A stretch of 39,253 nucleotides of DNA, from positions 1 to 39,253 of the forward strand of contig JAPLIE010000106.1 of the NCBI GenBank assembly GCA_026389265.1, in the 5' to 3' direction. The notes beneath the pieces are model-generated. The model was given only the letters and a program-made list of their open reading frames with translations. It ran no database searches and had not been told where the DNA came from. The stretch is from Cyanobacteriota bacterium (GTDB taxonomy: Bacteria > Cyanobacteriota > Cyanobacteriia > PCC-6307 > Cyanobiaceae). Shown here one piece after another: positions 1 to 39,253 of this stretch. Within the stretch, counting starts at the first letter, position 1. Each line of letters starts with the position of its first letter. The position numbers and the translations under genes were made by a program.

Positions 1-1
1 C

Positions 2-3000
2 GAGCTGGAGCAGCGGGTGCTGCAGCTGATGCGTGGCCTGCTTTCGGCCATGTTGCGCCAGGCCGCCAAGGTGGAGCGCTTCAAGACCAGCCTGCACCGC
101 CTCGACGCCATCCACGCCAAGTTCGACACCGCCAGCGGCGAGCCCGTGGTGCCCGACGACGGCTGGGGTCACCTCCAGCTCGACGCCACCGCCCTCTTCC
201 TGCTGCAGCTCGCCCAGCTCACCCGCTCCGGGCTGGTGATCGTGCAGACCAGCCACGAGCGCGATTTCATCCAGAACCTCGTGTACTACGTGGCTCGCGC
301 CTACCGGGTGGCCGACTACGGCATCTGGGAGCGGGGCGACAAGGGCAACCATGGCCTGCCGGAGCGCAACGCCAGTTCGATCGGCCTGGTGAAGGCTGCC
401 CTGGAGGCCCTCGAAGGCCTTGATCTCTACGGCCCCCATGGCGATGGCAGCTGCTGCCTCACCATTCCCCACGACGCGATCGTGCGCCTGCGCCGCGCTC
501 TGCGCAGCCTGCTGCCTCGGGAATCGGCCAGCAAGGAGGCCGACAGCGCCTGCCTGGCGGTGATCGGCTACCCCGCCTGGGCGGTGGAGGATCCGAAGCT
601 GGTGGCCCGCACCCGCGACACGATCCGCCGCGAACTGGGGGGCCGCTACGGCTACAAGCGCTTCCGCCGCGACGGCCACCAGTGCGTGAACGAGGATGTG
701 ACCCGGCTGCACTACGAGCGAGAGGAGCTGGCCGCGTTCGAGCACATCGAGTGCGAATGGCCGCTGTTCCTCGCCTTTGAGCTGGTCACCGCCTGCTGCG
801 AGGAGCGCTGGGAGGAGGCCCGCCACTGGCGCCAACGGCTCGCCGATCTGAGCGTGCTGGTGGAGGGGGTGCCCCTGCTGCCGGAGCTTTACCTGGTGCC
901 CGCCGAGGCCCTGGAGGCCGAACGGCGCCATCCGGGCAGCCAGGCGCGGATTCCTAACGAGAACGTGCCCCTGCTCTGGACCCAGAGCCTCACCTGGTTG
1001 GGGGATCTGCTGCTGGATGGCTTGATCACCCCGGAGGACCTCGATCCCTCCGGCCGCCGTCAGGGCACCCCCCTAGGGATCTCCGAGGTGCTGGTGGCCC
1101 TGGCCCCCGCCGATTCCGGCGTGGCCCTGGCGCTGCGGGAGGCGGGCTTTCCAGCGGAGGATCCCCTGCTGGCGCTGGCCGGGGGCGGCGACGAAGCCAA
1201 CCCCGTCGGGGTGCCCCTGGCGTTGCTCGCCACCCTTCCCGACGATGATCCACCGCTGCGGCTGGCCAGCTCCCGGGAGCTGGCGATGCGGATGGCGTTC
1301 GTGGGGGCCAACCCGCGCCTCGGCCTCTCCGGCCATCCGTCGGTGCGGATGGAAACCATGGCCACGGCCCGCCTCTACCGCCATGGCGGCGACCGGATCG
1401 CCTTCCTGCCAGCGGTTCTGGAGGAGAACACCTTCTATCTCGCCGATGACCCGCACCAGCTGTTGGACGCGGTGGCCAGCGAGGTGCGGCTGTTGCAGCG
1501 CCACTGGCGCGGGCCTGGCCTGCCGGTGCTGCTGGTGCCGGTGCCGGCCGGACCGTTCCGGCGCGATCCGGAGGCCTTCCTGGCCTTGGCCCAGCAGCTG
1601 GCCAGCGGGACCCTGGAGGGGGTGCCGGTGCAGCTCGCCAGCCACGAGGAGCTGGTGAGTCAGGCGAGCTGGGTGGAGCTGCCGGCCCAGGCGATGGTTG
1701 CCTGTGACCTGAGGCCACGCATCCAGACCCTCCTCCACCCCAGCACCAGCCGGGCGCCGCTCACCGCCCGCCAGGAGCAGGAACTCGATGATCACTCCGA
1801 AGCCGACCTGGTGGAGCGACTGTGGCGGAGCACCTCGTTGCAGGAACAGGCGGAGGTGCTGGAGTTGCTGGCGCGGCGCCTCGGTCCCCACGCCCGCCTG
1901 CAGGGTCCTGAGGGCCGGCCGATGGTGCTGGTGATGGCCCTGCTGGAGGAGGTGTACCGCCGCGGCCTTGAGGAAGCCGACTGGAACGTGGTGCGGCGGG
2001 TGGCCGGCTCCATGGGCCTGGTGCACCCCCAGCTCGAGGATGCCCTCACCGACCTGCTGGTGCGTCAGAAGCAGGTGGTGGTGGGCCGCAACTACACGAA
2101 CGAGTCGTTGATCAGCCAACCCCACGGCAGCAAGCGGATCGCCGCCATGATCCGCCGCTTCAGCGGTGAGGATGGCCGCGAGTGGATGCTCCAGCAGGAG
2201 CTGCTGCTGGCGGTGGATGGCCTAGTCCGGCTGGAACCGGATCTCCTCAGCGGCACCCTCACCCTCCAGCTCGGCCAGTTGCTGCTGCTGCTCACGGGCG
2301 AACTGGCGGCCGAGGAGAACCTCAGCCCCAGCGATGCCTTCGAGGCCCTCTGTAGCCAGCCGCCCCATGGGATCCGCCGCCGCCTTCGCACCGTGCTGGC
2401 TGATGTGGATCACGCCAGGGCAGCCTTGCTGCGCAAGGAGCAGCTCCACCTGCGTGGTCGCGTGCGCTGGGAAGTTCCCGATCCCCTCGAAGAGCTGCCC
2501 GGCGGGGAGTGCTGGCTGCAGCACCGCATGCGGCTTGGGGCCCTAGGGCGGGTTCCCCGCGATTTCTATCCCGGCATCTGGGATCTGTTGCACCACTGCC
2601 GCGGCGTGGTGATCGGCGACAAGCTCGAACGGCGCAACCGGCTGGAGAGCGCTCCGCTGGTGAGCGAGAAGACCCCCGGGGAACGCAACTTCGCCTCCCT
2701 GGTGGAGCAGCTGCTGGGCAAGATCGAGGCCCCGGAATACCGCCAGCTCTGCACCGAGTGCCTGCTGACCCTGATGGCCTTCGTGGCGGCCAACCCCCAG
2801 GTGCAGTTCGATGACGACCTGGCCCTCGATGTGGTGATCGGTCACGCCGTGCGGGTGGGCTGGCAGGAGCGCCATCAGGCTGTCCCGGCCAAGGACTACG
2901 GCCTCCACAAGGCCGAGGCCTGGGATCAGTTCTACCGCTCCTCTCCGGCCGCCTGCCGCCGCTGGCAGCTGCGGGCCCTGCAGCAGCTCACCGAGCCGGT

Positions 3001-3010
3001 GGTCGTGTGA
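2..3010 (+). CDS. GH15 / phosphorylase kinase alpha-like protein, 5' truncated
   Basis: This is a cyanobacterial member of the GH15-like family that includes the alpha/beta regulatory subunits of eukaryotic phosphorylase kinase. A GTG at 17 could start it, but the frame is open to the window edge and the first visible residues are already inside the helical domain, so I read the gene as cut by the boundary. Visible family signatures are VKAALEALEGLDLYG near residue 126 (counted from 17), VPLLWTQSLTWLGDLL near 320 and, in the C-terminal PHK-type domain, GRVPRDFYPGIWDLL, KTPGERNFASLVEQLL and APEYRQLC. The N-terminal half is the alpha/alpha-toroid region and the last ~450 residues resemble the PHK C-terminal domain. 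Eukaryotic relatives regulate glycogen breakdown; the bacterial activity is not established, so a glucan-related role is inference. It ends 17 bp before a convergent oxidoreductase gene. Confidence 0.85.
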   Translation, partial: ELEQRVLQLMRGLLSAMLRQAAKVERFKTSLHRLDAIHAKFDTASGEPVVPDDGWGHLQLDATALFLLQLAQLTRSGLVIVQTSHERDFIQNLVYYVARAYRVADYGIWERGDKGNHGLPERNASSIGLVKAALEALEGLDLYGPHGDGSCCLTIPHDAIVRLRRALRSLLPRESASKEADSACLAVIGYPAWAVEDPKLVARTRDTIRRELGGRYGYKRFRRDGHQCVNEDVTRLHYEREELAAFEHIECEWPLFLAFELVTACCEERWEEARHWRQRLADLSVLVEGVPLLPELYLVPAEALEAERRHPGSQARIPNENVPLLWTQSLTWLGDLLLDGLITPEDLDPSGRRQGTPLGISEVLVALAPADSGVALALREAGFPAEDPLLALAGGGDEANPVGVPLALLATLPDDDPPLRLASSRELAMRMAFVGANPRLGLSGHPSVRMETMATARLYRHGGDRIAFLPAVLEENTFYLADDPHQLLDAVASEVRLLQRHWRGPGLPVLLVPVPAGPFRRDPEAFLALAQQLASGTLEGVPVQLASHEELVSQASWVELPAQAMVACDLRPRIQTLLHPSTSRAPLTARQEQELDDHSEADLVERLWRSTSLQEQAEVLELLARRLGPHARLQGPEGRPMVLVMALLEEVYRRGLEEADWNVVRRVAGSMGLVHPQLEDALTDLLVRQKQVVVGRNYTNESLISQPHGSKRIAAMIRRFSGEDGREWMLQQELLLAVDGLVRLEPDLLSGTLTLQLGQLLLLLTGELAAEENLSPSDAFEALCSQPPHGIRRRLRTVLADVDHARAALLRKEQLHLRGRVRWEVPDPLEELPGGECWLQHRMRLGALGRVPRDFYPGIWDLLHHCRGVVIGDKLERRNRLESAPLVSEKTPGERNFASLVEQLLGKIEAPEYRQLCTECLLTLMAFVAANPQVQFDDDLALDVVIGHAVRVGWQERHQAVPAKDYGLHKAEAWDQFYRSSPAACRRWQLRALQQLTEPVVV

Positions 3011-3027
3011 TCCTCAGGGCATCTTGA

Positions 3028-4020
3028 TCAGATCGGCGCGTCTAGGGCCATGCAGAGGTTGGGCTGCTCCACGCATTGCTCAATCAGATCGGCGAGCAAC
3101 AGGGCCCGGGAGGCCTGCAGACCATCCACCGCCGGCTTCTCCACGCCCCGCACGCACTGGAGGAAGTGCTCCAGCTCGGCGTAGAGGGGTTCGATCGAGG
3201 TGGTGCTCACCTCTTCAATGAAGCCGTCGTTGCGGTACACCAGTTCACCGTGGTCGGCGCTCACCGAACCGGTGGAGCGGCGGTGGATGCGGAGGTTGTG
3301 CTTGAGGAAATCGGTTTCCATCAGGCTGCTGCGGCAGTGGGTGTAGAGCCGCCGCACCTTGCGATGGGCCATCTTGCTGGCGGTGAGGCTGGCCACCACG
3401 CCATTGGCGAAGGCCAGGGTGGCGTTCACGTAATCGATCGGACCATCGGAGCTGCGACCGCCGGCTGCGGCAAGCCTCACCACCGGGGAGCCGGCCAGCT
3501 CCAGCACCAGGTCGATGTCGTGGATCATCAGATCCAGCACCACCGACACATCGTTGGCCCGGTCGGGGTTGGGGCTGTGGCGGCGGGCTTCGAGCACCAC
3601 GATCTCCTCGCCGGCCACCACCTTCAGCAGTTCGCGGAAGGCCGGGTTGAAGCGCTCGATGTGGCCCACCTGCAACAACCGGCCGGCGGTGTCGGCGGCC
3701 TGGATCAGGGCGATGGCCTCCTCCTGGGTGGCGGCGATCGGCTTCTCGATCAGCACGTGCACGCCAGCCTGCAGGGCGGCCATGCCGACTCGGTGATGCA
3801 GCAGGGTGGGCACGGCGATGCACACCGCCTCCACCTCCCCCAGCAGTTCGGTGTAGTCGGGGAACCAGCGGCAGCTGAACTGCGCCACGGCCAGGGCGCC
3901 CCGCCCAGCATCCGGATCCGCCACCCCCACCAGCTCCGCATCCCGCAGCAGGCTGAGCACGCGGGCATGGTGCCAGCCCATATTGCCGATGCCGATCACC
4001 CCGACACGCACAGGGTTCAT
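3028..4020 (-). CDS. Gfo/Idh/MocA family oxidoreductase
   Basis: This 330-residue NAD(P)-dependent oxidoreductase has the two-domain Gfo/Idh/MocA fold. The N-terminal Rossmann motif GIGNMG is at residues 10-15, the conserved EKP motif (which includes the catalytic lysine region) at 92-94, and LDLMIHDIDLV near 162-172 holds the conserved His-Asp pair. Family members oxidise or reduce sugars, nucleotide sugars or inositols; UDP-sugar 3-dehydrogenases such as WlbA are among the closer-looking relatives, but the substrate cannot be read from sequence. It lies 34 bp downstream of the CNNM-type membrane protein on the same strand, so the two are probably cotranscribed. The length is normal and nothing looks broken. 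Confidence 0.85.
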   Translation of the reverse strand: MNPVRVGVIGIGNMGWHHARVLSLLRDAELVGVADPDAGRGALAVAQFSCRWFPDYTELLGEVEAVCIAVPTLLHHRVGMAALQAGVHVLIEKPIAATQEEAIALIQAADTAGRLLQVGHIERFNPAFRELLKVVAGEEIVVLEARRHSPNPDRANDVSVVLDLMIHDIDLVLELAGSPVVRLAAAGGRSSDGPIDYVNATLAFANGVVASLTASKMAHRKVRRLYTHCRSSLMETDFLKHNLRIHRRSTGSVSADHGELVYRNDGFIEEVSTTSIEPLYAELEHFLQCVRGVEKPAVDGLQASRALLLADLIEQCVEQPNLCMALDAPI

Positions 4021-4054
4021 GGCAGGGGAGCGCGAATGGGGCGATTATCGGTGA

Positions 4055-5332
4055 TCAGGCTCCCTCTCCGTTACTAGCCAGGATCTGGACCCGCTCGATG
4101 CGGGGGCCATCCATCGTGAGCACGGTGAAGCGGTTTCCCTTCCAGCCCAGGGTTTCGCCGGGCATCGGAATGTGCTGGAACCGCTCCAGCAGGAAGCCGG
4201 CCAGGGTGTGGTGCCCCTCGGCCTCGGGCAGCTGCAGGGCGAGCTGGCGGTTGAGTTCGAAGATCTCCAGATCCCCCGCTGCCGACCAACCGCCGTCCAC
4301 CAGGGGCATCAGATCATGGGCGGCCTCGAGGGGATCCTCGTCGTCGCCCACGATTTCACTGGTGAGGTCGGCCACGGTCACCAGGCCTTCGGTGCCGCCG
4401 TGTTCATCCACCACCACCAGCAGGGGCTGGCCGCTGCGGATCAGGGGCAGAAGATCGGCCAGGGAGGTGCTCTCCTGCACCTGGGCCACTGGCACCATGT
4501 AAGGCGCCAGGTGGGTGTCCGGCTTCAGCTCACCGCGGGCGATCGGTTCCGCCAGGCGGCGCAGGTCGAGCATGCCCCGCACATCATCGAGGGAGGCGCC
4601 GATCACCGGGAAGCGAGCGTGCTGGCTGGCATGCACGATCTCCATCATCTCGGCGAAGCGCACCTCCAGATCGAGGGTCACCATGCCGGAGCGGGGCACC
4701 ATCACCTCCCGCACCAGGGTGTCCCGCAGGGAGAACACACCTTCCAGAATGCTCCGCTCATCGGGCATCAGGCCGGTGACCCCGCCGCTCTCGATTAGGG
4801 TTTCGAGTTCGCCGGCCGAGAGCACCGGTACCAGTTCATCCCAGTTGCGCGGCAGCCCCACCAGTCCGAGCACCACCGCGGTGATCCGCTCGATCAGGAG
4901 CAGCAGGGGGGAGAGGGTGCGGGTGAGCGATTCCAGCAGCGGAGCCAGCTTCAGGGCCGAGGCCTCCGGCCGGTGCAGCACCCAGGCCTTCGGCAACAGG
5001 CCACCCATCACGGTGGCCAGCAGCACCAGCACAAGGAACACCACCGAATCCAGCCAGGCCTGCCCGAGCCGCCCCGCCACGGTGGCAGAGAGTTGGCCCG
5101 CCAGGCCGCGGCCGGTCCAGCCCACCGCCAGCAGAGCGAGCACCGCCCCCAGCTGGGTGGCCACGAGCACGCCCCGCAGCCGCTGCTGCAGCCGGGCCAC
5201 GGATCGGGCTCCCGGCACCCCATCGTCCTGGAGCTGCTGCACCCGGCTGGGCCGCAGCCGGATCACGGCGAATTCGGCGGCGGCGAAGAAGGCCATCAGG
5301 GCCAGCAGGATTGCTAGCGCCAGGTACCGCAT
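4055..5332 (-). CDS. CNNM/CorC-type membrane protein with CBS domains
   Basis: This is a 425-residue protein of the HlyC/CorC (hemolysin-like) family. The first ~150 residues are the CNNM (DUF21) transmembrane region, starting with a hydrophobic helix and the AAAEFAVIRLRPSRV segment typical of the family. A CBS pair follows at roughly 200-335 (VMVPRSGMVTLDL; LLVVVDEHGGTEGLVTVADL), then a CorC_HlyC C-terminal domain at about 345-420 (EGHHTLAGFLLERFQHIP). Relatives are implicated in Mg2+/Co2+ transport or efflux and in nucleotide sensing through CBS; the ion is not determinable here. Only the CBS region and family resemblance support hemolysin labels, and no haemolytic role should be inferred. 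It is first in a probable two-gene operon with the Gfo/Idh gene. Confidence 0.88.
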   Translation of the reverse strand: MRYLALAILLALMAFFAAAEFAVIRLRPSRVQQLQDDGVPGARSVARLQQRLRGVLVATQLGAVLALLAVGWTGRGLAGQLSATVAGRLGQAWLDSVVFLVLVLLATVMGGLLPKAWVLHRPEASALKLAPLLESLTRTLSPLLLLIERITAVVLGLVGLPRNWDELVPVLSAGELETLIESGGVTGLMPDERSILEGVFSLRDTLVREVMVPRSGMVTLDLEVRFAEMMEIVHASQHARFPVIGASLDDVRGMLDLRRLAEPIARGELKPDTHLAPYMVPVAQVQESTSLADLLPLIRSGQPLLVVVDEHGGTEGLVTVADLTSEIVGDDEDPLEAAHDLMPLVDGGWSAAGDLEIFELNRQLALQLPEAEGHHTLAGFLLERFQHIPMPGETLGWKGNRFTVLTMDGPRIERVQILASNGEGA

Positions 5333-5561
5333 GGTGGAAGAAATGGGGGGGCTGAACAGGCAGTATGGCTGTCCCGCCAGGGTCTGCAGGGCTAAGCGCT
5401 AGCCGCGCTGGGCCCAATCCACTGGCCAGCCATGCGCGAGGCCATGATCATCTGAGCCTAGTAGCAACACGGCTCGCGGATCATTGGCGCTGGCTGAATC
5501 AACGGCCTGGTGAAGGGGCGGCATGGTTATTCCGGCCGAGTAGGGGGGTGCGCTGTCGCTG

Positions 5562-5591
5562 TTGATCCGTTATCTTCGCCGCGTCTATTCT
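5562..5591 (+). promoter_or_regulatory. Possible sigma70-type promoter of cyAbrB
   Basis: TTGATC (5562-5567) and TATTCT (5586-5591) are separated by 18 bp. Transcription would start only a few bases before the ATG at 5601, implying a very short or absent leader. This is motif matching only. Confidence 0.3.
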
Positions 5592-5600
5592 AGCCAAACA

Positions 5601-5972
5601 ATGCTGACTGGTTCCGAACTGCTCGCCAAGGTCAAGGAAATCGGCGAGTCCAGCAAGAGTGATCTGGTGCGTGGCTGCGGCTACGTGAGCACCAAGAAGG
5701 ATGGTGCCGAACGGCTCAACTTCACCGCCTTCTATGAGGCCCTGCTCGAAGCCAAGGGCGTGAGTCTCGGCGAAGGTGGCGGCAAGACGGCCGCCGCCGG
5801 GCGGGGTCGCAAGCTGAGCTATGTGGCCACGGTGCAGGGCAATGGCAACCTGCTGGTGGGCAAGGCCTACACAGCTCTGCTGGGTCTCAGGCCGGGAGAT
5901 GAATTTGAAATCAAGCTCGGCCGCAAGCAAATCCGTCTGGTGCCCGCCGGCAGCAGCGACGACGAGGATTGA
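5601..5972 (+). CDS. cyAbrB family transcriptional regulator
   Basis: This is a 123-residue AbrB-like DNA-binding protein of the form conserved in nearly all cyanobacteria. Two parts are visible: an N-terminal cyanobacteria-specific segment (MLTGSELLAKVKEIG, SDLVRGCGYVSTKKDG, LNFTAFYEALLEAKGV) and a C-terminal AbrB-type swapped-hairpin domain (residues ~75-115, with GNLLVGKAYTALLGLRPGDE). I chose the ATG at 5601 because cyAbrB proteins characteristically begin at this MLTG-like sequence; a TTG 13 codons upstream falls on a likely -35 element. cyAbrB proteins modulate carbon/nitrogen metabolism genes, and this one may act globally. It stands alone and converges on the HpsJ-like gene. Confidence 0.93.
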   Translation: MLTGSELLAKVKEIGESSKSDLVRGCGYVSTKKDGAERLNFTAFYEALLEAKGVSLGEGGGKTAAAGRGRKLSYVATVQGNGNLLVGKAYTALLGLRPGDEFEIKLGRKQIRLVPAGSSDDED

Positions 5973-5982
5973 TCCCCGTTGA

Positions 5983-6007
5983 TTCCCGGGCCGCCGGCCC
6001 CTGGGAA
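5983..6007. terminator. Hairpin between convergent cyAbrB and HpsJ-like genes
   Basis: TTCCC-GGGCC / GGCCC-(CT)-GGGAA forms a 10-bp stem with a 3-nt loop and a 2-nt bulge in the 40 bp between two convergent stop codons. There is no T-run on either side, so it may be a bidirectional transcript-end hairpin rather than a canonical intrinsic terminator. Confidence 0.4.
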
Positions 6008-6012
6008 CGACC

Positions 6013-6870
6013 TCAGTCTCTCTCCGGGTCCGCGGGCCCGGACTGGGTGCGACTGAGGTTGTCGAAGTAGTCGATTTCCGCCTGCATCTGGGGGCGCCGT
6101 TGACGGCGCCTGGCCCGCCCCTCGCCTCTGCTCAGCCAGAGATCCTGCCATTCATCGAGCAGCGACACCGACTGACCGGGGCGGAAGGCGAGAGCGGCAA
6201 AGCCGATCGATTCAGCCAGGCAGGCCACGCTATTGCGAAGCAGGTCGGGGAGGAAACCGAGCCTGCCAGGGGTCGGAGCGGCCATGGTCTCGCGGGCAAT
6301 CTGGGTTTCCCCCTGATCGAGGGCAGCGCCCACCTGGCTTCTGAGCAGGGCGAGAGGTTGATCCAGATCGGCCGGACTGAGCACCGGACCGCGCAGTTTC
6401 TGAAGTTGGCTGTTGAGCTCACCATTGTTGGGGGCAAGGGCAATGGCCCGGCGCAGGGCGGCCAGTTTGCGCTCGGCCTGCTCGATGCGGGCGGTCTGGG
6501 CGTTGCTGCTGAGTTGGGATTGGCGCAGGCCGGCCGCGGTCTGAAGGGGCACCAGCAGCAGCAGACCCAGCACGGCACCCACGGCCAGCCTGGCGGAGAT
6601 CTGGCGGCGTCGCTGCCGCACCGGATCTTCGGGGTCGAGTTCGGCGGCGAGGTGGAGGAGGGCCAGGGCGGCCAGGGGGATGGGGGCCGCATTGATCAAC
6701 GCCAGACTCACCCGCAACTGCCAGAGCGGCGAGGCGATGGCCAGGGGGAAGACATTGCCCAGCACGATGGTGCCGAACAGCACAAAGAGCACCAGGCAGA
6801 CCACGCTGAGATTGCGGCAGGCCAGCAGCAGCGGGAGTGGGCCCTGGCGAGGGTCGGGGAGGGGAACCAT
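6013..6870 (-). CDS. HpsJ-like membrane protein, copy 1
   Basis: This 285-residue membrane protein resembles the cyanobacterial HpsJ family (hormogonium polysaccharide secretion J and the exosortase-associated HpsJ-like proteins). Hydrophobic segments are at about residues 17-40 (VVCLVLFVLFGTIVLG), 50-75 and 93-112 (AVGAVLGLLLLVPLQTAAGL). A helical region near 120-200 with heptad-like spacing follows (TARIEQAERKLAALRRAI), then another hydrophobic stretch near 225-245. I start it at ATG 6870 rather than the longer 6921 start because the N-terminus then aligns with the second copy at 26329-27159 (both have LSVVxLVLFVLFG at the same distance from Met). It lies 78 bp downstream of a PEP-CTERM gene on the same strand, so it is probably the distal gene of a two-gene operon. 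A surface-protein sorting or exopolysaccharide role is inferred from family and neighbour. Confidence 0.78.
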   Translation of the reverse strand: MVPLPDPRQGPLPLLLACRNLSVVCLVLFVLFGTIVLGNVFPLAIASPLWQLRVSLALINAAPIPLAALALLHLAAELDPEDPVRQRRRQISARLAVGAVLGLLLLVPLQTAAGLRQSQLSSNAQTARIEQAERKLAALRRAIALAPNNGELNSQLQKLRGPVLSPADLDQPLALLRSQVGAALDQGETQIARETMAAPTPGRLGFLPDLLRNSVACLAESIGFAALAFRPGQSVSLLDEWQDLWLSRGEGRARRRQRRPQMQAEIDYFDNLSRTQSGPADPERD

Positions 6871-6948
6871 CGGGTTAGGTCGGATCAGGCAATGGGCACC
6901 AACAATGCCTGGCAGCGGCAAACCTGGAGCCTAGGGGCAGGGCTGAGA

Positions 6949-7659
6949 TCAACGGTTGCCGGCCGAGCCGATGCGGCGGCGCAGGCGCCGGCTCCAGCCA
7001 TAGGCCCCGGCTGCGCCAATCAGGAGCGGGGGAGCCGGAACAGGGGCGTTGGGGGGATCGCCGACGAACACGTTGATCACGTTGTTGGGGTTGGTGTCGT
7101 TAAAGAAGGTCCAGCTGCCGATGTTGGTACCAGATGTTGTCATATCGAGGCCCACATCCGTTAGACTTTTGCCGATGAAAGTAGCGCTGGAATTGATTGG
7201 GGCGCCGTCGGTGTAGGGGGCAACGATGTAGAAGGAAGGATCGAGAGCTTGGCCACCCCAGAGCCAGTTTCTGGTTCCCGTGGTGCTGTCGGCTCCATCA
7301 AGGGAGTCGCTGCCAGCGGTGAATGAAGTAGTACCAGGATTGACAGGCTCCACCACGTATTTTTTGTAAGGGTCTGTGGAGCTCGTTTCAACCCCGGAGC
7401 ATATAAGGGCAGATCCGGGGGTCAGGGTCCCGCCGGGACTAGTGCCGGTGCAGGTCGATCCAGCTTGTGAAGCAAGTCCCCCTAGATTGAGGGAGCCGGT
7501 GGTAACAATCTTCAAATTACCGCCATCTTCAAAGATGTAGTAATTGAGGATGGCATCCGCCCGGCCTTGACAGAGCAGCAGCATTGCCGGCGCTGCGAGG
7601 GATGTGATTGCAAATCTTTTGGCCTGGCTGGTCAAGCTTTGTGAGATCTTGAGTGTCAT
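6949..7659 (-). CDS. PEP-CTERM-type surface protein, copy 1
   Basis: This 236-residue secreted protein has an N-terminal signal peptide (hydrophobic SLAAPAMLLLCQGRADA ending near residue 36). The body is rich in Ser, Thr, Gly and Asn. The C-terminal sorting signal is of the cyanobacterial PEP-CTERM kind: VPAPPLLIGAAGAYGWSRRL followed by RRR. The proline-rich start, ~16-residue hydrophobic helix and arginine cluster are the tripartite features recognised by exosortases. No exosortase gene lies in the window. After the signal peptide the sequence (NYYIFEDGGNLKIVTTGSLN) matches that of the second PEP-CTERM protein at 27263-27979, so the two are paralogues. The mature function is unknown; surface anchoring or matrix association is inferred from the sorting signal. 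Its neighbour downstream is an HpsJ-like membrane protein. Confidence 0.8.
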   Translation of the reverse strand: MTLKISQSLTSQAKRFAITSLAAPAMLLLCQGRADAILNYYIFEDGGNLKIVTTGSLNLGGLASQAGSTCTGTSPGGTLTPGSALICSGVETSSTDPYKKYVVEPVNPGTTSFTAGSDSLDGADSTTGTRNWLWGGQALDPSFYIVAPYTDGAPINSSATFIGKSLTDVGLDMTTSGTNIGSWTFFNDTNPNNVINVFVGDPPNAPVPAPPLLIGAAGAYGWSRRLRRRIGSAGNR

Positions 7660-7683
7660 GCAAAAGATGCCGAATAGCGGCGG

Positions 7684-7727
7684 AGTGAAGCGAATTTGTG
7701 CATGTATAACATGAAAACATCTTCACT
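7684..7727. promoter_or_regulatory. Inverted repeat upstream of PEP-CTERM gene 1
   Basis: AGTGAAG (7684-7690) and CTTCACT (7721-7727) are perfect 7-bp inverted arms. They flank a near-palindrome CATGTATAACATG that contains a TTATAC -10-like element on the minus strand. It lies about 25-70 bp upstream of the start codon, so an operator or leader hairpin is possible; this is untested. Confidence 0.3.
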
Positions 7728-7734
7728 AGGGTCC

Positions 7735-7768
7735 GTTCAGGCCTGCCTCGCCTAGAGAGGGCCTGAAC
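7735..7768. terminator. Perfect 9-bp inverted repeat between tRNA-Met and PEP-CTERM 1
   Basis: GTTCAGGCC (7735-7743) and GGCCTGAAC (7760-7768) pair perfectly around a 16-nt loop. It lies downstream of the minus-strand tRNA and upstream of the PEP-CTERM gene. No T-tract follows on either strand, so it may be a processing or termination hairpin for the tRNA transcript; this is uncertain. Confidence 0.35.
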
Positions 7769-7826
7769 AGCTGCCTAGCAAGCACGGCCGCCATAGCGGG
7801 GACGTGAGTCTCAGACCTGCCATCCA

Positions 7827-7899
7827 TGGGGGTCGCGAGGATCGAACTCGCCTCAGGCGGATTATGAGCCCGCTGCATTCACCAGATTGCTAGACCCCC
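7827..7899 (-). tRNA. tRNA-Met (CAU)
   Basis: Read on the minus strand, the 73 nt fold as a cloverleaf. The acceptor is GGGGGTC (7899-7893) paired with GACCCCC (7834-7828). The anticodon stem GCGGG/TCCGC carries the loop CTCATAA (anticodon CAT), and the T-arm is GCGAG-TTCGATC-CTCGC. The discriminator base is A and the 3' CCA is not encoded, as is usual in cyanobacteria. The loop and body resemble the cyanobacterial elongator tRNA-Met; a tRNA-Ile with lysidine-modified CAU cannot be formally excluded by eye. Confidence 0.9.
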
Positions 7900-7981
7900 T
7901 CACCCGGCAGCGCACTGGCTCCGGGGGCTCATCATTCCACCAGATCGCTGCGGTGAACCGGGCCCGCAGCTCCGCAGCCGC

Positions 7982-8626
7982 TCACCAGAGCCCCCGGACC
8001 GTGCCGCCGGCCTCACTGGCGGCGGAGCCGCTGTAGAAGGACCGGCCGTAGGGATTGACCCCGGGAACGCCGTAGCCGTAGGAGCTGAGCTTCGGCGCCA
8101 GCCGGGCGCCGCTGCAGGAGGTGTCGGCCAGGCTGGTGGTGAAGCAGGGGCTGATGTCACCGGTGCGTAGCGGCAGCGGAGAGCTCTGGGTTTCCATCAG
8201 CACCGCCGTGGTGTTCTGCACGGCTAGGCCGTCCCACACGATGGTCTGGTCGGGGAAGCCCAGGCCCATCACCCGGCTGCCGTCGCCGCCGCCCATGGCG
8301 ATCCCGAAGAAATCGGTGATCTGGTTGGTGAGGCTCACGCCGCGCTCGAACGGCGCTGTGTAGCTGTAGAAGCGCCGGGTCACCAGTTCCGGCACGGTCT
8401 GGACGCGGCCGCAGCGGGTCATCTCCACCGGGGCGGCATTGGCCACCGGCGCTTCCAGGGTGGTGGTGCAGACCACCGGACCCGCCAAGGCCGGCGTGGC
8501 GGGGGCTAAGGCCGCGATCAGGCCGGCGCCGGCCAGAAGCAGGCGGAGAACCGGTGCATCGGACGCGGCGGGATGGGCGTGGGAGCCGTCGCTGGCGGCG
8601 GACTGGAGGACTCCGGTGTCGGGCAT
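7982..8626 (-). CDS. Conserved secreted protein of picocyanobacteria, unknown function
   Basis: This is a 214-residue protein. A long N-terminus precedes a signal peptide whose hydrophobic core is [20 protein letters not shown], with a likely cleavage at ALA-G near residue 49. The mature part starts [20 protein letters not shown] and contains [20 protein letters not shown] and [19 protein letters not shown], which I recall as conserved in marine Synechococcus and Prochlorococcus proteins that some databases label occludin/ELL-like; that label has no functional weight. There are four cysteines in the mature part (VVCTTT, TRCGRV, SPCFTT, TSCSGA). It is divergent from pyrE with 107 bp between them. 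Confidence 0.7.
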
Positions 8627-8662
8627 GGGGTGGCTCCGCGGCGGGACTAAAGGATTCGAGTA

Positions 8663-8672
8663 TTGACGTCAA
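8663..8672. promoter_or_regulatory. TTGACGTCAA palindrome in the pyrE divergent region
   Basis: A 10-bp perfect palindrome containing a -35-like TTGACG sits in the 107-bp region between the divergent secreted-protein gene and pyrE. No good -10 is seen at 17 bp. It could be an operator or chance. Confidence 0.2.
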
Positions 8673-8733
8673 GGCTAGCTCCACTGACGGTGGGCACCAT
8701 GGAGTGGCTCGCTTCAACCGTTCATCTCTCGGC

Positions 8734-9327
8734 ATGTCTTCCCTTCCCGAAAGCCCCTCCGCCAGGCGGGACCAGCTGCTCCAGCTGCTGGCGCAGCTTG
8801 CCTACCGCCACGGCAACTTCACCCTGGCCTCCGGGCGCCAGAGCGATCACTACGTGAACTGCAAGCCGGTGAGCCTCAGTGGGGTGGGCCTGGCGCTGCT
8901 GGGGAGCGACCTGCTGGAGCTGGTCGAGCCCGAGGCGGTGGCGGTGGCCGGCCTCACCCTCGGGGCCGATCCCCTCGTGAGTGCCGTGGCCCTGCAGGCC
9001 GCCCTGGCTGGGCGTTGCCTCGATGCCCTGATCGTGCGCAAGGAGGCCAAGGGCCATGGCACCGGGGCCTGGCTGGAGGGCCCGCTGCCGCAGCCGGGCG
9101 ATCGCATCACCGTGCTGGAGGATGTGGTGACCAGCGGCGGTTCGGCCCTCAAGGCCGTGATCCAGCTGCGGGAGGCGGGCTACCGGGTGGACCGGGTGGT
9201 GGCGATCGTGGATCGCCAGGAGGGCGGTGCTGAAGCGCTGGCAGCCGCTGGCCTGGAGCTGTGCAGCCTCTATCTGCTGGAGGAGGTGGCCCGTGCTGCC
9301 GCCACCCGTCCAGCCGTGGCCTCCTGA
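8734..9327 (+). CDS. pyrE: Orotate phosphoribosyltransferase
   Basis: PyrE converts orotate and PRPP to OMP in pyrimidine synthesis and acts in the cytosol. The 197-residue protein shows the type I phosphoribosyltransferase PRPP loop [15 protein letters not shown] at about residues 128-142. It also has the N-terminal family segment [20 protein letters not shown], the conserved [12 protein letters not shown] loop, and [12 protein letters not shown] with the catalytic lysine region. I chose ATG 8734 because it gives the usual PyrE length; the open frame upstream to 8554 has no family sequence. It is followed 42 bp later by ygfZ on the same strand. Confidence 0.95.
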
Positions 9328-9369
9328 TCGGCCCGCCGCAGCTCACTCGCCGCTCAATCACCCCCGCTG

Positions 9370-10380
9370 ATGACCTTGTCCCCCTCCCCCCCGCTGCCCC
9401 ACCCCTGGAGCTGGTCGGATGCCCTGCCCGCCGGGCCGTGCCGGCTGGAGCAACCCGTGAGCCTGCTGCGCCTGGAGGGCCCCGACACCCTGCGCTTTCT
9501 GCACGGCCAGAGCAGCCAGGATCTGGTGCTGGCTCCAGCCGGCGCCTGGCGCCGCACCTGCTGCATCAGTCCCACGGGGCGGCTGAGGGCCCTGGCGGAG
9601 GTGCTCGTGGATGGCGGCGGCGCCTGGCTGCTGATCACCGCCGGTGATGCGGCGGCGGTGCGCACCGCCCTGGATCGGGTGCTCTTCCCCGCCGATGCCG
9701 TGAAGCTCGGCCCCCTCCAGGAGGCCCTCTGGCTGGAGCCGGTGGGGCTGGAGCAGCCGGTTGCCGCCTCGGCGCCAGCCACCTGGGAGCCCCTGGAGGC
9801 CGGCGAGGGTTGGCGCCTGGGGCTGGCGACGGTGGTGCCGGCGGGGGCTGCCGTGCCGGCGGATCTCGCCGCCCTGGCGCCGCTCCCGGAGCCGGAGACC
9901 CAGATGCGCCGCATCGCCCTGGGCCTGCCGGCCGCCGGTGCGGAGATCAATGAGGAAACCAATCCCTTCGAGCTCGGTCTCGCCGATCGGGTGAGTCTCG
10001 CCAAGGGCTGCTACGTGGGCCAGGAGACCCTGGCCCGGCTGGCCACCTACGACGGCGTGAAGCAGCAGTTGCGGCGCTGGTTCACGCCGGCCTCCCCTGG
10101 GACGGGGGCAGCGGCCCCGGAGCCGGGCAGCACCCTGCGGGACGCCGAGGGCCAGCGGGCCGGTCAGGTGACCAGCGCCCTCGCCCTACCGGGGGGGGAA
10201 GGCTGGATCGGGCTTGCCCTGGTGCGGCGCGCCGCCCTGGACCAGGAGCAGCTCCTCTGTGCGGCGGATGCCACTGACGCAGCAAGTGAGGCGGAGGCGC
10301 CAGGAGCCGGGGGCCTGCAACTGCGGCTGTCCCGGCCGGAGCGCTTCGTGGCGCCGCCGGTGGGAGCCGGGGGCGGCTGA
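9370..10380 (+). CDS. ygfZ: Folate-binding YgfZ family protein
   Basis: This 336-residue member of the GcvT-like YgfZ/IBA57 family helps assembly or repair of certain Fe-S enzymes with tetrahydrofolate. The diagnostic motif KGCYVGQET is present near residue 213-221, preceded by NPFELGLADRVSLAKGC. The N-terminal folate-binding region includes RFLHGQSSQDLVL and CCISPTGRLRALAEV. The C-terminal ~80 residues are alanine/glycine-rich, with a low-complexity stretch before the last beta-barrel strands. It converges on the nuclease gene at 10453-12096. Confidence 0.9.
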   Translation: MTLSPSPPLPHPWSWSDALPAGPCRLEQPVSLLRLEGPDTLRFLHGQSSQDLVLAPAGAWRRTCCISPTGRLRALAEVLVDGGGAWLLITAGDAAAVRTALDRVLFPADAVKLGPLQEALWLEPVGLEQPVAASAPATWEPLEAGEGWRLGLATVVPAGAAVPADLAALAPLPEPETQMRRIALGLPAAGAEINEETNPFELGLADRVSLAKGCYVGQETLARLATYDGVKQQLRRWFTPASPGTGAAAPEPGSTLRDAEGQRAGQVTSALALPGGEGWIGLALVRRAALDQEQLLCAADATDAASEAEAPGAGGLQLRLSRPERFVAPPVGAGGG

Positions 10381-10452
10381 GCCAACGCTCGGGGGGCCGA
10401 ACGGGGCGCCTGGGCTGGGCCGTGCGGCTGCCGGAGCATCGTGCCCGGGGGA

Positions 10453-12096
10453 TCAGGGTCGCGGCGTCGGGGCGTCCGCCAGCCCGGTCACCCCCGGGTC
10501 CGGCGTTTCCAGCAGCCAGCGCGCCACCGCCCAGGTGGCCAGGCTGTCGTCGCGGTTGTAGCGGAAGATCCGCTTCAGGGGCTGGGCCGCCCGCCCGGGC
10601 GGCACACCGGCGCGGTGGCGGTCCTGTCGCCACTGACGCCACCACAGCAGGCAACGGGCCCCGTCCACGCCCCGCTGGCTCCAGCGGAATCCCAGCCAGG
10701 TAGCCACCGCCTTGAGGCCATAGCTGTTCACCGGCAGCAGCCAGTGGCGTTTGAGCCGCTGGTGCACGTCGATCAGCCGCCGCCGTAGGCGAGCCCGCTC
10801 GGCCTCCGTGGCCCCTTGCCGTTCCGCCAGGCGCAGCAGGCTGATCGCCTCGGTTTCGCCGTAGTGGAGCAGGGGCCAGTCGGGGTAGCGCTCCAGCAGG
10901 CCGCTCAGGCGCTGCCACAGCCGCTCCTCACCATGCTCTTGGAGGGCGAGCAGGGGGTGGTAGGGGGCCTGGGCCGCGCCTGAGGCATCGGGCCAGCCGT
11001 TCTCCCGGCGCTCCAGCCGCAGCAGGCCGTGCAGAAAATCGTCGCGGGCGTCGGGGTCGGATTCGATGTCGTAGAGGAGCACCCCGGGGGCGGCGGCCAG
11101 TTCGGGCAGGGGATCCCCCGGAGCGCGGCGACGGGGTTCGCCGCTGGCCTGCACCCGGGCCTGGGCCACCAGCTCGGCGGCCACATCGCGGTGCTGCTCG
11201 CCGTGCTCTTCCAGGGCGCTGGCCAGGCTTTCCGGGTCGGCGGTCGCCAGCTGCTCCAGGCTCGTCACCCCGAGGCTGAGCAGTAGGTCGCGCCGCTTGC
11301 CGCCGATGCCGCTCACCTCACTGAGGTGGCCCTCGGCGCTGGCCTCCCGGTCGCAGAGGCTTCGCCAGCAGCAGAGGGTGCATTTTTTGCGGTCGTTCAC
11401 CAGCGGCGGTGGCTGGCGGCCCGCCTCCAGCTCCTGGGCCAGGCGGGGCAGCACCTCCTCCAGCTGCTGCTGCAGGCCGCTGGCCAGCTTGAAAACCTCC
11501 TGCTGCAACTGGCTGCCCGTGCCGGCCAGCACCAATGCCTGGGGCACCGGTGCCCCCTGCTCGGCGGCCAGCAGCCGACCCCAAAAGGCCAGCACCAGGC
11601 GGTGCTCTCGGGTGAGATGGCGGCCCTGGCGCACCAGAACCGGCTGGTAGGCATGGGTCCCCCAGCGGCTGGGGCTATCGATGCGAAGCAGCAGGGGCGG
11701 ATGGGCTTCCAGGCGAATCCCCCCCGGCCCGGCCCCACGCAACCGCAGCCCCACCACCCCTTCGGATCCGGCGCGGCAGGCCGCTTCGCCATGGCTCGGC
11801 CGGGTGGGCAGCAGGCTTTGAAAACTGTGCAGCTGATCCTGCAGGGTGAGGGCTCGGTGGGCGCTCCAGCGCCGTTCCTCCGCAGGGCCGTGGCGATCGA
11901 GCCAGGCCCTGCGGCGGCAGCGCAGCCAGCTGCGCAACAGCCGGTCGGTGAGGGGGGCAGCCACGGTTGCTCGGCTCTCGGCAGCGGGCCTCGCGGCGTT
12001 GCGCGGGTCCCAGGGCGCGTCGCTGCCAGGCGGCCGGGCGGTCGCCGCCGTGCCGGAGTCTCGGGGGTGGGGGGAGACGCCGGAAGGCTCCTGCAT
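10453..12096 (-). CDS. TM0106-family RecB-like nuclease with Fe-S cysteines and RNase H-like domain
   Basis: This 547-residue putative nuclease is of the TM0106 RecB-like family. The N-terminal half is a PD-(D/E)XK module of Cas4/AddB type. A Cys in SWLRCRRRAWLDRHG near residue 59 and three or four more in KKCTLCCWRSLCDRE near 244-258 could hold a 4Fe-4S cluster. A helix-hairpin-helix-like segment follows (EVSGIGGKRRDLLLSLGVTS, EQLATADPE). The C-terminal half is an RNase H-like (DEDD) exonuclease domain with acidic motifs LLYDIESDP, LLHYGETEAISLL and YNRDDSLAT. The first ~45 residues are low-complexity, so the start may be downstream. Its role is probably DNA repair or processing; substrate and polarity are unknown. 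Confidence 0.83.
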   Translation of the reverse strand: MQEPSGVSPHPRDSGTAATARPPGSDAPWDPRNAARPAAESRATVAAPLTDRLLRSWLRCRRRAWLDRHGPAEERRWSAHRALTLQDQLHSFQSLLPTRPSHGEAACRAGSEGVVGLRLRGAGPGGIRLEAHPPLLLRIDSPSRWGTHAYQPVLVRQGRHLTREHRLVLAFWGRLLAAEQGAPVPQALVLAGTGSQLQQEVFKLASGLQQQLEEVLPRLAQELEAGRQPPPLVNDRKKCTLCCWRSLCDREASAEGHLSEVSGIGGKRRDLLLSLGVTSLEQLATADPESLASALEEHGEQHRDVAAELVAQARVQASGEPRRRAPGDPLPELAAAPGVLLYDIESDPDARDDFLHGLLRLERRENGWPDASGAAQAPYHPLLALQEHGEERLWQRLSGLLERYPDWPLLHYGETEAISLLRLAERQGATEAERARLRRRLIDVHQRLKRHWLLPVNSYGLKAVATWLGFRWSQRGVDGARCLLWWRQWRQDRHRAGVPPGRAAQPLKRIFRYNRDDSLATWAVARWLLETPDPGVTGLADAPTPRP

Positions 12097-12472
12097 CGCT
12101 GCAGGCTAGGCGGGCGGGGCGGCTGGCCGGTTCGCGGTGGCCCTTCGGGCCGCGATAGCCGCCGCCGCAGGAAAGCTCAGCCCCCAGCTGTTGATCTCAG
12201 GATCGGCTTCCACAGCCGCGGGACGAGGGCCGCGGGATCGCTGAGCTGCAGTGTTTCTACCCGCTGCACCCTGGCTCTGGCGGTGGTCGGCGGCCTTGAG
12301 CTGGACGTGATGCTGGGAGGTTCTGGCATGGGGCGTGGGAACGGCCATGGCGCGGCCAGGCAGCGGTGCGGGCTTCTGCCTCCGGTGGTCTGCCCACAGG
12401 CCGGCACCCGTAACGATCACTGTGCCTTTCGCTCCTGCTACGACCGGCGGCAGCGATCCGTTCCCGTAGCCC
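12097..12472. other. 376-bp intergenic region, no gene recognised
   Basis: The region lies between the divergent nuclease and phosphohexomutase genes. I see a short GGCCC-TTC-GGGCC hairpin at 12139-12151 without a T-tract, and no recognisable RNA or convincing promoter. Open frames crossing it are compositional. It presumably contains both promoters. Confidence 0.5.
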
Positions 12473-13942
12473 ATGGCCTCTGCACCCCTGCCCCTGGAGG
12501 CCAGCCCGATCGCCTTCGGCACCGATGGCTGGCGCGGCATCCTCGGGGTGGACATCACCGTGGAGCGGCTGCTGCCGGTAGCGGCCGCCGCCGCCCGGGA
12601 GCTGGAGGCCTCGGCACCGGAGGGGCTCAGCAGCCGCGAGGTGGTGCTCGGCTACGACCGCCGCTTCCTGGCGCCGGAGCTGGCGGCGGCGATCGCGGCA
12701 GCCGTGCGCGGCGCCGATCTGGAGCCGGTGCTCTCCGATAGCCCCACCCCCACCCCCGCCTCCAGCTGGGCGGTGGTGGAACGCGGCGCCCTGGGGGCTC
12801 TGGTGATCACCGCCAGCCACAATCCGCCCGAATGGCTGGGCCTGAAGATCAAGGGGCCCTTCGGTGGCTCCGTGGAGGGGGATTTCACCCAGCGGGTGGA
12901 GCATCGCCTGGCCGCCGGGGGAATCACGGTGCCGATCCCGGGCGACACCCCGCCATTTGATGCTCTAGGCGCCTATGTGGCGGGCCTGAAGGCCAAGGTG
13001 GACACCGGTGCCCTGGCGGCGGGGCTGAAGCGGCTCGGGTTGCGGGTGATCGTGGATCCAATGCACGGGTCGGCGGCCGGGGTGCTGCCGGCGCTGCTGG
13101 GCCAAGGGGCTGTGGAGAGCGGCGTGATCCGGGAGATCCGCGCCCAGCGGGATCCCCTCTTCGGCGGCCATCCGCCCGAACCCCTGGCGCCCTATCTGGG
13201 GGAGCTGATCGCCGCGGTGCGCTCCAGCACCGCCGCCGGCCAGCCGGCGATGGGGATCGTGTTCGATGGCGATGGCGACCGCATCGCCGCGGTGGATGAG
13301 CACGGCCGCTTCTGCAGCACCCAGTTGCTGATGCCGTTGTTCATCGATCACCTGGCCCGGGCCAGGGCCCTGCCGGGCACGGTGATCAAAACCGTGAGCG
13401 GCTCCGACCTGATGGCGCTGGTGGCCGAAAACCTCGGCCGCGAGGTGATCGAGATGCCGGTGGGCTTCAAGTACATCGCCGCCGAGATGCTCGCCGGCGA
13501 GGTGCTGGTGGGCGGCGAGGAATCGGGCGGCGTGGGCTTCGGCATGCACCTGCCCGAACGCGATGCCCCCTTTGCGGCCCTGCTGCTGATCGAGGCCCTG
13601 GTGGAAGGCGGGGTGCCCCTGGGCCAGCGCATCGATGCCCTCCAGACCCGTTGCGGCGGCGCCGCTGCCTACGACCGCCTCGACCTGCGCCTGCCCGACA
13701 TGGCGGCCCGCTCCCGGCTGGAGGCCCGTCTGGCAGAAGCGCCCCCCATCGAGGTGGCCGGAGTGCCGGTGCGGGAGGTGATCACCACCGACGGGGTGAA
13801 GCTGCGGCTCGGGCCGAGCCACTGGCTGATGCTGCGCTTTTCCGGCACAGAGCCTTTGCTGCGGCTCTACTGCGAGGCGCCCACGGCGGAGCGGGTGGCC
13901 CAGGTGCTCGGTTGGGCACGGGAGCTGGCGGAGGGCATCTGA
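12473..13942 (+). CDS. Phosphoglucomutase/phosphomannomutase family protein
   Basis: This 489-residue alpha-D-phosphohexomutase interconverts sugar 1- and 6-phosphates. All four catalytic motifs are present: TASHNP with the phosphorylated Ser at residue 115, the metal-binding loop DGDGDR near 264, the sugar-binding GEESGG near 347, and the phosphate-binding RFSGTEPLLRLY near 455. The exact sugar (glucose, mannose or glucosamine) cannot be fixed from motifs. Its stop codon overlaps the start of rdgB by one base (TGATG at 13940-13944), which indicates translational coupling, although the two reactions are unrelated. Confidence 0.92.
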   Translation: MASAPLPLEASPIAFGTDGWRGILGVDITVERLLPVAAAAARELEASAPEGLSSREVVLGYDRRFLAPELAAAIAAAVRGADLEPVLSDSPTPTPASSWAVVERGALGALVITASHNPPEWLGLKIKGPFGGSVEGDFTQRVEHRLAAGGITVPIPGDTPPFDALGAYVAGLKAKVDTGALAAGLKRLGLRVIVDPMHGSAAGVLPALLGQGAVESGVIREIRAQRDPLFGGHPPEPLAPYLGELIAAVRSSTAAGQPAMGIVFDGDGDRIAAVDEHGRFCSTQLLMPLFIDHLARARALPGTVIKTVSGSDLMALVAENLGREVIEMPVGFKYIAAEMLAGEVLVGGEESGGVGFGMHLPERDAPFAALLLIEALVEGGVPLGQRIDALQTRCGGAAAYDRLDLRLPDMAARSRLEARLAEAPPIEVAGVPVREVITTDGVKLRLGPSHWLMLRFSGTEPLLRLYCEAPTAERVAQVLGWARELAEGI

Positions 13943-14625
13943 TGGCGCGCTCCCCCATACCCCTGGTGATCGCCAGCGGCAACGCCGGCAAGATCCGCGA
14001 ATTCGCCGCCCTCCTGGCGGATCTGCCCCTGGAGATCCGGGCCCAGCCGGAGGGGCTGGAGGTGGAGGAAACGGGTGCCACCTTTGCCGAGAACGCCCGC
14101 CTCAAGGCCACCGCCGTGGCCCTGGCCAGCGGCTGCTGGGCCCTGGCCGACGATTCCGGCCTGGCAGTGGCCGCCCTCGCAGGGGCGCCGGGGGTCCAGT
14201 CGGCCCGCTATGCCGCCAGCGATCCGGAGCGCATCGCCCGGCTGCTGCGCGAGCTGGAAGCGGCCAGGCTCGGCTTGGGCGAGGCTGCTGTGGCTGGAGC
14301 TCGGGCGCGTGATCCGTTTCCGCCCGGCGATGATGCGCTCACCACCGCCAACCCGGTCATCGCTGACCGCAGCGCTCGCTTCACCGCCGCCTTGGCGTTG
14401 GCCGATCCGAGCGGCGCGATCCGGCTTGAGGTGGAGGGCCACTGCCTTGGCGTGATCCTGGAGGCGCCGCGCGGTGCGGGCGGCTTCGGCTATGACCCGG
14501 TGTTCCTGGTGCCGGAGCTGGGGCAGACCTTCGCCGAGATGGACAAGGCCACCAAGGGCCGGATCGGCCACCGGGGCCGGGCTTTCGCCCTGCTTGAGCC
14601 CGGGCTGTGGCAGTTGCTGGCCTGA
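13942..14625 (+). CDS. rdgB: Non-canonical purine NTP pyrophosphatase (RdgB/HAM1)
   Basis: RdgB hydrolyses dITP, ITP and XTP to the monophosphates and keeps deaminated purines out of DNA and RNA. The 227-residue protein has SGNAGKIREF near the N-terminus, the acidic ALADDSGLAV loop (67-77), GAPGVQSARYA (81-91), GGFGYDPVF and the C-terminal GHRGRAF. Compared with E. coli RdgB there are about 26 extra residues at 109-141 between the central helix and RSARFTAALALA, a region rich in Ala, Asp and Pro. The ATG at 13942 overlaps the stop of the phosphohexomutase gene. The stop codon lies within a 15-bp tandem duplication (14617-14646). Confidence 0.93.
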   Translation: MARSPIPLVIASGNAGKIREFAALLADLPLEIRAQPEGLEVEETGATFAENARLKATAVALASGCWALADDSGLAVAALAGAPGVQSARYAASDPERIARLLRELEAARLGLGEAAVAGARARDPFPPGDDALTTANPVIADRSARFTAALALADPSGAIRLEVEGHCLGVILEAPRGAGGFGYDPVFLVPELGQTFAEMDKATKGRIGHRGRAFALLEPGLWQLLA

Positions 14626-14646
14626 AAACGGCTGGCCTGAAACCGG
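14617..14646. repeat. 15-bp tandem duplication at the rdgB stop codon
   Basis: CTGGCCTGAAAACGG (14617-14631) is followed directly by CTGGCCTGAAACCGG, with one mismatch. The first copy carries the rdgB stop and the second repeats it just outside the gene. Confidence 0.8.
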
Positions 14647-14770
14647 CTTGCACCGTGGCCCTGGGCTCGGTTCTGCTGCGTCGGCCGGGCGGATCTGCCG
14701 CGGAAGGGCGGCCCGCTTAGGCGCTCGGCCCGGACGGTCCGCAACAGGATGGCTTTATCGGAGGTGAGCG

Positions 14771-15052
14771 ATGAACAACAACAGTGAAACCACGATGGGC
14801 CGGCGCAGCTTTTCCGAATCGGAAGGCCAAGGCTGGTGTTCCGATGAAGGGGGTCTGGATGATCCAAGGCCCCTTGAGCCCCAGATGCGGATCGTGGCCA
14901 AGAACCAGGGTTGGGGCTTCCATCAGCGGGCCGAATTGCTCAATGGTCGCCTGGCGATGCTGGGCTTCGCGGTCGGGGTGCTGCTGGAGTTGGTGAGCGG
15001 TCATGGCATTCTTCAGCAGATCGGATTGAAGGCCTTGTTGCATCACAACTGA
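14771..15052 (+). CDS. hli: High-light-inducible / small CAB-like protein
   Basis: This is a 93-residue single-helix chlorophyll a/b-binding-like protein. The chlorophyll-binding motif RAELLNGRLAMLGFAVGVL is at about residues 53-71, with the conserved Glu, Asn and Arg. The aromatic lead NQGWGFHQRAE is typical of HLIPs. Such proteins bind chlorophyll and carotenoid in thylakoids and dissipate energy under high light or other stress. The N-terminal 40 residues are acidic and variable. A strong ribosome binding site GGAGGTGA sits 3 bp before ATG 14771. It is monocistronic, with no recognisable regulatory site. Confidence 0.92.
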   Translation: MNNNSETTMGRRSFSESEGQGWCSDEGGLDDPRPLEPQMRIVAKNQGWGFHQRAELLNGRLAMLGFAVGVLLELVSGHGILQQIGLKALLHHN

Positions 15053-15110
15053 CCTCAATCTGGCCCCCTTTCCCTTCACATTTTTCGCCGAGTCTTCGGC
15101 CTAACTTTGA

Positions 15111-15161
15111 ATGCTGCGGCATCCTTTTCCGCCTGGATGCTGCGGCATCCTTGCCGCCTGG
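15111..15161. repeat. Tandem 26/25-bp repeat with GGATGC-TGCG-GCATCC hairpin
   Basis: ATGCTGCGGCATCC followed by a spacer ending CCGCCTGG occurs twice in direct tandem (15111-15136, 15137-15161). The junction forms a perfect 6-bp stem GGATGC/GCATCC with loop TGCG at 15135-15150. It lies in the gap between the hli and Nif11 genes. Confidence 0.8.
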
Positions 15162-15207
15162 CTGCCTAGCGGGCCACGCAGAAACCAACGCACAGGGTTT
15201 CAAAAAT

Positions 15208-15219
15208 AACCCTAGGGTT
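15208..15219. promoter_or_regulatory. 12-bp palindrome AACCCTAGGGTT upstream of Nif11 gene
   Basis: A perfect 12-bp palindrome ends 24 bp before the GTG start of the Nif11-like gene, in a locally AT-rich stretch. Position and symmetry suggest an operator; no matching regulator is known to me. Confidence 0.35.
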
Positions 15220-15243
15220 TGGTTGTAACAAGAACAATGCAGC

Positions 15244-15408
15244 GTGTCCAAAGCACAACTCACCGCTTTCTTTGTGAAGGTTGAGGCGGATCCCTCCCTC
15301 AAGCTCCGGGTGGATGCGGCCGATGATTCCAGCGCCGTGGTGGCCATCGCCCTGGCCGAGGGTTTCCACTTCTCCCCGGCCAGCCTGGCCCGCCACCTGC
15401 GCGGATGA
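15244..15408 (+). CDS. Stand-alone Nif11-domain small protein
   Basis: This 54-residue ORF starts at GTG 15244. Read from the DNA it begins MSKAQLTAFFVKVEADPSLK, continues with VDAADDSSAVVAIALAEGFH and ends FSPASLARHLRG. This is the Nif11 leader-domain pattern (helix QLxAFxxKVxADxxL; then AVVAIAxxxGFxxSxxxL), widespread in cyanobacteria as leaders of prochlorosin-type lanthipeptides and other RiPPs and also as free proteins. Here it ends right after the domain with no Gly-Gly cleavage motif or core peptide, so it is probably not a RiPP precursor. No modification enzyme is nearby. It is preceded by an AT-rich region with a 12-bp palindrome and is too short for ordinary ORF length cut-offs. Confidence 0.75.
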   Translation: MSKAQLTAFFVKVEADPSLKLRVDAADDSSAVVAIALAEGFHFSPASLARHLRG

Positions 15409-15451
15409 GCCACCGGGGAGCCCGCTGACCAAGAGGGTTCAGAGGGGGTCC

Positions 15452-15748
15452 TCAGGCCAGATTCAGATCCCCCACCGCGCTGATCCAGCCGTGCAGGCTC
15501 CAGGTCACGCAGCCGCTGCGCAGCATCGGATCCTGGCGGATCAGTGCCTCGGCACTGGCGTGGTCGGTCGCCTCCAGCAGCAGCAGGCCACCACCTCCGG
15601 GCCGACCCTCGCCATCCACCAGGTAGCCGCTGCTGATCCTGATGCCTTGGGCGCGCAGTTCGGCCACCCAGGCCCGGTGGGCTGCCAGGTAGCGCCTCAC
15701 CTCGGCCGGGGCCGCCTGGATGGTTTCCGTCTTCACGAACCAGGGCAT
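15452..15748 (-). CDS. YciI-like protein
   Basis: This 98-residue protein has the dimeric alpha/beta ferredoxin-like fold of YciI/YCII. The conserved pattern is visible in RRYLAAHRAWVAELRAQG (with the His of the putative active site) and the DPMLRSG segment near residue 73. YciI-related proteins are small enzymes of mostly unknown reaction; some are dehalogenase- or muconolactone-isomerase-like. It is divergent from the GH3 gene with 59 bp between the starts. Its function cannot be inferred further. Confidence 0.8.
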   Translation of the reverse strand: MPWFVKTETIQAAPAEVRRYLAAHRAWVAELRAQGIRISSGYLVDGEGRPGGGGLLLLEATDHASAEALIRQDPMLRSGCVTWSLHGWISAVGDLNLA

Positions 15749-15807
15749 GAGGAAAGATCCCTGGGGGTCGTCCGGGTCAGCATTTTCCCTCTAGCACGGA
15801 TGGATGG

Positions 15808-18045
15808 GTGGTGAGCGAACGCCAGCCGCCCAGCCAGCTCCGTAGTTGCGACGCCGTGCTTGCCCCTGCCCCCACCGGTTCGCCCGAAACGCGCGCCCGC
15901 CAGCTGCTGGCCTCCCTCACCCCGGCCGAGAAGCTCGCGCACCTGTGTGGTGCCACCCCCTTCTGGGCCGGCATGGTCGACATCGCCGTTGCCGATGCCT
16001 CCCACCGCCATCCCTGGCCGGCCGGGGTGCTGCCCAGCCACGGCCTGGAGGGGCTGCAGTTCGTGGATGGTCCGCGCGGGGTGGTGCTGGAGGGGGGCGC
16101 CACCACCTTTCCGGTGCCGATCGCCCGAGGAGCCAGCTGGGACATCGACCTGGAGGAGCGGATCGGCGAGGCGATCGCCCGGGAGGCCCGTTCGTTTGGT
16201 GCCAACTGGGTGGCGGCGGTGTGCGTGAACCTGCTGCGCCACCCCGGCTGGGGTCGGGCCCAGGAAACCTACGGAGAGGATCCCGTGCTGCTCGGGGCCA
16301 TGGGCGCGGCCTGCAGCCGCGGCCTGCAGCGCAACACCATCGCCTGCATCAAGCATTTCGCTCTTAATTCAATCGATAGTTCCCGCTTTCTGGTGGATAT
16401 CCAGGTGAGCCGCAGGGTGCTCCATGAGCTCTACCTGCCCCACTTCCGCGACTGTGTGGCCGCCGGAGCCGGCTCGGTGATGACCGCCTACAACAGCGTG
16501 AATGGCGACTGGTGTGCTCAGAACCAGGAGCTGCTCACCACCATCCTCAAAAACCGCTGGGGCTTCGGCGGCTTTGTGGTGAGCGATTTCATCTTTGGGT
16601 TGCGCGATGGCCTGGCTGCTCTGCAGGCCGGGCTCGATCTGGAGATGCCCTTCCCGATGATCTTCGAGGGCTGCCTGCCTGAAGCCCTGGCGGCGGGCAC
16701 CCTGCCGATCGAGCGCCTCGATGATGCCGTGCTGCGTCTGCTGCGGGCCCAGTTGGCGGTGCCCTCCGGCGATTACCCGGCCGCCCTGCGGGGCTGCGCC
16801 GCCCACCGCAGCCTGGCCCGCGAGGCGGCCACCAAGGCGATCGTGTTGCTCAAAAATGCCGAAGCGATGCTGCCGCTGCCGGATCGGGGTTCGCTGGCGG
16901 TGATCGGTGCCCTGGCCGCTGGAGCGAATCTCGGCGATCGGGGCTCCTCCGACACCCGCCCGGAGCCGGGGGTGGTGGTCACCCCCCTTGCGGGGATTCG
17001 CGCCGCTGCCCCCCAGCTCCAGCTGCGCTACAGCGAGGGCCACGATCCGGCTGCCGCGGCCCGGTTGGCGGCAGCCTGCGATGCCGCCGTGGTGGTGGTG
17101 GGCCTCGACTGGCGCCAGGAGGGGGAGCACATCCACCCCGGCGACCTGGCGCCGATCCTGCGGGAGATGCCCGCTCCTGACCCCCTGCAGCGCTGGTTTG
17201 GCAGCCAGCGGCTGCGGCCCTTCTGGCGGCCGGTGGCCGAGACGGTGGCCTCGATCACCCGCTTGGCTTCGGCGCGCACCGGCGGCGACTTCGCCGCCGG
17301 TGATCGCACTGAGTTGTCCTTAGACCCGGCCCAGGAGGCCCTGATCCTGGCGGTGGCCGCCGCCAACCCCCGCACCGTGGTGGTGCTGATGGGCGGTGGC
17401 GCGATCCTCACTGAGCGCTGGCGGCACCGGGTGAACGCCATCCTGCTGCTCTGGTACCCCGGCCAGCAGGGTGGGGAGGCCCTGGCCGATGTGCTGCTGG
17501 GGAGGGTGTCGCCCTCGGGCCGGATGCCCTTTGCGGTGCCCACCAGCGCCGAGCACCTGCCGGTGTTCGAGCCCCGGGCCGAGTCGGTGGTCTACGACCT
17601 CTGGCACGGCTACCGGCGGCTGCAGCGCCAGGGCCAGGCCGCCGCCTTCCCCTTCGGCTTCGGCCTCTCCTACAGCACCTTTGTCCATGGGGAGCTCCAG
17701 GCCGAGCTTCTCCCCCAAGTGGGGATCCTGCGGGTTTTGCTCACGGTCACCAACAGCGGGCCGATGGCGGCTGCGGAGGTGGTGCAGGTGTACCTGGAGC
17801 CGCCGGGGCGGGAGGTGGAGCGGCCGGTGCGCACCTTGGTGGGGTTCGGGCGGCTTCCGCTGGAGCCTGGCCAGGCCCAACGGCTGGAGCTGGCGATTCC
17901 GCTGCAACGTCTGGCCTATTTCGATGCGGGCGCCGATGCCTTCCGGCTGGAGGCAGGCCCGCACCGGCTGGTGGTGGCCCGCCATGCCGAAGATCCGGGC
18001 CTGGGGGTGGAGGTGGAGGTTGGGGCGATGGTGCTGGGCCCTTGA
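15808..18045 (+). CDS. Glycoside hydrolase family 3 beta-glycosidase
   Basis: This 745-residue GH3 enzyme cleaves terminal beta-linked sugars (beta-glucosidase/xylosidase type). The N-terminal TIM barrel carries GLQFVDGPRGV (residues ~73-83), the substrate-binding KHF with preceding NTIACI near 180, and the nucleophile Asp260 in FVVSDF. The alpha/beta sandwich domain (about 345-600) includes KAIVLLKNAEAMLPLP and LLWYPGQQGGEALADVLLG, and the last ~110 residues form the fibronectin III-like domain (VVQVYLEPPGREVERPVRTL). No signal peptide is seen, so it is likely cytosolic. GTG at 15808 is followed by another GTG. Its substrate is unknown. Confidence 0.9.
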   Translation: MVSERQPPSQLRSCDAVLAPAPTGSPETRARQLLASLTPAEKLAHLCGATPFWAGMVDIAVADASHRHPWPAGVLPSHGLEGLQFVDGPRGVVLEGGATTFPVPIARGASWDIDLEERIGEAIAREARSFGANWVAAVCVNLLRHPGWGRAQETYGEDPVLLGAMGAACSRGLQRNTIACIKHFALNSIDSSRFLVDIQVSRRVLHELYLPHFRDCVAAGAGSVMTAYNSVNGDWCAQNQELLTTILKNRWGFGGFVVSDFIFGLRDGLAALQAGLDLEMPFPMIFEGCLPEALAAGTLPIERLDDAVLRLLRAQLAVPSGDYPAALRGCAAHRSLAREAATKAIVLLKNAEAMLPLPDRGSLAVIGALAAGANLGDRGSSDTRPEPGVVVTPLAGIRAAAPQLQLRYSEGHDPAAAARLAAACDAAVVVVGLDWRQEGEHIHPGDLAPILREMPAPDPLQRWFGSQRLRPFWRPVAETVASITRLASARTGGDFAAGDRTELSLDPAQEALILAVAAANPRTVVVLMGGGAILTERWRHRVNAILLLWYPGQQGGEALADVLLGRVSPSGRMPFAVPTSAEHLPVFEPRAESVVYDLWHGYRRLQRQGQAAAFPFGFGLSYSTFVHGELQAELLPQVGILRVLLTVTNSGPMAAAEVVQVYLEPPGREVERPVRTLVGFGRLPLEPGQAQRLELAIPLQRLAYFDAGADAFRLEAGPHRLVVARHAEDPGLGVEVEVGAMVLGP

Positions 18046-18049
18046 ACTG

Positions 18050-18079
18050 CAGAGGCTGAACAGCCAGAGGCTGAACAGC
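18050..18079. repeat. Perfect 15-bp tandem duplication
   Basis: CAGAGGCTGAACAGC occurs twice with no gap (18050-18064, 18065-18079) in the 59 bp between the convergent GH3 and CrtO-type acyltransferase genes. Confidence 0.85.
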
Positions 18080-18104
18080 AGCGGCGGGGCTGGCCGCGGC
18101 CGTT

Positions 18105-18635
18105 TCAGCCGGGGGCCCCGGTGCTGGGCCCTGCAAGGGGCTGGCGGTGGCGGGCTGCAGGCTGCTCCTCCCCCAGGATCTTGCGCAGGCGTAGGCGGTT
18201 GTAGCGCTGCACCCACAGGCAGGGCAGGTTGAACAGCGTGGCGAACACCAGGTTGATCAGCACCCCCTGGGGCGGCAGCCACAGGGCCGTGAGCAGCCAG
18301 AACGGCCACAGGGCCAGATGCACCAGCTCGGCCCGGCGGGTTTCGATCAGCAGTTGTTCCAGGCAGGCCCGATCCCGGCGAGCCAGGGCGGCCTTAGCCA
18401 TGCCGCCGGGCAGAAAGCTGCCGGCATCGGGCAGCCACGGCTTCCAGCGGCGGATTCCCAGGCCCCGTTCGTAGGCCTGGATCCGCTCCCCCCAGGGGCG
18501 CGGGCGGGTGAGCCACGAATCCTTGGCCAGCATGGCCAGAGGCAGCCGATTGGCCAGGCCGCCCACCAGCAGGCTCCAGCCAAGCCAGCCCAGGGCACTG
18601 GTCAGGGGGGGCGAGAGCAGGGGGAGGGCACTCAT
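18105..18635 (-). CDS. CrtO-type (staphyloxanthin) acyltransferase homologue
   Basis: This 176-residue membrane protein is related to staphylococcal glycosyl-4,4'-diaponeurosporenoate acyltransferase (CrtO), which esterifies the carotenoid's sugar with a fatty acid. Shared segments are LLIETRRAELVHL near residue 105 and, after a hydrophobic hairpin, NLPCLWVQRYNRLRLRKIL near 145. These correspond to IETKRAELIHW and VQRYNRPRL in the S. aureus protein. Hydrophobic segments are at ~10-30 and 112-145. ATG 18635 overlaps the stop of the glycosyltransferase gene (ATGA), so the genes are translationally coupled. It is unrelated to the beta-carotene ketolase that shares the symbol. The acyl acceptor in this organism is unknown. 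Confidence 0.82.
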   Translation of the reverse strand: MSALPLLSPPLTSALGWLGWSLLVGGLANRLPLAMLAKDSWLTRPRPWGERIQAYERGLGIRRWKPWLPDAGSFLPGGMAKAALARRDRACLEQLLIETRRAELVHLALWPFWLLTALWLPPQGVLINLVFATLFNLPCLWVQRYNRLRLRKILGEEQPAARHRQPLAGPSTGAPG

Positions 18636-19507
18636 GGCCTGGTCGACAACGTGCGCCCCTTCCACCGCACCGTGCCCCGCTCCAGGTTGGCGATGGCCAG
18701 CACAAACACCCCGAGGAAAAACAACACCGGCACCGGAAAGATCAGGTTGATCCAGCCGAAGCTGCCCACCCGCCGGGTGATCACGAGCAATTGCGCCGCA
18801 AAGCAGCCATACAACAGCAGGTTGGCCGCCAGGCCGCGGTCCCCCAGCATCGGCCAGTCCAGCAACGAGGCCGGCAGGCACCAGGCTGCCCAGAACAGGC
18901 CCGACAGCCAGAGCAGCACCGCCACCAGGCGCCACTTGCGCACCTCGCCGCGGGGGCCAAGCGGCACCGCCATCATCCCCACCAGGTTGAACAGCACGGA
19001 AAGCTGCTCGTAGGCCCGTTCGGTGCGGTGGTAGGGCTGCACCGAAACCAGCCCGCCCAGCTCCTGATGGCAGGCCAAAAGGGAGGCCAGAAAATCCGGG
19101 GCGGGTTCGGTATCGGCATCGAGAAACACCAGCACCTCGGCCCTGCTGGCGGCCACGCCGTTGTGCAAGGCCCAGGTCTTGCCGCACCAGCCCTCGGGCA
19201 AGGGTGGCGGCCTTACCAGGCGCACCTCCAGGTGGGGACTGGTCTGGGTGGCGATCGCGGCGGTGCGGTCGCTGGAGTGGTCGTCGATCACGATCACCTC
19301 AAGGGGCCGAAAGCTCTGAGCCTCCAGGGCGCGCAGCAGGTGGGGCAGGGTGCTTTCCTCATTGCGGGCCGGAATCAACACCGCCACCGAGGGGTGGCCC
19401 CGCACCACCCCCGCCGCCAAGGCTGGCATCCGCAGACAGAGCAGCCAGCCCAGCCCCCAGCGCACAAGCAGGGAAAGGTTCAGGAGGCCCAGAGTTACCA
19501 AGCCCAT
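18632..19507 (-). CDS. CrtQ-type GT2 glycosyltransferase with internal deletion
   Basis: This 291-residue membrane-associated GT2 protein is related to staphylococcal 4,4'-diaponeurosporenoate glucosyltransferase (CrtQ, ~375 aa). Present are an N-terminal helix, VAVLIPARNEE (41-51), VIVIDDHSSDRT (71-82), the DxD motif FLDADTEP (129-136), GGLVSVQPYH (151-160), and the C-terminal membrane part (RRVGSFGWINLIFP; VRWKGRTLS). Between VLFNLVGMMA (~180) and VLLWLSGLF (~197) the family normally has about 100 residues that include the acceptor-side catalytic helix and the RMYxxG...GWxKN motif; here only ~16 residues remain. The frame is intact, so this looks like an in-frame deletion and the protein may be catalytically dead. 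It starts 4 bp after the lipase stop and overlaps the acyltransferase start. Confidence 0.8.
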   Translation of the reverse strand: MGLVTLGLLNLSLLVRWGLGWLLCLRMPALAAGVVRGHPSVAVLIPARNEESTLPHLLRALEAQSFRPLEVIVIDDHSSDRTAAIATQTSPHLEVRLVRPPPLPEGWCGKTWALHNGVAASRAEVLVFLDADTEPAPDFLASLLACHQELGGLVSVQPYHRTERAYEQLSVLFNLVGMMAVPLGPRGEVRKWRLVAVLLWLSGLFWAAWCLPASLLDWPMLGDRGLAANLLLYGCFAAQLLVITRRVGSFGWINLIFPVPVLFFLGVFVLAIANLERGTVRWKGRTLSTRP

Positions 19508-19511
19508 GGCC

Positions 19512-20087
19512 TCAGGGCCGCATCAACTCCGCGGCCAGCGGTTCGAGCGAAAGGCGATCGCGCAGCACCTGGGGATGGGCCCAGACCGGCAGCATCCGTT
19601 GCTCCCCCACCGGCAGCACGGCGCGCCTGCCGGGAACCACCACCAGATCGAGGTCGGAATAAAAACTGCAGCACTCGACCGCCTCCAGGCTGGAGAGGTC
19701 GCCATTGAGTTGTTGCAAAAGGGCACTGCCCTGTTTGAGATCGGCGATGCCGGCCAGCAGCCGGCTTGGCCAGGGGTTGGCGGTGAGGGTGCCTTGGTGC
19801 GGACTGGCGACACTGGTGAACCGCCTTGTGCGCCGGTGCCCCCCCCGCAGCTGAATCCAAGTGCGGGCGATCACCCCACCCATCGAAAAGCCGCAGAGGT
19901 CGATCGTTTGGTCGGCGCCGAAGGCGGCTTCGATCTGCTCGCCCAACAGGGCGGCGGACTCGGCGATCGGCGTGATCCCGCAGCGCAGGGGAAGGTCGGG
20001 CACCAGCAGGCGGCGTTGCGGCTGGCCCAGGAGCTGCCGCAGCCGGTTGAACACCCGCGAGCTGTCGAGCATGCCGTGCACCAGCAC
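19512..20087 (-). CDS. Alpha/beta hydrolase, lipase/esterase-like
   Basis: This 191-residue alpha/beta hydrolase begins at the HG-loop (LVHGMLDS, oxyanion hole). It has the nucleophile elbow GFSMGG near residue 65-70, an Asp in FYSDLDLVV near 143, and a terminal AHPQVL histidine near 169, so the catalytic triad is probably complete. The only start-like codon is GTG 20087; no ATG lies upstream before an in-frame stop, so the N-terminus is short compared with usual lipases. Relatives include triacylglycerol lipases and acyltransferase-like esterases. It is the first gene of an apparent three-gene operon with the CrtQ-type and CrtO-type genes, which suggests lipid or carotenoid-ester chemistry (inference). 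Confidence 0.78.
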   Translation of the reverse strand: MLVHGMLDSSRVFNRLRQLLGQPQRRLLVPDLPLRCGITPIAESAALLGEQIEAAFGADQTIDLCGFSMGGVIARTWIQLRGGHRRTRRFTSVASPHQGTLTANPWPSRLLAGIADLKQGSALLQQLNGDLSSLEAVECCSFYSDLDLVVVPGRRAVLPVGEQRMLPVWAHPQVLRDRLSLEPLAAELMRP

Positions 20088-20206
20088 CAGCGGGGTTGGA
20101 GACGTGGTGATGGAGGCCGTAGCAATGTGCTGTATTCAAGGGCACTCCGGGCGGGTTTGGCAGGGGAGGGCGGGGGGATCCCCGCCCGGGCTGAACATGG
20201 CGCCCC

Positions 20207-20353
20207 CTAGACGCGACGTCCGCTGATCAGGCGCAGGAGGATGGCAATCACCGCGATCACCAGGAGAAGATGAATCAGTCCTCCGAGGGTGTAAGAGGTG
20301 AGCAGGCCCAGCAGCCAGAGCACGATCAGAACGACGGCTAGGATTTCAAGCAC
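20207..20353 (-). CDS. Small Lmo0937/DUF5670-type membrane protein
   Basis: This 48-residue ORF has a GTG start and an AGGAG ribosome binding site 7 bp upstream. The protein is two transmembrane helices joined by a short loop: EILAVVLIVLWLLGLLTSY, then TLGGLIHLLLVIAVIAILLR, ending ISGRRV. This matches the lmo0937/DUF5670 family of tiny membrane proteins, which are often stress-induced and sit near CsbD-like genes. It lies 57 bp downstream of the CsbD gene on the same strand, so cotranscription is likely. Its molecular function is unknown. Confidence 0.82.
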   Translation of the reverse strand: MLEILAVVLIVLWLLGLLTSYTLGGLIHLLLVIAVIAILLRLISGRRV

Positions 20354-20410
20354 GGGGATGCTCCTGGGTTTGGGTGAAGAAAGGGGCTGAATCGCCGTTG
20401 GCCCGCGGGA

Positions 20411-20641
20411 TCAGCTGTGGTCTTTGGCCACATTCTCGGCGGCATTGTCAACGGCATTACCGATGGCATGAGCCACCGATTTGGCCCCTTCCTTCAGGTT
20501 TTCGACAGCGTTCATGGCCGAAGCCTGAACCTGCTTCGCCTTGCCTTTGATCTGGTGGCCGGCATCACCGGTCAGCTCACCTGCGGCCGATTCGAGTTTG
20601 CCTTCCACTTCTTTGGCCTTGGCATCAGCTGGGTTGGACAT
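20411..20641 (-). CDS. CsbD family stress protein
   Basis: This 76-residue, highly charged, Ala/Lys/Glu-rich helical protein of the CsbD family starts MSNPADAKAKEVEGKLESAA. The classic GELTGDAGHQIKGKAKQVQ motif is at about 21-39. The second half is an amphipathic helix region (ENLKEGAKSVAHAIGNAVDN) reminiscent of LEA-like proteins. CsbD proteins are general-stress induced (sigma B regulon in Bacillus); the mechanism is unknown. It is followed by the 48-residue membrane protein gene, forming a probable two-gene stress operon. Confidence 0.88.
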   Translation of the reverse strand: MSNPADAKAKEVEGKLESAAGELTGDAGHQIKGKAKQVQASAMNAVENLKEGAKSVAHAIGNAVDNAAENVAKDHS

Positions 20642-20711
20642 GGCGTTGACTTTGGAATCACAAATTCACCCTAGGCATCCCCTGTGGTGGCGATTTCAGT
20701 TGCACTGAATG

Positions 20712-20737
20712 CAGCACTGACATTCAGCACTGACATG
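20712..20737. repeat. 13-bp tandem duplication
   Basis: CAGCACTGACAT occurs at 20712-20723 and 20725-20736, a 13-bp period. It lies in the gap between the CsbD and J-domain genes, within a wider set of GCACTG/CAGTGC-like words. Confidence 0.7.
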
Positions 20738-20893
20738 CAGCAGTGTGCGGCCGCCTCGTCCGGCGGATACCCCGGGCGGCTCTCCGTCCAAGGCGGCCGG
20801 GGATCCCGCGCTGCGAAAGTCCAGGGTCGCGGCGAGAATGCGAGCCGTAGACAGGGCCGATGGCAAGGCATGGGGCGTGAGCGCAGGAGCTGG

Positions 20894-22063
20894 ATGCATG
20901 GGCCCGGTGGTCGCGCCGTGACCACCAACCTCGATGCCGTGCTGCTCGAAAACGAGGCCCTCCACCAGCAGGTGCGGCGGCTGCGGGAGGAGCTGGCCCT
21001 GCTGCAGAGGGGCCGTTCCGCCGAAGCTGGGGCCCAAGCCCAGGCGGCAGGCGGCTTTTCCGGGCGCTCCCACTCCGGCCAGGGGGCTCGCGCCAGGCGC
21101 GACGACCAGGAGTTCACCGCGCCCCAGCCGACCCCAGAGCCGCGATGGCGGCAGGCAGCCCCCCGCGGCGAGCGGGTGCGCTCCTGGCGTTCCGGCCCAG
21201 AGGTCACCACCGGGGCGGCGCCGGGGATCACCCCCCAGCTGGTGCGGCAGTGGGCCGAGGCGCTCAGCAGCCATCCCCGCTGGCGGGAGTTGCGCCTCGG
21301 TTCGCGCCTTGAGGGGGATCCGGCCGCCGGTGGCAGCCTGGAACTGGGCCTCCAGGCCCTCCTCGACGACCTCCGCAGCCGTTCCCACAATCCCGCCCTG
21401 GAGCTGGAGGAGGCCCTTGATCGCCGCTCACCCGGCCTCGGCGCCGAACTGCGCTGGGCCCTGGCCGGCCCCGCCAGCCGGGCGAAGGCGGCGGTGCGGG
21501 CGGCCTTTGCCCTGCATGGTCCCCGGGCCGCCGATCGTCTCAGTGCCGATCCCCAGGCGGTGGTGGAGGAGCTGCTGGTGGCGGTCGCGCGGTTGGAGGC
21601 GCAGGTGCGGCAGGAGGCCCAAGTCAGGCGGGAGCAGGAAGAGCGGCAGCAGGCCTGGAGGCGCCAGCAGGATGTTCGCCGTCCGGGCGGCCGGAGCTGG
21701 GGGTACACCGGGGCAGGTGGCGCGAATGCTGATGCCCGCGCTGGTGGATCGGGCGGATCCCGGGATGACGGTTCGAAGCGGGCCTGGAGCGCCGGTTCGG
21801 GTGGTTCACGGAGTTCGTCGGGGTCGGGCGCAGACCCTGGCGCCGGGGCGGGTGAGGGCCGGAGCTCCCAGAACGGCCGCCATGCTGCTCCGGATCGGCA
21901 GCGGGACGAAGCCCTGGCCATCCTGGAGCTCGCCTGGGGCGCCTCCCAGGCCGCCGTGAAGGCGGCCCATCGGCGTCTGGTGAAGGTCCACCACCCGGAC
22001 ATGGGGGGCGACGCCGAATCCTTCCGGCGGATCAATGACGCTTACCAGCTGCTGATTGCCTGA
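20894..22063 (+). CDS. J-domain protein with C-terminal DnaJ domain
   Basis: This 389-residue co-chaperone-type protein has its J domain at the C-terminus instead of the N-terminus. The last ~65 residues read as helix II (QAAVKAAHRRLVKVHHPD, with HPD at 367-369), then the loop MGGD, then helix III (FRRINDAYQLLI). The N-terminus is a coiled-coil (LLENEALHQQVRRLREELAL). A middle domain near 115-250 is helical (ITPQLVRQWAEALSSHP; LQALLDDLRSRSHNPALELE), followed by a Gly/Ser-rich linker. It presumably stimulates a cognate Hsp70. I chose ATG 20894 because AGGAG lies 4 bp upstream; the open frame to 20684 is low-complexity. An alternative start is GTG 20918. Confidence 0.83.
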   Translation: MHGPGGRAVTTNLDAVLLENEALHQQVRRLREELALLQRGRSAEAGAQAQAAGGFSGRSHSGQGARARRDDQEFTAPQPTPEPRWRQAAPRGERVRSWRSGPEVTTGAAPGITPQLVRQWAEALSSHPRWRELRLGSRLEGDPAAGGSLELGLQALLDDLRSRSHNPALELEEALDRRSPGLGAELRWALAGPASRAKAAVRAAFALHGPRAADRLSADPQAVVEELLVAVARLEAQVRQEAQVRREQEERQQAWRRQQDVRRPGGRSWGYTGAGGANADARAGGSGGSRDDGSKRAWSAGSGGSRSSSGSGADPGAGAGEGRSSQNGRHAAPDRQRDEALAILELAWGASQAAVKAAHRRLVKVHHPDMGGDAESFRRINDAYQLLIA

Positions 22064-22107
22064 GCTGATTTTTTGCTTCCTTCCAGTCGCGCAATCGACA
22101 ACCATGC

Positions 22108-22218
22108 CAAGATGAAGCCTTCGACTTCGGCGACGACACATCACCCCCGTTGACCTCCTACGACGTACCGGCGCGGTTCAGCGGAACCCTTGGCACCATC
22201 AAGATCAACCTGAAATAG
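22108..22218 (+). pseudogene. C-terminal remnant of an arylsulfatase-type sulfatase
   Basis: Reading 22108-22218 gives QDEAFDFGDDTSPPL, then SYDVPARFSGTLGTIKINLK and a TAG stop. This is the C-terminal signature of bacterial arylsulfatases (DEAFDxGxDTGTPVxxxYxVPFxFTGxLxKVxIxL). Nothing upstream continues the family, and the J-domain gene ends at 22063. About 36 codons remain of an enzyme normally 500-800 residues long, so it is a decayed fragment, probably the trace of a lost or transferred gene. There is no start codon. Confidence 0.6.
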
Positions 22219-22263
22219 ATCTCACAAAACTATGCATGGGCCAGCGGAAATGACCATTCAGTG

Positions 22264-23007
22264 ATGCGCGCTCCACTCGTCTCCGCTGCCGCTGGCCTCC
22301 TGGCCATCAGCCTCCAGGCTGGCGATGGCATTGCCCAGTCCGCGATTGAGAGCCGAAGGATCACGTTTGGCGCCGGAGCCGATTCCAGCCTTGTCAAAGG
22401 CCAGCTCAAGGGCGATCAGACCGTCGACTACATCCTGCGGGCCGGTGCCGGTCAGACGCTGACGGTGGAGCTCAAGGGTTCCAATCTGCAGAACTATTTC
22501 AACGTGCTGGCGGCCGGGACTGACAACGCCCTATTCATCGGCAGCAGCGCCGGCAACAGCTTCCGTGGCCTCCTGCCGAGCGATGGCGACGTCCGGGTGA
22601 GGGTGTACCTGATGCGTCCGGCGGCGCGGCGCCTTGAATCGAGCAGCTACAGCCTGCGCATGGGGATCGATGGCGTTCCTCTTGCCCCGATTCCCCCATC
22701 CCGCGATGCCCTCATTCCCGGCACTCCCTATCACGCCTCGGCGGAGGTGCCCTGCATCTCTGGGAGCAGCGTGAGGGTTTCCCGGTGTAAAGCCTCCGTG
22801 ATCCGCAGGACCAACAACAGCGCCACGGTGGTGGTGACGAACCCCGAGGGGCAGAAGCGTCAGTTTCTCTTCGTGAATGGCAAGGCGGTTGCTTCGGATC
22901 AATCCGAGAAGCTGATGGTGCAGAAGCGCGGCGAACGTTCGCTGCTCAGTCTGGGGGAGAACTTTGAGCGCTATGAGATTGTCGATGCCTTGGTGGTGGG
23001 CGGCTGA
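22264..23007 (+). CDS. Secreted PliG/PliI-like protein (lysozyme inhibitor fold) with C-terminal domain
   Basis: This ~247-residue protein has a signal peptide (LVSAAAGLLAISLQAGDGIAQ). Residues ~30-135 match the PliI/PliG g-type lysozyme inhibitor family: SSLVKGQLKGDQTVDYILRA, GQTLTVEL, NYFNVLAAGTDNALFIG, RGLLPSDGDVRVRVYLMR. The second half (150-247) is a domain I recall fused to PliI-like domains in proteobacteria, with VPCISG, a second Cys in SRCKAS, NPEGQKRQFLFVNGKAV and a final YEIVDALVVGG. GTG 22261 is immediately followed by ATG 22264, which I prefer. Lysozyme inhibition is inferred from the family; the active loop was not verified. Confidence 0.75.
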   Translation: MRAPLVSAAAGLLAISLQAGDGIAQSAIESRRITFGAGADSSLVKGQLKGDQTVDYILRAGAGQTLTVELKGSNLQNYFNVLAAGTDNALFIGSSAGNSFRGLLPSDGDVRVRVYLMRPAARRLESSSYSLRMGIDGVPLAPIPPSRDALIPGTPYHASAEVPCISGSSVRVSRCKASVIRRTNNSATVVVTNPEGQKRQFLFVNGKAVASDQSEKLMVQKRGERSLLSLGENFERYEIVDALVVGG

Positions 23008-23077
23008 GTGCCCCTTCGTGATGCCCTTTGGGTGTTTCGCGTGGCTGATTCTTCCTGGTTATTATCTCGTACTCGAT

Positions 23078-23109
23078 TTAATGGCCGATCCAGTTAATGG
23101 CCGATCCAG
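23078..23109. repeat. Perfect 16-bp tandem duplication
   Basis: TTAATGGCCGATCCAG is repeated exactly at 23078-23093 and 23094-23109, in the 182-bp gap upstream of the amidohydrolase gene. Nothing else is recognised in that gap. Confidence 0.85.
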
Positions 23110-23189
23110 GCTTCGTTGATCGTCTCGTAGGGGCTGGCTTGGTCTGTTCAGCAGCCATAATCTGAATCCCTGTTGTTGCGCGACTGAAT

Positions 23190-24563
23190 ATGCCCTCACT
23201 GACTATGCCTTCTCTCACCCCCCTGAACCAGCTTCTCCGCGTCGACACAATTGTCGCCGGTGGCCTGGTGGTCACGATGGATGAACAGCGTCGTGTGATT
23301 GCCGATGGGGCCGTGGCGATCGCCGCAGGGCAGATCGTGGCGGTTGGCAAGCGGGAGCAGGTGGAAGCGTCCTACAGAGCCGATGAGCGCATCGATGCGG
23401 TCGGTCGCACGGTGATCCCCGGCTTGATCAATGGCCATGCCCATCTGCCGATGACCCTGTTCCGCGGCCTGGCCGACGATCAGGATCTCGATGACTGGCT
23501 GCAGCACACCATCTTCCCCGCTGAGGCGATGAATGTGGATGAGGCCTTCGTGCGTTGCGGCACTCGCCTGGGCGTCGCCGAGCTGATCCGCGGCGGCATC
23601 ACCACCGTTTGCGATATGTACTACTACGAGATGGCGGTGGCCGAGGAGCTGGCGGCCGCAGGGTTGCGGGGGCTGCTGGGTCAGGTCCTGATCGACTTCC
23701 CTGCTCCCGATGCCGCCGACCATGCCGCCGCCATGGCCTGCCTCGCGCGCTTCGTGGATCGCTGGCAGGGGCACCCCTTGATTACGCCGGCGATCGCTCC
23801 CCATGCCCCTTACACCGTGGCGGATGATCATCTGATCGAAGCGCAGGCCTTCGCGGTTGATCGGGCCAGCCCCCTGATCATCCATCTATCAGAAACCAAC
23901 CATGAGGTTCAGGAGAGCCTGCGGCTCAAGGGAGCACGGCCTGTGGAGCACCTTGCCAGGATCGGGCTGCTGAGCGACCGCATGGTGGCGGCCCATGTGG
24001 TGTGGGCCGAAGCCCACGAACTCGATCTGCTCCGCGACCACGGCGTTGGGGTGGTGCACAATCCGCAGTCCAACATGAAACTGGCTTCGGGGGTGGCACC
24101 GCTGCCCGGGATGCTGGCCCGTGATCTGGCGGTGGGGCTCGGTACCGATGGGTCGGGATCCAATAACGATCTAAGCATCTGGGAGGAGATCGACACCGCT
24201 GCCAAGTTGCACAAGCTGATCAGTGGCGATCCCACGATGGTTTCCGCTCTGGAGGCCTTCGAGATGGCCACGATCCGCGGTGCCAGGGCCTTGCATCTCG
24301 ATGCGCAGATCGGCTCGCTGGAGGTGGGGAAACGGGCTGATCTGGTGGTGCTGGAGATGGAGGCGATCAATCAGATCCCGCTCAGCAGCATCTACTCGGC
24401 TCTGGTCTATACCAGCAAGGCCAGTGATGTCTGTGACGTGCTGGTGGAGGGCCAGGTGTTGCTGCGGCAGCGACAGCTCAAGACCCTCAATAATGCGGCG
24501 ATCGAGGCAGAAGCCCTGCTCTTTCGCCGCCAGATCATTGAGCGGCTCGGCTTGGTGCCATGA
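23190..24563 (+). CDS. mtaD: MTA/SAH deaminase-type amidohydrolase
   Basis: This 457-residue metal-dependent amidohydrolase is of the 5-methylthioadenosine/S-adenosylhomocysteine deaminase group (TrzN/AtzB-like). The metal motif NGHAHLPM holds His83 and His85, then come HLSETNHEVQE near 232, GVVHNPQSNMKLASG near 287 and LGTDGSGSNNDLSIWEE near 316 with the catalytic Asp. The C-terminal composite-domain strand is QIGSLEVGKRADLVVLEM. The substrate could be MTA, SAH or a related adenosine or guanine compound; the symbol follows the family, not proof. The start is ambiguous: ATG 23190 and ATG 23205 are created by a 15-bp tandem duplication that repeats MPSLT. The FAH-family gene follows 82 bp later. 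Confidence 0.85.
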   Translation: MPSLTMPSLTPLNQLLRVDTIVAGGLVVTMDEQRRVIADGAVAIAAGQIVAVGKREQVEASYRADERIDAVGRTVIPGLINGHAHLPMTLFRGLADDQDLDDWLQHTIFPAEAMNVDEAFVRCGTRLGVAELIRGGITTVCDMYYYEMAVAEELAAAGLRGLLGQVLIDFPAPDAADHAAAMACLARFVDRWQGHPLITPAIAPHAPYTVADDHLIEAQAFAVDRASPLIIHLSETNHEVQESLRLKGARPVEHLARIGLLSDRMVAAHVVWAEAHELDLLRDHGVGVVHNPQSNMKLASGVAPLPGMLARDLAVGLGTDGSGSNNDLSIWEEIDTAAKLHKLISGDPTMVSALEAFEMATIRGARALHLDAQIGSLEVGKRADLVVLEMEAINQIPLSSIYSALVYTSKASDVCDVLVEGQVLLRQRQLKTLNNAAIEAEALLFRRQIIERLGLVP

Positions 24564-24645
24564 AACGGTGCCCCGCAGCGAATGGATGCTTGGATCAGAG
24601 CCGCCCTGGGACCCTCGTTAGGCTGATTGGAGATCAATCCCACCC

Positions 24646-25464
24646 ATGCCGATCTTCCGCTACGCCGATCCCGAGGGCGTGGTGCACCACGGCCTGCTCC
24701 ATGGCGATAGCAGTCGTGAGCGCCTCGTGGGGGATCTCTTCTCTGGCCAGCGCCCCAGCGGCGAGGCGGCCCAGGTGGCTCGCTTGCTGGCGCCACTGGA
24801 GCCGCGGGCCCTGCTCTGCATCGGCCTCAACTACCGCCGCCACGCCGCCGAGACCGGCGCCGCCATCCCGCAGCGGCCGGTGCTGTTCATGAAGTCTCCA
24901 GGGGCGGTGCAGGATCCGGAGGCGCCGATCGAGCTACCCACTGCCCTGGCCAGCCACCAGGTGGACTACGAGGCGGAGTTGGCGGTGGTGATCGGCCGGC
25001 GCTGCAAGAACGTGGGGGTGGATGAGGCGCTAGGGGCCGTGCTCGGTTACACCTGCGCCAACGATGTGAGCGCCCGCGACTGGCAGAAGCGCCCCGAACT
25101 CGGCGGCGGCCAGTGGTGCCGCGGCAAGAGCTTCGACACTTTCGCGCCGCTCGGGCCGGTGCTGGTGAGCGCCGCCGAGCTACCCGATCCCAATGCCCTG
25201 GCGATCAGCACCGACCTCAACGGTGAGCGGGTGCAGGATGGCCACACCAGCGACATGATCTTTTCGGTGGCCGAGATCATTGCCTTTCTTTCCGGCAGCA
25301 CCACCCTGCTGCCGGGCACCGTGATCCTCACCGGCACCCCCGAGGGCGTGGGCATGGCCGCCAATCCGCCCCGCTGGCTGAAGCCCGGCGATCAGGTGGC
25401 GATCACGATCGAGGGGATCGGCACGCTCCTCAATCCGGTGGTGGCGGAGGGGGTGCCGGGTTGA
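24646..25464 (+). CDS. Fumarylacetoacetate hydrolase family protein
   Basis: This 272-residue FAH-superfamily enzyme shows CIGLNYRRHAAE (63-74), the metal ligands in VDYEAELAVVIG (Glu-x-Glu, near 106-116), and a third ligand in YTCANDVSARDWQ (Asp). KSFDTFAPLGPVLV follows, and the C-terminal LLPGTVILTGTPEGVGMA completes the fold. Family members cleave C-C bonds or decarboxylate beta-keto acids such as oxaloacetate, acylpyruvates or 2-hydroxyhepta-2,4-diene-1,7-dioate. In cyanobacteria without tyrosine catabolism an acylpyruvase or oxaloacetate decarboxylase role is plausible. ATG 24646 gives the normal family N-terminus. Confidence 0.9.
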   Translation: MPIFRYADPEGVVHHGLLHGDSSRERLVGDLFSGQRPSGEAAQVARLLAPLEPRALLCIGLNYRRHAAETGAAIPQRPVLFMKSPGAVQDPEAPIELPTALASHQVDYEAELAVVIGRRCKNVGVDEALGAVLGYTCANDVSARDWQKRPELGGGQWCRGKSFDTFAPLGPVLVSAAELPDPNALAISTDLNGERVQDGHTSDMIFSVAEIIAFLSGSTTLLPGTVILTGTPEGVGMAANPPRWLKPGDQVAITIEGIGTLLNPVVAEGVPG

Positions 25465-25534
25465 GGTGGGTGGCTGAAGGGGGGAGGCGAAGCGATGGGC
25501 CTGGTGCGAGAACGATGCCGCTGTTCCCCTTGGC

Positions 25535-25963
25535 TTAACGCAGGGCAACCCGGCAAAAAGGCTCCCGCCGGAAGCGCCGATAGACATCAAAGTCACTGTC
25601 CAGAGAAAGGATCTCGGCGATGTCCAGTCGCTCTGAGAGGGTCACCAGGGTGAGATCGGCGAAATCACCGGGCAGATCGGCGTAGCGCTGGTTGAGTTCG
25701 GCGATGCGGGCATAATCCTCCGGAACCAGGTTGATTGCATGGATCCCGCCGCAGCTCACTGCTCCAAGCAGGTGATTTTGAGCGGCGAGAACCCGGCGAT
25801 CCCTGGGATCCCCTAGCAACCAGAGCACCTCCGCGATGCAGATCGGCGAGGTGATCAGTTGGGCGGCGTTCTGATCAAAGAAGGCCACCACCGCTTGATG
25901 CAGGGGCTCCTGCTGCTGGTAGTAGCTGAGCAGGATTCCTGAATCGATCAGGATCCTTCGCAT
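25535..25963 (-). CDS. PIN-domain toxin (VapC-like), pair 1
   Basis: This 142-residue PIN-domain ribonuclease is the toxin partner of the RHH protein immediately upstream. PIN acidic residues are visible: Asp7 (ILIDSGILLSYY), Glu in CIAEVLWLLG near 45, Asp in LPGDFADLTLV near 97-101 and Asp in LSLDSDFDVYRRF near 121-124. The start codon overlaps the antitoxin stop by one base (25963), the usual coupling in vapBC operons. VapC-type toxins cut tRNA or rRNA; the target here is unknown. It lies on the same strand as, and downstream of, the second HpsJ-like gene. Confidence 0.88.
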   Translation of the reverse strand: MRRILIDSGILLSYYQQQEPLHQAVVAFFDQNAAQLITSPICIAEVLWLLGDPRDRRVLAAQNHLLGAVSCGGIHAINLVPEDYARIAELNQRYADLPGDFADLTLVTLSERLDIAEILSLDSDFDVYRRFRREPFCRVALR

Positions 25964-26229
25964 CAGCGGCGCTCCAGCCGGCGAGCCTGGAGGTGCTCGG
26001 TGAGCAGCCGGCGCCGTTCCTGGCGTTCAGCGCTGCCCGCTGGCAGGGTGTCGAGGAAGGGATCGGGGTGGCCGCCCAACTGCTCGGTGATCGAGGGGGC
26101 GGGCCGGCGCTGTTGCCAGCGATCGCGGATGAGCTGGCGGATCAGGGTGCTCTTGTCCTGGCCTGTGGCAGCCAGCAGCTCCTGGAGGCAGCGTTCGGTT
26201 TCGCTGTCCAGCCTGACGGTGAGTGGCAT
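25963..26229 (-). CDS. Ribbon-helix-helix antitoxin, pair 1
   Basis: This 88-residue protein is a ribbon-helix-helix DNA-binding antitoxin. The N-terminal strand MPLTVRLDSETERCLQELLA is followed by TGQDKSTLIRQLIRDRWQQR, the standard MetJ/Arc/CopG helix-turn. The C-terminal tail (residues ~50-88, Arg/Glu-rich) would neutralise the PIN protein. It is expected to autoregulate its operon. Upstream (26230-26328) I see AT-rich sequence with TTACAA and TACAAC words but no convincing promoter. Confidence 0.85.
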   Translation of the reverse strand: MPLTVRLDSETERCLQELLAATGQDKSTLIRQLIRDRWQQRRPAPSITEQLGGHPDPFLDTLPAGSAERQERRRLLTEHLQARRLERR

Positions 26230-26328
26230 GGCCCCCAGCCCCGACGTTGTACGACTATTGGGTTGATTGTAATACGGCTGACCTGATTCCCCCTGTATCG
26301 AGCGATGTCCTCACGGACGGCCATCCCC

Positions 26329-27159
26329 TCAGGCCTCCCGATCCCCACGACCCAGCTCGCGCAGATAGTCAGAACCGGAGCCGGAGGAGCGCCGTCCAGA
26401 GCCACCGAAGCGGGACCGCCGCCAGGCGCTCTGTAGCTCCTGAAGCAGAGTGCGGGGTTCGCCAGGCCGCCGGGCCAGGGCGGCAAAGCCGAGGGCCAAC
26501 GCCAGGCTGGCGAGGGCGTTGCGGAGCAGCTCGGGCAGCAGCAGCAGCAGGGGTGTGCGGGGCTGGCTGACCTCGCGCTCACGGTTGATCTGCAGGGCGG
26601 CCTGATCGAGCACGGCGCCCACCTGGGCCTTAAGCAAGGGCAGGGGCTGGGCGATGTCGGCGGGACCGAGCACGGGCCCCTGGAGGTTTTGAAGTTGCTG
26701 GTTGAGATCGGCGGTGCTGGCGGCGCCGGCCACGACCTGCCGCAGGGCCTTGAGTTTGGCCTCGGCGCCCTGGATGCGGGCGGCCTGGGCGTTGTTGACC
26801 GTGCGGCTGGTCTGCAGGCCGGCGATGGTCTGCAGGGGGAGAAGCAGCAGGAAGCCGAGGGCGGCGGCCACGGCCAGCTGGGCGCAGAGGCGAGCGCGGT
26901 TTTTCAGCTGTGGATCGTGGGGGCCGAGCTCGGCGGCGATCTGCAGCAGGGCCAAGCCGGGCAGGGGGAAGGCGGCGGTATTGATGAGGGTGCCCGCCAG
27001 ACGCAACTGCCAGGCGGGATCGAGCAGCTGCAACGGGAACAGGGCTGGGGCCACCAGCGAGCCGAAGAGCACAAAGAGCACCAGCGCCACCACGCTCAGG
27101 CCCGGGGCGGAGAGGAGCACGGGAGTGCCTGTGCGGGATGGTTCGGAGCTGGGGGGCAT
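26329..27159 (-). CDS. HpsJ-like membrane protein, copy 2
   Basis: This 276-residue paralogue of the HpsJ-like protein at 6013-6870 keeps the same order of features: LSVVALVLFVLFGSLV near residue 21, a second hydrophobic pair around LINTAAFPLPGLALLQIAAE, and a third helix AAALGFLLLLPLQTIAGLQT. A coiled-coil-like stretch follows (NAQAARIQGAEAKLKALRQV), then the shared LQNLQGPVLGPADIAQPLPL and ELLRNALASLALALGFAALA. The tail is Ser/Gly/Arg-rich. It is downstream of a PEP-CTERM gene as in copy 1, but here a strong intrinsic terminator (27215-27239) lies between them, so expression may be partly uncoupled. Sorting or polysaccharide export is inferred from the HpsJ family. Confidence 0.78.
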   Translation of the reverse strand: MPPSSEPSRTGTPVLLSAPGLSVVALVLFVLFGSLVAPALFPLQLLDPAWQLRLAGTLINTAAFPLPGLALLQIAAELGPHDPQLKNRARLCAQLAVAAALGFLLLLPLQTIAGLQTSRTVNNAQAARIQGAEAKLKALRQVVAGAASTADLNQQLQNLQGPVLGPADIAQPLPLLKAQVGAVLDQAALQINREREVSQPRTPLLLLLPELLRNALASLALALGFAALARRPGEPRTLLQELQSAWRRSRFGGSGRRSSGSGSDYLRELGRGDREA

Positions 27160-27214
27160 GGCGAAACTAAGGGGCTAGAGCGCAGGGAAGGAAATCACCG
27201 CCCACGGCGGCCAC

Positions 27215-27239
27215 AAAAAAGCCCCGCCGATGGCAGGGC
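27215..27239 (-). terminator. Rho-independent terminator after PEP-CTERM gene 2
   Basis: On the minus strand the sequence is GCCCTGCC-ATC-GGCGGGGC-TTTTTT: an 8-bp stem with one G-U wobble, a 3-nt loop and six T. The wobble pairs only in minus-strand RNA, which fixes the orientation. It lies between the PEP-CTERM stop (27263) and the HpsJ-like start (27159). Confidence 0.85.
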
Positions 27240-27262
27240 CGTGAAGGAATTCCAGGCTGCAA

Positions 27263-27979
27263 TCAGGCCTGGGGCGGTGTGATCAAAGGAGCGGCGATGC
27301 GCTTGCGCAGGCGGCGGCTCCAGCCGAAGGCAGCGCCGGCACCGAGCAAGGGCAGGGGGCCGGGGACTGCTGCTGCTGGCGGTGCAGGTGCGCCAAGGAT
27401 CACCTGGATTGACTCACTGGTGCCGTTAAGGGTCCAGGTGCCGATCAGGCCTGTTGTGGTGAAGCCGAGACTTGCGAGGGTTGCGCCGTTAAACGTGCTG
27501 TTACTGACAATGGGAGCATTGGAAAGGTAAGACGAAGCAAGTCCAATACCGGCGACGGAGCCCCAAAGAATTGTGAATATTCCAGAGGAGATGGACGAAG
27601 CAGCCGAAACGGGTCGGTTGAAGGAAGTGGGACCGGAGATTTTGAATGTCTGCACTGATGAGAAAATGTCAGGTCCAGTGCAAATAACTGCAATATTTGA
27701 ATTAATTAGCCCTGGATTCTCACAGCCAATTGATTTGCCAAGTGCCTCTGCGCCGGTTAAATTGAGGCTGCCATTCGTCTCAACAACAACATTGCCTGCC
27801 GATTCAAAAATGTTGTAGGTCAGAACCGCCTTGGCCTCCCCCTGGCTCAGCAATAAGGCAGCCGGTGCGGCCAGCAACGGTGTCAAGCGTTTGCGGCGAT
27901 TGGCGAAAGCGCGAAGCGACGTGATCACTGCATGGGGAGATAAATTTGCAGTAATGATGCCCCCCAAAAAAAAATTCAT
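27263..27979 (-). CDS. PEP-CTERM-type surface protein, copy 2
   Basis: This ~238-residue secreted protein has the cyanobacterial PEP-CTERM signal VPGPLPLLGAGAAFGWSRRL plus RKR near the C-terminus. It has a signal peptide with hydrophobic core LTPLLAAPAALLLSQG ending AKA. The mature sequence begins VLTYNIFESAGNVVVETNGS and aligns with the first PEP-CTERM protein throughout; IGTWTLNGTSESIQVILG matches IGSWTFF...NVINVFVG. I start at ATG 27979, although the AGGAG there is only 1 bp from ATG. A GTG inside HAVITSLR would give a signal peptide the same length as copy 1 and is a serious alternative. The frame upstream of 27979 is low-complexity Arg/Lys and probably untranslated. A 9-A run lies just inside the ATG. 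Confidence 0.78.
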   Translation of the reverse strand: MNFFLGGIITANLSPHAVITSLRAFANRRKRLTPLLAAPAALLLSQGEAKAVLTYNIFESAGNVVVETNGSLNLTGAEALGKSIGCENPGLINSNIAVICTGPDIFSSVQTFKISGPTSFNRPVSAASSISSGIFTILWGSVAGIGLASSYLSNAPIVSNSTFNGATLASLGFTTTGLIGTWTLNGTSESIQVILGAPAPPAAAVPGPLPLLGAGAAFGWSRRLRKRIAAPLITPPQA

Positions 27980-28282
27980 GCTCCTGAGGTCGGTGAAGAG
28001 ACTGGCATGTGCAAAAGCCTTTTCGGGCTTTCGGTGGGTGCCTTTTTTGCGGGGGCGCCTCAAAGCTACCCGTGCTCGCGGGTGTCCTCCCATCCCCTTT
28101 CAGCTGAATCATCCTGGTGCGGCTCCATCGGCAGGGGCCACCGTGATTAGGCTCTGTCCTGGCTGGCTGGATCAGCGTCACCGCTATGCCGAACCCTGCT
28201 CAGGGTGACGTGAGCGGGCGGGGCCGGCAGCCGCTCAGCGAGAAGCCAGGGCAGGAAATCTGCCTAGATTTGAGCATTCGCC
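27980..28282. other. 303-bp intergenic region between PEP-CTERM 2 and HEPN gene
   Basis: This divergent spacer contains a small hairpin AAAGCC/GGCTTT at 28014-28031. On the minus strand the hairpin is followed by TTTT, so it could act as a leader attenuator for the PEP-CTERM gene. It also contains a 5-bp ACCCG/CGGGT stem near 28071. No gene or clear promoter was recognised. Confidence 0.45.
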
Positions 28283-28666
28283 GTGCTGGCCTTGGCCGAT
28301 CGATCGGCGGACTGGGTGGATCAGGCCCTGCGGGATCTGGAGCAGGCGGAGCAGTCGATGCAGGCCGACCGCCATGAATGGGCCTGTTTCGCCGCCCATC
28401 AGGCGGTTGAGAAGGCGCTGAAGGGGCTGAATCTGGCCCTTGGCCAGCAGGCCTGGGGCCACACCCTCACCCGGCTCTGGGCGGTCCTGCCGCAGCAGGA
28501 TTGGCAGCCGGCGCCGCCCGAAGGCCTCGAAGACCGGCTGCGGCTCCTGGATGGTTTCTATATCCCCACCCGCTATCCCGATAGCTATCCGGAGGGCACA
28601 CCGGGGGAGCATTTCGGCAGACTGCAGAGCGAGCAGGCCCTCCTTCATGCCCGTGCCATCACTTAG
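28283..28666 (+). CDS. HEPN-domain protein
   Basis: This 127-residue HEPN-family helical protein shows the typical HEWACFAAHQAVEKALKGL near residues 36-54 and YIPTRYPDSYPEGTPGEHF near 93-111. HEPN proteins pair with minimal nucleotidyltransferases as toxin-antitoxin or substrate-binding modules. The RNase signature R-x4-6-H-x-Y seen in HepT toxins is not evident here, so ribonuclease activity is doubtful. The start is GTG 28283; no strong ribosome binding site is visible. The next gene overlaps its 3' end by 20 bp, so the two form one translational unit. Confidence 0.85.
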   Translation: MLALADRSADWVDQALRDLEQAEQSMQADRHEWACFAAHQAVEKALKGLNLALGQQAWGHTLTRLWAVLPQQDWQPAPPEGLEDRLRLLDGFYIPTRYPDSYPEGTPGEHFGRLQSEQALLHARAIT

Positions 28667-29033
28667 TGGATCCGTGCGGCGCTGGCCAGCCGCCGCTGAG
28701 GTGCTGGAGCAGGCGGGGAGTTGGGCCGTTAAACAACAACGTTGCCATCCTGACCTGGTGGCGGTGGGTGTTTTCGGCTCCTATGGCCGCGGCACAGCCG
28801 GCGTGGGCAGCGATCTCGACCTGCTGCTGATCCTGCAGCACTGCGACGAGCCGATCTGGGATCGGCTGCGCCGCTGGGATACCCGAGCGTTGCCGCTGGC
28901 CTGCGATCTGCTGGTGTACAGCCTGGAGGAATGGCGCAGCCTGCCGCGGTGGAATCCCAGGCTGGCGGAGGCTTTGCTGAACGACACCCGCTGGCTGGGG
29001 GAAATGCCGGACGGAGTCCATGGCGTTGGCTGA
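28647..29033 (+). CDS. MNT-type nucleotidyltransferase-domain protein
   Basis: This 128-residue minimal nucleotidyltransferase is the partner of the HEPN protein. The pol-beta-like active site is intact: GVFGSYGRGTAGVGSDLDLL, with GSYGRG and the SDxD metal-binding pair, and a third acidic residue in ACDLLVYSLEEW. In characterised MntA-HepT systems the MNT protein AMPylates and silences the HEPN toxin. ATG 28647 overlaps the HEPN gene by 20 bp; GTG 28674 is a possible alternative. It converges on the second PIN gene, 11 bp apart. Confidence 0.83.
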   Translation: MPVPSLSGSVRRWPAAAEVLEQAGSWAVKQQRCHPDLVAVGVFGSYGRGTAGVGSDLDLLLILQHCDEPIWDRLRRWDTRALPLACDLLVYSLEEWRSLPRWNPRLAEALLNDTRWLGEMPDGVHGVG

Positions 29034-29043
29034 GCCGCACCGA

Positions 29044-29072
29044 TTCAGCCGGCAGCCGCGCCGCCGGCTGAA
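29044..29072. terminator. Perfect 10-bp inverted repeat at convergent gene ends
   Basis: TTCAGCCGGC (29044-29053) pairs with GCCGGCTGAA (29063-29072) around a 9-nt loop. It starts 11 bp after the nucleotidyltransferase stop and covers the last codons of the PIN gene. There is no T-run, so it is a transcript-end hairpin of uncertain strength. Confidence 0.45.
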
Positions 29073-29497
29073 ATCACCCAGAGATGGCCCGCCTTGGCGC
29101 CGGGCACCTGCAGGGGATCAAGCCGTTGATCAAAGCTCACCAGCCGGCCGCCATGGGCCACGGCCAGAGCTAGCAGATAGGCATCGGTGATCTGGCGAGG
29201 ACTTAGTATTCGCTCCCAGCGAATCAGACCTTCCTGGAGCAGGCTGATCTGCTGGGGCCAGAAGGCATGGCTGGGATGGCCGCAGGCCTCGGCCAGACGG
29301 GCCGCCACCTGCTGGGCAGGTTGCGTGTTGGTATAGGCGGGCTGAGCCATGATCCGCACCACACCGGTTTGCGTCAGGGGGCAGGTTGCCCAGCCCTCGT
29401 CGAGATTTCGCTCCAGCCAGGTGCTGGCGGAGGCATGCATCACATGCCCACTGTCGAGCAGGGCAATGATCACATTCACATCCAGCAGGGCCCGCAT
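29045..29497 (-). CDS. PIN-domain toxin (VapC-like), pair 2
   Basis: This 150-residue PIN protein is of the TA_VapC type. Visible features are MRALLDVNVIIALLD with Asp6, CPLTQTGVVRIM near residues 39-50 (the position of the second acidic residue in many PINs, here Gln), TDAYLLALAVAHGGRLVSFD near 103-122 with Asp at both ends, and a short Gly/Ala tail. Many VapCs of this subfamily carry TQxG and remain active. The start overlaps the antitoxin stop by one base at 29497. Its last codons lie inside a 10-bp inverted repeat. Confidence 0.87.
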   Translation of the reverse strand: MRALLDVNVIIALLDSGHVMHASASTWLERNLDEGWATCPLTQTGVVRIMAQPAYTNTQPAQQVAARLAEACGHPSHAFWPQQISLLQEGLIRWERILSPRQITDAYLLALAVAHGGRLVSFDQRLDPLQVPGAKAGHLWVISAGGAAAG

Positions 29498-29739
29498 CAG
29501 ATGCCTTCGAGATCGCGCAACTGATCAATTTGTTCATTGCTAACCAGGTGTTGATCGCTGGCCGCAAAGGGACGGAATCCAGCCACAACCGCAGCACCAG
29601 TGCGCTGGGCCGATACCCCGCCGGTCAAGGCAGAGCGCAACAGCTTCGAAACCACTTGCCCGGCCGAAACGCCCTGTCGGCGCGCTAATTCCTTGGCGGC
29701 TGTTAACACATCGTCTTCGATGTCCAGCGTGGTTCGCAT
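29497..29739 (-). CDS. Ribbon-helix-helix antitoxin (VapB-like), pair 2
   Basis: This 80-residue antitoxin begins MRTTLDIEDDVLTAAKELAR, then RQGVSAGQVVSKLLRSAL, the RHH fold of VapB proteins that pair with TA_VapC PINs. The C-terminal FRPFAASDQHLVSNEQIDQL would wrap the toxin. It probably represses its own promoter: three GATGC words at exact 8-bp spacing lie ~20-40 bp upstream of the ATG. Confidence 0.87.
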   Translation of the reverse strand: MRTTLDIEDDVLTAAKELARRQGVSAGQVVSKLLRSALTGGVSAQRTGAAVVAGFRPFAASDQHLVSNEQIDQLRDLEGI

Positions 29740-29758
29740 GGTCAGCCTCAGCTTTAGT

Positions 29759-29779
29759 GCATCTTAGCATCAGCGCATC
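29759..29779. promoter_or_regulatory. Triple GCATC repeat, candidate VapB operator
   Basis: GCATC occurs at 29759, 29767 and 29775, an exact 8-bp period, 20-40 bp upstream of the RHH antitoxin start. RHH antitoxins commonly bind short repeats at the promoter, and a TAAGAT -10-like word lies within the array on the minus strand. Confidence 0.45.
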
Positions 29780-29878
29780 AAGTCGCCCGAGGAATCGCGA
29801 TCCACGGAGCCCAGCTGGTTGAGATCGGCGTTGCTGGCGCTGTTCTCCCTCGCTAGGGTCTCAAGGTGTAGGAACACC

Positions 29879-30229
29879 ATGAAGGCTTTTTCAATCCGCC
29901 AGCTCAAGAGCAATCCGTCGACGGTGCTGCGGGCCGCTGAGCAAGACGCGATGGCTCTGGTGACCAGCCATCAGCAGCCCACAGCGCTGGTGGTGGCGCT
30001 CGATCGTCTCGGCCTGCCGGATCCGGCGGCGGTGCGGTCGGGGCTTGCCCTTTCGCTGTTCCGCTCCGGATCGATCTCCGTGGCCAGCGCCGCCCGGGTG
30101 GCGGATCTGCCGCTGCCGCGCTTCCTAGAAATCCTCGCGGCCCTGAAGATTCCTGTGCTGGAAGGGGATGCGACCGACCTCCAGGACGATCTGGCCGCTG
30201 CGCGCCGCTGGCTGCATGGCGGCGCCTGA
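29879..30229 (+). CDS. Phd-like / UPF0175-like fused antitoxin
   Basis: This 116-residue protein seems to be built from two antitoxin parts. The N-terminal ~45 residues (MKAFSIRQLKSNPSTVLRAA, then MALVTSHQQPTALVVAL) follow the Phd/YefM DNA-binding fold. Residues ~60-100 (GLALSLFRSGSISVASAARV, then PRFLEILAALKIPVL) resemble the UPF0175 helix-turn-helix family that pairs with DUF3368 PIN toxins. ATG 29879 has AGGA upstream; the open frame to 29819 is spurious. Its 3' end overlaps the PIN gene start by 14 bp. It is the probable antitoxin and autorepressor of this pair. Confidence 0.78.
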   Translation: MKAFSIRQLKSNPSTVLRAAEQDAMALVTSHQQPTALVVALDRLGLPDPAAVRSGLALSLFRSGSISVASAARVADLPLPRFLEILAALKIPVLEGDATDLQDDLAAARRWLHGGA

Positions 30230-30776
30230 GGCTTCGCAGCTGGGCACGATGCGGGTGGTGATCGCCGATGCGGGCCCGTTGATCGGGCTGGCGCGGATCG
30301 GCTGCCTTGATCTGCTGCGCGCCTTGTTCTGCGGCGTGACCATCACCGCCGTGGTGGCGGCCGAGATCGGCATCGATGACGACCCTGATGTCCGCGCCGA
30401 TCGCAGGCCCGGTGGCTCTGCCATCGCCGAGGCCCGAGCAGCTGGGTGGCTCAGCATCGCCGACTCAACGGAAGTCCCCGATCTCGAGCCGCTCAATCCC
30501 GGCGTGGACTCAGGCGAGCGCACCACGTTCGCCCTTGCGCTGCATTGGCAGGCCGCTGGCGCCCAGGTGTTGGTGATCGTGGACGACCGCTGCGGCAGGG
30601 CGGAGGCCAGAAGCCGGGGGCTCCCCATCCTCGGCACCGCTGCGGTGCTGGTCGTGGCAAAGCAGCAACAGCTGATTCCTGCCTGCGCGCCGTTGATGGC
30701 GGCCCTGAGGGAGGAGGGCTACTACCTCAGCGATGGGCTGGTGGCCGCCGTGCTCGCTGAGGTGGATGAAGCCTGA
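30216..30776 (+). CDS. DUF3368 PIN-domain toxin
   Basis: This ~186-residue PIN-fold protein is of the DUF3368 family. From Met 12 the sequence MRVVIADAGPLIGLARIGCL carries the first Asp, AVVAAEIG the Glu, LNPGVDSGERTTFALAL the next acidic pair, and VLVIVDDRCGRAEARSRGLP the last Asp residues, all as in the family. PILGTAAVLVVAKQQQLI is the conserved C-terminal part. I list ATG 30216, which overlaps the antitoxin by 14 bp; ATG 30249 is also plausible because family members usually start at this MxVxxDxxPLI motif. Its likely role is a ribonuclease toxin. Confidence 0.82.
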   Translation: MAAPEASQLGTMRVVIADAGPLIGLARIGCLDLLRALFCGVTITAVVAAEIGIDDDPDVRADRRPGGSAIAEARAAGWLSIADSTEVPDLEPLNPGVDSGERTTFALALHWQAAGAQVLVIVDDRCGRAEARSRGLPILGTAAVLVVAKQQQLIPACAPLMAALREEGYYLSDGLVAAVLAEVDEA

Positions 30777-30784
30777 ACCGGGAC

Positions 30785-31177
30785 TTGCTTGTACCGCCAC
30801 ACTGCCACTGGTCTCAAAGATGTTGGGCCCATGCTCGCCCCAGCCAGTCCCGAAGCGCCGCCCTCCTCCACACCGGCCTGCCCTGGGCTGCTGAGTCCGC
30901 AGCAGCCGTTTGCCCCGATCTGGTGGTGGAGCTGGCGAGTCCCAGCGACGAAGGCCCCCGGGGTCTCAGCGCCCTGCGCCAGAAGATGGCCTCCTATGAG
31001 CGCAACGGCGCCCGGCTCGGCTGGCTGTTGATTCCGGCGGAGCGGGCGGTGGAGATCTGGGAACCCCTGGCCGATCCCCCGGCCCCGCCCCGGCGGCTCG
31101 AAGCGGCCAGCCGCCTTAATGCAGATCCCCACTTCCCAGGGCTGGCGGTGGATCTTGAGGAGATCTGGGCGGGCTGA
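30785..31177 (+). pseudogene. Broken Uma2-family endonuclease (3' part)
   Basis: The C-terminal part of a Uma2 (DUF820) PD-(D/E)XK protein is clear from CPDLVVELASPSDEGPRGLS (near 30907) through LRQKMASYERNGARLGWLLI to GLAVDLEEIWAG. The catalytic Glu (VVEL) and Lys (QKM) remain, but the N-terminal half with the RSPD aspartate is missing. Just upstream, a different frame reads LLSPQQPFAPI, which looks like the sequence that should precede CPDLVVEL, so a frameshift lies near 30905. Sequence before about 30870 is unrecognisable. The TGA at 31175 is followed 17 bp later by the convergent carotenoid oxygenase. Confidence 0.7.
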
Positions 31178-31194
31178 ACCCCACCAAAACCCCC

Positions 31195-32820
31195 TCAACC
31201 CTCCACAAAACTCCCGTGCAGCCCATAGGGGATCGCCAGGGGCAGCTCCACTACCGCCAGCTCCTCCATCGAGGCGGCATCGAGGATCACCAGATCGCTG
31301 GCGCAGCGGGCGCCGTTCCACACCATGCACAGCACCCAGCCGTCGTCCTCGGCGGGTTCCGGGCTGCCGACGGGCATGGAACGGGGCACCATCACCGGTT
31401 CGCTCACGAAGCCCCGCGGGGCTGCGCTCCACACCTTGCGCTCGCCGTTGACCAGATCCAGCTTCTTGATCGCCTGGAGCGGATCGTTGCCGGTTTCGCG
31501 CTCCGCCACAGCCATCCAGCCATAGCGGCTGAACAATCCCTCGCGGCGCGGATTCACCATGGCGAACTCGCAGCAGCGCTCGCTCAGCCGCTCGCTGCGC
31601 ACGGTCCCAGCGTTGAGGTCGATCGTGCAACGCTCGAGCAGGCCCTCGGGGATCAGGTCGAAGTCGATCGTGCGGAAGTCGGTATCGGGGCCGATCGTCG
31701 GGAAATCGGCGTAGAAGATGCTCTCCACCACGATCGGGGAGGGGGTGGACGAAGCCGCTGCTCCCTGGGGGTTGCTGCTGGTAACTGGGGAGTCGATCGC
31801 CTCCTCCCAGGCATTGAGGTGGTGAAACACGAAGCCCTCGGGCGCCGGCACAATCCGCGGCGGTTGGCCCGCAAAGGCGCCCGAATCCCGCGGGATCAAC
31901 CAAAACTGGGCCTGACCGCCGGGCTTGGAGGCCAGGCACTGGGCGGCGCCCTTCTGGCCCAGCAGGAAGGGCAGCGGGTTGAAGGCGATCGCGTTCTGCA
32001 GGAACACCGCCCAGTTGGGGGTGATGGCGAAGTCGTGCAGGAAGGCGAAGCCGCCAAAGCTGTCGGAGCGCTCGCTTAACAATTGGCCGGCCTTGACACC
32101 AGTGGCGGGGTCGTCGGCGACGGCGAACTCCATCAGCCGGATCGTGCTGCGCGGGCCGCTCTTCACCCCGAAGGTCACCATGCGCTCGGCGCCGTGGTGG
32201 CCGGGATCGAAGCGGGGGTGGGCGCTGAAGGCCTCGCCGGGCTTGAGCACGCCATCCAGCAGGGAGATCCCCTTGGTGTCGAGGGTGTCGGGGTCGAGGG
32301 CGTGGGGGGAACTGGCCTCCCACAGGGCCAGCAGTTGATCGCCGAGCTTCACCACATGGGTGTTGGCGATGTTCTTGAGGCGCACGTCGAAGGCATTGGC
32401 GAGCAGGCCGCCGGGCTTCTGGGTGCCGAACACGCCGCGATAGAGGGGCTTGCCGGCCTTCTCCTCGGCCAGCCAGCCCTCGGTGCGCACGAAGCGGTTG
32501 GTGAGGCTCAGGCCGCCAGCTTCGAAGCGCAGGGCCGTGATCATGCCGTCGCCATCAAAGGGGTGATGCACCCAGTGGCCGCCGCGCTCCAGCCGGCCGG
32601 GACCATTGCGGTAGAGGCTGCCCTTGAGGTCGGCGGGGATGGTGCCCTTGCTGGCTTTGAGCGGAACGTTGCTCAGCTCCTGGCCCACGTTGCGGAAGCC
32701 ACTGGCCCAGTCGGCGCGGTCGTAGCGCGGGGTGGGTTCGGTTGGCTGCGCCGGTGTTGCCTGAAAACCTCCTCCGCCATCGGCACTGGAGACCTGCTTG
32801 CGGCCGGAGGCGAGGGTCAT
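31195..32820 (-). CDS. Carotenoid cleavage oxygenase (RPE65/CCD family)
   Basis: This 541-residue non-heme iron dioxygenase cleaves carotenoids or apocarotenoids and is related to Synechocystis Diox1/ACO. Four iron-binding histidine motifs are seen in order: SAHPRFDP, FLHDFAIT, VFHHLNAWEE and the terminal IPYGLHGSFVEG. Second-shell glutamates occur in HLNAWEE and CCEFAMVNP. The N-terminal family segment LYRNGPGRLERGG and HHPFDGDGMI are present. I chose ATG 32820 because upstream codons to 32970 are low-complexity and outside the family; residues 1-35 are still variable. The product could be retinal-type aldehydes or other apocarotenoids. It is divergent from the haloperoxidase-like gene. Confidence 0.92.
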   Translation of the reverse strand: MTLASGRKQVSSADGGGGFQATPAQPTEPTPRYDRADWASGFRNVGQELSNVPLKASKGTIPADLKGSLYRNGPGRLERGGHWVHHPFDGDGMITALRFEAGGLSLTNRFVRTEGWLAEEKAGKPLYRGVFGTQKPGGLLANAFDVRLKNIANTHVVKLGDQLLALWEASSPHALDPDTLDTKGISLLDGVLKPGEAFSAHPRFDPGHHGAERMVTFGVKSGPRSTIRLMEFAVADDPATGVKAGQLLSERSDSFGGFAFLHDFAITPNWAVFLQNAIAFNPLPFLLGQKGAAQCLASKPGGQAQFWLIPRDSGAFAGQPPRIVPAPEGFVFHHLNAWEEAIDSPVTSSNPQGAAASSTPSPIVVESIFYADFPTIGPDTDFRTIDFDLIPEGLLERCTIDLNAGTVRSERLSERCCEFAMVNPRREGLFSRYGWMAVAERETGNDPLQAIKKLDLVNGERKVWSAAPRGFVSEPVMVPRSMPVGSPEPAEDDGWVLCMVWNGARCASDLVILDAASMEELAVVELPLAIPYGLHGSFVEG

Positions 32821-33300
32821 GGGGCGCGGTGGGGAGGGACCTGGGGGCGGAGCAGCGCACCGCAGGTTCTGGATATTAAATACTATGAAGCATGGCGGCC
32901 GCAGTCGCGTGCTGAACGGCGAGGCGGAGCTGCTTGGTGCCAGTAGAACGCATTTTTGCTCGATAGGCACAAGTCATGTAAGCGAACTGTTGTTCGCAAA
33001 TTGCAAAATTTTTGAGGCGCCTAACCTGCCGTATGTGCTGTGAATCTGCTGCACATGAGTTACCATGCAAGGAGCTGCAGATGCTTGCTTCAGGAATTTC
33101 TTGCTACAGGTCCTTTGGGGAAGGCCATGCCATTAATTGCCCAATGAGGCATTTGCCATTATATAATGTATTGGCCGCTGTTTAGATGCAGTGAGCGGCA
33201 TCTTTCGATGGGCTGATTGTTTTGAAACAGCAAAGCCTATCTAGGTCTTGATCTGTCGCATTGACCCCGCCAGAACGTCTTTTCTTGCGTAACTATCACC
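32821..33300. other. 480-bp divergent intergenic region
   Basis: This AT-richer region lies between the divergent carotenoid oxygenase and haloperoxidase-like genes. It contains a perfect hairpin GCGAAC-TGTT-GTTCGC (32982-32997) and an AT-rich minus-strand stretch near 32873-32885. It also has a consensus TATAAT inside the palindrome ATTATATAAT (33158-33167), and an inverted repeat GCCGCT/AGCGGC near 33174-33200. No gene was recognised in it. Confidence 0.5.
33137..33167 (+). promoter_or_regulatory. Possible promoter with TATAAT upstream of the haloperoxidase-like gene
   Basis: TTGCCC (33137-33142) and a perfect TATAAT (33162-33167) are spaced 19 bp apart. This would give a 5' leader of about 125 nt. 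Only the -10 element is strong. Confidence 0.35.
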
Positions 33301-35052
33301 ATGGCTGATTTCTCAGTAGATGTCGATGTTCTCTGTGCCCCTTCCATCAAGGCCAGCGGCGGCGCCGGCTTGGCCTTGCTGTGGCTGCGGGCCAGCGATG
33401 GGACGAACTCCCGGGCAGACCTCCTGGACCTGGACATGTGCTCGCTGGCAGCCGGGAAAGCTGCTGCACCTGAAACGGTGTGGGTATCCCTCTATCTCTC
33501 CACCGATCGTCGTTTCGACAGCGATGACATCGTCCTGGTGCGCCGCCAGGTGAGGCTCGAGGCCAACGACAACAAGGCGCTGCTGGTCGCTTTCGCCACC
33601 GCCGACCAGGCCGTGGCCGATGGCTCCTACTACCTGATCGCCCGCGTCGAGTCAGCTGGCGGGGTGGTGGACGTCAACCCGGCCAACAATCAAAGCGTGG
33701 AGCTGGTCAATGGTCGCGGCAGCGATGGGATCCTCACCTGGATCAGCTGTGCCCTCAACGCGATCCAATCGGCCGGTAGCAATGGCAAGCCCGGGGTGCC
33801 ACCCACCACCGGCACCCGGCTGATGGCCATGCTCTCCACCGCCATGCTCGATGCCGTGGCCGCCTTTGGCGACAAGGTGAACCCCTACCGCTTCGATCTC
33901 ACGGCCCCCAGCGGCGCGAGCCGCGAGGCCGCGGTCGTGGGGGCCGCCCAGCGGATCCTGGCCCTGGAGCTGCCAGGGGAGTCCGACCTGATCCAGGACC
34001 AGCTCTCCAAATCTTTGTCGGAACTCAAAGGCTCGAAACAAGGCATCCAGGCGGGCCTGGCCTTCGGGGCCGGTCTGGCGGATCAGGTGCGCGCCTCCCG
34101 CGCCAGCGATGGCTACAACAACAACACCCCCTACACCCCACCCGCCTCTGGCTTACCGGGGTATGTGTGGATGCCGGCCACCTCAGGTCCCACCGCCGGC
34201 GTGGCCCTCGGCCCCAACTGGGGATCGGTCACCCCCTGGGTGATCAGCGGGCCGGACGCCTATCGATCCGACGGCCTCCAGTGCCGGCCGGATGTCGACC
34301 TCAACGCCTATGGGGTCCAGCTCAACGAGGTGCGCCAGTTCGGTGGCCTGGCCAGCACGGCGGTGACCCAGAACCAGTTGCGCACCGCAGACCAGACCCA
34401 GATCGCCCTCTTCTGGGCCTACGACAGGCCCGACACCTTCCGCCCCTATGGCCAACTGATCGACATCGCCATGAATGTGGCGGTTCAAAAGAAGAGCAGC
34501 CTGGAGACCAACGCCAAAATGGTTGCCAGCCTGAGCATCGCCATGGCGGACGCGGTGATCTGCGCCTGGAAGGAGAAGTACGACAACGCCCAGCCCCGCC
34601 CCGCCGATCTGATCACCGGAGCCTTCTCCGACACCGATGGGGTGGCCTCCACCGTGCGCGACAGCCAATGGCAGTCGCTGCTCTCCTCGATCAATGGCGT
34701 TCAGTCGCCACCCTTTCCCGATTTTCTCTCGGGCCACTCGGTGATGGGCGGGGCCTTCGCCAGCGTGATGACCCAGTTCTTCGGTGACAAGGTGGTGTTC
34801 TCGGCCCGCTCGGACGAACTGCCGGGCGTGAAGCGCACCTTTGACGGCTGGATTGCTCCCGGCAGTCTGGGGGATCTGAGCACCGTGGCCGTGAGGCCCA
34901 ACAGCTTCTATGAGGCCGGCCTGGAAGATGCGGTGAGCCGTGTCTACGGCGGTGTTCACATCCGCGAGGCCTGTCTCGACTCCTTCAACGTGGGCGTCAA
35001 GGTGGGTGATGCTGTGGCCCGGAGCTTTTTGGGCCAGGGGGCACTCGTCTGA
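33301..35052 (+). CDS. Vanadium-dependent haloperoxidase family protein with N-terminal beta-sandwich
   Basis: This 583-residue protein belongs to the PAP2/vanadium haloperoxidase superfamily. All three vanadate/phosphate-pocket motifs are present: K426-x6-RP (KYDNAQPRP), SGH at 477-479 (FLSGHSVMGG) and R547-x5-H553 (RVYGGVH). The first ~145 residues instead resemble a CARDB-like beta-sandwich (VSLYLSTDRRFDSDDIVLV; DGSYYLIARV; VDVNPANNQSVEL). There is no signal peptide, so export would need another route. It could oxidise halides with peroxide or act as an acid phosphatase; the motifs alone do not separate these. It is transcribed away from the carotenoid oxygenase. Confidence 0.83.
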   Translation: MADFSVDVDVLCAPSIKASGGAGLALLWLRASDGTNSRADLLDLDMCSLAAGKAAAPETVWVSLYLSTDRRFDSDDIVLVRRQVRLEANDNKALLVAFATADQAVADGSYYLIARVESAGGVVDVNPANNQSVELVNGRGSDGILTWISCALNAIQSAGSNGKPGVPPTTGTRLMAMLSTAMLDAVAAFGDKVNPYRFDLTAPSGASREAAVVGAAQRILALELPGESDLIQDQLSKSLSELKGSKQGIQAGLAFGAGLADQVRASRASDGYNNNTPYTPPASGLPGYVWMPATSGPTAGVALGPNWGSVTPWVISGPDAYRSDGLQCRPDVDLNAYGVQLNEVRQFGGLASTAVTQNQLRTADQTQIALFWAYDRPDTFRPYGQLIDIAMNVAVQKKSSLETNAKMVASLSIAMADAVICAWKEKYDNAQPRPADLITGAFSDTDGVASTVRDSQWQSLLSSINGVQSPPFPDFLSGHSVMGGAFASVMTQFFGDKVVFSARSDELPGVKRTFDGWIAPGSLGDLSTVAVRPNSFYEAGLEDAVSRVYGGVHIREACLDSFNVGVKVGDAVARSFLGQGALV

Positions 35053-35192
35053 TCGGGGAATCTGGATCACCGGCCCTCTCGCTGGTCGATGAGCTGCTGC
35101 CCGGGAGTCCGCTCGGGATGTCGTGATCCGGTGGGGTGGAGCCTTGAATCCGTCTGCCGGTTGCGGCGGTTCAAGGCTCCCTCAGGCCGGCT

Positions 35193-35363
35193 TCAGCGGA
35201 GGCAGGGAACCTGGCTGGGTTCGCAGGGCGGTAGGGGACGCTCGCAGGGCGGATTCAGGGCAGCGCTGTCACAGGGGTGGCTGGGCAGTTGGGCGGCTCT
35301 GCCGGGCGAGCTCAGCAGGCAGGTGGCGGCGGTGAGGGCGGCCAGAAGAATCGAGCGGTTCAT
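35193..35363 (-). CDS. Small Cys/Pro-rich secreted peptide
   Basis: This 56-codon minus-strand ORF starts at ATG 35363. It begins MNRSILLAALTAATCLLSS, a convincing signal peptide with cleavage likely after GRA or RAA near residue 24. The remainder of ~32 residues contains evenly spaced Cys in Pro-rich context: HPC, PPC, PPC and VPC, ending LR. Four cysteines in the mature part suggest two disulfides or metal binding. No family is recognised. It is isolated between the haloperoxidase-like gene and the FAD monooxygenase gene. Coding status rests on the signal peptide and Cys pattern, since it is too short for statistics. Confidence 0.55.
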   Translation of the reverse strand: MNRSILLAALTAATCLLSSPGRAAQLPSHPCDSAALNPPCERPLPPCEPSQVPCLR

Positions 35364-35415
35364 GGTGATCCGATCACTGGCTTTAATTTAGGGGCGGTAG
35401 CTCTACCTGGCGTCG

Positions 35416-35471
35416 GCGTGGTCTTCGACGCGTGGTTTTCGCTACGTGGTTTTCGCAACGTGGTCTTCGCT
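35416..35471. repeat. Four tandem 14-bp repeats upstream of FAD monooxygenase
   Basis: There are four consecutive 14-bp units at 35416, 35430, 35444 and 35458, consensus RCGTGGTYTTCGCN, ending 56 bp before the ATG at 35528. The third and fourth units differ at two positions. The array is in an intergenic position upstream of the FAD monooxygenase. Confidence 0.9.
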
Positions 35472-35527
35472 ACTCAGAGGACGCTCCGTACCCCATAGGT
35501 TCGGACTCTTCTAATGCCGGATTCGCC

Positions 35528-36841
35528 ATGGGCCCGTCGCCTGCCCGTCGCGTTGCCATCGTGGGCGCCGGCAGCAGCGGCCTGTTGCTGGCCCTGCTCC
35601 TGCAGCGACAGGGCCATCAGGTGTGCCTGTTCGAGCGGGCTCCCGACCTGCGGCCAGAGGGTTGCGGCATCCTGCTGGTGCGCAGTGGCGTGGAGGCGAT
35701 CGCCGCTGCCGGAATCCCCGCCTTGCTGGAGGAGATCCTGGCCGCGGGCTTGCCGGTGAGCCGCTTCGTGGTGCGCAATCTGCGTGGCGACCTGATCAAC
35801 AGCAGCCCGGCCGAACGGGAACCCGGTGAGCTTCCCTCCCTGCTGATCCAGCGCCGATTCATCCTTGAGGCCATGGCCGCTCGGCTGGAAGCCGGCGTGT
35901 TCCGCCCCGGCGCGGGCCTGCTGTGCTGGAGCCAGGACTCGGCTGGGGTGGAGGCCCATTTCGATGACGGCTCCTATTGGCAGGGGGATCTGTTGGTCGG
36001 TGCCGATGGCCTCCATTCGCGGGTGGCGCAGCAGCTGGCACCCCTGCGGCGCCTCAATTTCCTGGGTGATCGGGTCTGGCGGGGGGTGGTGGCCGATGGC
36101 TCCCTCTGCCGCGATGGCGAGTTCTTTGTCTATGCCCGCGGCCGCGGCGTCTACGCCAACGTCTTTGACCTCGGCACCGATGCCGATGGGGTGCCCCTCA
36201 CCCACTGGGGCTTCTTCCAGGAGGAGGTGCTGCCCGCGGATCGCAGCGAGCGCCGTCGCCTGCTGTCTGAGCCGGTGCCCGAGGAGGGCCTCGCCAAACT
36301 CCCCGCCGACCTAGCGACCCTGATCCGCGCGACACCGCCGCAGCGGCAGGTGGCCAACTGGTCGTTCGACATCGACCCTCTGCCCACCCTGGTGGCAGGC
36401 CGGGTGGCCTTGCTGGGGGATGCGGGCCACGCCATGAGTTCCTCCCAGGCCCGGGGCATGACCGCCGGGCTTGAGGATGCGGTGGCCCTGGCGCGGCTGC
36501 TGGGGGCCCTGGCGGCAGACGGCGGCGCCGGGGAGGGAACCGCTGGGGCAGCGCCAGAGCGTGGCGGCGCGGCGGATCCGGAGGGGACCGCCTGCTGCGG
36601 CGTGGAGACCGCCCTGCTCCGTTACAACGCCGAGCGCCTTCCCGTGGTGCACCGCTACCAGGAGCGCAGCCGCCAGGTGAGTGCCCGCACCGGCCGAATG
36701 CGGCGGCCCCAGGTGGCGGCGGAGCAGGGGCCGGGAGCCACCGGCCTTGGGCTGGCCCCGACCTCAGCGGCGGGGGGAGCATCTAGCCACAGCTCGCAGG
36801 CGGATACGGCCAGCAAGCCGACCACGGCCAGGGCTGCCTGA
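35528..36841 (+). CDS. FAD-dependent monooxygenase
   Basis: This 437-residue group A flavoprotein monooxygenase (UbiH/zeaxanthin-epoxidase-like) has the Rossmann FAD motif VAIVGAGSSGLLLALLLQRQ at residues 8-27. DGLHSRV (the DG motif region) is at about 159-165, and the second FAD motif GDAGHAMSSSQARGMTAGLE is near 298-317. The conserved family aromatic-hydroxylase spacing is kept. The last ~110 residues include an Ala/Gly-rich insertion and a Ser/Thr/Ala tail with no known domain. The substrate is unknown. ATG 35528 gives the motif at the usual distance; the open frame upstream to 35432 runs through the 14-bp repeats and is not convincing. Confidence 0.87.
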   Translation: MGPSPARRVAIVGAGSSGLLLALLLQRQGHQVCLFERAPDLRPEGCGILLVRSGVEAIAAAGIPALLEEILAAGLPVSRFVVRNLRGDLINSSPAEREPGELPSLLIQRRFILEAMAARLEAGVFRPGAGLLCWSQDSAGVEAHFDDGSYWQGDLLVGADGLHSRVAQQLAPLRRLNFLGDRVWRGVVADGSLCRDGEFFVYARGRGVYANVFDLGTDADGVPLTHWGFFQEEVLPADRSERRRLLSEPVPEEGLAKLPADLATLIRATPPQRQVANWSFDIDPLPTLVAGRVALLGDAGHAMSSSQARGMTAGLEDAVALARLLGALAADGGAGEGTAGAAPERGGAADPEGTACCGVETALLRYNAERLPVVHRYQERSRQVSARTGRMRRPQVAAEQGPGATGLGLAPTSAAGGASSHSSQADTASKPTTARAA

Positions 36842-36899
36842 GCGTTCCGGCACCGTCCGCTGCCCGAGAGCCGGCGGCAGAACTGGGATGGGTCGTGGC

Positions 36900-37529
36900 T
36901 CAGCTTCCGGCCCGCTCCAGCACCCCCTTGCTGCTCGGCACCGCATCGGCCCGGCGGGGGTCGATTTCCACAGCCTGCCGCAGTGCACGGGCGAAGGCCT
37001 TGAAGCTCGCCTCCACGATGTGGTGGGAGTTCACACCATCGAGCTGGCGCACATGCAGGGTGAGGCCGGCGTTGTTGGCCACCGCTACGTAGAACTCCTT
37101 CACCAGCTCGGTGTCGTAGCTGCCGATCTTGTGAGCGGGGATCGTGAGGCCCCAGCTCAGGTGTGGCCGACCCGAGCAATCGAGGGCCACCTGCACCAGG
37201 GCCTCATCGAGGGGCGCCAGGAAGTGGCCGAAGCGGTGGATGCCGCGGCGGTCCCCCAGGGCCTGGGCGAGGGCCTGCCCGAAGGCGATGCCCACATCCT
37301 CGTTGGTGTGATGGTCGTCGATGTGGGTGTCGCCGTTGGCGCTGATCTCCAGATCGATCAGGCCATGGCTGCTGATCTGGTGGAGCATGTGATCGAGGAA
37401 GGGCACACCGGTGGCCACCTGGCAGGAGCCACTGCCATCGAGGCCGAGCTTCACCCGAACGTTGGTTTCGCCGGTGACGCGGTGGATCTCGGCGGTGCGG
37501 GCGGAGTGGGTGTCGGTGCCAGTTTGCAT
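36900..37529 (-). CDS. hisB: Imidazoleglycerol-phosphate dehydratase
   Basis: HisB (209 residues) dehydrates imidazoleglycerol phosphate to imidazole-acetol phosphate, the sixth step of histidine synthesis. Duplicated metal motifs [10 protein letters not shown] and [12 protein letters not shown] are present with all histidines. [16 protein letters not shown] and the C-terminal SSKGVLE are also typical. Start ATG 37529 (MQTGTD) gives normal length; an ATG at 37574 would add an Arg/Pro-rich extension. The upstream 139 bp separates it from the divergent GT61 gene. Confidence 0.96.
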
Positions 37530-37668
37530 GGGTTGCCCGCGCTGTCGCGGCGCCGATCGGGATGGGTTGATCATGCCGAAGCCAGGCGGCCCAGCCAAGT
37601 TGAGCGGATCGTGGGGCGCTCCAGCTCCGGTGGCTAGCAACGGTTATGCTTATCAATAGGGTGGCAAT

Positions 37669-39009
37669 GTGCAGGCCATGACTTCACATCTGCTGACCGA
37701 GTGGGAAGGTGCCATTGCGCTTCCATCTTGTCCTTTCCATCTGCAGCAACGTGGGTCTGAGGGGCTGGTCTGGGATCCCGGGCAGGGTGATGTGATGAAG
37801 GCGGCATTGCCAGCGCTGCGTTCGTTGCCGGAGCGCAGCGAGCTCGATTGCGATGTCCGTGAACTGGAGGCTCAGGCCGTCCGGGCCCTGGAGCAGGCTC
37901 CCGTGATCGAAAGTGCAGCGATCTTCGGGGGGTATCTGCTCCGACATTTCGGCCATTTCTGTCACGAGAGTCTCTCCAGACTTTGGTGGCTTGGCGGCGG
38001 AGATCAACAGCACCAGGCCAGCCAGGAAGCCTGCAGGCGCTTGCAAAATGGAGGTCTTGATGTCTATTTTTTTATGCCAACATGGCTTGATTCTGGCAAA
38101 GATCTTCTGCCTTACATGAGAGACATCCTTGTCGGGCTTGGTCTTGCTGAGGCGCGCATCAAGATCATGAGCGAACCCCTGGTGTTCTCCAGGCTGCTTG
38201 TGCCAGCTCAGGTCTGGGGTTTCGATCTGGATGCCCGCGCAGTCGATCAGCGGCTTGGCTGTGACTCCAGGGCGATGATGCGTTCGCTGTTTGTGGGCTT
38301 CCATGGTGGCATTCCTGCTGATCAGCCCGCGCCCATCAGGGCGCCCATCAGGGATGGGGCGCCAGCGAGAAAGGTGTTCGTTACCCGGAGTGGACTGGCT
38401 GCAACTTTGGGGCGTCCGATCGGCGATGGCTGGCTGGATGAAGTGCTGAAGGAGGCGGGTTATCTCGTTTTCAGCCCAGAGAGATTCAGCATTCAGCGCC
38501 AAATCGAGGTGTTTGCCGCTGCTAGGGAGCTGGTCTTCATCGATGGCAGTTCCATGTATCTGCTCTGGTTCACGCGGTTGCTGTCTGATGTGCAAATCAC
38601 GATTATTCTTCGCCGACGTCAGGGCGCCTGGATGATCGCCAAAGTGAGAGACTTGATGCCCTTGAATCCGCCGATTCGATGGCGCGTGATTGATGAGGTG
38701 GTCGGCGAAGAACTGACGTCCGCAAACGACTGGGAATCTCATAATCTGCTCGATCTTGGTGCCATCGCGCGCCAGATCCTTGCCCCGCGGCCGATCAAGG
38801 CGTCCGCCCATGCCGAGCAGGCCCTGGGCCGCAACCTGCAGGAGCTTGCCGCCCAGCTGGGCCCGGAGCCCATGGGCCGCATCCTTGAGGTTCTGATCCG
38901 CAGGTTCTTGGTGGCCGAGCCGCGACCCCCACGCCGCCTGCTCAGCCGCTTCCGCCAGCGCCTTCGGAGCGTGTTGCGGCTTGGTCCCTGGGGCGGGCCC
39001 AAGGCCTGA
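37669..39009 (+). CDS. GT61-family glycosyltransferase
   Basis: This ~446-residue protein matches the DUF563/GT61 glycosyltransferases, which add sugars in polysaccharide or glycan synthesis. Family features are GGYLLRHFGHFCHESLSRLW near residues 86-105, KVFVTRSGL near 236, and FSIQRQIEVFAAARELVFID followed by GSSMYLLWF near 270-300. The C-terminal ~80 residues are Arg-rich. Start GTG 37669 (with GGGTGG upstream) or ATG 37678. The middle of the gene is visibly more AT-rich than its neighbours (for example around 38041-38110). It lies on the opposite strand between hisB and fabI. Confidence 0.8.
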   Translation: MQAMTSHLLTEWEGAIALPSCPFHLQQRGSEGLVWDPGQGDVMKAALPALRSLPERSELDCDVRELEAQAVRALEQAPVIESAAIFGGYLLRHFGHFCHESLSRLWWLGGGDQQHQASQEACRRLQNGGLDVYFFMPTWLDSGKDLLPYMRDILVGLGLAEARIKIMSEPLVFSRLLVPAQVWGFDLDARAVDQRLGCDSRAMMRSLFVGFHGGIPADQPAPIRAPIRDGAPARKVFVTRSGLAATLGRPIGDGWLDEVLKEAGYLVFSPERFSIQRQIEVFAAARELVFIDGSSMYLLWFTRLLSDVQITIILRRRQGAWMIAKVRDLMPLNPPIRWRVIDEVVGEELTSANDWESHNLLDLGAIARQILAPRPIKASAHAEQALGRNLQELAAQLGPEPMGRILEVLIRRFLVAEPRPPRRLLSRFRQRLRSVLRLGPWGGPKA

Positions 39010-39018
39010 TCGGGGCTC

Positions 39019-39253
39019 TCACATCCCCGTGATGCAATACCCCGCATCCACATAGATCACCTGGCCGGTGATGCCGGAGGCCAGCGGGCTGGCCAGGAAG
39101 GCGGCGGTGGAGCCCACCTCCTCCTGGGTGACCGTGCGGCGCAGGGGGGCTTTTTCTTCCACGTTGTGGATCATGTCGAGGATGCCGCCGATGGCGGAGC
39201 TGGCCAGGGTGCGGATCGGGCCGGCGCTGATCGCGTTCACGCGCACGTTCTTC
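39019..39253 (-). CDS. fabI: Enoyl-[acyl-carrier-protein] reductase, partial
   Basis: The C-terminal 77 residues of FabI, the NADH-dependent enoyl-ACP reductase of fatty acid synthesis, are read from the window edge. KNVRVNAISAGPIRTLASSA is the substrate-loop region, and GSTAAFLASPLASGITGQ with VIYVDAGYCITGM at the end is the classic SDR C-terminus. The 5' part lies outside the window. It converges on the GT61 gene with 9 bp between stops. Confidence 0.93.
   Translation of the reverse strand, partial: KNVRVNAISAGPIRTLASSAIGGILDMIHNVEEKAPLRRTVTQEEVGSTAAFLASPLASGITGQVIYVDAGYCITGM

Follow-up and report, generated by a model that had tools for sequence, protein, structure and literature searches.

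The CrtQ/CrtO pair of staphyloxanthin synthesis and the HpnB-like membrane branch (TIGR03469) of the GT2 glycosyltransferases (PF00535) are the described systems with which a shortened gene in one freshwater cyanobacterium genome can be compared. We analysed 39,253 nt of this genome (contig JAPLIE010000106.1, positions 1 to 39,253; hereafter the window), in which an open frame of 291 codons running from 19507 to 18632 on the minus strand encodes a GT2 (CrtQ/HpnB-like) membrane glycosyltransferase of 291 aa, here called crtQ, that lacks 79 codons present in its relatives. It is followed by an intact CrtO-family acyltransferase gene (18105..18635, minus strand; PF18927, 91.9 bits against a cutoff of 27.3), the ATG of which overlaps the crtQ stop (ATGA) provided that crtO starts at 18635. 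An alpha/beta hydrolase gene (19512..20087, minus strand; PF02089, PF00561 and PF12697, each barely over its cutoff) adjoins crtQ directly upstream on the same strand, and the order hydrolase, crtQ, crtO on the minus strand is succeeded by a convergent glycoside hydrolase family 3 (GH3) gene adjoining crtO (15808..18045, plus strand).

What the staphyloxanthin genes and this locus have in common is the pairing itself, a GT2 gene placed directly before an acyltransferase gene of the PF18927 family; the pathway there is a carotenoid pathway, a role that would be hypothetical for the cyanobacterial pair. The label CrtQ-type is owed to the neighbouring CrtO-family gene rather than to a match with any CrtQ model. 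Membership of GT2 was supported by the PF00535 gathering score in the N-terminal half of the short protein (81.9 bits, cutoff 23.3; residues 43-160, profile positions 2-117 of 168). The best NCBIfam match was HpnB (TIGR03469), at 92 bits against a curated cutoff of 379 (102 bits for the full-length relative), and CruG (NF045692) scored 75.5 bits against a curated cutoff of 600 (81.2 for the full-length relative), so that neither score places the protein in the family concerned. The short gene thus resembles the HpnB-like branch in its N-terminal half and differs from it in a score far under the cutoff and in the deletion of the C-terminal catalytic part. Titles and abstract openings yielded no literature on a GT2/CrtO pair in Synechococcus or Cyanobium, and no literature on hpnB with Cyanobium was found.

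The nearest relative, Cyanobium sp. LBMAG_Cyanobacteria_epi.bin3 (BJHE01000084.1, L009/L038), has a full-length gene encoding 370 aa. When crtQ was aligned with it, DNA identity was 93% in one block and 92% in the other, and between the two lay 237 nt (79 codons) that only the relative has and that cover approximately residues 188-266 of its protein. The breakpoints that fit best lie at CDS positions 561-567, with 563 excepted, equivalent to window positions 18947-18941, and the junction (18941..18950) reads CGGCGAGGTG on the minus strand. An in-frame deletion of about 85-100 residues in a CrtQ-type gene at 18900-18990, with frame intact and flanks well conserved, had been proposed in the initial annotation; the deletion, its place, the open frame and the conserved flanks all proved real, and the size was revised to 79 residues by alignment. 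Because the protein remains 94% identical to that of the relative on either side of the junction, a misread frame or a chance match is excluded. The orthologue in LBMAG_Cyanobacteria_epi.bin3 shares the hydrolase, CrtO and GH3 neighbours with the window gene and has the 79 residues that the window gene is without. A second copy elsewhere in the window genome was considered and rejected, as a genome search found no close copy of the lost segment and three weak matches, the best of which (34% identity, E 3.8e-5) lies in an open frame of 440 aa. We consider it probable that 237 bp were lost recently and in frame from a full-length GT2 gene in this lineage, leaving a dead enzyme.

The lost segment carried VAFGPA, VVEDWF, YRMYPGG and GF.KNFATAA, in agreement with the earlier observation that the acceptor-binding and catalytic-base segment and the RMYxxG...GWxKN motif were missing. 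In 19 full-length sequences, 43 of the 79 lost positions, the VVED site included, are invariant, and among the 72 full-length relatives described below the exact words VVEDWF, YRMYPGG and KNFATAA occur in 70, 72 and 68, respectively. In a report on a GT2 synthase (PMC10374906), the aspartate of a TED motif is given as the predicted catalytic base, and we infer that VVED is the corresponding ED/TED catalytic-base site of GT2; no such motif was found in the short protein, VVED having gone with the segment. Without the ED catalytic-base site and the elements on the acceptor side, the product would be unable to transfer sugar, and the gene may be regarded as a putative early pseudogene. In the full-length relative as modelled by AlphaFold2 (mean pLDDT 72.9, pTM 0.73), the lost stretch comprises three strands (194-198, 232-237 and 241-243) and four helices (199-204, 207-211, 217-227 and 250-265), the VVED helix being among the latter, while the model of the short protein (mean pLDDT 63.8, pTM 0.52) falls below a pLDDT of 50 at residues 157-202 around the junction, both models being of modest confidence. 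GT2 structures were matched by both models in Foldseek, which is expected for the short model because the donor half is kept. The retained donor-side DADTEP motif would be in keeping with a minimal glycosyltransferase that is still active and uses another residue as base, but given the loss of 43 invariant positions and of seven secondary-structure elements (three strands, four helices) seen in the full-length model, and with no natural short homologue found in the loci and genomes searched, among the matches listed, such an enzyme is scarcely credible.

To place the short form among its relatives, homologues were aligned, as had been suggested at the outset. A scan of GTDB-220, limited to the best 80 of 205 candidates encoding a relative, yielded 77 distinct loci, 72 of them with full-length frames, and all 72 keep all 79 positions; 69 of these frames are 360-377 residues long and three, through start choice, 406-444. 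The remaining five loci comprise two cut by contig ends (L089 and L114), one whose start was misplaced in the frame call and which spans the deleted region by blast (L094), and L110 and L113. L110 (REEV01, PLM2.Bin73) is a second crtQ copy that stops after 147 residues, in one bin with an intact crtQ homologue (L058; 371 aa frame). L113 (VGPU01000003.1) was considered as a second short form and rejected, since it keeps the segment lost in the window gene; at 6001-6832 it carries a crtQ without the C-terminal membrane part, with a junction, GGTGCGCTGG, that resembles repeats in full-length genes. Both crtQ and crtO are frameshifted in L113, and sequence error is possible in this draft because its GH3 gene, too, is spread over three frames.

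Two further searches were directed at the junction itself. Among 42 genus genomes, 39 of which gave a match, ungapped alignment across the junction was obtained for the window's gene only. A 61-residue junction peptide matched 91 of 400 family genomes, these being a sample of a larger group, and was covered whole by the window genome only, among the matches listed; the listed matches of other genomes ran from residue 1 or 2 to 31-36 or started at 30-33, with no E-value better than 8.6e-17 outside the window genome as against 1.0e-38 within it. The occurrence of the short form in several lineages, which would mark a short subfamily, was not found across the 77 loci, the 42 genus genomes and the matches listed for the 400 family genomes. 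The possibility raised in the initial annotation that close relatives share the short form is therefore rejected within the searched loci and genomes, the window genome standing alone among the matches listed. As relatives have the gene at full length, the short version is in all likelihood a commonplace loss-of-function deletion of recent date or, failing that, an assembly error. An isolated in-frame loss of this kind, or an assembly fault, accounts for it best, and it should not be treated as a new class of protein.

Selection on the short gene was assessed against its neighbours. The dN/dS of crtQ between the window and the nearest relative was 0.17, inside the range of 0.14-0.27 spanned by the neighbours in the same genome pair (GH3 0.20, hydrolase 0.14, crtO 0.27), and polarised changes in crtQ numbered 12 synonymous and 8 non-synonymous on the window branch and 12 and 6 on the sister branch. 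At the low power of these tests, which is too little to separate recent decay from constraint, neither relaxed selection (dN/dS and polarised counts) nor special constraint (dN/dS) was detected on short crtQ. The rates carry no clear trace of the deletion, which is therefore recent or false unless the test lacks power; the selection data fit a very recent deletion and also an artefact. A repurposed short protein, in which the membrane anchors and the nucleotide-binding half would now serve a different, non-catalytic function, such as that of a CrtO partner or scaffold, would accord with the intact frame, the conserved flanks, the dN/dS of 0.17 and the intact crtO; shared history before the deletion can, however, account for the constraint, the short form is found in one genome only among the matches listed, and model confidence falls around the junction, all of which makes this reading improbable. 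We think it very unlikely that the short protein has been kept as a pseudoenzyme partner, anchoring or coupling with CrtO after its catalytic core was lost in one lineage. Between the two fates offered in the initial annotation, dead enzyme or repurposed protein, sequence comparison thus favours the former, with a presumed loss of activity, and the latter received no positive support, the short form being present in no other genome among the matches listed and special constraint being undetectable.

We examined the breakpoints for a short repeat in full-length relatives that might explain the deletion, and the answer was a weak yes: in the nearest relative the breakpoint repeat is imperfect, with 7 of 10 bases matching, a level reached by 1.9% of in-frame position pairs of the relative's gene. 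The test was made on the relative's gene only, as use of the window junction as a stand-in for the lost copy is circular. The short gene could instead be an artefact, arising from a false junction in a draft assembly, from chimerism of a read or because a variant of a minority strain was taken as the consensus. The window genome is a draft of 214 contigs, 95.4% complete and 3.0% contaminated, relaxed selection was not seen in crtQ, and substitutions at the junction are somewhat above background (by hand count, 4 differences in 21 nt, TGG to AAG included, versus approximately 7%) and could be misjoined sequence. Against this, the breakpoint repeat is imperfect and of only about 10 bases, whereas the usual assembly k-mers are much longer, the reading frame is preserved and the flanks match the relative without a break.

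An indel control bears on the same point. From the window genome 41 stretches, the window among them (509,440 bases in all), were compared with 60 stretches of the relative (1,192,628 bases), and pieces at least 150 bases long and at least 85% identical provided 92,661 aligned bases. Of 22 gaps of at least 30 nt, 9 had more than 15 bases of unaligned sequence on both sides and were set aside. The other 13 were clean, the window genome having the shorter version in 7 and the relative in 6, although some of these 13 could be artefacts too. Multiples of three accounted for 6 of the 13, and the crtQ deletion is the only such multiple among the 7 in which the window genome is the shorter. With 13 clean indels of at least 30 nt in 92,661 bases, such differences are common in this genome pair, which also argues against an artefact; we regard an artefact as possible but, on balance, doubtful. 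At window positions 12212-12323, 111 nt (a multiple of three) are present that are missing from the nearest relative.

The preferred reading is a genuine deletion, for which illegitimate recombination or replication slippage between the short imperfect repeats at the breakpoints would be the likely route. That deletions at short homologies contribute to variation among strains is known (PMC2884548), variable segments being attributed there to slippage between repeats, mostly of less than 30 bp. The mechanism proposed for crtQ is of this kind; the crtQ case differs from those segments in that its repeat is short and imperfect, a single event is concerned and the mechanism is deduced.

The ancestral state would have been a full-length membrane GT2 gene paired with a CrtO-type acyltransferase gene, from which 237 bp would have been lost in frame, recently and in this lineage. 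Because the crtO start overlaps the crtQ stop, an in-frame loss in crtQ leaves crtO translatable, and the remnant probably still lets the overlapping gene be translated. Among the 72 full-length relatives, the overlap at the crtQ stop is ATGA in 14, TGATG in 22 and neither in 36. In the set of 42 genus genomes, CrtO was found in 35 and the lost CrtQ segment in 32; 32 genomes have both, 7 have neither and 3 have CrtO without the segment, and the two genes are thus normally kept or lost together in the genus. The three comprise the window genome, one genome whose contig ends inside crtQ (G052), and one with a frameshifted crtO remnant and no crtQ on that contig (G007). Within this set, the window genome alone combines an intact crtO with a neighbouring crtQ frame that is open despite its deletion. 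One of the seven genomes with neither gene (G040) retains the remains of a crtQ with a frameshift, together with a weak match resembling CrtO (31% identity, E 5.8e-4). As the seven are between 73 and 99% complete, some absences may be gaps. The GT2/CrtO pair is absent or decayed in some other members of the genus, and its pathway step therefore seems dispensable.

By itself the short gene is of little significance, being a single loss-of-function allele, or an artefact of assembly, in a gene pair that is dispensed with in some relatives, and it cautions against annotating such a gene as a working CrtQ-like enzyme. A more interesting lead than the deletion is the recurrent hydrolase-GT2-CrtO cluster of picocyanobacteria, the product of which is perhaps an acylated glycoside. 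In full-length relatives with enough flanking sequence, homologues of the neighbours were located no more than 3 kb from crtQ as follows: hydrolase, 50 of 70; crtO, 58 of 68; GH3, 38 of 65.
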